A DNA stretch of 64,000 nt from the NCBI RefSeq assembly GCF_031456545.1, contig NZ_JAVDUV010000001.1, positions 1 through 64,000 on the forward strand. The letters run 5' to 3'. The position numbers were made by a program, and so were the translations under genes. Of the stretch, positions 1 through 64,000 are shown piece after piece; positions within the stretch are counted from its first letter, which is position 1; each line of letters begins with the position of its first letter. The notes under the pieces are model-generated. The model made no database searches. It was not told the origin of the DNA and saw only the letters and a list, made by a program, of their open reading frames with translations. Source of the DNA: Agromyces sp. 3263 (GTDB taxonomy: Bacteria; Actinomycetota; Actinomycetes; Actinomycetales; Microbacteriaceae).

Positions 1-270
1 ATCCATACCCCACCCCAAAGGGCAGAGCTGGGGTTCAATAAATTGGCATTGAACATAGTGCACGCTGTTGAGTTCTCAAGAAACGGACGCACCCGGTTCG
101 GCACCCGTCGGGCGCCTCATCCGAGGCTTGTTTCGTTGTTTCCATCCGGTCATCCCGAGGGACGCATCCGAATGCTTCAAGCGAGTCGGAGAATTGCTTC
201 TTCGTGGCTTGGAATCGTTCCGCTTGAGGCCGATGAGCTCTTCCGCTCTTTCGCACCTTTGGGGCAACGA
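1..270 (-). other. rRNA operon leader (upstream of an off-edge 16S gene)
   Basis: This stretch holds no believable gene. On the minus strand, around 64-92, it carries TTGAGAACTCAACAGCGTG, the element found in the leader and 16S-23S spacer of actinobacterial rRNA operons, where it takes part in antitermination or RNase III processing. An inverted repeat TTCAAT/ATTGAA follows at 34-53 and CCCC/GGGG arms at 14-34. With the promoter at 277-305 this indicates that a 16S rRNA gene begins just beyond base 1, transcribed leftward. No rRNA mature sequence is inside the window. Confidence 0.75.
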
Positions 271-305
271 GTGATTACATTACGTGGATCCCGGGGGTCG
301 TGCAA
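270..305 (-). promoter_or_regulatory. rRNA operon promoter
   Basis: The minus strand shows -35 TTGCAC (305-300), a spacer of exactly 17 bp (299-283) and -10 TAATGT (282-277), among the best sigma-A-type matches in the window. Transcription would start near 270 and run into the rRNA leader. The position between tyrS and a presumed 16S gene fits an rrn promoter. Confidence 0.7.
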
Positions 306-363
306 CTCAGCGCTGCATCCCGGGCGTGTCGCGCGGAACGACGGTGAAACGACCGGCACGACG

Positions 364-404
364 AAGGGCTCCGGACGCCCGCTGGAGCGGACGACCGAAG
401 CCCT
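364..404 (-). terminator. tyrS terminator-like hairpin
   Basis: Imperfect inverted repeat with arms AGGGCTTCGG and CCGGAGCCCT (one mismatch) and a smaller inner stem, starting 18 bp after the tyrS stop codon. There is no clear U-tract, as is common in high-GC actinobacteria. It would insulate tyrS from the rRNA promoter. Confidence 0.45.
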
Positions 405-422
405 CGGATCGGAGATCTGAAC

Positions 423-1724
423 CTACTCGACGAAGATGCCCGCAAGCGTCTTCTTGCCGCGACGGAGCACGGCCATGCCCCCGCGCGGCACACGTCCCTC
501 GAGGGTCGCCGTCTCGTCGTCGACCCGCACGTTGTCGAGCGAGACGCCGCCCTGGGTGATGGCGCGCCGGCCCTCGCTCTGGCTCGTCACGAGCCCGGTG
601 TCCGCGAGGAGCTGCGCGATCGAGGCATCGGGTGACGTGGTCGTATTCGGGAGCTCGCGCAGCGCCGACTCGAGCGTCTCGGGATCGAGCGCCCCGAGGT
701 CGCCCTGTCCGAACAGCGCCTGGGACGCGGCGACGACGGCGGCCGTGGCATCCGCACCGTGCACGAGCGTCGTCACCTCGGTCGCGAGCACGCGCTGGGC
801 CTCGCGTCTGAACGGCTCGCGTTCCACGAGGTCCGCCAGCTCATCGATCCGTGCCCTGCTGAGGAACGTGAACACCTTCAGCCGGCCGATGACGTCGGCA
901 TCGTCGGTGTTGAGCCAGAACTGGTAGAAGCGGTAGGGGCTGCACATGGCGGCATCCAGCCAGATGGCATTGCCCTCGCTCTTGCCGAACTTGGTCCCGT
1001 CGGAGTTCGTGATGAGCGGCGTGCCGATGGCGTGCACGCTGCGACCCTCCACCCGATGGATGAGGTCGGTGCCGCTCGTGAGGTTGCCCCACTGGTCGCT
1101 GCCGCCCGTCTGCAGGACGCAGTCGTACTGCCGGTACAGCTCGAGGTAGTCGAAGCCCTGCAGGATCTGGTAGCTGAACTCGGTGTAGCTGATGCCGGCG
1201 TCGGAGTTGAGGCGCGACGCCACCGCATCCTTCTTGAGCATCGTGCCCACGCGGTAGTGCTTGCCGATGTCGCGGAGGAAGTCGATGGCACTGAGGCCCT
1301 CGGTCCAGTCGAGGTTGTTCACCAGGCGCACGGCGCTCGGGCCCTCGGCGGAGAGGAAGCGGCTCACCTGCGCGCGCAGGTTGCCGACCCACTCGGCCAC
1401 GGTCTCCTTGGTGTTGAGGGTGCGCTCGGCCGTGGGTCTCGGATCGCCGATCAGGCCGGTGGAGCCCCCGACGAGCCCGAGTGGCCTGTGTCCGGCGAGT
1501 TGCAGACGCCGCATCGTCAGCAGTTGCACGAGATTGCCGAGGTGGAGGCTCGGGGCGGTCGGGTCGAATCCGCAGTAGTAGGTGATGGGCTCGCCTGCGA
1601 GCAGCTCCTTCAGCGCGGCCCGGTCGGTGGACACGTGGACGAGCCCGCGCCAGACGAGCTCCTCCCAGACATCCTCGAAGGAGTCGTCGTTCTGCTGGGT
1701 TGCGAGGATCACGGGGTCTGACAC
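423..1724 (-). CDS. tyrS: tyrosine-tRNA ligase
   Basis: Cytoplasmic class I aminoacyl-tRNA synthetase that charges tRNA-Tyr. The 433-residue protein has the normal bacterial TyrRS length. It shows the HIGH-type motif as HLGN near residue 60, the KMSKS-type loop as KFGKS near residue 245, and a C-terminal S4 RNA-binding domain (GRRAITQGGV). The chosen start is GTG at 1724, because a -10-like TAGCCT (1737-1732) lies 7 nt upstream, suggesting a leaderless mRNA. Its place after the arg genes and before an rRNA operon is usual in actinobacteria. No Tyr T-box or attenuator is visible. Confidence 0.95.
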   Translation of the reverse strand: MSDPVILATQQNDDSFEDVWEELVWRGLVHVSTDRAALKELLAGEPITYYCGFDPTAPSLHLGNLVQLLTMRRLQLAGHRPLGLVGGSTGLIGDPRPTAERTLNTKETVAEWVGNLRAQVSRFLSAEGPSAVRLVNNLDWTEGLSAIDFLRDIGKHYRVGTMLKKDAVASRLNSDAGISYTEFSYQILQGFDYLELYRQYDCVLQTGGSDQWGNLTSGTDLIHRVEGRSVHAIGTPLITNSDGTKFGKSEGNAIWLDAAMCSPYRFYQFWLNTDDADVIGRLKVFTFLSRARIDELADLVEREPFRREAQRVLATEVTTLVHGADATAAVVAASQALFGQGDLGALDPETLESALRELPNTTTSPDASIAQLLADTGLVTSQSEGRRAITQGGVSLDNVRVDDETATLEGRVPRGGMAVLRRGKKTLAGIFVE

Positions 1725-1774
1725 GCCAGCAAGGCTACCAGCGCGGCGCGCAGCAACGACTTCATGCCGCAGAC

Positions 1775-1854
1775 TTGATCGAAGAGAATCAAATCTGTAG
1801 CATTGATCTCAAGGGATTCAGCCTGCAGGCTTGATCCGAATCAGCGTGAGGAGG
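1775..1854 (+). promoter_or_regulatory. Promoter with three 28-bp-spaced TTGATC repeats and strong RBS
   Basis: TTGATC occurs at 1775, 1803 and 1831, exactly 28 bp apart, each followed by GAATCA or GATTCA (1786, 1815, 1838). The first copy can act as -35 with TAGCAT (1798-1803) as -10 at a 17-bp spacing, so start would be near 1810 and copies 2 and 3 would sit over and just downstream of it. An AGGAGG ribosome site at 1849-1854 lies 7 nt before the ATG. The layout suggests an operator array, perhaps autoregulation by the HTH-ending protein encoded next; that is an inference. Confidence 0.55.
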
Positions 1855-1861
1855 TGCATCC

Positions 1862-2482
1862 ATGTTCGTCATCACCGCCGACCAGGTCGCGAGTCGTCGC
1901 GAGCGCGACCGTGCCGGCGGGCTCGTCGAGGAGCTCGCGCAACGGCACGGCGACGAACTGGTGTTCCCGCCCGACCAGACGGCAGGCGACGAGATCCAGC
2001 TCGTCACCCGATCGGCGTCGACCGCGCTCGCGATCGTGCTCGACGTGACCCGCACCGGGAGGTGGAGCGTCGGCATCGGCGTCGGCGACATCCGGCTGCC
2101 GCTTCCGGATGCCGCACGCAAGGCCACCGGCACCGCCTTCATCTCCGCGCGCGAGGCCGTGGTCGCTGCGAAGCGCGCCGAGGGTCGCTTCGCACTGCGG
2201 GCGGCCGGCGACCCCACGCGGCCCGCCGCCGACGTGGAGGCGCTCGTGCGACTGCTCGTGCTCCTCAGGGAGCGACGGACCGACCTCGGCTGGGAGGTCG
2301 TGGACCTCATGTTCGCAGGGCACCGCCAGAAGGAGGCGGCCGCCCTCCTCGCCGTGACTCCGGCCGCCGTCAGCGCCCGACTGAAGGCCGCGATGTGGCG
2401 CGCCGAGGAGGACGCGCGCCCGGGCCTGGAACGACTGCTCGCCGAGCTCGACGCGGAATCCGAACGCGCCGCGGCGACGTGA
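1862..2482 (+). CDS. SatD-family-like protein with C-terminal helix-turn-helix
   Basis: A 206-residue soluble protein. Its beginning (MFVITADQVASRR) and overall layout resemble the SatD family (PF16264), named from a streptococcal acid-tolerance operon; the biochemical role is not established. The last 60 residues look like a sigma-70 region 4 or LuxR-type helix-turn-helix (RQKEAAALLAVTPAAVSARL), so DNA binding is plausible. The start is fixed by a strong AGGAGG. It diverges from tyrS and lies 73 bp upstream of a membrane protein with which it probably forms an operon. The triple repeat in front could be its own operator. Confidence 0.6.
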   Translation: MFVITADQVASRRERDRAGGLVEELAQRHGDELVFPPDQTAGDEIQLVTRSASTALAIVLDVTRTGRWSVGIGVGDIRLPLPDAARKATGTAFISAREAVVAAKRAEGRFALRAAGDPTRPAADVEALVRLLVLLRERRTDLGWEVVDLMFAGHRQKEAAALLAVTPAAVSARLKAAMWRAEEDARPGLERLLAELDAESERAAAT

Positions 2483-2555
2483 CCCCGCGGTGGGGGCGGC
2501 CCTCGTTACACTGCTCGAAGCCACGGCCGTCCGGTCGCTGCGCGGAAGGAGCACC

Positions 2556-3158
2556 GTGAACCTCGTCGTCGTCGCCGATGCCATCGCCTGGTCGGCGCTG
2601 CTGCTCTCGCTGACGGCCGCGGCCGCGCTCTCGGTGCTCGCGTTCCTGAAGCCGAGGTCGGTCTGGTTCTGGTTCGCGACGGTGACGCTCGGCATCGCGC
2701 TCATGGCCGCCGCGTCCATCTCCGCGCCGGCCGAGTTCGGCTTCGCACCGCTCATCACCGTGCTGGGCTTCACCGTGGCGATCTTCGGCGGGAGCCCGGC
2801 GGCCGCGACCGCGTTGAACCTCGCGATGGGAGCCAGCGCACCTCCCGGCCTCCACGGCGGCATCATCGTGGCCGAACGACCCACCGCCGAGGAGCAGCGC
2901 CAGGGAGTCGTCGCCGGTGGGCGCCGGGAGGTCCTCCGGGGCGGCCTCACCATCGGCGTGCTCGAGCGCGTCGCGACGGCGGGCTCCATTATCGCGGGCT
3001 TTCCCGAGGGACTGGCGATCGTGGTCGCCGTGAAGGGCGTCGGCCGGTTCACCGAACTCGAAGCGCCCGAGGCGCGCGAGCGGTTCATCATCGGCACCTT
3101 CGCGAGCCTGATCTGGGCCTGCGCGGCCGCGCTCGTCGTGCACCTCGCCGTCCACTGA
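2556..3158 (+). CDS. membrane protein, partner of the SatD-like gene
   Basis: About 200 residues with an N-terminal pair of hydrophobic helices, a central helix and a C-terminal helix. The second half has a motif-rich stretch (VLERVATAGSIIAGFPEG ... GRFTELE ... ERFIIGTFASLIWA) that I recall from membrane proteins found beside SatD-family genes; no function is known to me. I chose GTG at 2556 because GGAAGGAG lies 5 nt upstream; the longer reading from 2490 lacks a ribosome site. It ends 11 bp from the convergent glycosylase gene, with no obvious terminator between. Confidence 0.6.
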   Translation: MNLVVVADAIAWSALLLSLTAAAALSVLAFLKPRSVWFWFATVTLGIALMAAASISAPAEFGFAPLITVLGFTVAIFGGSPAAATALNLAMGASAPPGLHGGIIVAERPTAEEQRQGVVAGGRREVLRGGLTIGVLERVATAGSIIAGFPEGLAIVVAVKGVGRFTELEAPEARERFIIGTFASLIWACAAALVVHLAVH

Positions 3159-3169
3159 GCTCGCCCGTG

Positions 3170-3790
3170 TCAGTCGTGCGACTTCGCATGACGCCGGTAC
3201 GGCGAGACTCCGGGCTCACCCGGGATCCAGAACCGCCACGGGAACGCCGCTCCCCCGCCCGCACCGCTCACGCCGGTGCGCGGGCCCGACGCGAACGGCT
3301 CGGGCACCACGGGAACCTCCAGCGCGAACGGCGGCGCCAGCAGGTCCGCGCCGCTCGCTGCCAGCGGCACGCCGAGCGCGACGGCGAGACGGGCGGGGCC
3401 TCGAGCCAGGTCGCGGTCGGATGCACCGGGCCGACGACTCCGCGCGAGCTCGAGCCCCCCGACGATGGTGCCACCGCGCAGGAGCACCGCCGACGACATG
3501 CCCGGAACACCCGCCACGACGTTGAGGCACGTGTGCATGCCGTACGTGAAGTAGGCGTACAGGTGCGCGGCCTCCCCGAACATGACCGCGTTCCTGCGCG
3601 TCATGCCCCGGAACGCATGCGAGCCCGGATCCTCGCCGACGCCGCGGTACGCCTCCACCTCGGCGATGCGCAGGGCCACCGGTCCATCCTCGGCGTCGTG
3701 GGTCAGCACGGCACCGAGGAGCAGCGGCGCGAGCTCGACGGAGTCGCGCGCGAAGAACGCACGCGACGCCGTGACGAGCCGCTCCGTCAT
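3170..3790 (-). CDS. mpg: 3-methyladenine DNA glycosylase (AAG/MPG family)
   Basis: Base-excision repair enzyme that removes alkylated purines. The 206-residue protein has the family length and signature: RIAEVEAYRG with the catalytic Glu region, HAFRGMTRRN, and FTYGMHTCLNVV. The ATG at 3790 lies 7 bp after the argH stop codon, so it is probably translated from the tail of the arg transcript. The ribosome site is weak (GACCGACGG), which fits translational coupling. An upstream reading into argH is possible but adds no family-like sequence. Confidence 0.88.
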   Translation of the reverse strand: MTERLVTASRAFFARDSVELAPLLLGAVLTHDAEDGPVALRIAEVEAYRGVGEDPGSHAFRGMTRRNAVMFGEAAHLYAYFTYGMHTCLNVVAGVPGMSSAVLLRGGTIVGGLELARSRRPGASDRDLARGPARLAVALGVPLAASGADLLAPPFALEVPVVPEPFASGPRTGVSGAGGGAAFPWRFWIPGEPGVSPYRRHAKSHD

Positions 3791-3797
3791 CCGTCGG

Positions 3798-6220
<2,423 letters not shown>

Positions 6221-7432
6221 TCAGTGGCGCGCCGAGGTGACGGCGTCGAGCGCGCGGGAGAACTTGTCGGCGAACTCGTCGACCTCCGCGTCGCCGATGA
6301 TCAGGGGTGGGGCCATCCGGATGGTGGAGTCGTTCGCCGCGTTGACGATGAGGCCCGCTCGCATGGCCTCGGCGGTGAGCCTCGTGGCGACCGGCTCCGT
6401 GAGCGCGATGCCGATGAGGAGGCCCCGGCCACGGGTCCCGGCGATGAGCGGGGAGCCGAGCGACGCGATGCGCTCGTCGATCTGCCGGCCGCGCAGGGCC
6501 GCATTCTCGACGAGGCCGGCCCGCTCGATCTCGCCGAGGACGGCGTTCGAGACCGCGGTCGCGAGCGGGTTGCCGCCGAACGTCGAGCCGTGCTGCCCCT
6601 TGGAGTACAGCGACGACGCGTGGCCGAAGGTGACGAGGCCGCCGATCGGGAACCCGCCGCCGATGCCCTTCGCGACGGTGATCGCGTCGGGCGTGATGCC
6701 GGCGTGCTGGAACGCGAACCACTCGCCGGTACGGCCGGCGCCGGTCTGGATCTCGTCGACGATGAGCAGCGCGCCGTGTCGGTGCGTCAACTCGCGGGCG
6801 GCCACGAGGAATCCATCGGGCAGCTCGACGACGCCGGCCTCACCCTGGATGGGTTCGACGAAGAGCGCGGCGACCCCGTCGTCGAGCGACGTCTCGAGCG
6901 CCTCGATCGTGGCCGGGAGGTGCTCGACCCCGCCGGGCAGCGGCTCGAAGGCCTCGCGCATGTGCGCCTTGCCGGTGAGCGCGAGCGAGCCCATGGTGCG
7001 TCCGTGGAAGCCGTCGACGAGCGCCAGCACGCGGCTGCGGGCGCCGCCCGAGTTGTTCAGGCGCGCCAGCTTGAACGCGGCCTCGTTCGCCTCGGCGCCG
7101 GAGTTGCCGAACCAGGCGCGCCCCTGGTCGCCCGTGCCCGCCAGGCGGGTGATGCGCTCGGCGAGCTCGAGCGCGGGCTCCGTCGTGAAGTAGTTGGACA
7201 CGTGCGCGAGGCGGGCCGCCTGCGTCGAGACGGCCTCGACGAACACGGGGTGCGCATGCCCGAGCGAGTTCACCGCGATGCCCGCGAGGAAGTCGAGGTA
7301 CTCGTGCCCCGCGTCGTCCCACACCCGCGCACCACGGCCGTGATCGAGCTTCGCGAGCGGCATCCCGATCGAGCGCATCACGCGTCGGTCGAAGCGGCCC
7401 TGCCACTCGTTGAGGTCGTCGAGGGCCGTCAT
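6221..7432 (-). CDS. argD: acetylornithine aminotransferase
   Basis: PLP enzyme converting N-acetylglutamate semialdehyde to N-acetylornithine; it may also serve lysine synthesis as succinyl-DAP aminotransferase. 403 residues, class III aminotransferase fold, with the PLP lysine in [10 protein letters not shown] near residue 254, [12 protein letters not shown] before it, and [10 protein letters not shown] after. The ATG at 7432 overlaps the argB stop in an ATGA junction, which fixes the start and implies translational coupling. Confidence 0.96.
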
Positions 7433-8361
7433 GCGGGAACCACCTCCGTGCCGATGCCCGACTGGGTGAACACCTCGAGCAGGATCGAGTGCGGGATGCG
7501 CCCGTCGATGATCGCCGCCTTGGCGACGCCGCCCTCGACGGCTTCGAGGCACGCTGCCATCTTCGGGATCATCCCCGATTCGAGCTTCGGCAACAGGGCC
7601 GTGAGCTCGGGCACGTCGATCACCGACACGAGGGAGTCGCGATTGGGCCAGTCTCGGTAGAGGCCCGCGACATCGGTGAGGATCACGAGCTTGGCCGCAC
7701 CGAGCGCGACCGCGAGGGATGCGGCCGCCGAGTCGGCGTTCACGTTGAGCGACTGTCCGGGCGTGGCGCCGTCGGGCGCGATCGAGGAGACGACCGGGAT
7801 GCGGCCCGCGTCGAGCTGCGCGTGCACCGCGGCCGGATCGACGGCGACCACGTCGCCGACGAGTCCCAGGTCCACCTCGACCCCGTCGACCACGGCGCCC
7901 CGGCGACGACCCGTGAACAACCCGGCATCCTCGCCCGACAGCCCCGCAGCCAGCGGGCCGTGCTCGTTGATGAGCGACACCAGCTCGCGATTGACCTGAC
8001 CCGACAGCACCATGCGCACGACGTCCATCGTCTCGGGCGTCGTGACCCGGTAGCCGCCGCGGAACTCGCTCTCGATGCCGAGCCGACCGAGCATCGCCGA
8101 GATCTGGGGTCCGCCGCCGTGCACCACGACGGGCTTGATGCCGGCGTAGCGCAGGTAGACCATGTCCTCGGCGAACGCGCGCTGGAGCTCTGGGCTCACC
8201 ATCGCGTTGCCGCCGAACTTCACCACGATCGTCTCGCCGTGGAAGCGCTTCAGCCACGGCAGCGAGTCGATGAGCACCTGCGCCTTGTCGCCCGCCGTCG
8301 CCGTCCAGGCCGCGTCGCCCGCGGCATCCGCCTCGGTCGTCGTCGCGTTCTCGTCGCCCAT
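7429..8361 (-). CDS. argB: acetylglutamate kinase
   Basis: Phosphorylates N-acetylglutamate, usually the arginine-inhibited step. 310 residues, amino-acid kinase fold: VVKFGGNAM at the nucleotide site, VVHGGGPQI for substrate, and [12 protein letters not shown] with [11 protein letters not shown]. An N-terminal extension of about 25 residues (acidic, then [14 protein letters not shown]) precedes the kinase core; such an N-terminal helix is characteristic of arginine-sensitive hexameric kinases. It starts 2 bp after the argJ stop and overlaps argD by 4 bp. Confidence 0.96.
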
Positions 8362-8363
8362 GC

Positions 8364-9515
8364 TCAGCTCGCGTAGGCGCTGTTCTCATGCACGTAGTCG
8401 TGCGTGAGGTCGTTGGTGAGGATGGTGGCGGATGCCTCGCCGGCGTGCAGCTCGATGAGCACGTGCGTGGCACGCGGCGTGAGGTCGACCTGCTCGCGCG
8501 GCGCGTCGGGCCGACCCGCGTGGCACACCCGGACGCCGTTCATGGACACGTCGACGAGGTAGGGGTCGAACGGCGCCTTCGTCGTGCCGATCGCCGCGAG
8601 CACCCGCCCCCAGTTGGGATCGTTGCCGAAGATCGCCGCCTTGAAGAGGTTGTTCCGGGCCACCGACCGGCCCACCTCGACGGCGTCGTCCTCGGAGACC
8701 GCCCCGCGCACCTCGATGGCGATGTCGTGGCTGGCTCCCTCTGCGTCTTCCTGCAGCTGCTGCGCGAGCGAGCGGCACGCGTCGGTCACGGCTGCCGCGA
8801 ACGCGGTCGGGTCGGGCACGACGCCCGACGCGCCCGAGGCGAGGAGCGTCACCTGGTCGTTCGTGGACATGCAGCCGTCGGAGTCCAGCCGGTCGAAGGT
8901 CACCCGGGTGGCGGCACGCAGCGCGGTGTCGAGCGCGGCGGCCGCGACGTCGGCGTCGGTCGTCAGGACCACGAGCATCGTGGCGAGGCCCGGCGCGAGC
9001 ATGCCCGCGCCCTTCGCGATGCCGCCGACGCGCCATCCGTCGCCCTCGACCACCACGGTCTTCGGGCGCGTGTCGGTCGTCATGATGGCGCGCGCGGCGT
9101 CGGCGCCGCCGTCGGTCGAGAGCCGGTTGGCGGCCGACAGCACGCCCTCCTCCACGACCTCGCCGTCGAGCTGCTCGCCGATGAGACCCGTGGAGCACAC
9201 CAGCACGTCGCCGGAGGAGACGCGGAGGGCGCCGGCGGCGGCCTCGGCGGTGCCGTGGGTCACCTGGAATCCCTCGGCACCGGTGAAGCAGTTCGCCCCG
9301 CCCGAGTTGAGCACGATCGCGGCCACCCGTCCGTCGGCGATGGCCTGCTCCGACCACAGGATCGGATTCGCCTTCGCGCGGTTCGACGTGAACACCGCCG
9401 CCGCTGCGTTCGACGGCCCGCGGTTCACGATCAGCGCGAGGTCGAGCGCTCCCGAGCGCTTGATGCCGGCCGCGACACCCGCCGCCTCGAATCCCTCGGG
9501 GGCGGTGACGGTCAC
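8364..9515 (-). CDS. argJ: bifunctional ornithine acetyltransferase / N-acetylglutamate synthase
   Basis: Recycles the acetyl group from N-acetylornithine to glutamate. 383 residues; the precursor self-cleaves before the threonine of [14 protein letters not shown] (about residue 183) into alpha and beta chains. The GTG start at 9515 overlaps the argC stop codon as GTGA. Whether it also uses acetyl-CoA (bifunctional) cannot be read from sequence alone. No separate argA or argE is visible here, as expected for a cyclic pathway. Confidence 0.95.
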
Positions 9516-10555
9516 GGGGCGACTCCGTTCACGGGAAGGCCGGTGGACTCGGCGAGCCCCAGCGCGATGTTCGCCGACTGGATCGCGGCACCGGCGGTGC
9601 CCTTCACGAGGTTGTCGACGGCGGTCACGACGACGACGCGGCCTGCCGCCTCGTCGACGGCGAGCCCCATGAGCGCCGTGTTCGCGCCGAGCACGTCGGC
9701 GGTGCGCGGGAATTGGCCGGGCGGCAGGAGCTGCACGAAGCGCTCCCCTGCGTAGGCGTCCTCCCACGCCGCGCGGACGGCCGAGGCATCCGTGCCCGGG
9801 ACGATGCGGGCGGTCGACGTCGCCAGGATGCCGCGCGACATCGGCACGAGCACCGGCGTGAACGAGATGGTCGGAGATGCAGCACCCGCCCAGCGCAGCG
9901 ACTGCGAGATCTCGGGGATGTGGCGGTGGCCGCCGCCCACCGCGTAGGGGTTCGCCGAGCCGAGGAGCTCGCTGCCCAGCAGGTGCGCCTTGAGGCTCTT
10001 GCCGGCACCGGACGGGCCCACGGCGAGCACGGCGACGAGGTCCCGGTCCTCGATGACGCCCGCACGGATGCCGGGGGCGAGCGACAGGGCGACGGTCGAC
10101 GCATTGCACCCTGGGGCTGCGATGCGGCGGGCACCCGTGAGCCGGTCGCGCTGGGTGCCGGTCAGCCGGGGCAGCTCGGGCACGCCATAGGCCCACGCGC
10201 CGTGGTGCGCGCCGCCGTAGAACGCTGCCCAGTCGGCGGACGACTCGAGGCGGTGGTCGGCGCCGCAGTCGATGACGAGCGTCTCGGGCGACAACTGTGC
10301 CGCGACCGCTCCGGATGCTCCGTGCGGAAGCGCGAGGAAGACGACGTCGTGGCCGGCGAGCGTCTCGGCGTTCGTCTCCTGCAACGTGAGGTGCGTGTAG
10401 GTGCGAAGGTGCGGCTGCACGGCAACGAGCGGCTGGCCCGCATTGGCGTGCCCCGTGACGGTGCGCACCTCGAAGTCGGGATGGTCGGCGAGGAGGCGCA
10501 GGATCTCCCCTCCGGCATAGCCGGACGCGCCGGAAACGGCGACGGAGTACGTCAT
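9512..10555 (-). CDS. argC: N-acetyl-gamma-glutamyl-phosphate reductase
   Basis: NADPH-dependent reduction in arginine synthesis. About 347 residues: Rossmann motif GASGYAGGE at the N-terminus and the catalytic cysteine in APGCNAST near residue 145. I chose ATG at 10555, preceded by AAGGTGG; a GTG three codons upstream would bury the ribosome site. It is the first enzyme gene of the operon and follows the Arg-rich leader ORF by 63 bp. Confidence 0.95.
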
Positions 10556-10572
10556 GGATTCCACCTTAGGGT

Positions 10573-10633
10573 CTGTGCGGTCGGGGCGAGGGCCGGGCGA
10601 CGCCCCGCGACAGGCCGACTAGGCCGCGACAGG
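10573..10633 (-). promoter_or_regulatory. Candidate arg attenuator hairpin between leader peptide and argC
   Basis: After the leader stop codon the minus strand can fold CGGGGCG (10607-10601) with CGCCCCG (10588-10582) around a 12-nt loop. The stem can extend outward by CTGTCG with CGcACAG (10580-10573) across bulges. It ends a few nt before the argC ribosome site AAGGTGG. The 10-mer CCTGTCGCGG occurs twice, overlapping the last leader codons (10633-10624) and just after the stop (10614-10605), so alternative pairings are conceivable. There is no U-tract, so control could be at translation or by Rho. Confidence 0.45.
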
Positions 10634-10726
10634 GGTCGCCGAGATTCGGCGCTCGCCACGACGTCGGTTGCGCACGACCGGGACACGCGAGACGCGTGCG
10701 GCGGTGGCGAACCGGGTGGCGGACAT
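10619..10726 (-). CDS. arginine-rich leader peptide of the arg operon (candidate)
   Basis: A 35-codon ORF directly upstream of argC. Nine of 35 residues are arginine (codons 5, 11, 14, 19, 21, 22, 23, 26, 27), with the cluster RNRRRGERR at codons 19-27 using CGA and CGT, codons otherwise less used here. The ATG lies 7 nt after a -10 box, so the mRNA should be leaderless and begin with this ORF. A cis-acting sensor of charged tRNA-Arg is the simplest reading, by analogy with Trp, Leu and Ilv leaders of actinobacteria. It might instead be a fortuitous ORF in high-GC DNA. Confidence 0.6.
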   Translation of the reverse strand: MSATRFATAARVSRVPVVRNRRRGERRISATPVAA

Positions 10727-10733
10727 GTGAGCG

Positions 10734-10763
10734 ACCCTATCGTGCGACGGCAGGGGCGCGCAA
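10734..10763 (-). promoter_or_regulatory. arg operon promoter
   Basis: -35 TTGCGC (10763-10758), 18-bp spacer, -10 TAGGGT (10739-10734). The first base of the leader-peptide ATG is 8 nt downstream of the -10 box, at the expected transcription start. I see no convincing ArgR-type palindrome around it. Confidence 0.55.
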
Positions 10764-10792
10764 AACGCGCGGTGGAGTGACGCACGCGGCTC

Positions 10793-10837
10793 TTTACACG
10801 GCCGACCGGCGCCTGCTACGTTCCGGAAAGCGCTTTC
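10793..10837 (+). promoter_or_regulatory. pectate lyase promoter with LacI-family operator
   Basis: -35 TTTACA (10793-10798), 18-bp spacer, -10 TACGTT (10817-10822). Immediately after it lies GAAAGCGCTTTC (10826-10837), a perfect 12-bp palindrome of the type bound by LacI-family sugar repressors, covering the expected transcription start. This predicts repression relieved by a pectin breakdown sugar. A 7-bp hairpin GACGGAC/GTCCGTC follows in the 5' leader (10840-10859). No LacI gene is nearby, so the regulator acts in trans. Confidence 0.65.
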
Positions 10838-10888
10838 TCGACGGACGACGGCGTCCGTCGGCGCGGGACCGAAGGAGCTCCCCCGACC

Positions 10889-12196
10889 ATGCAACGACGA
10901 TGGATCACCGCGGGCGTCGCCACGCTCGGCGGTGTCGCCCTCCTGCTCACCTCAGCCGTGCCGGCGCATGCCGACCCCAGCCCGCGAACGGATGCCGCAC
11001 GCGAGACGCTCGCCGCGGGCGACGGCTGGGCCTCGGCGGGTGCCGGCACGACCGGGGGCTCGACCGCGACCCCCGAGCACGTGTTCACCGTCGACGACCG
11101 GGCCGGGCTCGTCGCCGCCGTCGCCGGCGACGAGCCGAAGATCGTGTACGTGTCGGGCGTCATCGACGCGAACACCGACGGCGCCGGGGCGCCCCTCACC
11201 TGCGCCGACTACGCGCGCGGCGGCTACACGCTCGACGCCTACCTCGCCGCGTACGATCCGGCGGTCTGGGGCTGGGACTCCGAGCCGTCGGGCCCCGTCG
11301 AGGCGGCACGGGCCGCATCGCAGGCCGCGCAGCGGGAGCGCATCGACATCCGCGTGGGCGCGAACACCACGCTCATCGGCCTGCCCGGCGCCGAGATCAC
11401 CGGCGCCGCCCTGCAGGTCGCGAACGTGTCCAATGTCGTCATCCGTGGCCTCACGCTCACGAACGCGTTCGACTGCTTCCCGTCCTGGGACCCGACCGAC
11501 GGCGAGACCGGCAACTGGAACTCCGAGTGGGACCTCCTCACCGTCACCGGCTCGACCAACGTGTGGATCGACCACAACGACCTCAGCGATGGCGGGGCAC
11601 TCGACTCCCTCCAGCCGTCGCACTTCGGCCGGCCGTTCCAGATCCACGACGGACTCCTCGACGTCGTGCGCGCCGCCGACCTCGTCACGATCTCGTGGAA
11701 CCGCTTCCACGACCACGACAAGGTCATGCTCATCGGCAACAGCGACAGCCGCACGACCGACCGCGGCCACCTGCGCGTCACCCTGCACCACAACGAGTTC
11801 CGCGACCTCGGCCAGCGGGCGCCCCGAGTGCGGTTCGGACAGGTCGACGCCTACAACAACCACTACGTGCAGTCGACGCACGACCAGTACCCGTTCGTCT
11901 ACTCGTGGGGACTCGGCATCGAGTCGAAGCTCGTGGCAGAGCAGAACGCCTTCACCGTGACGAAGGACTTCGACCCCGCCGCGATCATCGAGGTCTACAA
12001 GGGCACGGCGATCAGCGAATCGGGAAACGTCGTGAACCTGCGACCCGCCGACGTGCTCGGCGCCTACAACGAGTCGAACGGCACCGCGATCGCCGACGAC
12101 GCGGGCTGGACGCCCGAGTACCGCGGAAAGGTGCACCCCGCCGTCGCCGTGCCCGCACTCGTGAGCGTCTTCGCGGGGCCCCCCGGGCTCCGCTGA
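10889..12196 (+). CDS. secreted pectate lyase, polysaccharide lyase family 1
   Basis: Extracellular enzyme that cleaves polygalacturonate by beta-elimination. 435 residues with a Sec signal peptide (basic start, hydrophobic core, cleavage after AHA at residue 28). The parallel beta-helix core has the family motif NVWIDHNDLS and the catalytic arginine region RAPRVRFGQVDAYNNHY near residue 310. Ribosome site GAAGGAG 11 nt before the ATG. It lies between the arg and phe operons, where related genomes usually have none, so it is probably accessory DNA; it points to a plant- or soil-associated lifestyle. Confidence 0.9.
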   Translation: MQRRWITAGVATLGGVALLLTSAVPAHADPSPRTDAARETLAAGDGWASAGAGTTGGSTATPEHVFTVDDRAGLVAAVAGDEPKIVYVSGVIDANTDGAGAPLTCADYARGGYTLDAYLAAYDPAVWGWDSEPSGPVEAARAASQAAQRERIDIRVGANTTLIGLPGAEITGAALQVANVSNVVIRGLTLTNAFDCFPSWDPTDGETGNWNSEWDLLTVTGSTNVWIDHNDLSDGGALDSLQPSHFGRPFQIHDGLLDVVRAADLVTISWNRFHDHDKVMLIGNSDSRTTDRGHLRVTLHHNEFRDLGQRAPRVRFGQVDAYNNHYVQSTHDQYPFVYSWGLGIESKLVAEQNAFTVTKDFDPAAIIEVYKGTAISESGNVVNLRPADVLGAYNESNGTAIADDAGWTPEYRGKVHPAVAVPALVSVFAGPPGLR

Positions 12197-12205
12197 GCCG
12201 CCGGT

Positions 12206-12234
12206 CGGGCGGACGGCTCGACGTCGTCCGCCCG
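12206..12234 (+). terminator. pectate lyase terminator
   Basis: Perfect 10-bp inverted repeat CGGGCGGACG / CGTCCGCCCG with a 9-nt loop, 9 bp after the pectate lyase stop codon. No T-run follows. Confidence 0.6.
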
Positions 12235-12306
12235 CCTGCCCGCAGGGGCGCGACGGGCATAGGCTCGGCACGCGGCATCCGGCCCGCCGTCATCGAGGAG
12301 GAGACC

Positions 12307-13293
12307 ATGGCCCTGCGCGTGCTGTTCATCGGCGGCAACGGCATCATCAGCTCGGCGTCCAGCGCCCGCATCGTCGAGCGCGGCGATGACCTCACGCTCC
12401 TGAACCGCGGACGGAGCACCGACCGCCCGCCGATCACCGGGGCGCGGCACCTGACGGGCGACGCCGACGATCCGGCATCCGTCGCCGACGCCATCGGCGA
12501 GGAGACGTTCGACGTCGTCGCGAACTTCCGCTCGTTCTCGCCGGCCCAGGTCGAACGCGACGTCGACCTCTTCGAGGGACGCTGCCGGCAGTACGTGTAC
12601 ATCTCGTCGGCATCCGCGTACCAGAAGCCGGTCGCGCACCTGCCGATCACCGAGTCGACTCCCCTGCGGAACCCGTACTGGCAGTACTCCCGGGACAAGA
12701 TCGCGAGTGAGGATCTGCTGGTCGCCGCCTATCGGGAGCGCGGATTCCCGGCCACGATCATCCGGCCGTCGCACACGTACGACGGCGCGACCGTGCCGCT
12801 CCTCGGCGGCTGGACCGCCATCGACCGGATGCGGCGAGGCAAGCCCGTGGTGGTGCAGGGCGACGGCACGAGCCTGTGGACGCTCACCCACACGCGCGAC
12901 TTCGCGGTGGCGTTCACCGGGCTGCTCGGCAACGATCGGGCCATCGGCGAGGCGTTCCACATCACGTCCGACGAGGTGCTCACCTGGGACCAGGTCGGCG
13001 CGGCGCTCGCGCGGGCCGCCGGAGCGGAGTTCCGTCCGGTGCACATCGCGAGCGAGGCCATCGCCCGTGAGCTCCCTGACGACGGACCCGGCCTCCTGGG
13101 CGACAAGGCGCACTCGGTGATCTTCGACAACACGAAGGTGAAGGCCCTCGTGCCCGAGTACCGGGCCGTCATCCCGTTCTGGCGGGGCGCGCAGGAGATC
13201 GTGGACTGGCACGACGGCGACGCCACTCGGCGCGAGGTCGACGCGGAGCTGGATGGCGCGTTCGACCGCCTCATCGACCGGCACGGGGCCTGA
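12307..13293 (+). CDS. NAD(P)-dependent epimerase/dehydratase (extended SDR-like)
   Basis: 328 residues. The N-terminus has the nucleotide motif GGNGIIS and the middle has YSRDK, the SDR active-site YxxxK arrangement, so it is an extended short-chain dehydrogenase acting on a sugar nucleotide or similar substrate. Substrate is unknown. ATG preceded by GAGGAGGAGACC. It follows the pectate lyase after 110 bp and a terminator, so it probably has its own weak promoter; a shared pectin-related role is only a guess. It converges on pheT. Confidence 0.75.
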   Translation: MALRVLFIGGNGIISSASSARIVERGDDLTLLNRGRSTDRPPITGARHLTGDADDPASVADAIGEETFDVVANFRSFSPAQVERDVDLFEGRCRQYVYISSASAYQKPVAHLPITESTPLRNPYWQYSRDKIASEDLLVAAYRERGFPATIIRPSHTYDGATVPLLGGWTAIDRMRRGKPVVVQGDGTSLWTLTHTRDFAVAFTGLLGNDRAIGEAFHITSDEVLTWDQVGAALARAAGAEFRPVHIASEAIARELPDDGPGLLGDKAHSVIFDNTKVKALVPEYRAVIPFWRGAQEIVDWHDGDATRREVDAELDGAFDRLIDRHGA

Positions 13294-13304
13294 GGCCCCG
13301 TGCC
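13280..13304. terminator. Bidirectional terminator with a stop codon as loop
   Basis: Perfect 11-bp arms GGCACGGGGCC and GGCCCCGTGCC flank TGA (13291-13293), which is the stop codon of the epimerase gene. The hairpin lies 6 bp past the convergent pheT stop, so it can end both transcripts. Confidence 0.75.
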
Positions 13305-13310
13305 ATCGGA

Positions 13311-15836
13311 CTACTCCCGGAGCGTGGCCCCGACGCGTTCGGCGGCGAGCCCGGCGCCGGCGAGCTTCGCCTCGCTGGCCTCCGCCGCCGTGAGCGTGCG
13401 GTCGGCGGCGCGGAACCGCAGGGCGAAGGTCAGGCTCTTCGAGCCGTCGGCCACGCCCGAGCCGCGGTAGTCGTCGACCAGCTGCACGTGCTCGAGCAGC
13501 TCCCCGGCGCCCTCTCGCACTGCGGCAGCCACCGCTGCCGCCGGCACGTCGGCGGCCACGACGAGCGAGAGGTCCTGCGTCGCCGCGGGGTACGTGCCGA
13601 TCTGTCCGGCCTCGAGTCCGGGCTCGGTGAGCGCGATGACCGCGTCGAGGTCGAGCTCGGCGACCGCGACGACGCGCGGCAGATCGGCCGCTTCCGCCAC
13701 GGCGGGCAGCAGCTCGCCGGCGAAGCCGACCGTGCGGCCCCCGACACGGAGCTCGGCCGTGCGACCGGGATGCAGTGCCTGATGCGAGCCCTGCACGATC
13801 TCGATCTCGGCGCCGACGGCGAGGGCGATCTCTCGCACCGCGTCGAGCGCGTCGATGATGCCGGCGGGCACGGCGGTCACGCCCGGCTGCTTCGGGACGA
13901 CGTCGCCCACGACGAGCACGCCCACGTGACGGGGCTGCGGCGGGATGCCGGCCTGGAGGGTCTCGAGCTCGGCGTCGCTCGGACGCGCGTCCCCGAGCGG
14001 CAGCGCCGGTGAACCGTAGATGCGGCCGACCTCGGGCAGGAACACGGTGCCGAGCTCGAACAGGGACACGTCGACGAGTCCGCGAGAACGGTTGCGCTTC
14101 GCCGCCGCGATGAGCCCGGGAAGCAGCGACCGGCGCATGAGCGCGGTGCTCGCGTCGAGCGCGTTGGCGAGCTTCACGGATGCCACGGGCGAACCGCCGG
14201 CGCTGCCGAACCGCGCGTTCTCGGCCTCGGTGGCGAACGGGAACGACAGCACCTCGGTGGATCCGGCGGCCGCCAGCGTGTCGGCGACCCGGCGCCGGAT
14301 GCGCTGCGAACGGGTGAGGCCGCGTCCGGGCGGCGCGACCGGGAGCACCGACGGGATGCGGTGGTAACCGGCGAGCCGGGCCACCTCCTCCGCCAGTTCG
14401 GCGCGGCCCGTGAGGTCGGGGCGCCAGGACGGCGGCACGACCTCGAACCCGCCCTCGACACGGGTCACCGCGCCGCCCACCTCGGCGAGCGCGTCGTGCA
14501 CCTCATCGTCGGAGTACTCGACGCCGATGAGCCCCGAGACGTACCCGTCGGGCAGCAGGATCGCGCCGCGGGCCGGGGCCTCGTGGATGAGGGAACCACC
14601 TGCGTCGGCGGTTCCGCCGGCGAGGTCGGCCATGAGCTGCGCGACGCGGGACACCGCGGAGGCCGCGATCTCGGGGTCGACGCCGCGCTCGTAGCGCTTG
14701 GCCGCTTCACTCGGCAGCTTGTGGCGTCGTGCCGTGCGCGCGATGGACACCGGGTCCCAGTTCGCCGCCTCGATGAGCACGTTCCGCGTGGAGTCGTCCA
14801 TCTCGGTCTCGGCCCCGCCCATGACGCCGCCCAGCCCGATCGGGCCGCGGTCGTCGGTGACGACCAGGTCTTCGACGTGGAGCGTGCGCTCCTTGCCGTC
14901 GAGGGTGGTGAGCTTCTCGCCCGGCGTCGCGCGACGCACCACGATGCCGCCCCGGAGACGGTCGAGGTCGTACCCGTGGATGGGCTGCCCGAGCTCGAGC
15001 ATCACGTAGTTCGTGATATCGACGAGCACCGAGAGCGAGCGGATACCGGCGAGCTTCAGCCGCGCGACCATCCACGGCGGGGTGGGGCGAGTCGGATCCA
15101 CGCCGCGCACGATGCGCGTCGCGAACACGGCCGAGCCGACGCGGCCCCGGATGGGCGCCTCGTCGCGGATCTCAACGGGGAAGCCGTCGAGCGTGGCATC
15201 CACCGCCCCCGACTGCTCGACCGGGTCACGGAACGTCGCGCCCGTGGCGTGGGCGTACTCGCGCGCCACGCCACGGATGGAGAACGCGTAGCCGCGGTCG
15301 GGCGTGACGTTGATCTCGACCGCGGCGTCGTCGAGCCCGAGGAGCGCGATGGCGTCGGTGCCGACGGGCGCGTCGATGCCGAGCGTCGAGAGGCGAAGGA
15401 TGCCGTCGTGGTCCTCGCCGAGGCCGAGCTCACGCGCGGAGGCGATCATGCCGTCGGACACGTGCCCGTACGTCTTGCGCGCGGCGATCGGGAAGGGGCC
15501 GGGCAGCACCGCGCCGGGCAGGGTGACGACGACCTTGTCGCCGACGAAGAAGTTGCGTGCGCCGCAGACGATCCCGTGCACGGCGTCGCCGCCGTCGGCC
15601 GCGGCCTCGCCATCGGGCGCCACCCGAACCTGGCACCAGCGGATGGTCTTGCCGTTGGACTGCGGCTCCTCGACGAACTCGAGGACCTCGCCCACGACGA
15701 TCGGCCCCTGGAGCTCGAACGTATGCACGTCCTCCTCTTCGAGACCGACCCGCACGAGGGCGGCATGCACATCTTCAGGAGTCGTGCCCGGCACGAGTTC
15801 GACGTATTCGGCGAGCCAGCTGAGCGGCACTCGCAT
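13311..15836 (-). CDS. pheT: phenylalanine-tRNA ligase beta subunit
   Basis: 841-residue beta chain of the (alpha-beta)2 enzyme. Visible are the N-terminal OB-fold tRNA-binding domain (VVGEVLEF ... IVCGARNF), the B3/B4 editing domain (KRYERGVDPE), the B5 DNA-binding-like domain and the C-terminal ferredoxin-fold anticodon domain (TYPAATQDLSLVV). It begins 3 bp after pheS and ends at a strong terminator. Confidence 0.97.
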   Translation of the reverse strand: MRVPLSWLAEYVELVPGTTPEDVHAALVRVGLEEEDVHTFELQGPIVVGEVLEFVEEPQSNGKTIRWCQVRVAPDGEAAADGGDAVHGIVCGARNFFVGDKVVVTLPGAVLPGPFPIAARKTYGHVSDGMIASARELGLGEDHDGILRLSTLGIDAPVGTDAIALLGLDDAAVEINVTPDRGYAFSIRGVAREYAHATGATFRDPVEQSGAVDATLDGFPVEIRDEAPIRGRVGSAVFATRIVRGVDPTRPTPPWMVARLKLAGIRSLSVLVDITNYVMLELGQPIHGYDLDRLRGGIVVRRATPGEKLTTLDGKERTLHVEDLVVTDDRGPIGLGGVMGGAETEMDDSTRNVLIEAANWDPVSIARTARRHKLPSEAAKRYERGVDPEIAASAVSRVAQLMADLAGGTADAGGSLIHEAPARGAILLPDGYVSGLIGVEYSDDEVHDALAEVGGAVTRVEGGFEVVPPSWRPDLTGRAELAEEVARLAGYHRIPSVLPVAPPGRGLTRSQRIRRRVADTLAAAGSTEVLSFPFATEAENARFGSAGGSPVASVKLANALDASTALMRRSLLPGLIAAAKRNRSRGLVDVSLFELGTVFLPEVGRIYGSPALPLGDARPSDAELETLQAGIPPQPRHVGVLVVGDVVPKQPGVTAVPAGIIDALDAVREIALAVGAEIEIVQGSHQALHPGRTAELRVGGRTVGFAGELLPAVAEAADLPRVVAVAELDLDAVIALTEPGLEAGQIGTYPAATQDLSLVVAADVPAAAVAAAVREGAGELLEHVQLVDDYRGSGVADGSKSLTFALRFRAADRTLTAAEASEAKLAGAGLAAERVGATLRE

Positions 15837-15839
15837 GGG

Positions 15840-16880
15840 TCAGACCACCATTCCGAACTGCTGGGAGAACCGGACGTCTCCCTCGACCATTTCCCGCATG
15901 TCCTGCACCCCGTTGCGCAGCATGAGCCCGCGCTCGATGCCCATGCCGAACGCGAACCCCGTGTAGACCTCGGGGTCGATGCCGGCGGCCTTCAGCACAT
16001 TGGGGTGCACCATCCCGCAACCGCCCCACTCGATCCAGCGCGGCCCGTCCTTGAAGGTCGGGTGCCAGAAGTCGAGTTCGGCGCTGGGCTCGGTGAACGG
16101 GAAGAAGCTCGGGCGCAGGCGCACCTTCGCCTCGTCGCCGAAGATCGACTTCACGAAGTGGTCGAGGGTGCCCTTCAGGTGCGCCATGGTGAGGCCCTTG
16201 TCGACGGCGAGGCCCTCGAACTGCATGAACACCGGCAGGTGGGTCGCATCGAACTCGTCGGTGCGGTAGACCCGCCCGGGGGCGAGCACGTAGATCGGCA
16301 CCTCGCGCTCGAGCATCGACCGCACCTGCACCGGGCTGGTGTGGGTGCGCAGCACCAGATGGGCCTCGGGCGGGTCCACGAAGAACGTGTCCTGCATGGC
16401 CCGCGCCGGGTGGTCGGCATCGAAGTTCAGTGCGTCGAAGTTGAACCACTCGCTCTCGACCTCGGGGCCCTCGGAGATCTCCCAGCCCATGCCGGTGAAG
16501 ACGTCGCACACCCGGTCCTGCAGGAGGGCGAGCGGATGCCGCGCGCCGGGCCGGTACCGTGACGGCAGTGCCGTGACGTCGACCGCCTCGGCCGCGAGCT
16601 GGGCGGCGGCCTCGGCCTCGAGGATCTCGGCCTCACGGGCGGCGAACGCCTGGTTGACGCGGCCACGAGCGCCGCCGACGAGCTTGCCGAGCGCGGCCTT
16701 CTGGTCGTTCGGCACGTTGCGGAGCTCGGCGTTCAGCTGCGCGAGGGTGGACTTCTCCCCCGTGTGTTCTGCGCGGACGGTCTTCAGCGCGGCGGAGTCG
16801 GCGGCCGCGGCGATCGCCGCGAGCGCGGTATCGACGGCCGACTCGACGGCCTGCTCGGTGATTTCACGGGGCTCGGACAC
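15840..16880 (-). CDS. pheS: phenylalanine-tRNA ligase alpha subunit
   Basis: Catalytic subunit, 346 residues, class II synthetase motifs: HPARAMQDTFF, RTHTSPVQ, and motif 3 GFAFGMGIERG. The N-terminal coiled coil that binds tRNA-Phe spans about residues 1-90. GTG start at 16880; a -10-like TAGACT (16894-16889) lies 8 nt upstream, so the message is probably leaderless. Co-transcribed with pheT. Confidence 0.97.
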   Translation of the reverse strand: MSEPREITEQAVESAVDTALAAIAAAADSAALKTVRAEHTGEKSTLAQLNAELRNVPNDQKAALGKLVGGARGRVNQAFAAREAEILEAEAAAQLAAEAVDVTALPSRYRPGARHPLALLQDRVCDVFTGMGWEISEGPEVESEWFNFDALNFDADHPARAMQDTFFVDPPEAHLVLRTHTSPVQVRSMLEREVPIYVLAPGRVYRTDEFDATHLPVFMQFEGLAVDKGLTMAHLKGTLDHFVKSIFGDEAKVRLRPSFFPFTEPSAELDFWHPTFKDGPRWIEWGGCGMVHPNVLKAAGIDPEVYTGFAFGMGIERGLMLRNGVQDMREMVEGDVRFSQQFGMVV

Positions 16881-16888
16881 AAGGAACG

Positions 16889-16932
16889 AGTCTAGCGGGC
16901 GGTCACGAGCGACTCCGGTCGATTCATCGACC
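16889..16932 (-). promoter_or_regulatory. pheS promoter region with 16-bp palindrome
   Basis: -10 TAGACT at 16894-16889; no good -35. A perfect palindrome GGTCGAT-GA-ATCGACC (16917-16932) covers the place where a -35 would be. It could be an operator or a short hairpin terminator for gluD, whose stop codon is at 16969. Confidence 0.35.
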
Positions 16933-16968
16933 CGTGGACGTCGCGGTCCTCGATCCGGGCGTCTGTCG

Positions 16969-17883
16969 CTATGGCCGCCTGGACTCGCGCGCCGCAGCCG
17001 TCGCCTCGGCGACCAGGAGCGCTTGGCTGGCGTCCTCGGGGTCGAGTCGCTTGCCCGCCGACTGGCTCGACGTGCGCTTCGAGAGCCAGCGCGCGAACCA
17101 CGACAGCAGCAGGTTCATGGTGAGGTACAGCACGAGCGTGACCACGAAGAGCGAGAACAGGTAGCGGTTGCCGTAGTAGCTGCCCAGCACGTTCATGTTG
17201 GTGCGCAGGAGTTCGCTGTAGCCGACGATGTAGCCGAGCGACGTGTCCTTCAGGAGCACCACCAGCTGCGCGACGATGATCGGCAGCATCTGCCGGAACG
17301 CCTGCGGGAACTCGACGAGCATCTTGGACTGCAGCGGGCGCATGCCGAGGCTGAGCCCCGCCTCGCGCTGGCCGCGCGGGAGGGCGGCGAGGCCGGCGCG
17401 GAGGGCCTCGCCGATGAGCGCGCCGTTGTACAGGCTGAGCGCGGCGACGACGGCCCAGAAGGCGCCGGTGTTGAGCACCAGCAGGATGAACAGCATCATC
17501 AGCAGCACGGGCATGCCGCGGAGGAACTCGAGCACGACCGTGGTGGGGATGCGGATCCAGGCCGCCTCGGCGCTGCGGAGCAGGGAGAAGAGGATGCCGA
17601 GCGCGATCGCGAAGACCGATGCGACGAGCGCCGCCCGCAGGGTGGCGAGCACGCCGTCGACGATGATGAACTGCCAGACCTCGGGATCGGCGAAGATGTC
17701 CCAGCGACTGGGGTCGAAGAACCCCGGAAGCGTGATGCCGCCGCTCTCGCGGGGCTGGGCGAGCGTCCAGATCATCCAGACGATGCCCGCGATGATGACG
17801 ACGCCCGCGACGATCGACGCGATCAGCGAGATCCGGCGCGCCTTCGGGCCGGGTGCGTCGAAGAGGACCGACGAGCTGCTCAT
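16969..17883 (-). CDS. gluD: polar amino-acid ABC transporter permease (GluD type)
   Basis: Inner-membrane permease, 304 residues, with an N-terminal helix after a short cytoplasmic segment and the His/Glu/Gln-type permease core. The EAA loop reads EALRAGLAALPRGQREAG, which contacts the ATPase. ATG at 17883 overlaps the gluC stop as ATGA. Glutamate is the likeliest substrate by similarity to corynebacterial GluABCD, but other polar amino acids are possible. Confidence 0.85.
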   Translation of the reverse strand: MSSSSVLFDAPGPKARRISLIASIVAGVVIIAGIVWMIWTLAQPRESGGITLPGFFDPSRWDIFADPEVWQFIIVDGVLATLRAALVASVFAIALGILFSLLRSAEAAWIRIPTTVVLEFLRGMPVLLMMLFILLVLNTGAFWAVVAALSLYNGALIGEALRAGLAALPRGQREAGLSLGMRPLQSKMLVEFPQAFRQMLPIIVAQLVVLLKDTSLGYIVGYSELLRTNMNVLGSYYGNRYLFSLFVVTLVLYLTMNLLLSWFARWLSKRTSSQSAGKRLDPEDASQALLVAEATAAARESRRP

Positions 17884-18527
17884 CGCTGCACCACCCACTT
17901 CCGTTCGAGCTGTCCGGCGAGGATGCCGAGGGGCACGGTGATCACGAGATAGAGCGTCGCGGCGCCGAGGAGGATCGCGATCACCGCGTCGCCGTTCGCG
18001 TTCGCGAGTTCACGCGTCGCCGCGAAGAGCTCGAAGACGAAGAATCCGCCCGCCACCGAGGTGTTCTTGGTGAGCGCGATGAAGACGTTGATGAGTGGTG
18101 GGATGGTCATGCGGAAGGCCTGCGGCATGACGACGAGCCCGACCGTCTGGGTGAATCCGAGCCCCACGCTGCGGGAGGCCTCGGCCTGGCCGATCGGCAC
18201 GCCGTTGATGCCCGAGCGGAGCGCTTCGGCGACGAACGGCGAGGTGTACACCGACAGGCCGATCATGGCGGCCGTCACGTAGGTGAGCTCGGAACCGAGG
18301 TAGGGCAGGATGATCGCGCAGAAGAACAGCACGAGGGTCAGCGGCGTGTTGCGCACGAGCTCGGTGTAGACCGTGGCGAAGACCCGGAGCGAGCCCACGG
18401 GCGAGATGCGCATCGACGCGATGATCGTGCCGATGACGAGTGCCGCGATGCCGCTCACCACGAGCAGCAGCAGGGTCATCCTGAAGCCCTCGAAGTAGGT
18501 CGGCAGGTTCTCGATGACGGCGTCCAC
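17880..18527 (-). CDS. gluC: polar amino-acid ABC transporter permease (GluC type)
   Basis: 215-residue permease with five predicted membrane helices and the EAA motif EALRSGINGVPIGQAEASRSVG. I start it at GTG 18527, preceded by GGAG, because the preceding in-frame residues are arginine-rich intergenic sequence that includes a hairpin. It pairs with the next permease as a heterodimer. Confidence 0.85.
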   Translation of the reverse strand: MDAVIENLPTYFEGFRMTLLLLVVSGIAALVIGTIIASMRISPVGSLRVFATVYTELVRNTPLTLVLFFCAIILPYLGSELTYVTAAMIGLSVYTSPFVAEALRSGINGVPIGQAEASRSVGLGFTQTVGLVVMPQAFRMTIPPLINVFIALTKNTSVAGGFFVFELFAATRELANANGDAVIAILLGAATLYLVITVPLGILAGQLERKWVVQR

Positions 18528-18558
18528 GAGTCTCCGTTCCGGTCGGTTGGGGGTGGGA

Positions 18559-18589
18559 CGCGGCCCGGACGATGGTCGCCCGGGCCGCG
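18559..18589 (-). other. Intercistronic hairpin gluB-gluC
   Basis: 10-bp inverted repeat CGCGGCCCGG / CCGGGCCGCG with an 11-nt loop, 7 bp after the gluB stop. Such hairpins after binding-protein genes often protect the upstream message or partly terminate, giving more binding protein than permease. Confidence 0.5.
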
Positions 18590-18595
18590 CTCCGA

Positions 18596-19459
18596 TCAGT
18601 AGCGGTCGACGGCAGGCGGGTCGACGTAGGGCAGCACCGCTCCGGCGGTGGACTCCCACGCCTGCTCGTAGCGCCCGTCTTCGTAGGCCTTCTCGAGCAC
18701 GTCGTTGATCCACATGCGGAAGTCGGTGTCGTCCTTCGCGAGGCCGATGCCGTAGGGCTCCTCGGTGAACGGCTTGCCGACGACCTTGAACTCGCCCTCG
18801 TTCTGGGCGGCGAGGCCCGCGAGGATGACGTTGTCGGTGGAGACGGCGACGACCTGGCCGCTGCGAAGCGGCTCGAGGCAGTTGCTGTACGTGTCGGTCT
18901 CGATGACCTCGGCGCCGAGCTCCTTGAGGTTCGCCGCGGGCGTGGACCCGGTGACCGAGCAGACGGGCTGGCCGACGAGGTCTTCCTCGCTCTCGATGTC
19001 GTCGTTGTCGGCGAGCGTCAGGATCGACTGTCCGGCCATGTAGTACGGACCTGCGAAGGAGACGACCTCCTTGCGCTTGTCGTTGATCGTGTACGTCGCC
19101 ACGACGATGTCGACCTGGCCGTTCTCGATGAAGGGCTCACGGTTGGCCGACACGGTCTCGGTCCACTCGATGTTCTCCTCGTCGATGCCGAGCTCGGACG
19201 CGATGATCTTGGCGATCTCGACGTCGAACCCCTCGGGGTCGCCCGACGGGCCCTTGAGTCCGAAGAGCGGCTGGTCGAACTTCGTGCCGACGGTGATCTT
19301 GCCCGCTTCCGAGAGCTTGGCCATCGTCGTGCCGGCCTCGAACGTGGGCGCCGCCGTGGGCGTCTCCTCCGCCGTGTCTCCGCCGCCGCCTGCGCAGCCC
19401 GCGAGCACGAGCGCCGACGCGGCTGCGGCCGCGACGAGTGCGAATCTCATCCGTTTCAT
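18596..19459 (-). CDS. gluB: amino-acid ABC transporter substrate-binding lipoprotein (GluB type)
   Basis: 287-residue periplasmic-binding-protein family 3 lipoprotein. The signal peptide ends in the lipobox LVLAGC with the acylated cysteine at residue 22, so it is anchored outside the membrane. The mature protein shows KITVGTKFDQPLFG and GFDVEIAKIIASELG, typical of glutamate binders, and a conserved cysteine pair (VCSVTG ... NCLEPL) that may form a disulfide. Confidence 0.88.
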   Translation of the reverse strand: MKRMRFALVAAAAASALVLAGCAGGGGDTAEETPTAAPTFEAGTTMAKLSEAGKITVGTKFDQPLFGLKGPSGDPEGFDVEIAKIIASELGIDEENIEWTETVSANREPFIENGQVDIVVATYTINDKRKEVVSFAGPYYMAGQSILTLADNDDIESEEDLVGQPVCSVTGSTPAANLKELGAEVIETDTYSNCLEPLRSGQVVAVSTDNVILAGLAAQNEGEFKVVGKPFTEEPYGIGLAKDDTDFRMWINDVLEKAYEDGRYEQAWESTAGAVLPYVDPPAVDRY

Positions 19460-19511
19460 GTCTCTGCCTCTTCTCTCTGGGTGGTTCCTCGCCGCTCGTG
19501 GCAGCGCAGGT

Positions 19512-20300
19512 CTAGTGCTCGAGGATCTTCGAGAGGAAGTCCTTCGCGCGATCCGACTCGGGATGGTCGAAGAATTGCGCCGGCGCGGCCTCCTCGACGA
19601 TGCGTCCGTCGGCCATGAACAGCACCCGGTCGGCCGCCTTGCGCGCGAAGCCCATCTCGTGGGTCACGACGATCATCGTCATGCCGTCTTGGGCGAGCCC
19701 GACCATCACGTCGAGCACCTCGTTGATCATCTCGGGGTCGAGCGCGCTCGTCGGCTCGTCCATGAGGATGAGCTTCGGGTTCATCGCGAGCGAGCGGGCG
19801 ATCGCGACGCGCTGCTGCTGGCCCCCCGACAGCTGCGACGGCATCTTCTTCGCCTGGTTCGCCACGCCGACCCGGTCGAGGAGCTCCATGGCCTTCGCAT
19901 CGGCCGCCTTGCGGGACTGCTTCTTCACGCGGATCGGGGCGAGCGTGATGTTCTCGAGCACGGTCTTGTGCGCGAAGAGGTTGAACGACTGGAACACCAT
20001 GCCGACGTCGGCGCGGAGCTTCGCGAGCTGGGCGCCTTCCTCGGGAAGCCGCTCGCCGTCGATGGTGATGGTGCCGGAGTCGATGGTCTCGAGCCGGTTG
20101 ATGGCGCGGCACAGCGTGGACTTGCCCGAGCCGCTCGGCCCGATCACGACCACCACCTCGCCCCGATTGACGGTGGTGTTGATGTCGTTCAGCACATGCA
20201 GGTCGCCGAAGTGCTTCTCGACGTGGTCGATGACGACGAGGGGTTCGCCGCGACGCACTGAGATGTTCGACGTCGGCGGCGCCGGCTGGGTTGGCTCCAT
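19512..20300 (-). CDS. gluA: amino-acid ABC transporter ATP-binding protein (GluA type)
   Basis: 262-residue ATPase: Walker A GPSGSGKS, signature LSGGQQQR, Walker [15 protein letters not shown] and the switch His in [12 protein letters not shown] at 20300 is 7 nt from a -10 box, so I infer a leaderless start and reject the TTG three codons upstream. First gene of the gluABCD operon. Confidence 0.92.
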
Positions 20301-20307
20301 ATCCCCC

Positions 20308-20337
20308 AAACTAGGGGGCGCGGCATCCGGGCGACAA
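20308..20337 (-). promoter_or_regulatory. gluABCD promoter
   Basis: -35 TTGTCG (20337-20332), 18-bp spacer, -10 TAGTTT (20313-20308), then 7 nt to the gluA ATG. Confidence 0.55.
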
Positions 20338-20369
20338 CCAACGACGCGGCGGTTCGGTGCGGTGGTTAC

Positions 20370-21182
20370 CTATTCGTGACCCGCGCTGCGCTGTGCGAAG
20401 GCGCTCTCGTACAGGCAGACGGATGCCGCGGTGGCGAGGTTCATCGACTCGGCGTGACCGTAGATCGGCACGGTCACGACACGGTCGGCGAGGGCCAGTT
20501 GCTCGTCCGGCAGGCCGTGCGCCTCGTTGCCGAACAGCCAGGCGGTCGGACGCTCGAGGACGCCCTCGCGGCGGGCGGACAGGAGGTCGTCGCCCTTGAC
20601 ATCGGCGGCCAGCACCGTGAGCCCCGCCGCCCTCGCGCGCTCGAGCACGTCCTGCAGGTCGGCGCCGACCGCGACGGGCACGTGGAAGATGGAACCCGTC
20701 GAGCTGCGCACCACCTTCGGGTTGTACAGGTCGACCGCGCGGCCCGTGAAGACCACCGCGTCGGCGCCCGCGGCATCCGCTGCTCGCACGATCGTGCCGG
20801 CGTTGCCGGGATCCCGCACCTCCTCGAGGATCGCCACGAGCTTGGGCGACGCCCCGAAGACGTCCTTCACCGCAGTGGGGAACTGCCGGCACACCGCGAT
20901 GAAGCCCTGCGGCGTGACCGTGTCGGCCATCGCGTCGAGCACTTCCTCGGTGACGAACTCGAGGTCGAGGCCCTCTTCGTCGGCGGCGCGAGCGATCTCG
21001 GGATGGCGTTCGACCGCCGTCGGCGTCGCATACAGCTCCACGACGAGGTGCGGCCGGAACCTGAGGGCCTCCGCGACCGCCTGCGGGCCCTCGAGGAGGA
21101 ACAGCCCGCTCTCCACCCGAGCGGACTTCTTCGCGAGCTTGGCGACCCCTCGGACGCGCGGGGACCTGGGGTTCTCGAGCAT
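20370..21182 (-). CDS. TrmH/SpoU-family RNA 2'-O-methyltransferase
   Basis: 270 residues. The N-terminus is a substrate-binding domain (GLFLLEGPQAVAEAL), followed by the SPOUT knot motifs NAGTIVRAADAAG, WLFGNEAHGLP and ESMNLATAASVCLYE that bind AdoMet. Homologues next to rplT and pheS are annotated as 23S rRNA methylases (TsnR-like in streptomycetes), but the exact nucleotide is not evident. ATG at 21182, 6 nt after TAGACT (21194-21189), so probably leaderless. Confidence 0.88.
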   Translation of the reverse strand: MLENPRSPRVRGVAKLAKKSARVESGLFLLEGPQAVAEALRFRPHLVVELYATPTAVERHPEIARAADEEGLDLEFVTEEVLDAMADTVTPQGFIAVCRQFPTAVKDVFGASPKLVAILEEVRDPGNAGTIVRAADAAGADAVVFTGRAVDLYNPKVVRSSTGSIFHVPVAVGADLQDVLERARAAGLTVLAADVKGDDLLSARREGVLERPTAWLFGNEAHGLPDEQLALADRVVTVPIYGHAESMNLATAASVCLYESAFAQRSAGHE

Positions 21183-21217
21183 GATGCAAGTCTATGGGGC
21201 GCCCTCGGAGGGCCTGC

Positions 21218-22609
21218 CTACGCAGCGAGGAGTCGCCGTGCCGCGAGGCCGATCAGCGCACTGTAGGTCGGGTAGGCGAACTTCACGCTCGCCAGCGTCG
21301 CCACGTCGACCCCGGCCGCCATCGCCGTGGTCACCGACTGGATCACCTCGACCGCGTTCTCGCCGACGGCGTGCGCCCCGAGGATGAGCTCACGACGTCG
21401 GTCGGCGATCAGGAGCAGGAAGCCCCGCTCGCGATCGTCGATGACGGCGCGCTCGAGCTCCGAGTAGTCGACGCGGCTGACGACGCACCGCGGGTCGCGC
21501 TCGCGGCACTCGGGCTCGGTCAGCCCCACGCCCGCGTAGTCGGGGTCGGTGAATCCGCCGGCGGGGAGCAGGTGGTGAGGGGTCCGCCGGTTCGCGCCGA
21601 GCACGGCGTTCTCGGCGGCCGCCTCGCCCTCGAAGTGCGCAGCCTGCACCAGCATGTCACGGCCGGTCGCATCGCCGACCGCGAAGATCTGCGAGACGGA
21701 GCTGCGGAAGTACTGGTCGACGACGATCGACGATCGTTCGACCCGGACGCCGATCGCATCCAGCCCGAGGTCGTCGACCCGCGCCGGCCAGCCCGTCGCC
21801 ATCACCACGGCGTCGAAGGCATCGGATTCCGGCGCGGCCGCCGCCCGCCAGTCGAGGTCGAGCCGCCCGTCGTCGCGCCTGCGGACCGCGTCGACGCCGT
21901 CGATGCCGACCCGGACGCGGATGCCGTCCTCCTCGAAGGCCGCCGCGACCGCCTCCGAGATCGACGGGTCGGAGGCCATCAGCACCCTGGGCGCGACATC
22001 GAGCAGCGTGACGTCCGAGCCGAAGGCGGCGAACACGGTGGCCAGCTGGGCGCCCGTGTTCCCCGCGCCGATCACCGCCACCCGGTCGGGAAGCCGCGGA
22101 AGGTCGAGCACCTCGTCGGGAACGGTCGCGAGCTCGGCCCCGGGGATCGGAAGACGCCGGGAGTGCCCGCCGACGCAGACGATGATCGAGGCCGCCTCGA
22201 TGCGGCGCCCGCTCTCGAGGACGAGGGTGTGCTCGTCAGCGAAGGTCGCCCGTCCCTCGAGCAGGAGGTCGATGCCGGCCTCGGCGAACCGCTCCGCCTC
22301 GCGCTTGATCGACCGGACCCGGTCCACCGTGCTCCGCACCCGGGCGACCGTGGACGGCCAGTCGATGCGCTGCCGTGACACCGTGATGCCGTACTCGTCG
22401 GCCGTGCGCACCTCGCGCATGAGGCGGGCCGTCTTCGCGAGCACGCGCGTCGGCACGCAGCCCGAGTTCACGCAGGTGCCGCCGGTGCGGTCCGCCTCGA
22501 GCACCACCACGCCGGCACCCAGCTCGGCCGCCCGCAGTGCCGCGGCCGTGCCGGCCGGCCCCGCCCCGATGATCGCCACGTCGTACACGTCGGCGGATCC
22601 CACACCCAT
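21218..22609 (-). CDS. FAD/NAD(P)-dependent pyridine nucleotide-disulfide oxidoreductase
   Basis: 463 residues with FAD motif GAGPAGTAA, the redox disulfide motif [12 protein letters not shown] (two Cys near residues 45 and 50), NAD motif [10 protein letters not shown] and FAVGDATG. The C-terminal interface domain ends in [10 protein letters not shown] where lipoamide dehydrogenases, glutathione reductases and MerA-like members usually have an HPT..E catalytic dyad, so the usual acid-base His is missing. Substrate unknown. I prefer ATG 22609 (GGGAG 8 nt upstream) to 22657. It interrupts the usual rplT-methylase adjacency. Confidence 0.75.
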
Positions 22610-22685
22610 CCAGCTGCTCCCGTCGTCGGATTCGATCCAGTCTCGACAGTCTCGCATCGGCCGGGGTCCGCGGGCGGAACAGACG

Positions 22686-22724
22686 ACGAACGGCCCGGCA
22701 CCCCAGGGGTGCCGAGCCGTTCGT
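22686..22724. terminator. Terminator of infC-rpmI-rplT
   Basis: Long inverted repeat, outer arms ACGAACGGC/GCCGTTCGT and inner arms CGGCACCCC/GGGGTGCCG with one C-A mismatch, 15 bp after the rplT stop. One of the strongest hairpins in the window. Confidence 0.8.
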
Positions 22725-22739
22725 GACGGAGGACGCGCC

Positions 22740-23126
22740 TTACGCGGCGGTCTTCGGAGCCGAGGTGTCGGCCGGGAGCGCCTGCTTGGCGGTCTCGACG
22801 AGTGCCGCGAAGGTCGTGGGCTCGTTCACGGCGAGCTCCGCGAGGATGCGGCGGTCGACCTCGATGCCCGCAAGGCCGAGGCCCTGGATGAGGCGGTTGT
22901 ACGTGAGGCCGTTCGCGCGCGAGGCGGCGTTGATGCGCTGGATCCAGAGGCGACGGAAGTCGCCCTTCTTCTTGCGACGGTCGTTGTACGAGTAGACGAG
23001 GGAGTGGGTGACCTGCTCCTTCGCCTTGCGGTACAGACGCGAACGCTGGCCGCGGTAACCCTCGGCGCGCTCGAGGATGACCCGGCGCTTCTTGTGGGCG
23101 TTGACCGCCCGCTTCACTCTTGCCAT
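22740..23126 (-). CDS. rplT: 50S ribosomal protein L20
   Basis: 128 residues, early-assembly 23S rRNA-binding protein. Signature [32 protein letters not shown] and [11 protein letters not shown]. Slightly longer than usual because of a C-terminal Ala/Pro-rich tail. Third gene of the IF3 operon, 32 bp after rpmI. Confidence 0.98.
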
Positions 23127-23158
23127 GACTCTGTTTCTTCCTTAACGGGTCTCGCGGC

Positions 23159-23353
23159 TCAGCGGCCGAGAAGCTTCTTGATGACCTTGGCGTCGGGGGC
23201 CGACACGACCTTGTCCTGGTTCAGACGGGCCTTGCGCTTCGAAGCCTTGAGCTCGAGGTTGTGGCGCATCCCGGCCTGCTGCTTCTTGATCTTGCCGCTG
23301 CCGGTGATCTTGAAGCGCTTCTTGGACCCGGAGTGGGTCTTCTGCTTCGGCAT
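23159..23353 (-). CDS. rpmI: 50S ribosomal protein L35
   Basis: 64 residues, normal length; [20 protein letters not shown] is the family N-terminus. Preceded by AAGGAG and placed between infC and rplT as in nearly all bacteria. Confidence 0.98.
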
Positions 23354-23407
23354 CTGGTTGTTCTCCTTGGTTCTGCCGCCAACTCGTGGCGGACGGGGGT
23401 GCTTGGC

Positions 23408-24028
23408 CTACGCCTCGGTGGCGTCGGCCGACTGCGTCTCGGGCTCGTCCGGGGCATCCGCCGCCGGTCGCACCTTCGCCGCAGCACGCTGTGCATTCGC
23501 CTCGGCCTTGGCCTCGGACTTGTTCTTCAGGGGCGCGATGACCATGACCATGTTGCGGCCGTCGATCGTGGGGTTGTGCTCGACCGTGCCGAACTCCGCC
23601 ACGTCCTCCGCGAAGCGCTGCAGGAGGCGGACACCCATCTCGGGGCGCGACTGCTCGCGGCCCCGGAAGAGGATCATGGCCTTCACCTTGTCGCCGGTCT
23701 TCAGGAAGCCGACGGCGCGCTTCATCTTGGTCTCGTAGTCGTGCTTGTCGATCTTGAGGCGGAACCGAACCTCCTTGAGGATCGTGTTCGCCTGGTTGCG
23801 CCGGGCCTCTTTCGCCTTCTGCGCAGCCTCGTACTTGTACTTGCCGTAATCCATGATCTTGGCGACCGGAGGCTTGGAGTTCGGTGCGACCTCGACGAGA
23901 TCGAGATCGGCCTCCTGCGCGAGCCGCAGGGCCACCTCGATCTTCACGACGCCGACCTGCTCTCCGCCAGGTCCCACGAGACGGACCTCGGGGACGCGGA
24001 TACGGTCGTTGGTACGGGGATCGCTGAT
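23408..24028 (-). CDS. infC: translation initiation factor IF-3, with ATC start
   Basis: Binds the 30S subunit and checks the start codon. The usual IF3 N-terminus ([19 protein letters not shown]) begins at an ATC codon at 24028, with AGAGGAG 7 nt upstream; the first GTG in frame would cut off 17 conserved residues. Rare AUU/AUC starts on infC let IF3 repress its own translation. The rest is canonical ([20 protein letters not shown]). About 206 residues with an Ala/Glu-rich C-terminal tail. Confidence 0.95.
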
Positions 24029-24059
24029 GCGTGTACTCCTCTACTCAAGCTGTTTCGCT

Positions 24060-24085
24060 CGACGGGAGGCGGATGCCGCCCGTCG
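24060..24085 (-). promoter_or_regulatory. infC leader hairpin
   Basis: CGACGGG-C-GGC / GCC-T-CCCGTCG with a 4-nt loop, 10 base pairs with one internal mismatch, ending about 18 nt before the AGAGGAG ribosome site of infC. It may stabilise the leader or take part in IF3 autocontrol. The 24086-24300 stretch up to the divergent DUF1844 gene shows another small hairpin CCGGGG/CCCCGG (24256-24272) but no convincing promoter pair. Confidence 0.4.
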
Positions 24086-24300
24086 ACGAGAGCGGAAGAT
24101 CCACGCAGGCTCGCACGGAATCACACCGGCAAATCACTGCGGCACCCTGTCTACTCCCCCGCTGCTGGTCACCCATCAGCGTGGAAGCGGAGTGCAATCG
24201 ACCCGGTAACCTTGATGAAGCGGTATGCGCGGGTGGGAGAATCTCCACTTTCGTACCGGGGACTGGCCCCGGGCCCGCAGTAGTCTAACAGAGGAAGTCC

Positions 24301-24651
24301 GTGAGCGACAGTTCAGCCGAGTCCACCGTCGAGGGCGCGACCCGTGACATCGCCGAGGTGCCCGCCGTCGAGATCATCACGACCGCCGCCGTGCACCTCA
24401 TGAGCGCCGCCGCCGTGAAGGTCGGGCTCGCCGACGACCCCGACCAGCAGGTCGACCTCGACGAGGCGCGCAAGCTCATCAACGCCCTCGCCGGGCTCAT
24501 CACCGCGGGAGCCCCCGAGATCAGCGACATGCACGCGCGGTCGCTGCGCGACGGTCTGCGTTCACTGCAGCTCGCCTTCCGCGAGGCGTCGGTCATCCCC
24601 GATCCGATCGGCCAGGGCCCCGGCGAGAAGTGGACCGGCCCGGTCACCTGA
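24301..24651 (+). CDS. DUF1844-domain protein
   Basis: 116-residue small acidic protein; core VEIITTAAVHLMSAAAVKVGL and LDEARKLINALAGL match the DUF1844 family, which sits next to infC across actinobacteria. Function unknown. GTG start with AGAGGAAG close upstream and a -10-like TAGTCT at 24281-24286. It ends 3 bp from the convergent nei gene. Confidence 0.85.
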   Translation: MSDSSAESTVEGATRDIAEVPAVEIITTAAVHLMSAAAVKVGLADDPDQQVDLDEARKLINALAGLITAGAPEISDMHARSLRDGLRSLQLAFREASVIPDPIGQGPGEKWTGPVT

Positions 24652-24654
24652 CGG

Positions 24655-25431
24655 TCACCGCTGGCAGTTCGGACACCACCACGAGTCGCGCAACTCGACG
24701 TCGTTGCGACCGAGCAGGCCGTGCTCGATGCGCGTGCCGCAGCGCCGGCACGGCTGCCCGGCGCGCGAGTACACCCAGAGCCGTTCGCCGCGACGGTCGA
24801 CCCCGGTCGTGGTGCGGGCGATGCGATCGCGATTGGCTCGGATGACCCGCGACGCGAGGTCGACGAGCGGTGCGGCCTCCACCTCGCCGGCCGGCCTGGT
24901 CGGGCGGATGCCGCGGAGGAAGCACAGCTCGTTGACGTAGACGTTGCCGAGCCCGGCGAGGTTGCGCTGATCGCCGAGCGCCACGGCGATCGGCACGTCG
25001 GGTGCGGCTTCGATGCGCCGCACCGCCTCGACGGCATCCCAATCGGCGCCCAGCAGGTCGGGGCCGAGGTAGGCGAGCCGAGCCGCCTCCTCGGCGGCTG
25101 GGAAGACCTCGACGAGTCCAAGGTCGAACCCCACGGCCACGGCCGTCGGCGTCTCCACGATCGCACGTGCCTGCCACGCGGGCCGGCGCCACTTCTCACC
25201 TGGACGGTGCACCCGCCACTCGCCCTCCATCTTCAGGTGCGTGTGCAGCACGGCGTCGCCGATGCGCATCAGCAGGTGCTTGCCGCGACTGGCCACGGAG
25301 TGCACCGTCTGGCCCGAGAGGTCGACGGTCGCGAAGGCCGGCACGCGGATGTCGGTACGGCTGACGGGCTGCCCGGCCAAGGCGGCATCGAGCCGGCGCG
25401 CCGCCTGGTAGACGGTGTCACCCTCTGGCAT
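24655..25431 (-). CDS. nei: Fpg/Nei-family DNA glycosylase / AP lyase (endonuclease VIII type)
   Basis: Removes oxidised pyrimidines or purines and nicks the abasic site. 258 residues starting MPEGDTVY: Pro2 is the Schiff-base nucleophile and Glu3 the proton donor once Met1 is removed. Also the helix-two-turn-helix segment (GLGNVYVNELCF) and a C-terminal zinc finger CRRC ... CPNC. It overlaps lhr by 14 bp, the same lhr-nei pairing as in mycobacteria (nei2), so the two likely act in one repair route. Confidence 0.9.
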   Translation of the reverse strand: MPEGDTVYQAARRLDAALAGQPVSRTDIRVPAFATVDLSGQTVHSVASRGKHLLMRIGDAVLHTHLKMEGEWRVHRPGEKWRRPAWQARAIVETPTAVAVGFDLGLVEVFPAAEEAARLAYLGPDLLGADWDAVEAVRRIEAAPDVPIAVALGDQRNLAGLGNVYVNELCFLRGIRPTRPAGEVEAAPLVDLASRVIRANRDRIARTTTGVDRRGERLWVYSRAGQPCRRCGTRIEHGLLGRNDVELRDSWWCPNCQR

Positions 25432-28400
25432 CGAACCGGAGTCCCCTCGGCGTCTCGCGGAAGCCCGCGGCGCGCAGCGCCGGCTCGAGCACCGATCCGT
25501 AGACGACCTGCCCGTTGACCGTCTCGATGCGGAGCCTCGGCGAGCCGGCGCGGCTGAGCGCCTCGGCGAGCGCGGCCGCCGCCGCGGCCAGCGCGTCGAC
25601 GTCGTCGGTGAAGACGAGCGTGGTGCGACCGCCGCGCTCGAGGTAGAAGACGGCCTCGCCGTCGACGATCGCGACGAACGCGCCGCCCTTCCGCGCCGGG
25701 CGGTGGCCACCCTCCCCCACTTCCGGCCAGTCGAGGGCGGCGCCGAACGGGTTCGCGGGGTCGGTGGCGGCGAGGGCGACGGCATGGCCGCGCGGGGCGC
25801 TGCGAAGGCGATCGACCGCGGACGTCGAGGCGAACTGGGCACCGCCCTGCCCGTCGATGAAGTAGCCGCGTCGCACGCGCCCGGTCTCCTCGAAGCCCGA
25901 GAGGGAGCGGTAGGCGAGGGCGAAGCCGCCGAGCACGCCCTCGGCGACGACGGAGCCTCGCGTCACCACCCCGTAGCGCTCGAGGAGCGTCTCGCCGAGC
26001 GCGTGCGCTCGCGGCGTGGCGGCTGAGCTCGCGAGGGGCAGCACGGCCCAGCGGCCCGCGACCTTCGGCGGATTCGCGCGGGCGGTCGCCGTGCGGGCGG
26101 ACTGCACGCTCGCGGCGAGCGAACGGCGGGACAGCGACCCGCCCCGCAACCTCGCCCTCGGTGTGGCCGCGGCGGTCTTGTGCGCGCCGCGTCCGGCCAC
26201 GAGTCCGCGAAGCGGCGCGAACGTGTCGTTGGTCACCAGGCCGCCCCAGGCGAGACGCCAGAGCGCGTCGATGACGGGTTGCTCGTCGCTCGCGCCGACG
26301 GCCTCCACCAGCTGCCGGAAGAAGTAGCCGCCTCCCCCGCCGAGCACCGCGAGGAGCTCGGTCTCGAGCGGATCGAGCGGCGCGGCCGCCGGGGCGGGGA
26401 GCGTGAGCTCGGCCGTCTCGGCGAGATGCAGGCTCACCCAGCCGTCGTCACCGGCCAGCGATCCCTGCCCGGTCCACACCACCTCGCCCGAGGCGGTGAG
26501 CTCGTCGAGCATGGTCGGCCGGTAGTCGGCGACTCGTGCCGGGAGCACGAACGACTCCCACGCCGACGCGGGGATGCGGGCCCCCTCGAGCTGCTCGATC
26601 ACGGCCGCCAACCCGTCGACGCCCCGGAGCCGCCCGCCCACGTGCTGCCAGTCGGGCAGGAATCGCGCATACTCGCGCGGCGCGACCGGCTCGACCTCGT
26701 TGCGGAGCGCGGCGAGCGAGCGGCGGCGGATGCGGCGCAGCACCTCGCTGTCGCACCACTCGGCGCCGGCGCCGTGCGGCAGGAACTCGCCCTCCACGAC
26801 GCGGCGCTCCCCCGCGAGCCTGGCCAACGTCGAGGTCGCGACGACGGGCCCGATGCCGAAGCGTGCCGCGACCGCGTTGGCAGTGAACGGCCCGTGGGTG
26901 CGGGCGTACCGGCTCACGAGGTCGCCGAGAGGATCGCGCACGGGCTCGCCGAACACCTCGGGCAGTCCGGGCGGGATCGGCACCCCGAGGGCGTCGCGCA
27001 GGCGGCTGAGGTCTTCAACGACCGCGAACCAGGTCGTGCCCGCGAAGCGCACCTCGGCCACGCGTCGAGCGCCGAGGAGCGTCGCCAGGGCCGCCGCGGC
27101 ATCCGTCTCGCCATCGGATCGCACGGCCACTTCGGCCGCCGTCAGCGGCCCCAGCTCGCGGAGCAGGTCGGCGACGCCCTCGTCGCCGCGGGCGGCGCGA
27201 TCGGGGACGAGCCGCTGCAGCATCCGCTCCGTCTCTTCGACCACCTCGGGGTCGAGGAGCTCGCGCAGCTCGACCGTGCCCAGCAGCTCCGCCAGCAACG
27301 CGGGATCGAGCGAGAGCGCGGCGGCACGGCGTTCGGCGAGCGGCGCATCGCCCTCGTACATGAAGGCGCCCACGTAGCCGAAGAGCAGGCTCGAGGCGAA
27401 CGGACTCGCCGTCTCGGTGGTGACCTCGACGAACCGCACCCGGCGCGCCGCGACGCGCTCGGTGAGGCTCGTGAGCGCCGGTAGGTCGTAGACGTCTTGC
27501 AGGCACTCGCGCACCGCCTCGAGGATGATCGGGAAGTCGGGGAAGTCGCGCGCGACCTCGAGCAGTTGCGACGCACGCTGCCGCTGCTGCCAGAGCGGCG
27601 AACGCCGGCCCGGGTTGATGCGCGGCAGGAGGAGCGCGCGTGCGGCGCACTCGCGGAAGCGTGACGCGAACAGGGCCGAGTCGCCCACGCGCTGCGTGAC
27701 GAGCTCGACGAGCTCGGCCGACTCGAAGGTGAACAGCTCGGCACCGGGTGGCTCGTCGGACGTGTCGGGCATGCGCAGCACGATGCCGTCGTCGCTCGCC
27801 ACCGCGTTCGCGTCGACGCCGAAGCGCTCCTGCACGCGGGCGCCGGCGGCGAGCGCCCACGGCGCGTGCACCCGCATGCCGTACGGCGAGTGCAGCACGA
27901 TGCGCCAGTCGCCGAGCTCGTCGCGGAACCGCTCGACGACGAGGTTCGTGGCGTCGGGCACGACACGAGTGGCGGCCTTCTGGTCGGCGATGAACGCGAC
28001 GAGGTTGGATGCCGCGCGCTCGTCGAGTCCGGCGGTGCGCGCTCGTGCCACGCCCGCGTCGGGTGCCGCGTTGGCCAGTTCGGTGACGAAGCCGCCGATG
28101 GCCTCGCCGAGCTCCGCCGGCCGGCCGATGCCGTCGCCCTTCCAGAACGGGAGGCGGCCGGGCTCTCCGAACGCCGGTGCCACGAGCACGCGGTCGTGCG
28201 TGATCTCCTGGATGCGCCAGCTCGTCGCTCCGAGCGCGAACACGTCACCGACCCGGGACTCGTAGACCATCTCCTCGTCGAGCTCGCCGACGCGGCGGCC
28301 GGGGCCGGCCTCGCCGATCATGAACACGCCGAACATGCCGCGGTCGGGGATGGTGCCGCCGCTCGTGACCGCGAGCCGCTGCGCGCCGCGTCGCCCGACG

Positions 28401-30043
28401 ATCGTGCCGGCGTCGCGGTCCCAGACGATGCGGGGCCGCAGCTCGCCGAACCGGTCGGAGGGGTACCGACCGGCGAGCAGGTCGAGGGTCGCGTCGTACG
28501 CCGATCGGGGCAGTGTGGCGAACGGCGCGGCGCGGCGCACCAGGTCGAACCAGCCCTCGACGTCCCACTCGTCGACGGCGGCGGCCGCGATGGTCTGCTG
28601 CGCGAGCACGTCGAGCGGGTTGGTCGGCACCCGCATCGCCTCGATCGCGCCGGCGACCATGCGCTCGGCGACCACGGTGCAGTGCAGGAGGTCGGCGCGG
28701 TGCTTCGGGAAGACGACGCCCTTGGAGATCTCGCCGACCTGGTGCCCGGCGCGCCCGATGCGCTGGAGCCCGCTCGCGACCGACGGCGGCGACTCCACCT
28801 GCATCACCAGGTCGACCGCGCCCATGTCGATGCCGAGCTCGAGGCTCGACGTCGCCACCACGCACCGCAGGCGGCCGGCCTTCAGGTCGGCCTCCACGAG
28901 CGCACGCTCCTCCTTGCTGACCGAGCCGTGGTGGGATCTCGCGAGCACGGGCGCAGCCCCGCCGGTGATGCCCGACGCGCCGACCGCCTGTGCCGGAGGG
29001 CGTCGCACCGGCAGCGGACCGTCGGCCGCCTCGGCGGGCCTGAGGCCATCGCCCGCCCCGACGGCCACCGGCTCCACCGCCTCCACGGGGTCCAGCGCGC
29101 CGACCGATCCGAGGGCCGTCAGCTCCGCCATCGCCTCCACGGGCTCGGCCTGCCGCTCGGCCCACAGCTCGTTCAGCCGCGCGGTGAGCCGCTCCGCCAG
29201 GCGACGCGAGTTCGCGAACACGATCGTCGACCGGTGGGCGAGCACCTCGTCGAGGATCGCCGCCTCGACGTGCGGCCACACCGAGCCCGACCCCGACTCG
29301 GTCGCGAGGTCGGACAGGTCGTCGACCGGCACCGTCACCCGGATGTCGAACCGCTTGCCGCTCGGCGGCGCGACGATGCTCACCGGACGCGTGCCGGCGA
29401 GGAACCGCGCCACCTCCTCGTGGGGACGGACCGTGGCCGACAGGCCGATGCGCTGCACCGGACTCGCGGTGATCGCGTCGAGCCGCTCGAGGGAGAGCGC
29501 GAGGTGCGCACCCCGCTTCGTGCCGGCGAGGGCGTGGATCTCGTCGACGATCACCGTCTCGACGCCGCGCAGGGTCTCGCGCGCCGCCGACGTGAGCATG
29601 AGGAACAGCGACTCGGGCGTCGTGATGAGGATCTCGGGCGGGTGCGCCACGAGCGAGCGCCGTTCGGCCGGCAGGGTGTCGCCCGAGCGCACGCCGACGC
29701 TCACCTCGGGCACCTCGAGTCCGTGCGCGGCCGCGGTGCGGGCGATGCCCACGAGCGGTGCGCGCAGGTTGCGCTCGACGTCGACGCCGAGGGCCTTCAA
29801 CGGCGAGAGGTAGAGCACCTTCGTGCCCGTCGTCTCGGCATCGGCTCCGGACGCATGCAGCCGGTCGATGGCCCAGAGGAATGCGGCGAGGGTCTTGCCC
29901 GACCCGGTCGGGGCCACGACGAGCGCGTGGTCGCCGCGTGCGATCGCCCCCCAGGCCTCGCGCTGCACGCTCGTGGGCGCGGTGAACGACTCGGTGAACC
30001 ACGCCCGGGTCGCGGGCGAGAACGCGTGCAACGCCTCGGCCAT
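25418..30043 (-). CDS. lhr: Lhr-type ATP-dependent DNA helicase
   Basis: 1541-residue superfamily 2 helicase that moves 3' to 5' on single strands and unwinds RNA:DNA hybrids in mycobacteria. Helicase core in the first 850 residues: Walker A APTGSGKT (about 45), DEIH (about 166), SATVRP, and motif VI QRIGRAGHQ; a winged-helix/beta-barrel section and a long C-terminal domain follow. Residues of about 295-350 form a Pro/Ala/Glu-rich insertion between helicase motifs. ATG at 30043 follows GGAGG by only one base, so the exact start is uncertain. Confidence 0.93.
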   Translation of the reverse strand: MAEALHAFSPATRAWFTESFTAPTSVQREAWGAIARGDHALVVAPTGSGKTLAAFLWAIDRLHASGADAETTGTKVLYLSPLKALGVDVERNLRAPLVGIARTAAAHGLEVPEVSVGVRSGDTLPAERRSLVAHPPEILITTPESLFLMLTSAARETLRGVETVIVDEIHALAGTKRGAHLALSLERLDAITASPVQRIGLSATVRPHEEVARFLAGTRPVSIVAPPSGKRFDIRVTVPVDDLSDLATESGSGSVWPHVEAAILDEVLAHRSTIVFANSRRLAERLTARLNELWAERQAEPVEAMAELTALGSVGALDPVEAVEPVAVGAGDGLRPAEAADGPLPVRRPPAQAVGASGITGGAAPVLARSHHGSVSKEERALVEADLKAGRLRCVVATSSLELGIDMGAVDLVMQVESPPSVASGLQRIGRAGHQVGEISKGVVFPKHRADLLHCTVVAERMVAGAIEAMRVPTNPLDVLAQQTIAAAAVDEWDVEGWFDLVRRAAPFATLPRSAYDATLDLLAGRYPSDRFGELRPRIVWDRDAGTIVGRRGAQRLAVTSGGTIPDRGMFGVFMIGEAGPGRRVGELDEEMVYESRVGDVFALGATSWRIQEITHDRVLVAPAFGEPGRLPFWKGDGIGRPAELGEAIGGFVTELANAAPDAGVARARTAGLDERAASNLVAFIADQKAATRVVPDATNLVVERFRDELGDWRIVLHSPYGMRVHAPWALAAGARVQERFGVDANAVASDDGIVLRMPDTSDEPPGAELFTFESAELVELVTQRVGDSALFASRFRECAARALLLPRINPGRRSPLWQQRQRASQLLEVARDFPDFPIILEAVRECLQDVYDLPALTSLTERVAARRVRFVEVTTETASPFASSLLFGYVGAFMYEGDAPLAERRAAALSLDPALLAELLGTVELRELLDPEVVEETERMLQRLVPDRAARGDEGVADLLRELGPLTAAEVAVRSDGETDAAAALATLLGARRVAEVRFAGTTWFAVVEDLSRLRDALGVPIPPGLPEVFGEPVRDPLGDLVSRYARTHGPFTANAVAARFGIGPVVATSTLARLAGERRVVEGEFLPHGAGAEWCDSEVLRRIRRRSLAALRNEVEPVAPREYARFLPDWQHVGGRLRGVDGLAAVIEQLEGARIPASAWESFVLPARVADYRPTMLDELTASGEVVWTGQGSLAGDDGWVSLHLAETAELTLPAPAAAPLDPLETELLAVLGGGGGYFFRQLVEAVGASDEQPVIDALWRLAWGGLVTNDTFAPLRGLVAGRGAHKTAAATPRARLRGGSLSRRSLAASVQSARTATARANPPKVAGRWAVLPLASSAATPRAHALGETLLERYGVVTRGSVVAEGVLGGFALAYRSLSGFEETGRVRRGYFIDGQGGAQFASTSAVDRLRSAPRGHAVALAATDPANPFGAALDWPEVGEGGHRPARKGGAFVAIVDGEAVFYLERGGRTTLVFTDDVDALAAAAAALAEALSRAGSPRLRIETVNGQVVYGSVLEPALRAAGFRETPRGLRFDARG

Positions 30044-30089
30044 GCCTCCATTCAACCGGATGCCCCTGACGTCGGGCTCGGAACAGCCG

Positions 30090-31505
30090 TCACCCCTGCT
30101 CGGCCCGCACCGAGGCGAGCGCGCGCGCGACGGCGTCGACCGTGCGGCGCACCTGCGCGGCATCCGTCTGCCAGTTGCTCACCGAGAACCGCACGACCGC
30201 CCGGTCGTGCCACCTCGAGGTCATCGCGAGCACCTCCCCGTCGTCCCAGAGCCGTGCGCTGAGCGCTTCGGTCGCCGCGCCGCTGTCGAGGGCGATGCAG
30301 ACCTGCGTGAACACGACGTCGTTGAGCACCTCGACGCCGGGCAGCGCCGCGACACCCTCGGCGATGCCGCTCGCGGCATCCGCCAACCGCTCGACGAGCG
30401 CAGCGACTCCCGACCGGCCGAGCGAGCGCAGCACCGCCCAGGTGGGCACGCCCCTCGCCCGCCGCGAGAGCTCGGGCACCTTCTCGTGCGGGTCGGCGCC
30501 GACCTCGGTCGCCTGCAGGTAGCTCGCCTGCATGCTGAGCGCGCCGTGCATCGGCCGGGCATCGCGCACGATCGCGAGGCCGCAGTCGTAGGGCACGCTG
30601 AGCGTCTTGTGGGCGTCGGTCGACCACGAGTCGGCGGCCTCCATGCCGGCCGTGAGAGGTCGCAGCCGCGGCGAGGCGGCCGCCCACAGGCCGAATGCGC
30701 CGTCGACGTGGACCCAGGCACCCGCCTCGTGCGCCGCCGCGATCGCCGGCCTGAAGTCGTCGAACGCGCCCGAGTGGATGTTGCCGGCCTGCAGGAGCAC
30801 GATCGCCGGCCCGGAGCCCGCCGCGAGGGTCTCCCGCAGCGCGTCGACGCGGATGCGACCCTGCTCGTCGCTCGGCACGACCACCGGGCTCCCGAGCCCG
30901 AGGTACCTGCCGGCGAGGTCGACCGTGCCATGCCGCTCCTCGCCCACGATGAACCGGATCGGCGGTCCGCCCGCCATGCCGGCGGTCTCCACATCCCAGC
31001 CGGCGTCGCGGAGCACCGCGTCGCGGGCGGCCGCCAGGCACGTGAACTGCGCCATCGTGGCGCCCGTCACGAACCCGACCTGGCTCCCCTCCGGAAGCCC
31101 GAGCAGGTCGACGACCCACTCCTCCGCGAGCTCCTCCACCGCGACGGCGCCCGGGGTGATGGTGCGCAGTGCGGTGTTCTGGTCCCAGGTCGACACCAGC
31201 CAGTCGGCGGCGAGCGCCACCGGCTGCGTGCCGCCGATCACCCAACCGAAGAAGCGAGGCGAGCCGATGGCGATCATGCCCGGCTCGGCGCCCTCCGCGA
31301 GCCGCTCGATCACCTCGGTCGCGGGCTCGCCCGACTCGGGCAGTGCACGACCGAGGCGGTCCTTGATCTCCTCGAGGCCGAGCCTCGGCGGGATCGGCCG
31401 CTCCCCGACGCGCGACAGCCATTCTCGTGCGTACCGATCGGCGATATCGAGCACGGGTCCGTAGGCTCCGTCGGCATCGGCGGGCTGCTCGTTCGGGTCG
31501 ACCAC
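30090..31505 (-). CDS. PLP-dependent group II amino-acid decarboxylase
   Basis: 471 residues, similar to aromatic-L-amino-acid and glutamate/diaminobutyrate decarboxylases. The PLP lysine is in STDAHKTLSVPYDCG (about residue 300); the cofactor-stacking and Asp region is VHVDGAFGLW. Substrate cannot be assigned from sequence by eye. I start at GTG 31505, where VDPNEQP begins, rather than 31574, which reads through arginine-rich sequence. It stands alone, 46 bp upstream of lhr on the same strand. Confidence 0.8.
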   Translation of the reverse strand: MVDPNEQPADADGAYGPVLDIADRYAREWLSRVGERPIPPRLGLEEIKDRLGRALPESGEPATEVIERLAEGAEPGMIAIGSPRFFGWVIGGTQPVALAADWLVSTWDQNTALRTITPGAVAVEELAEEWVVDLLGLPEGSQVGFVTGATMAQFTCLAAARDAVLRDAGWDVETAGMAGGPPIRFIVGEERHGTVDLAGRYLGLGSPVVVPSDEQGRIRVDALRETLAAGSGPAIVLLQAGNIHSGAFDDFRPAIAAAHEAGAWVHVDGAFGLWAAASPRLRPLTAGMEAADSWSTDAHKTLSVPYDCGLAIVRDARPMHGALSMQASYLQATEVGADPHEKVPELSRRARGVPTWAVLRSLGRSGVAALVERLADAASGIAEGVAALPGVEVLNDVVFTQVCIALDSGAATEALSARLWDDGEVLAMTSRWHDRAVVRFSVSNWQTDAAQVRRTVDAVARALASVRAEQG

Positions 31506-31605
31506 GTGACACCTGCGATTCCGCGCGCGCGGGCGCGCCTCCTCGATTCTGCTCCGGCCGCGACATCCGGTCAACGAAGCGGATGCCGCCAGCGCACCTC
31601 GGAGC

Positions 31606-32469
31606 TCAGACCGCCGTGGTGGCGTCGGGCCCGGCGACGATCCGAACCGTCAGCGAGTCCACGAGGGTGGCGATCGCGTCGTCGGCGGCCCAGCGGGCGG
31701 CCAGCCGCTGGAGCACGGCGTCGAGCTCGGGCCGGCTGAGGCCGGAGACGAGCGTCAGGCGCACGACGAGCTCGGGCCCGGCGAGACGGGCGTCGGGATC
31801 GCCGGGCAGCAGGTCGACGCCGAGCACGGCGAGCTCCGTCGCGATCGTGCGCTCGAAGGCGTCGCGCACCTCGACCGAGTCGAACGGCGGATGCCACGGC
31901 TGCGACTGCGCCACGGCCCAGACCGCCGGGCGGCGCAGCACGAACTCGCTCGGCGAGCCCGGGTCGAGCACCACCAGGTCCGTCCCGTCGTCGGCTGCGG
32001 CGAGCGCCACCCGCACGCCGTCGGCCGGCACCGGACGGGCGCTGGGATTCCATCGCGACATCGCCTCGACCGAGGCGAACACCGGCAGCACGCGGCGCCC
32101 GTCCGGGCCCTCGACCGTGACGATGGAGAGCTCCTGGCTCTTGTCGATCGCGAGGCCGTGCTCGCCGATCTCGGTCCCGCCGTCGCCGAGCTGGGCGAGG
32201 AGTGGGATCAGGAGTCGGGACCGGCCGAACTCGGCGACCACGTCACCCTGCCCGCCGTCGCCGGAGCGGAACCGGCGGATGGCGGCGGCGAGTCGTTCGG
32301 GAGCGCGGCCGTCGTCGGCGGCGTGCGCGTTCGGCTGGAACGAGCGGCCCGCCCACGGCACGCCCGCCGAGTCGGCGGCGTTCGGCCTGGAACCCGCCGG
32401 CGCGGCATCCGCACCGCCAAGCCCGTGCCCGTGCCCGTGCCCGTGCTCGGGGTCAGTGCCCGGCGACAT
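31606..32469 (-). CDS. SseB-domain protein
   Basis: 287 residues with an N-terminal SseB-like domain ([11 protein letters not shown] ... [15 protein letters not shown] ... [21 protein letters not shown]). SseB-family proteins next to priA and infC are widespread in actinobacteria; function unknown. The N-terminus holds an (His-Gly)4 run encoded by four CCCGTG hexamers (32422-32445, plus-strand reading), a slippage-prone repeat. It overlaps the end of hisA by 17 bp. Confidence 0.8.
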
Positions 32470-33199
32470 CCAGCGCCTCGGGCAGCGTGAAGGCGCCCGC
32501 GTACAGCGCCTTGCCGACGATCGCGCCCTCGAGGCCGAGCGGCACGAGCTCGCGCAGCGCGGCGATGTCGTCGAGGCTCGAGATGCCGCCGGAGGCGACG
32601 ACCGGGCGGTGCGTGCGATCCATGATCTGGCGGAGCAGGTCGAGGTTGGGGCCCTGCAGCGTGCCGTCCTTCGTCACGTCGGTCACCACGTAGCGGGCCG
32701 CGCCCGCCTCCTCGAGCCGGTCCATCACGTGCCAGAGGTCGCCGCCGTCCTGCGTCCAGCCGCGTGCCGCGAGCGTCGTGCCGCGCACGTCGAGCCCGAC
32801 GGCGACGGCTTCGCCGTACTGCGCGATGACGGATGCCGCCCACTCGGGGTTCTCCAGCGCGGCGGTGCCGAGGTTGATGCGCTTCGCGCCGATCTCGAGG
32901 GCGTGCTCGAGCGACTCGTCGTCGCGGATGCCGCCCGACAGCTCGACGTTCACGCCACGGACCTGGCGGATGACCTTCTTCAGGATGCCGGCGTTGGATC
33001 CCCGACCGAATGCCGCGTCGAGGTCGACGAGGTGGATCCACTCGGCGCCCTGGTCGGCCCAGTCGGTCGCAGCGTCGACGGGGTCGCCGTAGTTCGTCTC
33101 GGTTCCCGCCTCGCCCTTCGTGAGGCGCACGGCCTTGCCGCCCGCCACGTCGACCGCCGGAAGCAGCACCAGACGGGGGGTCTTGTTGAACTCGCTCAT
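32453..33199 (-). CDS. priA: phosphoribosyl isomerase A (HisA, probably HisA/TrpF bifunctional PriA)
   Basis: (Beta-alpha)8-barrel isomerase for ProFAR in histidine synthesis and, in most actinobacteria, PRA in tryptophan synthesis. 248 residues; catalytic aspartates in LPAVDVAGG and [16 protein letters not shown] 33199 has GAGGA 6 nt upstream; an earlier in-frame start lacks family sequence. The 96-bp gap after hisH contains a GCTGTG/CACAGC hairpin (about 33219-33236). hisF does not follow. Confidence 0.9.
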
Positions 33200-33295
33200 C
33201 ACTGTCCTCGTATCAGTGGCTGTGAAGCGCCACAGCGGCACAGTCACAGCATCCTAGCGCCGCCGCGGCGAGGCCGTCGGCGGATGACGCCCCGC

Positions 33296-33934
33296 TCAGG
33301 CGAGCGAGCCGAGCCAGTTCCCGAGCAGCCGGATGCCGGCTTCGGCGGACTTCTCGGGATGGAACTGCGTCGCCGTCAAGGGGCCGTTCTCGACGGCGGC
33401 GAGGAACGGCGCACCGTGTTCGGCCCAAGTGAGCCGGGGCTTCGGGAACGGCGGCATGACGTCGAGCAGCCACTGCTGTGCGGCATACGAGTGCACGAAG
33501 TAGAAGCGCTCGCGCTCGATGCCGTCGAAGAGCACGGAGCCCTCGTCGGGGCGAACGGTGTTCCAGCCCATGTGCGGCAGCACGGGCGACGGCAGCTCGG
33601 AGACGACGCCGGGCCACTCGCCGAGCCCCTCGGAGTCCACCCCTCGCTCGACGCCGCGCTCGAAGAGCACCTGCATGCCCACGCAGATGCCGAGCACCGG
33701 GCGGCCACCGGCGAGCCGGCGGTCGATGATCTCGTCGCCGCGAACGGCACGCAGTTGCTCCATCACGGCGGCGAAGGCGCCGACGCCGGGCACGAGGAGG
33801 CCGTCCGCCTCGAGGGCGGCGGCCCGGTCGGCGGTCACCTGCACCTCGGCGCCCGCGCGTTCGAGCGCCTTGGCGGCCGAGTGCACGTTGCCCGAGCCGT
33901 AGTCGAGCACGACGACGCGCTTCGCACCCGTCAC
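33296..33934 (-). CDS. hisH: imidazole glycerol phosphate synthase, glutaminase subunit
   Basis: Supplies ammonia to HisF. 212 residues, class I amidotransferase triad: Cys in [12 protein letters not shown], and His/Glu in [12 protein letters not shown] start overlaps the hisB stop as GTGA. Its partner hisF is not in the window. Confidence 0.95.
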
Positions 33935-34545
33935 AGCGCGCCCTTGGTCGACGGGATGCCGGTGACGAGCGGGTCGAGCGCCTTCGCCTGGCGGAACGCC
34001 CTCGCGAACGCCTTGAACTCGGCCTCGGCGATGTGGTGGGGATCGCGACCGCCGAGCACCGTGACATGCACGGTGAGCCCGGCGTTGAACGCGATGGCCT
34101 CGAAGACGTGGCGCACCATGGAACCCGTGAAGTGACCGCCGATGAGGTGGAACTCGAAGCCCGCGGGTTCGCCCGTGTGCACGAGGAACGGGCGTCCCGA
34201 GATGTCGACCACGGCCTGCGCGAGGGCCTCGTCGAGGGGCACGAGGGCGTCGCCGTATCGCGAGATGCCGCGCTTGTCGCCAAGCGCCTCACGGATGGCC
34301 TGCCCGAGCACGATGCCCACGTCTTCCACGGTGTGGTGCACGTCGATCTCGATGTCGCCGCGCGCCCGCACCGTGAGGTCGGTGAGCGAGTGCTTGGCGA
34401 ACGCCGTGAGGAGGTGGTCGTAGAACGGCACCGAGGTCTCGATGTCGCTCACGCCCGTGCCGTCGAGGTTCACCGACAGGTCGATGCTGGACTCGCTCGT
34501 CTCGCGCTGCACGCGGGCGGTGCGCGGTGCGCCGGGAGTGGTCAT
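33931..34545 (-). CDS. hisB: imidazoleglycerol-phosphate dehydratase
   Basis: Mn-dependent dehydratase, monofunctional form of 204 residues. Metal-binding motifs [10 protein letters not shown] and [17 protein letters not shown]. It starts 9 bp after the hisC stop. Confidence 0.96.
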
Positions 34546-34554
34546 GCCGTCATC

Positions 34555-35700
34555 CTATTCGGGGGTCGATGCCGGAGTCGTGGCGGTGCTCGCCGCCGGG
34601 GTAGCCGCGGCGCTCGCGCGGGTCGACGGAGCGAAGTTCGCGATCGCCTCGAGAAACGCCGTCGTCTCGGCCTCGGTGCCGGCGGTCACGCGCAGGCACC
34701 CCGGGAGGCCGATCTCGCGGATGAGGATGCCGCGGTCGAGGAGCGCCTCGAACACCGCGTGCGGGTCGTCGACCCCGCCGAACAGCACGAAGTTGGCGCC
34801 GCTGCGGTAGGGGCGGAATCCGAGGTGCTCCAGCTCACGTGCGATGCGCTCGCGCTGCCCTCGGATCTCGTCGACCATCGCCAGCATCTCGTCGGAGTGC
34901 GCGAGTGCGCCGAGCGCCGCGGCCTGCGTGAGCGCCGAGAGGTGGTACGGGAGGCGCACGAGGCGCAGGGCATCTACGACGGCAGGGTCGGCGGCGAGGT
35001 AGCCGACCCGCGCGCCGGCGAACGCGAAGGCCTTGCTCATGGTGCGCGAGACGAGCAGCCTCGGCCGCCCCTCGAGCAGGGTCAGGGCGCTCGGCGTGCC
35101 GGGGTCGGCGAACTCGATGTACGCCTCGTCGACCACCACGATGCCTCGCGCGGCATCGGCGACCGCCGTGATCGTGTCGAGGGACAGCGGCGTGCCGGTC
35201 GGGTTGTTCGGCGCGCAGAGCAGCACGACGTCGGGGTCGTGCTCACGGATGGCCGCGACGGCGGTCCCTGGGCTGAGCTCGAAGTCGTCGTCGCGCCCTG
35301 CGGTGATCCATCGCGTGCCGGTGCCCGATGCGAGGAGGCCGTACATCGAGTACGTGGGTGCGAATCCGAGCACCGAGCGGCCCGGGCCCCCGAACGCCTG
35401 CAGGATGTGCTGCAGCACCTCGTTCGACCCGTTGGCCGCCCAGATGCGGTCGACGTCGAGCCCGTGGCCGAGGTAGTCCGCCAGCGCGCGACGCAAGGCG
35501 GTGAACTCCCGATCGGGATACCGGTTGAGGCTGAGGATCGCCGCGGCGACGCGTGCAACGATGTCGTGCGCGACATCCTCGGGGATCGGATGCGTGTTCT
35601 CGTTGACGTTCAGGGCGACGGGCACCGTCTTCTGCGGTGCGCCGTACGGCGTGCGGCCGCGGAGATCGTCGCGGATGGGCAGGTCGTCGAGGCTCGTCAC
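34555..35700 (-). CDS. hisC: histidinol-phosphate aminotransferase
   Basis: 381-residue PLP enzyme, class I/II fold: NENTHPIP at the start, CAPNNPTG, VDEAYIEF, and the PLP lysine in SRTMSKAFAFAGARVGY. The last 25 residues are a low-complexity Ala/Thr/Ser tail absent from most homologues. GTG at 35700 lies 6 nt after TAGCAT (35712-35707): probably leaderless. It heads the hisCBH-priA operon; hisD, often first, is missing. Confidence 0.93.
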   Translation of the reverse strand: MTSLDDLPIRDDLRGRTPYGAPQKTVPVALNVNENTHPIPEDVAHDIVARVAAAILSLNRYPDREFTALRRALADYLGHGLDVDRIWAANGSNEVLQHILQAFGGPGRSVLGFAPTYSMYGLLASGTGTRWITAGRDDDFELSPGTAVAAIREHDPDVVLLCAPNNPTGTPLSLDTITAVADAARGIVVVDEAYIEFADPGTPSALTLLEGRPRLLVSRTMSKAFAFAGARVGYLAADPAVVDALRLVRLPYHLSALTQAAALGALAHSDEMLAMVDEIRGQRERIARELEHLGFRPYRSGANFVLFGGVDDPHAVFEALLDRGILIREIGLPGCLRVTAGTEAETTAFLEAIANFAPSTRASAAATPAASTATTPASTPE

Positions 35701-35746
35701 CAGTCCATGCTAGCCACGCGGTGGCAGGCGCCACGGCCCCGTGACG

Positions 35747-36127
35747 TCATGGAACGACGGGAAGCGCGAGCCGCTGGCCCGGCTCGACGACCGCGTCGTC
35801 GAGGCCGTTGAGTCGCATGATCTCGTCGACGAGCTCGCGCGGATCCCCCTGCGGCGCGAGGGACTCGGCAAGGGCCCACAGCGAGTCGCCCTGGCCGATC
35901 GTGACGTACTCGAACGACGTTGCTGCCCGTGCGGCACCCGAATCGGCCGCCGCGCCACCGGAACCGAGGACGGCGACCAGCGCCCAGACCACCAACGGGA
36001 GCGACGCCAGCCCCGTGAAGACCGCCCTTCCCCGACGGGTCAGGCGAAGCCGGGTGGCGGCCGGCGCCTCGATCGGCTGCGGGCGCACGGAAGTGCCGAG
36101 CCGGTTCGTTGCGATCACTGCACTCAT
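35747..36127 (-). CDS. LysM-domain membrane protein, SOS-linked (YneA/DivS-like role inferred)
   Basis: 126 residues: short cytoplasmic part, one membrane helix ([20 protein letters not shown]) and an extracellular LysM domain ([17 protein letters not shown] ... [18 protein letters not shown]) that should bind peptidoglycan. Excellent AGGAGGT site 5 nt before the ATG. It diverges from lexA and a LexA-like box fills its promoter spacer, the arrangement of the division suppressor YneA of Bacillus. A role in delaying division after DNA damage is therefore inferred, not shown. Confidence 0.8.
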
Positions 36128-36193
36128 CTCACACCTCCTGATGAGTCGCATCCGGCCCTCGGCCGGGAGGGCCGGATGCGAAGCTCTGTTCCG

Positions 36194-36222
36194 AATATAT
36201 CTTCGAATGTTCGAAGCTGCAA
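36194..36222 (-). promoter_or_regulatory. LysM gene promoter with LexA-like box in the spacer
   Basis: -35 TTGCAG (36222-36217), exactly 17 bp, -10 TATATT (36199-36194): a near-consensus promoter. The spacer holds the palindrome TTCGAACATTCGAA (36215-36202), so a bound repressor would block polymerase completely. Confidence 0.7.
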
Positions 36223-36266
36223 GCGTCGACTCGTCGTGCGTGGTGCCGCCAAATTGCGCGACACAC

Positions 36267-36321
36267 TCGAACGAATGTTTGCCGCACCGACATCTGCCGG
36301 ATACAGTTTCGAATGTTCGAA
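36267..36321 (+). promoter_or_regulatory. lexA promoter with two LexA-like boxes
   Basis: -35 TTGCCG (36279-36284), 17 bp, -10 TACAGT (36302-36307). Box 1, TCGAACGAATGTTTGC (36267-36282), overlaps the -35; box 2, TTCGAATGTTCGAA (36308-36321), overlaps the start point. Box 1 fits the actinobacterial SOS pattern TCGAAC-N4-GTTCGA with three deviations in its right half; box 2 repeats exactly the 14-mer of the LysM promoter. Confidence 0.65.
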
Positions 36322-36380
36322 CACAGTCGATCAGACACCACCGACATCCGGCCGCGAGGTCGCAACGAGGGGCGGAGACG

Positions 36381-37070
36381 TTGAGCACCGACATCGACGG
36401 AACGCGCACGGCGGGCGGCCAACGCCGCCGCAAGAGCCTGAGCGCGAAGCAGGTCGCCATCCTCGAGGTCATCCAGCGTTCCGTGTCGAGCCGTGGATAT
36501 CCGCCGAGCATGCGCGAGATCGGCGACGCGGTGGGACTCTCCTCACTGTCGAGCGTGACGCATCAGCTCAACCAGCTCGAGCTCGCCGGATATCTTCGGC
36601 GCGACCCCAACCGTCCCCGAGCCCTCGAGGTGCTCATCGAGCTGCCCGGGGCACCCGGACGCAACGCCTCGGCGGGCGAGCCCGTGCAGGTGGGCGACGC
36701 CGCCATGGTTCCCCTGGTGGGGCGCATCGCCGCCGGCATCCCGATCACCGCCGAGCAGCAGATCGACGAGGTGTTCCCCCTCCCCCGTCAGCTCGTCGGC
36801 AAGGGCGACCTCTTCATCCTCAAGGTCGTCGGCGACTCCATGATCGATGCGGCGATCTGCGACGGCGACTGGGTCGTGGTGCGATCGCAGCGCACCGCGG
36901 AGAACGGCGAGATCGTGGCGGCCATGCTCGACGGCGAGGCGACCGTCAAGGTCTTCCGGCAGCGCGACGGCCACACGTGGCTGCTCCCCCGCAACACCGC
37001 GTTCGAGCCCATCCTCGGCGACCAGGCCGAGGTCCTCGGCAAGGTCGTCGCCGTGCTCCGCGCAGTCTGA
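36381..37070 (+). CDS. lexA: SOS repressor LexA
   Basis: 229-residue repressor of DNA-damage genes. N-terminal winged helix ([23 protein letters not shown]), autocleavage site Ala118-Gly119 in GRIAAGIP, catalytic Ser153 in [10 protein letters not shown] and Lys190 in EATVKVF. The start is most likely TTG at 36381, behind GGGGCGGAG; upstream frame is promoter. Cleavage is triggered by RecA, encoded at 47969-49036. Confidence 0.95.
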
Positions 37071-37071
37071 C

Positions 37072-37090
37072 CAGGGTTCGGCAGACCCTG
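37072..37090. terminator. Short bidirectional hairpin between lexA and hydrolase
   Basis: CAGGGT / ACCCTG with a 7-nt loop directly after the lexA stop, 10 bp before the stop of the convergent hydrolase gene. Confidence 0.45.
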
Positions 37091-37100
37091 CAGCTCCCGC

Positions 37101-37868
37101 TCAGGCGGCCGTGAGCACTCGGTGCGTCGCGGCCTTGGTGGCCGGTGCACCGAGCCCGTGCAGCCACCCGAACACGGTATCCATGAAGCCTGCGTGGTCG
37201 TCGCGGAACACGGTGTGACCGGTTCCCTTCACGGTTGCGACGGTCATGCCCCGGCTTCGCATCTGCGCGGCGACTCGCTCGGTGATCAGGAGGCTCTTCT
37301 CGGCGAGCACGACGAGGCTGGGCGCCACCAGTCGGGCGGGCGGCACGAGCGACCTCGTGTCGAGGAATCCGAGGATGGTCCGCTTGTCCCAGTCGCGAAG
37401 CGTCGCGACCTCGATGTCGACGTCGACCGCGCTCCAGCGGGGGTTCATGCGCACGAGTGCCGATCTCCGGGGCCGCGGGGCCACGGCGAAGAACGCCTTG
37501 AACGCCCAGCCCTTGACTCCGGTGGGGAACGAGAACGCCGGGTCGATGTAGATGGCTGCGCGGGGCGCCAGGCGGTCGGCGACGAGGCTCGCGACGAGGC
37601 CGCCGAGCGAGTGGCCCATGACCACGTCGGGCGCCCGGTCGAGCATCGGCTCGACCGTCTCCGCGACGTCGTGCGCCCAGGCCGCCGGCGAGTAACGACG
37701 CGCCCGGGGACTGCGACCATGCCCGGCGAGGTCGACCGCGAGCACCCGATATCCGTGCGCGTGGAGCTCTGCCGTCACCCGGTGCCAGGCCCGTGAATCG
37801 GACATGATCCCGTGGATCAGCACGGCGGTCTTGGCACCTTCGCCGGATTCGTGCACTGCGAGTCGCAT
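37101..37868 (-). CDS. alpha/beta-fold hydrolase
   Basis: 255 residues; oxyanion-hole region LIHGIMSDS, nucleophile elbow GHSLGG, and the catalytic His in GTGHTVFRDD. An esterase, lipase or related enzyme of unknown substrate. ATG 37868 follows TACGGT by 7 nt (leaderless); the longer reading to 37997 has no family sequence. Confidence 0.8.
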   Translation of the reverse strand: MRLAVHESGEGAKTAVLIHGIMSDSRAWHRVTAELHAHGYRVLAVDLAGHGRSPRARRYSPAAWAHDVAETVEPMLDRAPDVVMGHSLGGLVASLVADRLAPRAAIYIDPAFSFPTGVKGWAFKAFFAVAPRPRRSALVRMNPRWSAVDVDIEVATLRDWDKRTILGFLDTRSLVPPARLVAPSLVVLAEKSLLITERVAAQMRSRGMTVATVKGTGHTVFRDDHAGFMDTVFGWLHGLGAPATKAATHRVLTAA

Positions 37869-37967
37869 GAGGTCGACCGTACGGGTCGCACCTGTGGGCT
37901 GCCCGGGCAGCACATGGGGATCCCCCGAGTGCGACGATGCGCCGTGCGACGTGGCGCTGAACGACGA

Positions 37968-38007
37968 CGCCGGTCGGATGCCGCGAGCTCGCGACATCCG
38001 ACCGGCG
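37968..38007 (-). terminator. metE terminator
   Basis: Perfect 13-bp arms CGCCGGTCGGATG / CATCCGACCGGCG, with the inner palindrome CGCGAGCTCGCG in the loop, 11 bp after the metE stop. Very stable, usable in both directions. No gene lies between the hydrolase start and metE. Confidence 0.75.
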
Positions 38008-38018
38008 TGCGTTTCGTC

Positions 38019-40364
38019 CTACTTCGCGAGCGCGGGCTGGGGCAGCTCGGCGCGCACGGCGCGGGTCGCCTGGATGATGTGCTCCAGCGACGCCACGGTC
38101 TCCTCGTAGCCGCGGGTCTTCAGACCGCAGTCGGGGTTGACCCACAGCTTGGATGCCGGGATCTCCGCGACCGCCCGCTCGAGGAGCGACTGCACCTCGG
38201 CGGCGCTCGGCACGCGCGGCGAGTGGATGTCGTAGACGCCCGGGCCGATGCCGTGGTCGAAGCCGCTCGTCGACAGGTCGTCGACGACCTCCATGCGGCT
38301 GCGGGCGGCCTCGATCGAGGTCACGTCCGCGTCGAGGTTGCGGATCGCGTCGATGACCACGCCGAACTCCGAGTAGCAGAGGTGCGTGTGCACCTGCGTC
38401 GCCGCACCGGCGCCGCCTGTCGCGAGCCGGAACGAGCCGACCGACCAGTCGAGGTAGGCGGGCTGGTCGGCGAGCTTCAGCGGGAGCAGTTCGCGCAGCG
38501 CCGGCTCATCGACCTGGATGACCCGGATGCCCGCCTGCTCGAGGTCGCCGATCTCGTCGCGCAGTGCCAGAGCGACCTGGCGCGCGGTGTCGCCGAGCGG
38601 CTGGTCGTCACGCACGAACGACCACGCGAGGATCGTCACCGGACCGGTGAGCATGCCCTTGACCGGCTTCTCGGTGAGCGACTGGGCGTACGTCGACCAC
38701 TCCACCGTCATCGGCGCCGGACGGGAGACGTCGCCCCAGAGGATCGACGGGCGCGTACAGCGCGATCCATAGGACTGCACCCAACCGTGCTGCGTGACCG
38801 CGAACCCGTCGAGGAGCTCGGCGAAGTACTGCACCATGTCGTTGCGCTCGGGCTCGCCGTGCACGAGCACGTCGAGGCCCAGTTCCTCCTGCAGGCGGAT
38901 GACGCGTTCGATCTCCTCGCGCATGAGCCCGCGGTACTCGGCATCCGTCAACTCGCCCTTCAGCAGACGTGCGCGCGCACGGCGGATGTCGGCCGTCTGC
39001 GGGAACGATCCGATGGTCGTGGTGGGCAGCTCGGGGAGGTCGAGCGACTCCTGGGCGGCGACCCGCTCGTCGTAGGCGTCACGGGCGAAGTCGCGATCGG
39101 CGAGGCCGGCCAGTCGTGCACGCACCGAGGGCACGCGCACCCCGGGCGCACCGGCACGGTCGGCGAGGGCCGCGGATGCCGCGTCGAGCTCGCTCGCGAT
39201 GGCCTCACGTCCCTCGGCGAGCCCCCGTGCCAACGTCGCGACCTGGGCGACCTTCTGGTCGGCGAACGCGAGCCAGCTCACGAGGCGCGGGTCGAGCTCG
39301 GACTCGTCCTCGACGTCGTGCGGCACGTGCAGCAGCGAGGTGGAGGTCGAGACGGCCACGTCGCCCGAGAAGGAGCGGAGCGCGTCGGCCCGCTCGAACG
39401 CGTGCGCGAGGTCGCCCCGCCAGATGTTGTGGCCGTCGACCACGCCCGCGACGAGGGTCTTCGACGCCAGCGACTCCTCGGTCGCCGGGTCGAGCTGCTC
39501 GGGCGCGGTGCCGCGCACGAGGTCGAGCGAGATGGCCTCGACGGGCGCGGCCGCCAGCGCGGGCAGCGCGTCGCCGAGCGCGCCGTAGGGCGCGGCCACG
39601 AAGATCGACGGCCGCTGCTCGGCGGAGCCCAGCTCGTCGTACGCCTGGCCGATCGCCTCGAGGACCCGGTCGCGCGACTCGTCGATGCTCTCGCTCACGA
39701 GCGCCGGCTCGTCGAGCTGCACCCACGCGGCACCGGCCGCCTGCAGCTCGGCGAGGAGCGCCGCGTACACGGGCACCAGGTCGGCGAGGCGGTCGATCGG
39801 CCGGAAGCCCTCGGGGGCACCGTCGGCGGCCTTCGCGAGGAGGAGGAACGTGACGGGTCCGACGATGACCGGGCGGGTGAGGAACCCCGCGGCCTTGGCC
39901 TCGGCGAACTCCGCGAGAATCCGGTCGGCGTGCAGGGAGAACGCGGTGTCAGGCCCGATCTCGGGCACGAGGTAGTGGTAGTTCGAGTCGAACCACTTCG
40001 TCATCTCGAGCGGCGCGTCCTCGCCCTCGCCACGGGCGATGGTGAAGTACCCGGCGAGGTCGACGCGGCCCGACTCGTCCTGCAGCCGGCGGAACCGCTC
40101 GGGCACGGCGCCCACCGCGATCGCGGCGTCGAGCACCTGGTCGTAGTAGGAGAACGACTCGGGGATGGAGGAGTCGTCACGGCCCAGGCCGAGGGCTGCG
40201 AGGCGCTCGCGCGTGGCCGCACGGAGCTCGGCGGCGGCGGCCTCGAGCCCGCTCGCGTCGATCGTGCCCGACCAGAAGGCCTCCACGGCCTTCTTCAGCT
40301 CGCGGCGGCGCCCGATGCGCGGGTAGCCCAGGATCGTGCCGGTGGGGAAGGAGTGTGCGGTCAT
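38019..40364 (-). CDS. metE: cobalamin-independent methionine synthase
   Basis: 781 residues, full-length MetE: transfers a methyl group from methyl-tetrahydropteroyl-triglutamate to homocysteine. Zinc ligands in the C-terminal barrel are visible as THLCYSEF (His and Cys, about residue 658) and [13 protein letters not shown] (Cys, about 745); the N-terminal barrel begins [20 protein letters not shown] overlap with metF shows coupled translation, so methyl donor synthesis and use are co-expressed. Confidence 0.96.
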
Positions 40365-41359
40365 CGTTCTGTGGTGTTCCTCTCGTTGACGAGTCGGTCG
40401 TTGACGCCGATCCCGAGCCGGTCGAGCACGTCGAGCACGGCCTCATGGCGGTTGAAGGTGTACAGGTGGAGGCCCGGTGCGCCGCCCGCGAGCACGTCGG
40501 AGGCGAGCCGGGTGGCGAATTCGATGCCGAGCTCGGCCTGCGCCGCGGCATCCGGTTCGATCTCGAGGTCGATCGCGAGGGACGCCGGCGGCTCGACGCC
40601 CGTGAGCTCGGTGAGCCGGGCGAGCCGGGCGGGCGTGGTGACCGGCATGATGCCGGGCAGGATCGGGATCGTCACCCCGCCGGCGCGGGCCCGGTCGACG
40701 AAGCCGAGGTAGTCCTCGGCGCGCCAGAACAGCTGCGTGATGGCGAGGTTGGCTCCCGCGATCTCCTTGGCGAGCAGCGTGTCGACGTCCTGGGCGACTC
40801 CGCGCGATCGCGGATGTCCCGTGGGGAACGTCGCCACCGCGACGCGCTCGGGCCTCGGCCGCTCACCGATCTGCCTGACGCCGGGCAGGCCCGGGATGCC
40901 GACCTGGCCGAAGGGCTCGCGCTCCTCCTGCACCCGGTGGATGAGCTGCACCAGCTCGGCTGCGCTGTCGAGGTCGCCGATGCCGGCGTCGGGAGAGGCG
41001 TCGGCGCCCGCGGGCGGGTCACCGCGCAGCGCGAGGAAGCTCGTGATGCCCGCGTCGAGGAACTCGCGCACCAGGCGATTGGCCTCGGCGTGCGAGGAGC
41101 CCACGCAGGTGAGGTGCGCCATCGGCTCGACGTCGGTGTGTTCGAGCATGTAGCGGAGCACGGTCAGGGAACGGTCGCGCGACGAGCCGCCCGCGCCGAA
41201 CGTCACCGAGATGAACGCGGGATCCGCCTCGGCGAGCTTGTCGATCGTGCGACCGAGCGCGAGCGCAGCGGCATCCGTCCGGGGCGGGAACAGCTCGAAG
41301 GAGACCGGCGGGCGGTCCCGACAGTCCGCGCCTCCGGCGTCCGGTCCGGTCTGGGCCAT
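40361..41359 (-). CDS. metF: 5,10-methylenetetrahydrofolate reductase
   Basis: 332-residue flavin barrel enzyme. Motifs [37 protein letters not shown], and [11 protein letters not shown]. The ATG at 41359 has CAGGAG five nt upstream; sequence before it is proline- and arginine-rich and unlike the family. First gene of the metFE operon. Confidence 0.94.
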
Positions 41360-41578
41360 GGTGCTCCTGCGTGGCGTCGCGTGCCGTTCGGCGAAGGCGC
41401 GGCAGGCCGCGTCCCCCGGCCGGATCGGCGGGTGGGTGTCGCGGGCGGGTGCCGGGCTCGGCGGTCGCTCCAGGTGCCCGGCATCCGGCCGTGCACCGAC
41501 GATCACCAGCGACGATACGCCTCCGTCACGCGGATGCGCCCACTATGACGCGAGGTGACAGGGAACCGGCCGCACTGC
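41360..41578 (-). other. metF upstream region
   Basis: 219 bp without a gene between hflX and metF. I looked for SAM, SAH and cobalamin riboswitch cores and a Met-rich leader ORF and found none. There is a -10-like TATCGT on the minus strand near 41517 with no good -35, and a weak bulged hairpin GGTGC/GCACC (41473-41497). Confidence 0.4.
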
Positions 41579-43108
41579 CTAAGCGGGCACGGATGCCGCG
41601 TCGAACTCCGCGAGCTGGCCCGCCTGCTCGGGCGACGCGAGCGCGCGGATGCGGGTGCCGTCCTCCACGTACTCGACGGACAGGACGCGACCGGCCTCGT
41701 GGAGCGTCGAGACGACGTCGCCGCGGTCGTACGGCACGAGCAGGTCGACCTCGACCGCGGGGTCGGGCAGCATGCGCTCGATCGCCGCGAGCACGTCGGG
41801 AACGCCCTCGCCGGTGCGCGCCGACGCGAACACGGCGTTCGGCTCGAGGCCGCGGAGCACGAGCCGGTCCTCCTCGGTCACGAGGTCGGCCTTGTTGAAG
41901 ACGATGAGCTCGGGGACGTCGCGCGCGCCGACCTCGCCGATCACGTCGCGCACGGTGGCGATCTGCCCGGCCGGGTCGGGGTGCGCCGCATCGACCACGT
42001 GCACGATCAGGTCGGCGTCGCCGACCTCCTCGAGCGTCGAACGGAACGCCTCGACCAGCTGGTGCGGCAGGTTGCGCACGAACCCGACGGTGTCGGCGAT
42101 GGTGTAGACCCGACCGTCGGTGGTGGTGTTGCGCCGCACGGTCGCGTCGAGCGTGGCGAAGAGGGCGTTCTCGACGAGCACTCCGGCCCCGGTGATGCGG
42201 TTGAGCAGGCTCGACTTGCCCGCATTCGTGTACCCGGCGATCGCGACTGAGGGCACGGCGTTGCGGCGGCGGTTGGCGCGCTTGGCCTCACGGGCGGGCT
42301 TCATGCCGGCGATCTGCTTGCGCAGCTTCGCCATGCGCGAGTGGATGCGGCGACGATCGAGCTCGATCTTCGTCTCGCCCGGTCCGCGGGAGCCCATGCC
42401 GGCGCCGGCGCCGCCGACCTGGCCACCGGCTTGGCGGGACATCGACTCACCCCAGCCGCGGAGGCGGGGAAGCAGGTACTCGAGCTGCGCGAGCTCGACC
42501 TGGGCCTTGCCCTCACGACTCTTCGCGTGCTGGCTGAAGATGTCGAGGATGACCGCGGTGCGGTCGATGACCTTGACCTTCACGACGTCCTCCAGCGCAC
42601 GCCGCTGGCTCGGAGCGAGCTCGGTGTCGGCGATGACGGTGTCGGCCCCGAGCGCGGCCACGACATGGCGGAGCTCCTCGGCCTTGCCGCTGCCGAGGTA
42701 GGTGCTCGGGTCGGGGTGCGGACGACGCTGCAGGAGCCCGTCGAGCACCCGTGCACCGGCCGTCTCGGCGAGGGCCGCGAGCTCGCGCATCGAGTTCTCG
42801 GCGTCGTCCTGCGAGCCCTGCGCGTACACGCCGATGAGCACGACGTTCTCGAGTCGAAGCTGTCGGTACTCGACCTCGGTGACGTCCTCGAGCTCGGTCG
42901 AGAGACCGCTCACCCGCCGCAGCGCGGCGCGCTCCTCGCGGTCGAACTGCTCGCCGTCGTGCGAGTCGTCGCCGGTCACCTCCGACCCGGTGCGCTGGAT
43001 CGCCGAGGCGTCGCCGGCGCCGAACCTGGCCACGCCCGCGCGGCTCTCCGCGCTGCGGAGCACGCGCTCGACGTCGTCGTCTGCAGTGTGCCGTTCGCCT
43101 TCGTTCAT
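41579..43108 (-). CDS. hflX: GTPase HflX
   Basis: 509-residue ribosome-associated GTPase that splits stalled or heat-damaged 70S ribosomes. HflX N-terminal domain (LIGVYAQG ... STYLGSGKAEEL), glycine-rich linker GGQVGGAGAGMGSRGPGE, then G1 GYTNAGKSSLL, G3 DTVGF, G4 NKAD. The first 60 residues are an acidic extension. ATG 43108 lies 7 nt after TAAGGT (43121-43116): leaderless. Confidence 0.94.
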   Translation of the reverse strand: MNEGERHTADDDVERVLRSAESRAGVARFGAGDASAIQRTGSEVTGDDSHDGEQFDREERAALRRVSGLSTELEDVTEVEYRQLRLENVVLIGVYAQGSQDDAENSMRELAALAETAGARVLDGLLQRRPHPDPSTYLGSGKAEELRHVVAALGADTVIADTELAPSQRRALEDVVKVKVIDRTAVILDIFSQHAKSREGKAQVELAQLEYLLPRLRGWGESMSRQAGGQVGGAGAGMGSRGPGETKIELDRRRIHSRMAKLRKQIAGMKPAREAKRANRRRNAVPSVAIAGYTNAGKSSLLNRITGAGVLVENALFATLDATVRRNTTTDGRVYTIADTVGFVRNLPHQLVEAFRSTLEEVGDADLIVHVVDAAHPDPAGQIATVRDVIGEVGARDVPELIVFNKADLVTEEDRLVLRGLEPNAVFASARTGEGVPDVLAAIERMLPDPAVEVDLLVPYDRGDVVSTLHEAGRVLSVEYVEDGTRIRALASPEQAGQLAEFDAASVPA

Positions 43109-43150
43109 CTCGTCAACCTTACTTCCGTTCGCGTGCGATAACTTGCTTGC
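43109..43150. promoter_or_regulatory. Back-to-back hflX / methyltransferase promoters
   Basis: Only 42 bp separate the two divergent start codons. Each strand has its own -10: TAAGGT (43121-43116, minus, 7 nt from ATG) and TAACTT (43139-43144, plus, 6 nt from ATG). The -35 zones must overlap inside the opposite -10 and gene. Confidence 0.5.
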
Positions 43151-43762
43151 ATGGGCTCCGACCACTACTTCTCCCCTTCGCCTCGGAGCGGCGGCGGCAC
43201 GCGCACCATCCGTGTGCGACTCGCCGGCCGGGAGGTCGAGCTCGTCACCGCCGGCGGGGTGTTCAGCCCCGAGCATCTCGACGAGGGCACCCGCGTGCTG
43301 CTCGACGCGGTCCCTTCGCCGCCTCAGACCGGGCACCTGCTCGACCTCGGTGCCGGCTGGGGTCCGATCGCGTTGAGCCTCGCGATGCGGGCGCCGGATG
43401 CCACGGTGTGGGCCGTGGACGTCAACGAACGCGCCCTCGACCTGGTGCGTCGCAATGCCGCCCGCCTCGGCCTCACCAATGTGAACGCCGTGCTGCCCGA
43501 CGATGTTCCCGACGACCTTCGGTTCGCCACGATCTGGTCGAACCCGCCGATCCGCGTCGGCAAGCAGGAACTGCACGCCATGCTCGCGCACTGGCTTCCC
43601 CGGCTGGCCGACGACGCGAGCGCCTGGCTCGTGGTCGCCAAGCACCTCGGGGCGGAGTCCCTGCAGCGCTGGCTCGCCGCCGAACTGGGCCTCGACGTGG
43701 AGCGCGCCGACAAGTCCAAGGGGTTCCGCGTGCTCGCTGCCCGTGCGGCGACCGCGCGCTGA
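43151..43762 (+). CDS. RsmC/RlmG-like class I methyltransferase
   Basis: 203 residues: AdoMet motif I LLDLGAGWGPIAL, acidic motif VDVN, and the N6/N2-methyltransferase motif SNPPIR. The fold matches the MTS domain of 16S rRNA m2G methyltransferase RsmC, but it is the short single-domain form; rRNA guanine N2-methylation is likely, the exact base unknown. It ends 2 bp before the convergent dapF stop. Confidence 0.8.
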   Translation: MGSDHYFSPSPRSGGGTRTIRVRLAGREVELVTAGGVFSPEHLDEGTRVLLDAVPSPPQTGHLLDLGAGWGPIALSLAMRAPDATVWAVDVNERALDLVRRNAARLGLTNVNAVLPDDVPDDLRFATIWSNPPIRVGKQELHAMLAHWLPRLADDASAWLVVAKHLGAESLQRWLAAELGLDVERADKSKGFRVLAARAATAR

Positions 43763-43764
43763 AC

Positions 43765-44646
43765 TCAGGCGAGGGTGAGCACCCCGTCGAAGACGAGCTC
43801 CGCCGGCCCGGAGAGGGCGACATGCTCTCCGTCGGCTGCCTCGAACATGCGCACGCCCAGGACGCCACCCGGCACCTGCACGCGCCAGTCGTTCGGCGCG
43901 CCGGACCCGGCCCAGTACCGCACGGCCAGTGCCGACGCAACCGCGCCGGTGCCGCACGAGAGCGTCTCGCCCGAACCACGCTCATGCACGCGCATGCGGA
44001 TGCGGCCGACGCCGTCTTCGACGAGCGGCTCGGCGGGCACCACGAACTCGACGTTCGCGCCGGCCTCGGGTACCGGGTCCAGCACGGGCTGGTAGTTCAG
44101 GTCGACGGCCTCGAGCTCGTCGTCGTCGGCGAGCGCCACGACCACGTGCGGGTTGCCCACGTCGATGCCGAGTCCGGGTCGTGCCACCGGCAGCTCCTTG
44201 CCCCGCACGAGCGGCTCGCCGCCGGCGAGTCGCCAGGGTCCGAGGTCGGCCTGGAAGCCGTCGCCGCTGCGTCGCACGGTGCGGACACCCGCGCGCGTAC
44301 CGATGGCGATCGCCCCTCCGGCCGGGAGCTCAGCCAGCCCCTGGTCGAGCAGGTAGCTGACGAAGACACGAATGCCGTTGCCGCACATCTCGGAGACGGT
44401 GCCGTCGGCGTTCCAGTAGTCCATGAACCACACTGCGGCCGGATCCTCCGCGAGCGCCGCGGCGCCGTCGCTGAGGTTGCGCGAGCGCACGGCTCGGATC
44501 ACGCCGTCGGCGCCCACCCCGAACCGGCGGTCGCACACCGCGGCGATCTGCGTGGGCGTGAGCTCGGTGTCGCCCTCGGGGTCGCTGAAGAGCACGAAGT
44601 CGTTGCCCGTGCCCTGCCCCTTGGTGAATCGCAGATCGAACGGCAT
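43765..44646 (-). CDS. dapF: diaminopimelate epimerase
   Basis: Converts LL- to meso-DAP for lysine and peptidoglycan. 293 residues with the two catalytic cysteines in MCGNGIR (Cys88) and SCGTGA (about 228), and KGQGTGNDF at the start. Last gene of a miaB-miaA-dapF run, 4 bp after miaA. DapA and DapB genes lie at 56.6 and 62.8 kb. Confidence 0.95.
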
Positions 44647-44650
44647 CCGA

Positions 44651-45571
44651 TCAGTCTAGAGCCGCCTGGCGGGCCAGTTCCGCGTCCCGAGCGGCGAGGT
44701 CGTCGGCGTCGATCGTGGTCGCGTCGCGATAGCGGCCGAACCAGCCGACCTGCCGGCGCGCGTAGGTGCGCGTCAACTGCTGCGTCTGGGCGATCGCCTC
44801 GGCGCGCGACATCCGCCCGTGGAACTCGGCGAGGGCCTGCGCGTAGCCGATCGCCTTGCGCGCCGTGACGCCCCGCTCGAGACCGCGCGGCACGAGCTCG
44901 CGCACCTCGTCGAGCAGTCCGTCCTCCCACATGCGTGCGGCTCGGGCATCCAGCCGGTCCACGAGACGTGCGCGATCGCTGCGGAGGTGCACGATGCGGT
45001 GCGGCCGCCAGGCCACGGGCTCGTCGGGAAGGCGTGCGGCCTTCGGCTCCCCCGTGAGCTCGATGACCTCAAGGGCGCGCACGATGCGCCGGCCGTTCTG
45101 CGCATCGACGCTCGCGGCCGTCTCGGCATCGAGCGCCCGCAGCCTCGCGTGCATGAGGCCGGGACCGATCTCGGCGAGCTCGGCCTCGAGCCGCGCCCGA
45201 ACGGCGGCGTCGGTGCCGGGAAAGCGGAAGTCGTGGATGACGGACGACACGTACAGGCCGGATCCACCGACGAGCAGCGCGACGTGCCCGCGGGCGAGGA
45301 TGTCGTCGATGTCCGCACGGGCGGCGGGCTGGTATGCCGCGGCCGACGCCTCCTCGGTGACGTCGAGCACGTCGAGCTGGTGATGCGGCACCCCCCGCCG
45401 CGCATCGGGTGCCAGCTTCGCGGTGCCGATGTCCATGCCGCGGTAGAGCTGCATCGCATCGGCGTTCACGACCTCGCCGACCCGGCCCGCCCGTTCGAAC
45501 GCCTCGGCGAGGTCGAGCGCGAAGTCGGACTTGCCGGTGCCGGTCGCGCCGACGATCGCGATAAGGGTCAC
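44651..45571 (-). CDS. miaA: tRNA dimethylallyltransferase
   Basis: Adds the isopentenyl group to A37 of tRNAs reading UNN codons. 306 residues: P-loop GATGTGKS at residue 8, [17 protein letters not shown], and RRQVGWFGR near the end. GTG at 45571 comes one base after the miaB stop, which fixes the start; the longer open frame upstream lies within miaB. Confidence 0.95.
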
Positions 45572-45572
45572 G

Positions 45573-47168
45573 TCAGCGCTGTGCGTCGCTGGGGTCGTAG
45601 ATCGGCATCGTGCCGACACCCGGGGCCACGAGCGGCTCGGCGCCACGTGCGCGCAGCGAGGGAAGGCCCAACGACACGCGAGCACCGACGGATGCCGCCG
45701 GGCCGGCCGGCACGCCGCAGCTCTCGGCCTGTGCGCGATCCCAGGCATCGCCCGCCCGGGTGCGGCGGATCGCCAGCGGCGCATCGTCGAGCGAGTCGGC
45801 GATGAGGTGGAACGGCGCAGCCTGCGTGATCGTGACCGACACGACATCGCCGGGGCGCGGGAGTTCGGAGCCGGCAGGAACCTCGAAGTGCACGAGCCGG
45901 CTGTCTTCGGCCCGCCCGCTCAGCCGGTGCGTCTCGGCGTCCTTCTTGCCCTCACCCGTCGAGACGAGGACCTCGACCGGACGGCCGATGAGGCGCTGGT
46001 TCTCCTCCCAGGAGATCTGTTCCTGCAGCGCGATGAGTCGGTCGTAGCGCTCCTGCACGACCTCCTTGGGCACCTGCTCGTCCATCGTCGCGGCCGGCGT
46101 GCCCGGGCGGATGGAGTACTGGAAGGTGAAGGCCGACGCGAATCGTGCGGCCTCCACGACGCGGAGCGTCTCCTGGAAGTCCTCTTCGGTCTCACCGGGG
46201 AAGCCGACGATGATGTCGGTGGAGATCGCGGCGTTCGGAATTCGGGCGCGCACACGGTCGAGGATGCCGAGGAACTTCTCGGAGCGGTAGGACCGGCGCA
46301 TCGCCTTGAGGATGCGGTCGGAGCCCGACTGGAGCGGCATGTGCAGCTGCGGCATGACCGCCGGCGTCTCGGCCATGGCCTCGATGACATCGTCGGTGAA
46401 TGCGGCCGGGTGCGGGCTCGTGAAGCGGATGCGCTCGAGGCCCTCGATCCGGCCCGCGGCGCGGAGCAGCTTGCCGAACGCCTGGCGATCGCCGAACTCG
46501 ACGCCGTAGGAGTTGACGTTCTGGCCGAGCAGGGTCACCTCGACGGCGCCGTCGTCGACGAGTGCCTGGATCTCGGCGAGGATCTCGCCGGGTCGGCGAT
46601 CCTTCTCCTTGCCCCGGAGCGCCGGCACGATGCAGAAGGTGCACGTGTTGTTGCAGCCGACGGAGATCGACACCCACCCGCTGTACGTGGAATCCCGCTT
46701 GGTGGGGAGCGTGGACGGGAACACCTCGAGGGCGTCGAGGATCTCGAGCTGCGCCTCGTCGTTGTGGCGTGCACGTTCGAGGAGGCTCGGCAGGGACCCC
46801 ATGTTGTGGGTGCCGAAGACGACGTCGACCCACGGCGCCTTCTCGAGGATGACGTTCTTGTCCTTCTGGGCGAGGCAGCCGCCGACGGCGATCTGCATGC
46901 CGGCGTGACGACGCTTGACGCCGGCGAGATGTCCCAGGTTGCCGTAGAGCTTGTTGTCGGCGTTCTCGCGCACGGCGCACGTGTTGATGACGACGATGTC
47001 GGGCTCGGCCCCATCGGCGGGCACGTACCCGGCTGCTTCGAGCGATCCGCTGAGGCGCTCGGAGTCGTGCACGTTCATCTGGCAGCCGAACGTGCGAACC
47101 TCGTAGGTCCGTGGCGTCGACGCCGGCTCAGTGGTCTCGATCGTCGAGGCCTCGCGAAGGGTGCTCAT
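45573..47168 (-). CDS. miaB: tRNA-2-methylthio-N6-dimethylallyladenosine synthase
   Basis: Radical SAM methylthiotransferase acting after MiaA. 531 residues: N-terminal UPF0004 domain with three cluster cysteines ([18 protein letters not shown]), radical SAM motif CNNTCTFC, then a TRAM domain. The last 60 residues (rich in Ala, Gly, Pro) extend past the usual end. It follows recX by 12 bp. Confidence 0.96.
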
Positions 47169-47180
47169 GATCGCACCAGT

Positions 47181-47933
47181 TTACGAGCCATCGGCGGCCA
47201 ACGCCGCCGTCACCGCCTCGCGGACGATGTCGCCGGGGTAGCCCCGACGCTGGAGGAAGGCGGAGAGCCGACGCTCCGCCGTCTGGTGGTCGAGTCCGGT
47301 GAGCTGCCTCGCACGCCGCTGCGCCACCTCGAGGGCGTTGCGACGTTCGACGTCGGGGTCGAGCTCGTCGACCGCGGCGCGAGCCGCGGAAGGGTCGACG
47401 CCGCGACGCGAGAGCTCCTGGAGGATCGCACCGCTCCCCCGGCCGCGGCGGGCCCCGTTGACATGCACGAGCTGCTCGGCGAGTCGCGCGTCGTCGAGGT
47501 AGCCGAACCGCTCGTAGCGCTCGATCCACTCCTCGATCTCCGCTTCGTCGAGGCCGTGTTCGGCGAGCACCGCTCGCACCTCGGCGACGGACAGCGCCGA
47601 ACGGCGCAACCGAGACACCACCAGCCGGTCGATGCGGGCATCTCGCTCGGGCCCGGTCTCCTCGGGATCGTCGCTCACGACGGTGAAGCGACTGCGACGA
47701 CGTTCGGCGCGCCGGGAGTCGCGCTCGGAGTTCGGTGACGACCAACGACTGCCGCCCGAACCACTCGTACGGGGCTGCTCGGTCGCATCGACGACGTCGT
47801 CGGACAGGGCCGATCGCCCGCGGCCACCGGCTGCGGCGGGCCCGCCGGGGCCACCGGCCGCCGCGGGCGCGCCGGGCGGCGTGGCCCACGGCAGGTACGA
47901 GACCGGGGCGAGGTGCTCGGTTGCATCGCTCAT
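47181..47933 (-). CDS. recX: regulatory protein RecX
   Basis: Binds RecA filaments and limits recombination. 250 residues, longer than usual because of a disordered N-terminal 90 residues (Gly/Ala/Pro, then Arg/Ser). The conserved C-terminal three-helix repeats are [20 protein letters not shown] and [18 protein letters not shown] 47933 has GGGGAGGGGAG just upstream, so I prefer it to ATG 47960. Directly after recA. Confidence 0.88.
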
Positions 47934-47968
47934 CTCACTCCCCTCCCCGATCTCGTTCATCGTGCGAC

Positions 47969-49036
<1,068 letters not shown>

Positions 49037-49229
49037 GTGCTGGCTCCTCGTGCTCGTTGCGGCTGCCTCTAGGCTGTCGTTCCACGTTGCGGGCCGTGAC
49101 CCGCGGCGTCTCGCGACAAGGCGTTTGCGGTGTGTTCCGACGCTTCGACCGTATGGCCGCCCACCGACATCCGGAGCCCCGTGAGGCGGGATGTGGAAGG
49201 ACGCGACATTCCTGCTGCTGTCGAGGACG

Positions 49230-49259
49230 AGCCTAGTCGAGCAGCCGAACGCATGTTCG
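49230..49259 (-). promoter_or_regulatory. recA promoter with LexA box
   Basis: CGAACGCATGTTCG (49246-49259) is a perfect CGAAC-N4-GTTCG SOS box. A -10-like TAGGCT (49235-49230) follows it on the minus strand, so LexA would cover the -35/spacer. The resulting 5' leader would be about 185 nt. The 49037-49229 stretch shows no gene. Confidence 0.7.
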
Positions 49260-49315
49260 AAGACACGCCCGCGTGTCGAACACGTCTTCGGGGCCGCCGA
49301 AGGCGCTCGATGCCG

Positions 49316-49558
49316 TCAGGACGTGCGCCGCTGGCCTCGCCCGGGCTCACGCCGACCGACTCCGTGACGACGCTCGGGCGGGACATCCGTCGCCTCGCAC
49401 AGGGCGACCCAGACCTCGCGCGGCGGAACGCCGGCGGCGAGTGCCTCGCGTGCGGTGCGGTCGCGGAGCCCCGGCAGGACGAGGTCGTTCACGACGACGC
49501 TGCCGTACCCTGCGCCGAACTCCTCATCGACCGCGATCTGGAACTCGCTCAGCTTCAT
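49316..49558 (-). CDS. DUF3046 protein
   Basis: 80 residues. MKLSEFQIAVDEEFG, the Tyr-Gly segment and the LRDRTAREALAAGVPPREVW region match DUF3046, a small actinobacterial family nearly always found between clgR and recA. Function unknown. ATG 49558 with GGGAG upstream. The C-terminal tail is arginine-rich. Confidence 0.8.
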   Translation of the reverse strand: MKLSEFQIAVDEEFGAGYGSVVVNDLVLPGLRDRTAREALAAGVPPREVWVALCEATDVPPERRHGVGRREPGRGQRRTS

Positions 49559-49576
49559 CGATGCTCCCGGACATGC

Positions 49577-49604
49577 CATCGGCCGGTCCGAAGACCGGCC
49601 GATG
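49577..49604 (-). terminator. clgR terminator
   Basis: Perfect 12-bp arms CATCGGCCGGTC / GACCGGCCGATG with the tetraloop region CGAA (or its complement), 18 bp after the clgR stop and before DUF3046. Confidence 0.75.
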
Positions 49605-49622
49605 CGTTGGATCGTGGGTGGG

Positions 49623-49931
49623 TCAGCGGACCATCATGTCCGCGTCGAACTCCGCGACGAGCTCGTCGGGCAGGCTGTCGGGCACGACGGCCAGGCCCTC
49701 GAGGACGGCGATGCGGTCGCCGACCTCGTGCATGATCACGGAGATGGGGGTGTCGAGCGCTTCAGCGACCGACGCGAGGATCTCGGACGAGGCCTCCTTC
49801 TGGCCGCGCTCCACCTCGCTGAGGTAACCGAGAGCGACGCTGGCCTTCGACGCCACCTGACGAAGGGTGCGACCCTTCTGCAGACGGAAGTCCCTCAGCA
49901 CGTCGCCGATCTCCTGTCGAACCAGAACCAT
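49623..49931 (-). CDS. clgR: XRE-family regulator ClgR
   Basis: 102 residues, one HTH_3 domain (TLRQVASKASVALGYLSEVERGQKEASS) and a short helical tail. The ClgR identity rests on this distinctive sequence and on position between cinA and recA, as in corynebacteria, streptomycetes and mycobacteria, where it activates clpP/clpC and repair genes and is itself degraded by Clp. Strong AAGGAGG site before the ATG. Confidence 0.82.
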   Translation of the reverse strand: MVLVRQEIGDVLRDFRLQKGRTLRQVASKASVALGYLSEVERGQKEASSEILASVAEALDTPISVIMHEVGDRIAVLEGLAVVPDSLPDELVAEFDADMMVR

Positions 49932-50039
49932 CGGGGACCTCCTTCACTCTGCCATCGACTCCTCGGAGCCGGAAACGGGAGGGTCAGTCTACCCGACTCT
50001 CATGGCTTCCAACCTAGCGTCGCACACTTGGACTTTCGT

Positions 50040-50082
50040 GTGAACTCGTCACCTGTAACAGGTTGTTCACGAAGGTTATTCC
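50040..50082 (-). promoter_or_regulatory. clgR control region: ECF-type promoter and nested palindrome
   Basis: Minus strand GGAAT (50082-50078) and GTT (50059-50057) are 18 bp apart, the layout of SigH/SigE-type stress promoters (GGAAY-N18..20-SGTT) known to drive clgR in relatives. The GGAAT overlaps the cinA stop codon. A nested inverted repeat, GTGAAC ... ACCTGT-A-ACAGGT ... GTTCAC (50040-50070), covers the start side and may be a regulator site. Confidence 0.5.
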
Positions 50083-50603
50083 GCCGGAACGCCGACGGCG
50101 TCGAGCTCCTCGACCGCGGCCGCGATGGCGGCGACGACCGCGGCTGCGCGCACCACCGCCCTGCCGCCGTCGAGCGCGAGCGCCACCGAGCGGATGCCCC
50201 TCGACGAGGCGATCCCGACGTACACCGTTCCGGGGGCCCGGCCGTCCTGCCAGTCGGGCCCCGCCACCCCCGTGGTCGCGACGCCGAGGTCGGCGGCCCG
50301 GCCATCGACGGCGCATGCGCGGCGCACGCCGTCGGCCATCTGCTGCACGACGTCGGGATCCACGGCCCCTCGCTCCGCGAGGAGCGCGGCGTCCACGCCG
50401 AGCACCGTGCGCTTCACGGGCGTCGCGTACGCCACCACTCCGCCGTTGAACACGACGGACGCTCCCGGAACGTCCACGATCGCCGCGGCCAGGAGCCCGC
50501 CCGTCAAGGACTCGGCCGTGGCGATCGTCAGGCCCAGGTCGGTGAGCCGGTGCACCAGTGCGCGGGCGTCGGGCGCGCCTGGGGAATCGGCCGGCCGGGG
50601 CAT
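50076..50603 (-). CDS. cinA: CinA-family nicotinamide-nucleotide amidohydrolase
   Basis: 175 residues: only the C-terminal CinA domain (TIATAESLTGGLLAAAIVDVPGAS ... GVATTGVAGPDW), which deamidates NMN (PncC activity). ATG 50603 lies 10 bp past the pgsA stop; an ATG 30 nt earlier would overlap pgsA. Part of the pgsA-cinA run upstream of clgR. Confidence 0.88.
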   Translation of the reverse strand: MPRPADSPGAPDARALVHRLTDLGLTIATAESLTGGLLAAAIVDVPGASVVFNGGVVAYATPVKRTVLGVDAALLAERGAVDPDVVQQMADGVRRACAVDGRAADLGVATTGVAGPDWQDGRAPGTVYVGIASSRGIRSVALALDGGRAVVRAAAVVAAIAAAVEELDAVGVPAE

Positions 50604-50613
50604 CCGCTCGCCC

Positions 50614-51216
50614 TCAGCGCGACTCGCGCGCACCGCGTGCGAGTCGAACGGCGTCGCGCACGTACAGCAGGCCCGACCAGACCGTGAGGACGAGCGCCGC
50701 GGCCATGGCCACCCAGTTGACCCACACGATCCACGGACCCACCACCGAGTCGAGCGGCACGAGGAACAGCGAGATCGCGACCGACTGCACGACGGTCTTG
50801 AGCTTGCCGCCGGACGACGCGGGCACCACGTTGCCCCGGCGCAGCTCCACGAGCCGCCAGACGGTGATGCCGACCTCGCGCACGACGATGATCGCGGTGA
50901 TCCACCACGGCAGCTCGCCGAGGATCGACAGGCAGACGAGGGCGCCGCTCGTCAGGAGCTTGTCGGCGATCGGGTCGAGGATCTTGCCGAGGTCGGTGAC
51001 CAGGCCGCGCGAACGCGCGATGTGGCCGTCGATGCCGTCGGTCGCGATCGCGATGATGAAGAGGGCGGCCGCCGCCCACCGGAGCCAGCCGTCGTCGCCG
51101 CCGTCGGCGAGCAGCATCCAGAAGAAGATCGGCGCCAGCACGATGCGCACGATCGTGATCGCGTTGGGGAGGTTCCAATTCGCCGATCGCTCGGGGCTTC
51201 CGGCGGAGGAGGTCAT
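50614..51216 (-). CDS. pgsA: CDP-alcohol phosphatidyltransferase (phosphatidylglycerophosphate synthase type)
   Basis: 200-residue membrane enzyme with about five helices. The CDP-alcohol motif reads DGIDGHIARSRG ... GKILDPIADK, with the conserved Asp residues intact; the first Ala of the usual DGxxAR motif is replaced by His-Ile-Ala. ATG 51216, 6 nt after TAGGCT (51228-51223), suggests a leaderless message. Most likely makes phosphatidylglycerophosphate. Confidence 0.88.
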   Translation of the reverse strand: MTSSAGSPERSANWNLPNAITIVRIVLAPIFFWMLLADGGDDGWLRWAAAALFIIAIATDGIDGHIARSRGLVTDLGKILDPIADKLLTSGALVCLSILGELPWWITAIIVVREVGITVWRLVELRRGNVVPASSGGKLKTVVQSVAISLFLVPLDSVVGPWIVWVNWVAMAAALVLTVWSGLLYVRDAVRLARGARESR

Positions 51217-51258
51217 ACGCACAGCCTAGCCGCGCGGTGCTTCCGAGGAGCGGGCGGC

Positions 51259-54129
51259 TCAGTCGCGGCCGGTGAGGCCCCAGGCGTCCTCGTCGGTGTC
51301 GCCCTCGACCTCGGGCAGCCCCTCGGTGGCACGACCGACGGGGTCGTCGTAGCGGGGGTCCGGGTCGTCGTAGCCGCCGGTCTCGGCGAGTGGAGTCGTT
51401 CGCGGCGTCGCCGCCTGCCCGGCCGGGCCGCCCCCTCCTGCCGGCTCCTCGCCGCGGAGACGTGCCAGCACGCCGGGCAGTTGCTCGGCTGTCACCAGCA
51501 CGTCACGGGCCTTCGACCCCTCGGACGGACCGACGATCTCCCGGGACTCGAGCAGGTCCATGAGCCGCCCGGCCTTCGCGAACCCGACGCGGAGCTTGCG
51601 CTGGAGCATCGAAGTGGAACCGAACTGCGTCGAGACGACGAGCTCCGCCGCGGCGAGCAGCAGCTCGAGGTCGTCGCCGATGTCGGAGTCGATCTCCTTG
51701 CGTTCCACGGCGGCCGCGACATCCTGCCGGTACTCGGGCCGCGCCTGCCGCGTGACGTGCGTGACGACCTTCTCGATCTCGGACTCGCTGACCCACGCGC
51801 CCTGCACGCGGATCGCCTTCGACGCCCCCATCGGCAGGAAGAGCGCGTCACCCTGACCGATGAGCTTGTCGGCCCCCGGCTGGTCGAGGATGACTCGCGA
51901 GTCGGTGACGCTCGTGACCGCGAAGGCGAGGCGCGACGGCACGTTGGCCTTGATGAGGCCCGTGACGACGTCGACGGAGGGCCGCTGCGTCGCGAGCACG
52001 AGGTGGATGCCCGACGCGCGTGCGAGCTGCGTGATGCGCACGATCGAGTCCTCGACGTCGCGCGGGGCGACCATCATAAGGTCGGCGAGCTCGTCGACGA
52101 CCACGAGCAGGTAGGGGTAGGGCTTGAGCTTGCGCTCGCTGCCGGCGGGCAGCACGATCTCCTCGTTGACCACGGCCTTGTTGAAGTCGTCGATGTGCCG
52201 GAAGCCGAACGACGCGAGGTCGTCGTACCGCATGTCCATCTCCTTGACGACCCACTGCAGCGCCTCGGCGGCCTTCTTCGGGTTCGTGATGATGGGCGTG
52301 ATGAGATGCGGCACGCCCCCGTACGGCGCGAGCTCGACCCGCTTGGGATCGATGAGCACCATGCGCACGTCGGAGGGCTTCGCCCGCATGAGCAGCGACG
52401 TGATCATCGAGTTCACGAAGCTCGACTTGCCCGAGCCAGTCGATCCGGCCACCAGCAGGTGCGGCATCTTCGCGAGGTTGGCGACGACGTAGCCGCCCCC
52501 CACGTCCTTGCCCACGCCGATCGTCATCGGGTGCTTCGCGTTCACGGCCGCGCCCGACCGCAGCACGTCCCCGAGGGTCACGATCTCGCGGTCGGCGTTG
52601 GGGATCTCGATGCCGATCGCGCTCTTCCCGGGGATCGGCGAGAGGATGCGCACCTCGTTCGACGCGACCGCGTACGACAGGTTCTTCGACAGGGCGGTGA
52701 CCCGCTCGACCTTCACGCCGGGCCCGAGCTCGATCTCGTACTGCGTCACGGTCGGGCCCCGCGAGAACCCGGTCACCTTGGCGTCGACCCCGAACTGCTC
52801 GAGCACGCCGGTGATCTGCCGCACGACCTCGTCGTTCACGTGCGAGCGCGTCTTCGCCGGCGCACCGGCCGCCAGGGTCGACGCCGCCGGCAGGTGGTAG
52901 GGCCGATCCGGCACGGCGGCTTCGAGACTCGGCTCAGCGGATGCCGCGGCGCCGCCGATCCCGACGGTCGCATCACCCTCGCCCTCGACGTCGAAGACCG
53001 CGAGCACGGCGGGTGACCCGGCGTCGTCGCCGCGGAGTCCGGTGCCGCCGTGCGGGATGTCGCCGGTGAAGCGCTGGAGCGCGGCCTCCGCGCGGTCGAG
53101 GTCGCCCAGCACCTCGGTGTTGTACGAGCCGGCTCCGCCGACACCCTCGAGCGGCGTCTCGAAGCTGCCGGCTGCGGATCCCGGACCGAACACCTCGGTG
53201 AGGCCGTCGACGCCGTTCGCCTCGAACGCGGGATCCTCCTCGCGGTTCGAGTCGTTGCGTCGCCACCAGGGCACGAGCCCGGTGGGCTCGGAGTCGTCGT
53301 CGAGCGCGTCGATGCCGTCGAGTTCGGCCTGCGCCGTCTTGCGGGCCGCGCGGCGCGACGGCTTCGGCTCGGCCTCGGGACGCTCATCGGGCTCGGGCGC
53401 GCCGAACAGCCAGGCGTACAGCTCGCGGAACCGCGCCGGGATGCGGTTCGGCGGCGTCTTCGTCATGATCAGCAGCGACAGCACGAGGAGCAGCACGAGC
53501 ACGACGGCGGCGCCGATGTCGGTGATCAGCAGGATCAGCGGCTCGGCCAGCATCCAGCCCAGGATGCCGCCGGCACGAGCCAGCACGGCCATGCCCTCGC
53601 TCGGCTCGGGCTGGCCGCCGAACAGGTGGCAGAGCCCCGACACCGTGAGAAGCAGGAGACCGAGGCCGATCCCGATGCGGGTGTTGTCGTGCACCGAGCT
53701 GGGATGCCGGAAGAGCCAGACGGCGAACAGCAGCATCACCACGGGAAGCGCGAAGGCGACCCGTCCGAACAGTCCGCCGAACGTCCACGAGTCGAACGCC
53801 TGGGCGACCGGCTCGTTGATGAAGAACCACTCGACGAGCGCGCCGGCGACGGCGAGCACCACGATGAAGAACGGCAGTCCGTCGCGGCGCTCCTCCTTCG
53901 CGAGGGTCTCGGGGCCGAGCGCGCGCGCCGCCCCACCCGTGACGTGCGCGAGCCCCATCCAAGCGCGGACGAGCAGCGGGGGCCGGTCGGGCGTGGCCGG
54001 CTTGGCCTTCGCCGCCGCCGACCCGCGTGAGGTCGACGCCGGGAGCTTCTTCGTGGGCGCGGTCTTGGAGCCCGAGCCGCGTGCGGACGCGCCGGAGGCA
54101 CGCCCGTTCGACCTGGTGCTCGTAGCCAT
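51259..54129 (-). CDS. ftsK: DNA translocase FtsK
   Basis: 956 residues: a basic Ala/Ser-rich start, four membrane helices (about 85-235) anchoring it at the septum, an acidic linker (250-420), then the motor with Walker [10 protein letters not shown] (about 562), Walker [12 protein letters not shown] (about 678), and a C-terminal gamma winged helix ([24 protein letters not shown]) that reads orienting sequences. ATG 54129, 6 nt after TAACGT (54141-54136): leaderless. Confidence 0.97.
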
Positions 54130-54219
54130 GCGACCACGTTACGGCCGACCGGCGACGCAGGCCGACAGGACGCGGCGAGTGTCCGCGATCAGCGACCCGC
54201 TGCAGGGTCGCACCGGGGT

Positions 54220-54711
54220 TCAGCCGAGGACCCGCACCATGGTGTCGCGTCCCCCGCGGGTGCCCACGACGGCGAACCCCTCCGAGCGGTAGAGGGCGTG
54301 TGCGAAGTTGCCGTGTTCCACGCTCAGCGTGATGCGGGCGTACCCGGCCGCGCGCGCGGCATCCGTCAGCGACCGCATCAGCGTGCGCCCGACGCCCTGC
54401 GCACGCCAGAGCGGCTGGACGCCGATGATGAGCTCGGGCACTCCCGCCGCGACGAAGCCGTGCGCGGGTGTGTCGGCCGCGAACAGGCGGTACCACGCCG
54501 CGCCGATCGGCTCGGCATCGCCGTCGAGGGCCACGAAGCCGGTGTCGGCCGGCCGCTGCCATCCGGCGATGTAGCCGCGCGAGACCGGGTCGGCGAACAC
54601 CGTCGGCTTGGGCCGGGTCGCCCCGGCCCGCCAGTTCGCCGCCTCGACCACCATGTCGGCGAGGAACGCGCCGTCGCTCGGGATGGCCGGGCGGATCGTG
54701 TAGTCCGCCAT
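54220..54711 (-). CDS. GNAT-family N-acetyltransferase
   Basis: 163 residues; acetyl-CoA pyrophosphate loop VQPLWRAQGVGRTLM and SVEHGNFAHALYRSEGF. Substrate unknown. ATG 54711, 6 nt after TAGCAT (54723-54718). Between ftsK and the RNase J gene, apparently a single-gene unit. Confidence 0.82.
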   Translation of the reverse strand: MADYTIRPAIPSDGAFLADMVVEAANWRAGATRPKPTVFADPVSRGYIAGWQRPADTGFVALDGDAEPIGAAWYRLFAADTPAHGFVAAGVPELIIGVQPLWRAQGVGRTLMRSLTDAARAAGYARITLSVEHGNFAHALYRSEGFAVVGTRGGRDTMVRVLG

Positions 54712-54751
54712 GCGCGGATGCTACGCCCGCCGTGTTTCCGCGGTGTTTCCG

Positions 54752-54778
54752 TCGGGCCGGGCCATCAGGCCGGCCCGA
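54752..54778 (-). terminator. RNase J terminator
   Basis: Perfect 9-bp arms TCGGGCCGG / CCGGCCCGA with a 9-nt loop, about 36 bp after the RNase J stop. A direct repeat GTGTTTCCG (twice) follows on the GNAT side. Confidence 0.6.
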
Positions 54779-54813
54779 TCGCCGCCGGCGGCCCCGCAGC
54801 CGCGCCTGCGCCG

Positions 54814-56490
54814 CTACGCCTCGATGACGAGCGGCACCAGCATCGGACGGCGGCGGAGCCTGCGGTTGACCCAGGTGCCCACGGTGCGGCGCACGATCTG
54901 CTGCAGCGCGTGCTGGTCGCGCACGCCGTTCTGGGCGGCCTCGAGCAGTGCGGCCGAGATCTTCGGCTTGACCTCCTCGAACACGGCGTCGTCTTCCGCG
55001 AAGCCGCGCGCGTGGATCTCGGGGCCCACGATGATGCGCCCGGTCGAGGCATCCACGACGATGATGACCGAGATGAAGCCCTCTTCACCGAGGATGCGGC
55101 GGTCCTTGAGGTCGGCGTCGGTGATCTCGCCGACCGTCGCGCCGTCGACGTAGACGAAGCCGAGGTCGAGCTGCCCCGCGACCTTCACGACGCCGTCGCG
55201 CAGGTCGTAGACCGTGCCGTTCTCGCCGATGAACGTGTTGCGCTCGGGGATTCCCGTGTCCTGCGCCAGCTTCGCGTTCGCGAAGAGGTGACGGTACTCG
55301 CCGTGGATCGGCAGCACGTTCTTCGGCTTCAGGATGTTGTAGCAGTAGAGGAGCTCCCCCGCGGCCGCGTGACCCGACACGTGCACCTTCGCGTTGCCCT
55401 TGTGCACCACGTTCGCGCCGAGCTTCGTGAGCCCGTCGATGACCCGGTAGACCGCGTTCTCGTTGCCGGGGATGAGGCTCGACGCGAGGATGACCGTGTC
55501 GCCCTCGCCGATCTCGATCTGGTGCTCGCGATTCGCCATGCGCGAGAGCACGGCCATGGGCTCGCCCTGCGACCCCGTCGACATGTAGACGATCTCGTCG
55601 TCGGGGATGTCGCCGGCCTTCTTGAAGTCGACGAGCACGCCGGCGGGCACCTTCAGGTAGCCGAGTTCGGCTGCGATGGTCATGTTGCGCACCATGCTGC
55701 GGCCGATGAGCGCGACCTTGCGGCCGTTGAAGTGCGCGGCGTCGAGCACCTGCTGCACCCGGTGCACATGGCTCGAGAAGCTCGCCACGATCACTCGGCG
55801 CGGCGAGCGCGCGATCACCTCGTCGAGCACGGGGCCGATCGAGCGCTCGAGTGGCGTGAAGCCCGGGACATCCGCGTTGGTGGAATCGACCATGAACAGG
55901 TCGACGCCCTCCTCGCCCAGGCGCGCGAACTCGCGCAGGTCGGTGAGCCGGCCGTCGAGCGGCAGCTGGTCCATCTTGAAGTCGCCGGTGGCCAGCACCG
56001 TGCCGGCACTCGTCTTGATGGCCACCGCGAGCGCATCGGGGATGGAGTGGTTGACCGCGATGAACTCGAGGTCGAACGGTCCGATCCGCTCGTGCTCGCC
56101 CTCGCGCACCGTGAGGCTGTACGGCTGGATGCGGTGCTCCTTGAGCTTCGCCTCGACGAGGGCGAGCGTCAGCGTGGAGCCGATCAGGGGGATGTCGGCG
56201 CGCAGGCGCAGCAGGTAGGGCACGGAGCCGATGTGGTCCTCGTGCCCGTGCGTCAGCACCACGCCGACGATGTCGTCGAGTCGCTCGCGCAGGAAGCCGA
56301 AGTCGGGCAGGATCAGGTCGACGCCCGGCTGGTGCTCCTCGGGGAAGAGCACGCCGCAGTCGACGATGAGGATCTTCCCGTCGATCTCGTAGCTCGTCAT
56401 GTTGCGGCCGACCTCACCGAGGCCGCCGATGGGGATGACGCGGAGCGTCCCTGCCTCGAGCGGAGCGGGATCGATGACGACGTCGGGCAT
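54814..56490 (-). CDS. rnj: ribonuclease J
   Basis: 558-residue metallo-beta-lactamase/beta-CASP exo- and endoribonuclease for mRNA and rRNA processing. Metal motif LTHGHEDHIG, then DSTNAD, the beta-CASP segment and a C-terminal domain (RRTVGTWVNRRLRRRPM). ATG with AGGAGG upstream. It follows dapA by 65 bp, the usual actinobacterial dapA-rnj pair. Confidence 0.94.
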   Translation of the reverse strand: MPDVVIDPAPLEAGTLRVIPIGGLGEVGRNMTSYEIDGKILIVDCGVLFPEEHQPGVDLILPDFGFLRERLDDIVGVVLTHGHEDHIGSVPYLLRLRADIPLIGSTLTLALVEAKLKEHRIQPYSLTVREGEHERIGPFDLEFIAVNHSIPDALAVAIKTSAGTVLATGDFKMDQLPLDGRLTDLREFARLGEEGVDLFMVDSTNADVPGFTPLERSIGPVLDEVIARSPRRVIVASFSSHVHRVQQVLDAAHFNGRKVALIGRSMVRNMTIAAELGYLKVPAGVLVDFKKAGDIPDDEIVYMSTGSQGEPMAVLSRMANREHQIEIGEGDTVILASSLIPGNENAVYRVIDGLTKLGANVVHKGNAKVHVSGHAAAGELLYCYNILKPKNVLPIHGEYRHLFANAKLAQDTGIPERNTFIGENGTVYDLRDGVVKVAGQLDLGFVYVDGATVGEITDADLKDRRILGEEGFISVIIVVDASTGRIIVGPEIHARGFAEDDAVFEEVKPKISAALLEAAQNGVRDQHALQQIVRRTVGTWVNRRLRRRPMLVPLVIEA

Positions 56491-56555
56491 GGGCCCTCCT
56501 TACGTTGCGGTGTTCAGTTCACACGGCCGTTCCGGCGGATGCCTCGGCCGACGTT

Positions 56556-57530
56556 TCAGCGGGTGGTGCCCGCGACCTTGGGCAGCGCGCCGCCGGCGGC
56601 GGCGTTGCGGTCGGGACGGAAGCGGTGGAAGTCGACGCCCGGGATGCCCTGCACGAGGTCGATCTCGTCCTCGATGAGCGCGGCCTCCCACTCCTCGGGA
56701 CCGACGAGCGGGAGCCGCACGCGCGGGCTGCCGATGCGGCCCAGGCCGTGCAGGATGTACTTCGCCGCGACGGTGCCGGGCACGTGGGTCATCACGGCGC
56801 GCACGAGCGGCTCGAGCCGCCGGTGCTCGGCGGTGGCAGCCGCGAGGTCGCCGCGGTTCACGGCGTCGACGATGGTGCGGTAGGGCGCGGGGGCGATGTT
56901 GGCGGTCACGCCGATGAGTCCCGTGGCACCGATCGCGAGGTGCGGCAGCACGTTGGCGTCGTCGCCCGAGAAGTACATGAGGTCGGTCTGGTTGAGCACG
57001 CGGCTCACCTCGGAGAAGTCGCCCTTGGCGTCTTTGATCGCCAGGATGTTCGGGTGCTTCGCGAGCCGCAGGATCGTCTCGTACTTGATCGGCACGCCGG
57101 TGCGGCCGGGGATGTCGTAGAGGATGACCGGCAGGTCGGTGGCGTCGGCCACGAGCCGGAAGTGCGTGAGGATGCCGGCTTGGGTCGGCTTGTTGTAGTA
57201 CGGCGTGACGATCATGATGCCGTCGGCGCCGGCCTGTTCGGAGTGCTTGTAGAGCTCGATCGCGTGCGCGGTCTCGTTCGAGCCGCCGCCCGTGATGATC
57301 TTCGCGCGGCCCGCGGCCACGTCCTTGCCGACCTCGACCAGCCGGATCTTCTCGGGGTCGGTGAGCGTCGACGTCTCACCGGTCGTGCCCGTGACGACGA
57401 TGCCGTCGGCGCCGGCCGAGATCACGTCGTCGATGTGCTTCTCGACCCCGGCCCAATCGACCTCGCCGTCCGCCGTCATCGGCGTGACGAGCGCGACGAG
57501 CACCTGTCCGAAGGGGTTGTCTGCAGTCAC
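56556..57530 (-). CDS. dapA: 4-hydroxy-tetrahydrodipicolinate synthase
   Basis: First committed step of the DAP/lysine branch. 324 residues, aldolase barrel with GTTGETSTL, YYNKPTQ (active-site Tyr), YDIPGRTG, and the Schiff-base lysine in ILAIKDAKGD. GTG 57530 lies 7 nt after TAGCCT (57543-57538), so it is probably leaderless; its -10 overlaps the stop codon of the gene upstream. Confidence 0.95.
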   Translation of the reverse strand: MTADNPFGQVLVALVTPMTADGEVDWAGVEKHIDDVISAGADGIVVTGTTGETSTLTDPEKIRLVEVGKDVAAGRAKIITGGGSNETAHAIELYKHSEQAGADGIMIVTPYYNKPTQAGILTHFRLVADATDLPVILYDIPGRTGVPIKYETILRLAKHPNILAIKDAKGDFSEVSRVLNQTDLMYFSGDDANVLPHLAIGATGLIGVTANIAPAPYRTIVDAVNRGDLAAATAEHRRLEPLVRAVMTHVPGTVAAKYILHGLGRIGSPRVRLPLVGPEEWEAALIEDEIDLVQGIPGVDFHRFRPDRNAAAGGALPKVAGTTR

Positions 57531-57540
57531 GCCCCCAAGG

Positions 57541-58443
57541 CTATCGGGTCGAACGGATGCCGCGCCGCGCCCGTCGCCCGCGCGACCGGGGACGCACACT
57601 CACGTGGAGACCGAGTTCGAGCTTCGCGAGGATCGCCGCCTCGACGAGCGGCCAGTCGTACACGAGGAGCGCAGAGTCGAATCGAAGCGTGTCGAATCCA
57701 TGCGCGGCTGCGACGGCATCGCGGATCAGGTCCTTGTGTCGCTTGGGCGGAGCCTCGTGATTCAACCGACCGTCGACCTCGAGGATGAGCCGATCCCCGA
57801 GGACGAAGTCGACTCGTCCCACTCCGGGGATCTCGACCTGCGACCTCAGCGTCATGCCGAGCGCGTGGAGCCTCAGTCGAAGCAGCGATTCCAGCCCGCT
57901 GTCCGCGTCCCATCGGGCGAGGTCGACGAGCCACCGCCGATCGGCCGGCACGTCCTGGCGCAGCGCCGCCAGTTCCAGCCCGTCGATCGCCCGGCGTCGC
58001 ATGGCGGACTCGAGGGCGACGAAGAACTCCTCTGCCCCGATGCACCCCAGGGCTTGGGCGAGTGCCGTCCTCAGGGAAACCCGCCCTCCCGATCGCGGAA
58101 CGGCGTTCCAGTGCAGGACGCACCTGCATCCGGGATGCGGCAGGCTCTGCCCGTTCGGCCGCATCGCCACATGGACGTGAGGGTGTTCGCCGAGGATCCA
58201 GAGCCCGTGTTCCTGCAGCACCGAGATGCAACCGAGTGCACCACCGTGGCGCACGGCCGCGGCGAGCGCAGGCGAGATCCCGGCCCAGCCGTACCAACCT
58301 CGTCTCAGCCGCGTGAGTGAGCCGGCTCGGACAGCGCGATCGATGTCCTCCCTGCCGGCGCCGGCGGAACGCAGGTCGGCGAGACGGGCCACACCACCGA
58401 GGTCGTTGCAGGCGCGGAGGACGTGGTTCAAGTCGTCGGGCAT
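57541..58443 (-). CDS. AbiEi-like winged-helix plus DUF559-type nuclease-fold protein
   Basis: 300 residues. The first 70 resemble the AbiEi antitoxin-type winged helix (VARLADLRSAGAGREDIDRAVRAGSLTRLRRGWY), the last 110 a DUF559/very-short-patch-repair-like PD-(D/E)XK fold (SGLESLLRLRL ... VDFVLGDRLILEVDGR). Such fusions are common and numerous in Microbacteriaceae; no partner toxin is beside it. Function unknown. Confidence 0.7.
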   Translation of the reverse strand: MPDDLNHVLRACNDLGGVARLADLRSAGAGREDIDRAVRAGSLTRLRRGWYGWAGISPALAAAVRHGGALGCISVLQEHGLWILGEHPHVHVAMRPNGQSLPHPGCRCVLHWNAVPRSGGRVSLRTALAQALGCIGAEEFFVALESAMRRRAIDGLELAALRQDVPADRRWLVDLARWDADSGLESLLRLRLHALGMTLRSQVEIPGVGRVDFVLGDRLILEVDGRLNHEAPPKRHKDLIRDAVAAAHGFDTLRFDSALLVYDWPLVEAAILAKLELGLHVSVRPRSRGRRARRGIRSTR

Positions 58444-58539
58444 GGCCCACTCTTGCTTGGGAAGTCTGCGGCTGGCAGACCCAGCAGCGCCGTCGGCGGG
58501 TTATCCCCGTCGGCGATCGTGTTGAGGACGGGTCGAAGA

Positions 58540-58611
58540 CCGCAACGAAGGAGTTCTGGCACGCCGGGCCGGGCGGACGCGGCGCGCCTCCCCCGATCTC
58601 CTCCGTTGCGG
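58540..58611. repeat. 14-bp inverted repeat in a 208-bp gene-free gap
   Basis: CCGCAACGAAGGAG (58540-58553) and CTCCTCCGTTGCGG (58598-58611) are inverted copies with one mismatch, 44 bp apart. The gap 58444-58651 also has a GTCTGC/GCAGAC hairpin (58464-58480). It may hold a folA terminator or a small structured RNA; no ORF stands out. Confidence 0.45.
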
Positions 58612-58651
58612 GACCGGTCCGGTGCGGGGGGCGACGTGCGGCCGGGCTGGG

Positions 58652-59215
58652 TCAGGCGCGGGCGTAACTGAGGAAGCGGTACTCGGGGCCGCCGCGTGAG
58701 ATGAGCCACGCGGTGTCGGACGGCTCGGCGTCGGCCCGCCGCCACACCGCCGTGTCCACCACGGGAGCGGGGGTGTCGCCCGCACGCGGCTCGATCACCG
58801 CGCCTCCGCCCGGCGCCCGGAGCTCGGTCACCTCGAGGCGGTCGGCGAGCGGCAGGGTCTGCCGGAAGACCTCGGCTCCGCCGATGACCCACACGCGCGC
58901 GGGCTCCCGCGCCGCGGCAAGCGCGAGTGCCCCGTCGACGGATGCCGCGCGCTCCGCGCCCTCGGCGGCCCAGTCGGCCTGACGCGTCACGACGAGGTTC
59001 GCCCGCCCTGGCAGCGGCCGGTACCGCGGCGGGAGCGACTCCCACGTCTTGCGCCCCATGATCACGGGCGCGCCGAGCGTGAGCTCCTTGAAGTGCGCCA
59101 GGTCTTCGGGCACGTGCCAGGGCATTCCGCCGTCGCGGCCGATGACGCCCCCCGACTCGGCCCAGATGAGGCCGATCGACGGACGCGGGGTCGCGGCATC
59201 CGCACCCGTCGTCAT
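58652..59215 (-). CDS. folA: dihydrofolate reductase
   Basis: 187 residues; [26 protein letters not shown] with the active-site Asp/Glu region, [20 protein letters not shown], and [15 protein letters not shown] overlaps the thyA stop (ATGA), coupling folate recycling with dTMP synthesis. Confidence 0.94.
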
Positions 59216-60021
59216 ACCGCGACGGCCGCGCGGATGGCCGGGTGGTGCTCGTAGCCCTCGACGATGAAGTCGTCGTACTCGTAGTCGAAGATGGACGCCG
59301 GCGTGCGGGCGAACCTCAGAGTGGGCGGAGCGAACGGCGAGCGCGTGAGCTGTTCGGTGACCTGCTCGACGTGGTTGTCGTAGATGTGGCAGTCACCGCC
59401 GGTCCACACGAAGTCCCCCACCTCGAGGCCGGTCTGCTGAGCGACCATGTGGGTGAGCAGGGCATAGGAGGCGATGTTGAACGGCACGCCGAGGAACAGG
59501 TCGGCGCTGCGCTGGTAGAGCTGGCACGACAGCCTGCCGTCGGCCACGTAGAACTGGAACAGCGCGTGGCAGGGCGCGAGCGCCATGTCGGGGATGTCGG
59601 CCGGATTCCACGCCGAGACGATGAGGCGGCGGGAGTCGGGGTTCACTCGGATCTGCTCGATGACCTGCGAGATCTGGTCGATCGTCTCGCCGCCGGGCGT
59701 CGGCCACGAGCGCCACTGCACCCCGTAGACGGGACCGAGCTCGCCCGCGGCATCCGCCCACTCGTCCCAGATGGTGACGCCGTGCTCGCGGAGCCACCCG
59801 ACGTTCGAGGAGCCCTGCAGGAACCACAGCAGCTCGTAGGCGATCGACTTGAAGTGCACGCGCTTCGTGGTGACGAGCGGGAACCCCTGCGAGAGGTCGA
59901 ACCGCAACTGGCGGCCGAACACGCTGCGCGTGCCGGTGCCCGTGCGATCGGTCTTGTGCGTACCGTGCTCGAGCACGTCGCGCAGGAGGTCTTCATAGGG
60001 CGTGGGGATCGTCTCGGCCAT
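59212..60021 (-). CDS. thyA: thymidylate synthase (ThyA type)
   Basis: 269 residues; catalytic Cys in [12 protein letters not shown] (about residue 150), [18 protein letters not shown], and the folate-binding C-terminus. It generates dihydrofolate, which FolA reduces. ATG 60021, 7 nt after TAGCAT (60034-60029): leaderless. Confidence 0.96.
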
Positions 60022-60152
60022 CGCCTCGATGCTAACCCCGACGGCTGACGAGGGGGCGGATGCCGCGGGCGAGCCGTCCGGCGTGCGCGTGACGTGGTGT
60101 CATCCTCCGTCACACGCCCCATGCCGCCGGGCGACCGCCATACCATCGCGAC

Positions 60153-60593
60153 ATGGACTGGTCGGTCGCGCTCATCGCGGCCGTCGCGCTGCCCGCCGGG
60201 GCCACGGTGCTCGGGCTCTGGTGGCGATCACGGACGGGCCGGGTGGCCGCGGCATCCGATGACGCGGCCCTCGACGACCTCGGACTCGCGCCCACCGCGC
60301 TCGGCAGCTCGGCGACGCTGGTGCAGTTCTCGACCGAGTACTGCAGCCGGTGCCCCTCGACGGCACGGCAGCTCACGTCGATCGCCGCGGATTACGCGGG
60401 CGTGCGGCTCGTCGAGCTCGACCTCACCCACCGGCCCGACCTGGTTGATCGCTTCCGCATCCTGCAGACGCCGACCACCCTCATCCTCGACGCCGGCGGC
60501 ACCGCATCCGCCCGCATCGGCGGCGTGCCCGACGCGCACGCCGTCCGCCGCCACCTCGACACCCTCACCGGGAGGTCCCGTGTCCCATCCTGA
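60153..60593 (+). CDS. membrane-anchored thioredoxin-family protein
   Basis: 146 residues: one N-terminal membrane helix, then a thioredoxin fold with the redox motif YCSRCP (Cys64, Cys67) and the cis-proline QTPTT (Pro107). The orientation of the helix should be checked. ATG 6 nt after TACCAT (60141-60146): leaderless. It overlaps the next gene by 14 bp, implying a joint function. Confidence 0.82.
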   Translation: MDWSVALIAAVALPAGATVLGLWWRSRTGRVAAASDDAALDDLGLAPTALGSSATLVQFSTEYCSRCPSTARQLTSIAADYAGVRLVELDLTHRPDLVDRFRILQTPTTLILDAGGTASARIGGVPDAHAVRRHLDTLTGRSRVPS

Positions 60594-61047
60594 ATCCGAC
60601 CGACCCGACGGCATCGATCCGCGGGGCCCGCGCTTCACGGCGGGGATCACCGCGGTGCTCCTGCTCGTCGTGGCCGTGCTCGGCTTCGGCGGGGCCGACC
60701 TCGCCGCGTGGATCCTCCTCGCCGCGCTGAGCGCGCTCTTCGCGTGGGGCGCCTTCGCCGGCGTCCGCCGGCACCCGTTCGCGCTCGTGTTCCGAAGGCT
60801 CATACGACCGCGACTGTCCCCGCCCGACGAGCTCGAGGACCCACGTCCGCCGACCTTCGCGCAGGGCGTCGGCTTCGCGGTGACCATCGTCGGCGTCATC
60901 CTGGGGGCGGCCGGGCTCGCCGCCGCGGTGCCGATCGCGGCATCCCTCGCCTTCATCGCCGCGTTCCTCAACGCGGCGTTCGGGTACTGCCTCGGATGCC
61001 AGCTGTACGTGCTGCTCGTGCGGGCACGAGTCATCGCACGGACCTGA
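60580..61047 (+). CDS. DUF4395 membrane protein
   Basis: 155 residues with four membrane helices; a CxxC motif, FGYCLGCQLY, lies in the last helix. DUF4395 proteins commonly neighbour thioredoxins and sulfur-transfer genes, so electron or sulfur transfer across the membrane is a plausible inference. GTG 60580 follows GGAGGTCCC inside the thioredoxin gene. Confidence 0.78.
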   Translation: MSHPESDRPDGIDPRGPRFTAGITAVLLLVVAVLGFGGADLAAWILLAALSALFAWGAFAGVRRHPFALVFRRLIRPRLSPPDELEDPRPPTFAQGVGFAVTIVGVILGAAGLAAAVPIAASLAFIAAFLNAAFGYCLGCQLYVLLVRARVIART

Positions 61048-61073
61048 CCTCGCGGCATCCGCCCGGATAGGCT
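61044..61073 (+). promoter_or_regulatory. OsmC gene promoter
   Basis: -35 CTGACC (61044-61049, over the DUF4395 stop), 18-bp spacer, -10 TAGGCT (61068-61073). Then GAGGAGGAGG as the ribosome site before ATG 61104. Confidence 0.4.
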
Positions 61074-61103
61074 GGGAACCCGTCTCGAGGAGGAGGATCC
61101 CAC

Positions 61104-61526
61104 ATGGCACTCACGAGTGAAGCGACCACGGTCTGGACCGGCACGCTGTTCGAAGGGTCGGGCCAGGTCGCCCTCGACTCCTCGGGCCTCGCGACGTTCG
61201 ACGTGAACTGGAAGGCCCGCAGCGAAGGCGTCGCGAACACGACGAATCCCGAGGAGATGCTGGCTGCCGCGCACTCCTCGTGCTTCTCGATGGCCCTGTC
61301 GCTCGCCCTGACGCAGGCCGGAATGCCGCCCGAGAGCATCCAGACCACGGCAGCCGTCACCTTCGAGGCCGGGAAGGGCGTGCTCGGCAGCCACCTGCTC
61401 GTCAGCGCCCGGGTGCCCGGCATCACCGAGGAGCAGTTCGAGGCCATCGCCGAGGACGCCAAGGCGAACTGCCCCATCTCGCAGGCGCTGTCGATCCCGA
61501 TCACGATCGAAGCCGAGCTCGCCTAG
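61104..61526 (+). CDS. OsmC-family peroxiredoxin-like protein
   Basis: 140 residues; active-site cysteines in AHSSCFSMALS and ANCPISQAL, the OsmC/Ohr pattern for organic hydroperoxide reduction. 36 nt separate it from the upstream -10. The next gene starts 3 bp after its stop, so the two are likely co-transcribed. Confidence 0.88.
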   Translation: MALTSEATTVWTGTLFEGSGQVALDSSGLATFDVNWKARSEGVANTTNPEEMLAAAHSSCFSMALSLALTQAGMPPESIQTTAAVTFEAGKGVLGSHLLVSARVPGITEEQFEAIAEDAKANCPISQALSIPITIEAELA

Positions 61527-61529
61527 ACC

Positions 61530-62432
61530 GTGCGCGTGCTCATCGCCGGTGCGTCCGGCTTCATCGGAACCGCGCTGATCGAGCGATTGCACGCCGACGG
61601 GCACGAGATCGTGCGTCTCGTGCGACGACGCGCCCAGGGCGCCGACGAGGCGACCTGGTCACCGGCCGCGGGCATCATCGACTTCACCGTCATGGATCGC
61701 GTGGACGCCGTCGTGAACCTGTCCGGCGCGTCACTCGCCCGGCTGCCGTGGACGAAGACGTACCGCGGCGAGATCAACGACTCGCGCGTGACCGCCACGC
61801 GCACCCTCGCGGACGCGATGCGGAAGGCGCGCCGGCCCCCGGCAGTGTTCCTGAGCGCCTCGGCGGTGGGTTTCTACGGCGATCGGCCCGGCGAGCTCCT
61901 CACCGAGTTCTCGAGCGCGGGCACTGGATTCCTCGCCGACGTCGTGTCGCGCTGGGAGAGCGCCGCGGCCCTCGCACCGCACGAGACCCGGTCGGTCGTC
62001 TTCCGCACGGGCATCGTCGTGGGTGAGGGCGGGGCCATGCAGCGGGTGGGCACCCTCACCCGATTCGGGCTCTCGGGGCGCCTGGGCACCGGAGGCCAGC
62101 ACTGGCCGTGGATCGGCCTGACCGACGAGGTGGGGGCGATCGTGCACCTGCTCGAGTCCAGGCTGTCGGGCGCGGTGAACCTCGTCGGCCCGACGCCGGC
62201 GACGGCCGACCGCGTGATGGCCGCGATGGCCGAGCGGATGCACCGGCCCTACACCTTCACCGTGCCGGAGCGAATGCTCGAGCTGGCGCTCGGCCGGGCC
62301 GCCGACGAACTGCTGCTGTCGAGCCAGAAGGTGCGCCCGCAGCGGCTCATCGACGACGGATACCGCTTCGAGCACGTCACGATCGAGTCGGCGCTCGACG
62401 CGATGCTCAGCGCTCCGCGCGCTCGAGCGTGA
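61530..62432 (+). CDS. TIGR01777-family NAD(P)-dependent epimerase
   Basis: 300 residues; Rossmann GASGFIG at residues 7-13, NLSGASLARLPWT, SASAVGFYGD, and a C-terminal DUF1731 segment (LLSSQKVRPQRLIDDGYRFEH). Substrate unknown. GTG start. The 3' end overlaps the convergent membrane gene by 26 bp. Confidence 0.88.
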   Translation: MRVLIAGASGFIGTALIERLHADGHEIVRLVRRRAQGADEATWSPAAGIIDFTVMDRVDAVVNLSGASLARLPWTKTYRGEINDSRVTATRTLADAMRKARRPPAVFLSASAVGFYGDRPGELLTEFSSAGTGFLADVVSRWESAAALAPHETRSVVFRTGIVVGEGGAMQRVGTLTRFGLSGRLGTGGQHWPWIGLTDEVGAIVHLLESRLSGAVNLVGPTPATADRVMAAMAERMHRPYTFTVPERMLELALGRAADELLLSSQKVRPQRLIDDGYRFEHVTIESALDAMLSAPRARA

Positions 62433-62847
62433 TCGCGCGCCGCACGGCGCCCCGCGCCCTGCGGCGGTCGCCGGCCGCGTCGTAGGCGAGCCCCAGCCGG
62501 AGCCAGGCCCGCCAGGAGTCGGGCGCCGCCTCTGCGGCGTCGCGGAACGCCGGGAACGCGGCATCCGCTGCCGACCGCTCGGGTCGGCCGCTGGGCTTGA
62601 CCGGGATCTCCAGCTCGAGCCCGCCCTCGTCCTCCAGCCGTCGCATGAGCGCCTGCGACCGCACCCCGAACAAGATCTCCCGCCAGAGCGCCCAGGCGGC
62701 GATGACCGGCAGCACGATGAGCGCGAGCCCGATGCCTACCGCGACGGGCTCCCCGGTGGCCATGAACTGCACGGCGCGCCAGCCCACCAGCACCACGTAC
62801 AGCGCGAGGAGGACGGCCATCAGGATGGCGCCGGCCTTGCTCGTCAT
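62407..62847 (-). CDS. membrane protein with TPR-like C-terminus
   Basis: 146 residues: two membrane helices (AILMAVLLALYVVLVGWRAV and VAVGIGLALIVLPVIAAWAL), then a cytoplasmic stretch ending in one TPR-like repeat (SWRAWLRLGLAYDAAGDRRRAR). ATG overlaps the dapB stop (ATGA). Found after dapB in relatives as far as I recall; no known function. Confidence 0.7.
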   Translation of the reverse strand: MTSKAGAILMAVLLALYVVLVGWRAVQFMATGEPVAVGIGLALIVLPVIAAWALWREILFGVRSQALMRRLEDEGGLELEIPVKPSGRPERSAADAAFPAFRDAAEAAPDSWRAWLRLGLAYDAAGDRRRARGAVRRAITLERAER

Positions 62848-63593
62848 GAGGGGTCGGGCAGGCCGAGGTCGAGCAGCGCGTCGAGGCCGACGACGACTCC
62901 GGATGCCGCGGGCGCGCGTCGCAGCGCCAGCAGGATGCCCTGCTCGTAGGCCGAGGCCGACACCGTGGAATGGGCGATCGTCAGCGTCTCGCCCTCGCCG
63001 CCGAGCACCACCCGCTGCTCGGCGAGCACGCCCGACAGCCGGAGGCTGTGGACCGGGATCCCGGAGACGAGCTGGCCGCGGGCGCGCTGGTCGGCGTGGG
63101 GCGCGGCGACGGGGCCGACCTCGGCGCGCGCCCGGCCGATGAGCTCGGCCGTGCGCACGGCGGTACCCGACGGCGAGTCCACCTTGCCGGCGTGGTGCGC
63201 CTCGACGATCTCGATGGAATCGAAGAAGCGGGCCGCGAGCGCCGCGAAGGCGGTGCCGAGGACGCTGCCGATCGAGAAGTTCGGGATGAAGAGCACGGCG
63301 CCGGCGTCGTCGTGGCCGCGCACGAACCGGGCGATCTCGGCGATGCGGTCGCTCGACCACCCCGAGGTGCCGACCACGATGGGGATGCCCGCGCCGGTCG
63401 CGAACTCGACGATCCCCGCGCTCGCGGCGGGGTGCGTGACGTCGAGGGCGACGTCGGCGCCGAGCATCTCGTCGAGGTCCGACCGCGAATCGAGCGCGGC
63501 GTGCAGTTCGAGGTCGTCGGATGCCTCGATGAGCTCGATCGCCAGACGCCCCATCTTGCCCGTGGCTCCGGCCACGGCGACCCGTATCGTCAC
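62844..63593 (-). CDS. dapB: 4-hydroxy-tetrahydrodipicolinate reductase
   Basis: 249 residues; NAD(P) motif VAGATGKMG, and the signature EAHHAGKVDSPSGTA with catalytic His and Lys (about residue 135). GTG 63593, 6 nt after TAGGGT (63605-63600): leaderless. Works after DapA (56.6 kb) in DAP synthesis. Confidence 0.95.
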   Translation of the reverse strand: MTIRVAVAGATGKMGRLAIELIEASDDLELHAALDSRSDLDEMLGADVALDVTHPAASAGIVEFATGAGIPIVVGTSGWSSDRIAEIARFVRGHDDAGAVLFIPNFSIGSVLGTAFAALAARFFDSIEIVEAHHAGKVDSPSGTAVRTAELIGRARAEVGPVAAPHADQRARGQLVSGIPVHSLRLSGVLAEQRVVLGGEGETLTIAHSTVSASAYEQGILLALRRAPAASGVVVGLDALLDLGLPDPS

Positions 63594-63655
63594 CGCTTCA
63601 CCCTACCAATCGCGTGACGACGAGCTCGCGTCCGCCCGCGTCTAGGCTGGACGGC

Positions 63656-64000
63656 ATGCGGTTCCGAGCGGTCGACGTCACGGGCGCCGAGGCGCTCTCC
63701 CTGCTGGATGCGTACTTCGCGGAGCGTGCCGCGGGCTTCCCCGCCGAGCAGGGCGAATACCGTCCGACCTACCCGGTCGCCGAGCAGTTCACCCCGCCGG
63801 CCGGCGTGTTCCTCGTCGTCGAGGATGATCGCGACGACCGGGCCGAGGTGATCGGATGCGGCGGCGTGCGGCGCATCGACTCCCGCCCCGGATCGGACGA
63901 GCCCCGCTTCGAGGTGAAGCACCTCTGGCTCGCGCCGGCCGCCCGTGGTCGTGGAGCGGGCCGGCGTCTCCTCGACGAGCTCGAGCGTCGCGCCGTGGCC
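63656..64000 (+). CDS. GNAT-family N-acetyltransferase, cut by the window edge
   Basis: The reading frame starts at ATG 63656 (MRFRAVDVTGAEALSLLDAY), 7 nt after TAGGCT (63643-63648), and is open to the last base. The acetyl-CoA loop LAPAARGRGAGRRLLDELE near residue 100 marks it as GNAT. It diverges from dapB across 62 bp. Confidence 0.8.
   Translation, partial: MRFRAVDVTGAEALSLLDAYFAERAAGFPAEQGEYRPTYPVAEQFTPPAGVFLVVEDDRDDRAEVIGCGGVRRIDSRPGSDEPRFEVKHLWLAPAARGRGAGRRLLDELERRAVA

Follow-up and report, generated by a model that had tools for sequence, protein, structure and literature searches.

A putative arginine-codon leader attenuator preceding the argCJBDFH operon of Agromyces and related Microbacteriaceae

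Examination of a 64-kb window (the whole stretch of DNA that was analysed) of Agromyces, a soil bacterium of the Microbacteriaceae, located the operon argCJBDFH on the minus strand, with an ArgC that is 98% identical to ArgC of A. humi. The features identified for the operon and the region that precedes it are the following.

10758..10763, minus strand: -35 hexamer TTGCGC (genus consensus tttgc)
10734..10739, minus strand: -10 hexamer TAGGGT, 7 nt upstream of the leader ATG, a leaderless-type start
10619..10726, minus strand: leader ORF MSATRFATAARVSRVPVVRNRRRGERRISATPVAA, 35 codons with nine Arg, ATG at 10726 and TAG at 10619
10658..10666, minus strand: far Arg station, codons 21-23 (CGA CGT CGT), its first nucleotide 26 nt before the hairpin base
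10646..10651, minus strand: near Arg station, codons 26-27 (CGC CGA), the last Arg codon starting 8 nt before the hairpin base
10596..10640, minus strand: conserved long hairpin, GGCGAC (10640-10635) predicted to pair with GTCGCC (10601-10596), with inner arms that co-vary between genera
10570..10595, minus strand: C-rich, G-poor stretch from the hairpin to the argC ribosome site (from base counts in 40 representatives)
10561..10567, minus strand: argC Shine-Dalgarno AAGGTGG (from sequence)
9512..10555, minus strand: argC (PF01118, PF22698)
8364..9512, minus strand: argJ (PF01960; frame as scanned, start approximate)
7429..8361, minus strand: argB (PF00696, amino acid kinase family; named by its place in the operon)
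6221..7432, minus strand: argD (PF00202, class-III aminotransferase; named by its place in the operon)
5231..6160, minus strand: argF (PF00185, PF02729)
3798..5258, minus strand: argH (PF00206, PF14698; longest frame, start approximate)

The promoter hexamers TTGCGC (10763-10758) and TAGGGT (10739-10734) are separated by a spacer of 18 nt, and the end of the leader ORF is followed after 63 nt by the ATG of argC (10555). An earlier sequence-only reading of this DNA had described such a promoter together with a 35-codon ORF containing nine Arg codons, and both were found at the position it had given them. It had counted five Arg codons within the segment RNRRRGERR, but this number was wrong, as the segment holds six of the nine. 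Further upstream, a gene of the pectate lyase family and one additional gene lie between pheT and argC (window positions 10889-12196 and 13311-15836); in some relatives (L061-L063) the end of pheT is situated directly before argC.

The argC upstream sequences of other genomes were screened with a filter requiring TAnnnT, a gap of 4-10 nt, an ATG or GTG start, 15-45 codons and at least four Arg codons in eight. This filter was passed by all 43 distinct Agromyces upstreams of 300 nt and by 66 of the 128 from other Microbacteriaceae, while the antisense control gave 0/43 and 7/128, respectively. Shuffled upstreams passed an earlier version of the filter in 0.5% of cases. At least six of the 62 filter-negative Microbacteriaceae upstreams still showed the element by pattern, and among other families of the order none of 20 upstreams passed, all 20 of these genomes possessing ArgR. 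The earlier observation is thus confirmed, exceeds chance and is not confined to the window.

Within the 64-kb window itself, two short ORFs on the two strands pass the filter for leaderless-type Arg clusters, the first being the argC leader. The second of these (36313; 36305-36383) precedes a lexA-like gene and lies over an SOS-box-like sequence, GAATGTTCGAACA (both identified by eye), and was taken as a chance occurrence. A second Arg leader was also sought before argG, and none was seen by eye upstream of this gene in five Agromyces loci. The Agromyces argG (L222-L225) lies at a distance from the operon, and its own start looks leaderless, with TAGGCT followed after 7 nt by ATG.

Several characteristics of the leader are consistent with its translation. 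Among 109 leaders, the gap between the -10 hexamer and the start codon was 6 nt (81 leaders) or 7 nt (26 leaders), with 4-10 nt having been allowed, a spacing in 107/109 that fits a leaderless transcript, its start being read from sequence. These leaders contain 5-11 Arg each, with a Lys fraction of 0.0. When the Agromyces sequences were aligned, 8/8 runs of gaps falling within the leader had a length divisible by three, and downstream of the leader 317/455 did not, runs common by descent being counted repeatedly in these figures. The non-Arg residues of the leader were found to drift, with the Arg codons beside the hairpin being kept; conserved Arg codons amid drifting surroundings, proposed earlier as a check, hold for Agromyces and for about half of the sampled remainder of the family. 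No synonymous bias was observed at the N-terminal codon positions. Searches with four leader peptides gave no Pfam match at E 1, the orf34/SpeFL family DUF2618 (PF10940) included, and eight leader peptides gave no match to NCBIfam.

The choice of Arg codons beside the hairpin differs from that of the gene which follows. In the last 12 leader codons of 40 representatives, CGC was found 86 times, CGA 67, CGT 49, CGG 4 and AGA once (the leader frame being taken as that with most Arg codons, which is wrong for two of the 40 rows, L118 and L187), and argC of the same 40 had CGC 213, CGG 108, CGT 28, AGG 14, CGA 8 and AGA 4 (counted on partial genes, the first 200 nt for many rows). The share of CGU, CGC and CGA was accordingly 202/207 beside the hairpin versus 249/375 in argC (Fisher p 1e-21), and that of CGA alone 67/207 versus 8/375 (Fisher p 3e-25). 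Within the same stretch, CGG made up 4/206 of the CGN codons in frame versus 22/94 out of frame; across whole leaders it accounted for 87/898 Arg codons. CGU, CGC and CGA are read by one tRNA-Arg with inosine, tRNA-Arg(ICG). We know of no measurement of Arg isoacceptor charging in Microbacteriaceae.

The Arg codons also keep their distance to the hairpin. Counted upstream from the base of the hairpin, the first pair of consecutive Arg codons is 26, 29 or 32 nt away in 31/40 representatives. For the start of the last Arg codon this distance is 8 nt in 30 representatives and 5 nt in eight (38/40), the rows outside the latter rule being L118 and L187, those read in the wrong frame.

The conserved structure beside the Arg codons is, as judged by sequence comparison, the hairpin GGCGAC...GTCGCC with its co-varying arms. 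Its base, GGCG/CGCC, is almost invariant, and the inner arms differ between genera. Compared to shuffled sequences, the hairpin with its base gave z below -1 in 39/40 representatives (mean -3.34), its middle part alone in 29/40 (mean -1.53) and a control stretch in 8/40 (mean -0.14). The z values of the whole hairpin are biased in favour of the structure because its anchors were chosen by strand complementarity (nine were corrected by hand and that of L099 was set by hand), and a swap test is fairer. With the invariant ends removed, own inner arms were found to pair better than swapped ones (permutation z -8.4, 0/10000), a value to be read beside that of a comparison pair at -3.2, which gives the size of the effect of relatedness, for which the swap and z tests correct incompletely. 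The 74 loci compared had been chosen because the element was visible in them, and the 40 representatives were those under 80% alike. RNAalifold on the whole alignment gave just four pairs, all near-invariant; this is due to the inner arms varying in length, and the swap test was therefore used. The fold of the window RNA alone was unremarkable (z -1.0), so that the case for the hairpin rests on comparison. Searching the window with Rfam covariance models at the gathering threshold gave no match to a T-box or any other family, and seven loci searched at E up to 1 gave two weak, unrelated matches far below gathering.

Other structures were considered for a switch and were rejected. The sequence-only reading had proposed an inverted repeat, CGGGGCG/CGCCCCG, and a duplicated 10-mer, CCTGTCGCGG, around the stop codon. 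Both exist in the window (the repeat at 10607-10601 and 10588-10582), but among 45 distinct Agromyces upstreams the perfect 7-bp stem was found in just 12 and any duplicated 10-mer within the last 110 nt in six, four of which carry a local tandem repeat there; as a switch, this pair of elements was consequently discarded. The 3' arm of the conserved hairpin GGCGACCCC...GGGGCGTCGCC (10640-10596) overlaps the 5' arm of the repeat. A universal 1:2 hairpin within the Arg codons (CGCCGA...TCGGCG) is absent from leaders ending in ERR-stop (GAGCGACGATAG); the fold over the last Arg codons gave z -1.28, with 22/40 below -1, and its swap z of -2.6 is weaker than the -3.2 of the comparison pair. The 2:3 helix was strong in the folding and swap tests. 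A 3:4 helix of the classical attenuator type, ahead of the ribosome site, was rejected as a universal feature because it is weak, with a folding z of -0.30 (10/40 below -1) and a swap z of -3.7, barely beyond that of the comparison pair (leader versus ribosome-site region); by eye, this helix is clear in a few lineages only (L129, L130, L143). Base pairing between the C-rich stretch and the ribosome site was likewise rejected (swap z +1.5). In five Agromyces loci (L020, L022, L028, L044, L046), local duplications of the GACCTTTCAGGTCG type before argC were observed, which copy the region preceding the ribosome site and widen the gap between leader and argC.

Textbooks use the synthesis of arginine in bacteria as a standard example of control by a repressor, ArgR. 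The absence of argR from the operon, remarked on earlier from the window, was found to extend to the family, with the DNA-binding domain of ArgR (PF01316) matched in 0/249 Microbacteriaceae genomes and its C-terminal domain (PF02863) in 0/120. As search controls, PF01316 and PF02863 were matched in nine and eight, respectively, of 14 named genomes. Outside the Microbacteriaceae, PF01316 was identified in 138/139 genomes of the same order (following the grouping of the tool), the sole miss being a genome of 0.8 Mb. In those other families, the promoter region of argC often has at its -10 a TGTATAGTCATGC-like sequence (by eye), which we take to resemble an ARG box.

A model of the element (R1) gave matches at E 0.01 or better in 127/249 genomes of the family and 46/85 genera, partly by construction, as it was built from family members. 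When the first 62 matches were compared by eye with the positions of argC, all 55 that were comparable ended at the argC start codon, the other seven having no comparable argC entry. Later matches included a few that were second matches in one genome (E 3e-4 to 6e-3), situated away from the first. Across 19 Agromyces genomes, matches with E below 1e-4 were found only at argC, and the best match obtained from 11 genomes outside the family had E 0.006. In a tree built from 75 ArgC proteins (45 with the leader and 30 with none), the leader label requires six changes versus 23.7 for shuffled labels, four members that fail the promoter filter (L118, L119, L122, L124) having been labelled as leader by hand since the element is visible in them. 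Every large group includes sequences with the leader, as do both halves of the tree divided at the midpoint root. The simplest reading of this pattern is that of one early origin of the leader followed by several losses, a direction suggested by the tree with caution because many of its branches are weak. Cryobacterium and Leucobacter are lineages in which neither ArgR nor the element was found, and the element must therefore be dispensable.

Lineages with no leader, such as Cryobacterium and Agreia, have hexamers of the TAAGTT or TAGATT type approximately 6 nt before the argC ATG (by eye). At loci L061-L063, L065, L068 and L106, which have no leader, TAAGTT, TAGGTT or TAGATT stands 6-7 nt before this ATG, and argC looks itself leaderless there. 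Leucobacter loci L084, L089, L090 and L093 have in common the motif TGCCAGAATAGAG approximately 30-40 nt before argC, which is probably a different promoter. At L140, L156 and L196 (genera g26 and g57), no separate leader was identified by the filter upstream of argC, and the same hairpin base was seen by eye over the end of pheT; matches to R1 also lie over the end of pheT in genomes G063, G094 and G207. Either the tail of pheT has come to occupy the place of the leader, or it may be what the leader was derived from; both are possibilities only.

Regarding the step by which argC expression would be altered, no intrinsic terminator (hairpin with U-tract) was found in 10480-10900, and none was seen by eye in the upstream sequences of relatives. 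C exceeds G in 40/40 of the stretches between hairpin and Shine-Dalgarno (pooled C/G 2.7), with control stretches upstream of the promoter giving a pooled C/G of 1.0. The predicted cost of opening the ribosome site shifted by a mean of 0.8 kcal/mol between the hairpin-free and hairpin-blocked states of the 40 representatives, being higher with the hairpin base blocked in 21, lower in six and within 0.5 in 13. The sequence of the window is one of these six and goes the opposite way (predicted cost 6.6 to 5.0 kcal/mol).

An ORF of Arg codons and a conserved hairpin, in a family where ArgR was not found, together indicate that arginine is probably sensed by the speed of the ribosome on this ORF. 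The element is most probably a ribosome-mediated attenuator through which the supply of charged tRNA-Arg controls argCJBDFH, standing in for the missing ArgR, a reading to which we assign a probability of roughly 0.86. The earlier interpretation as a candidate attenuator is in this respect supported. The sensing of arginine through the leader is well supported by the sequence comparisons, which bear out the ORF, its codon choice, the fixed spacing, the hairpin and the absence of ArgR. Translation of the leader, the start of the transcript, the direction of the switch and an output that is either transcriptional (perhaps through Rho) or translational are what we infer from these.

In the proposed mechanism, transcription would start at the AUG of the leader itself and ribosomes would translate a short peptide, the conserved content of which is its Arg codons of the tRNA-Arg(ICG) class. 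When arginine is short, the ribosome would stall at the far Arg cluster, approximately 29 nt before the hairpin, leaving the base free, so that the GGCGAC...GTCGCC hairpin could form and argC would be expressed. When arginine is plentiful, the ribosome would reach the near Arg pair and the stop codon, where it would cover or unwind the base of the hairpin, and expression of argC would fall. The hairpin as the permissive form is slightly favoured, since ribosomes encounter the far cluster before the near pair and since blocking the base is predicted to raise, by a small amount, the cost of opening the ribosome site of argC. As to origin, it seems probable that ArgR was lost close to the base of the Microbacteriaceae and that the arginine operon was put under a leaderless Arg-codon attenuator of new layout, with two stations at fixed distances, one long hairpin, only codons of tRNA-Arg(ICG) at these stations and no terminator.

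The same sensor could also operate with the opposite sign, the hairpin being repressive, either by pausing or as a non-canonical terminator. With arginine in short supply, a ribosome waiting at the near Arg pair would then cover the 5' base and keep the hairpin open, and the near pair does lie 5-8 nt from the base, inside the ribosome footprint, with the hairpin being the only strongly conserved structure. Starved ribosomes should, however, halt first at the far cluster, leaving the base free, and no U-tract follows the hairpin; this arrangement is compatible with the sensing of arginine and is held to be possible, if somewhat less likely. An output dependent on Rho is compatible with it too, the C-rich, G-poor stretch being part of a Rho site, and the position of the ribosome and the hairpin setting whether enough free RNA is exposed. 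The excess of C over G in every representative and the lack of an intrinsic terminator among the sequences searched are in keeping with this, and Rho acting with an Arg-codon leader ORF is documented for Salmonella speF in the available portion of PMC6386406. However, the stretch is just approximately 25 nt long before an A/G-rich ribosome site is reached, and may equally be a ribosome standby site; the involvement of Rho is held to be possible, though less likely than not.

Further from the favoured attenuator is the idea that the Arg-rich ORF is untranslated and that its Arg codons are a by-product of a GC-rich RNA binding a protein or ligand directly. Conservation at the nucleotide level in the stretch just before the hairpin, the lack of synonymous bias in N-terminal codons and the modest 1:2 fold are what this would lead one to expect. 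The gap runs in threes and the constant distance from -10 to start are not, and neither is the occurrence of a stop or a sense codon at the same place with the Arg codons kept, nor the avoidance of CGG in frame but not out of frame, and such an RNA is thus very improbable. That the Arg codons are there by chance in a GC-rich genome, ahead of a plain leadered argC promoter, has in its favour that such codons are common in high-GC DNA and that some antisense controls pass the filter. The sense counts set against these controls, the rarity of passing shuffled upstreams and the fixed spacing to the hairpin make chance practically negligible as an explanation.

The earlier statement that no leader peptide was known for arginine synthesis in this family is in line with the literature matches listed and with a survey of RNA regulation in actinobacteria from 2005, according to the available portion of which arginine operons have no conserved upstream structure (PMC1262725). 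The main text of a 2010 survey of premature terminators contained no mention of arginine or argC in a term search (PMC2965389). Among the matches listed in the open-access literature the element is unreported, subscription papers being mostly outside this scope. Should the origin and layout proposed above hold, the element would be the first attenuator, within those matches, that governs an operon for arginine biosynthesis (argC...) through a leader peptide, and a transcriptional repressor would have been replaced across a bacterial family. A family with no ArgR found, and with the leader switch in about half of its sampled genomes, would be a natural case of regulatory logic being swapped. 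The leader also bears on how attenuation may proceed in GC-rich Actinobacteria with no U-tract terminators, and on whether selective isoacceptor charging sets the choice of regulatory codons outside E. coli.

Comparison to known systems, as described in the available portions of the cited papers, revealed both similarities and differences. The attenuators of trp and his and the ilvB leaders of Corynebacterium and Mycobacterium (PMC11857589, PMC13236596) share with the argC leader regulatory codons before their own biosynthetic operon and an RNA structure beside the leader stop. They possess a terminator hairpin, whereas at the argC leader neither a terminator nor a competing 3:4 hairpin that convinces was found; its ORF does carry the runs of end-product codons typical of the type, and it is not classed as a trp-type attenuator because of the missing terminator. 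The orf34-speF system of Salmonella (PMC6386406) likewise has a short leader ORF (34 codons) with a hairpin just downstream of its stop, and two consecutive Arg codons of orf34 sense arginine and choose between RNA structures. It controls ornithine decarboxylase (putrescine) and not arginine synthesis, and encodes a DUF2618 peptide behind a long 5' UTR, while the Agromyces leader is without a Pfam match.

The carA leader peptide of Pseudomonas aeruginosa (PMC4997734) precedes an operon that also feeds arginine (and pyrimidine) synthesis, but this operon is carAB and not the arg genes, pyrimidine control there being described as occurring by attenuation, with arginine acting on transcription. 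The rbfL of Staphylococcus aureus (PMC13009471) is, as proposed for the argC leader, a short ORF upstream of its target whose Arg codons serve to sense arginine. It differs in repressing a biofilm regulator at low arginine, in overlapping the next ribosome site and in its use of AGA/AGG codons. The theory of selective isoacceptor charging explains the codon bias of E. coli leaders (PMC1183508), on which it was tested, and the bias of the argC leader to one isoacceptor class is as this theory would expect. Within the Actinobacteria, the polycysteine ORFs of mycobacteria (Canestrari et al. 2020, via PMC9031893 and PMC13236596) are leaderless short ORFs, as the argC leader would be from its sequence, and are similar to it in carrying their regulatory codons in a row ahead of a biosynthetic operon, with attenuation by elongation speed, as is proposed here. 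They respond to cysteine and the Agromyces leader presumably to arginine, and full translation of the polycysteine type sequesters the downstream ribosome site (PMC13236596), with no clear sequestration seen in the argC leaders. The Agromyces leader additionally carries two Arg stations, the spacing of which is fixed, and its codons are followed directly by a conserved hairpin of considerable length.
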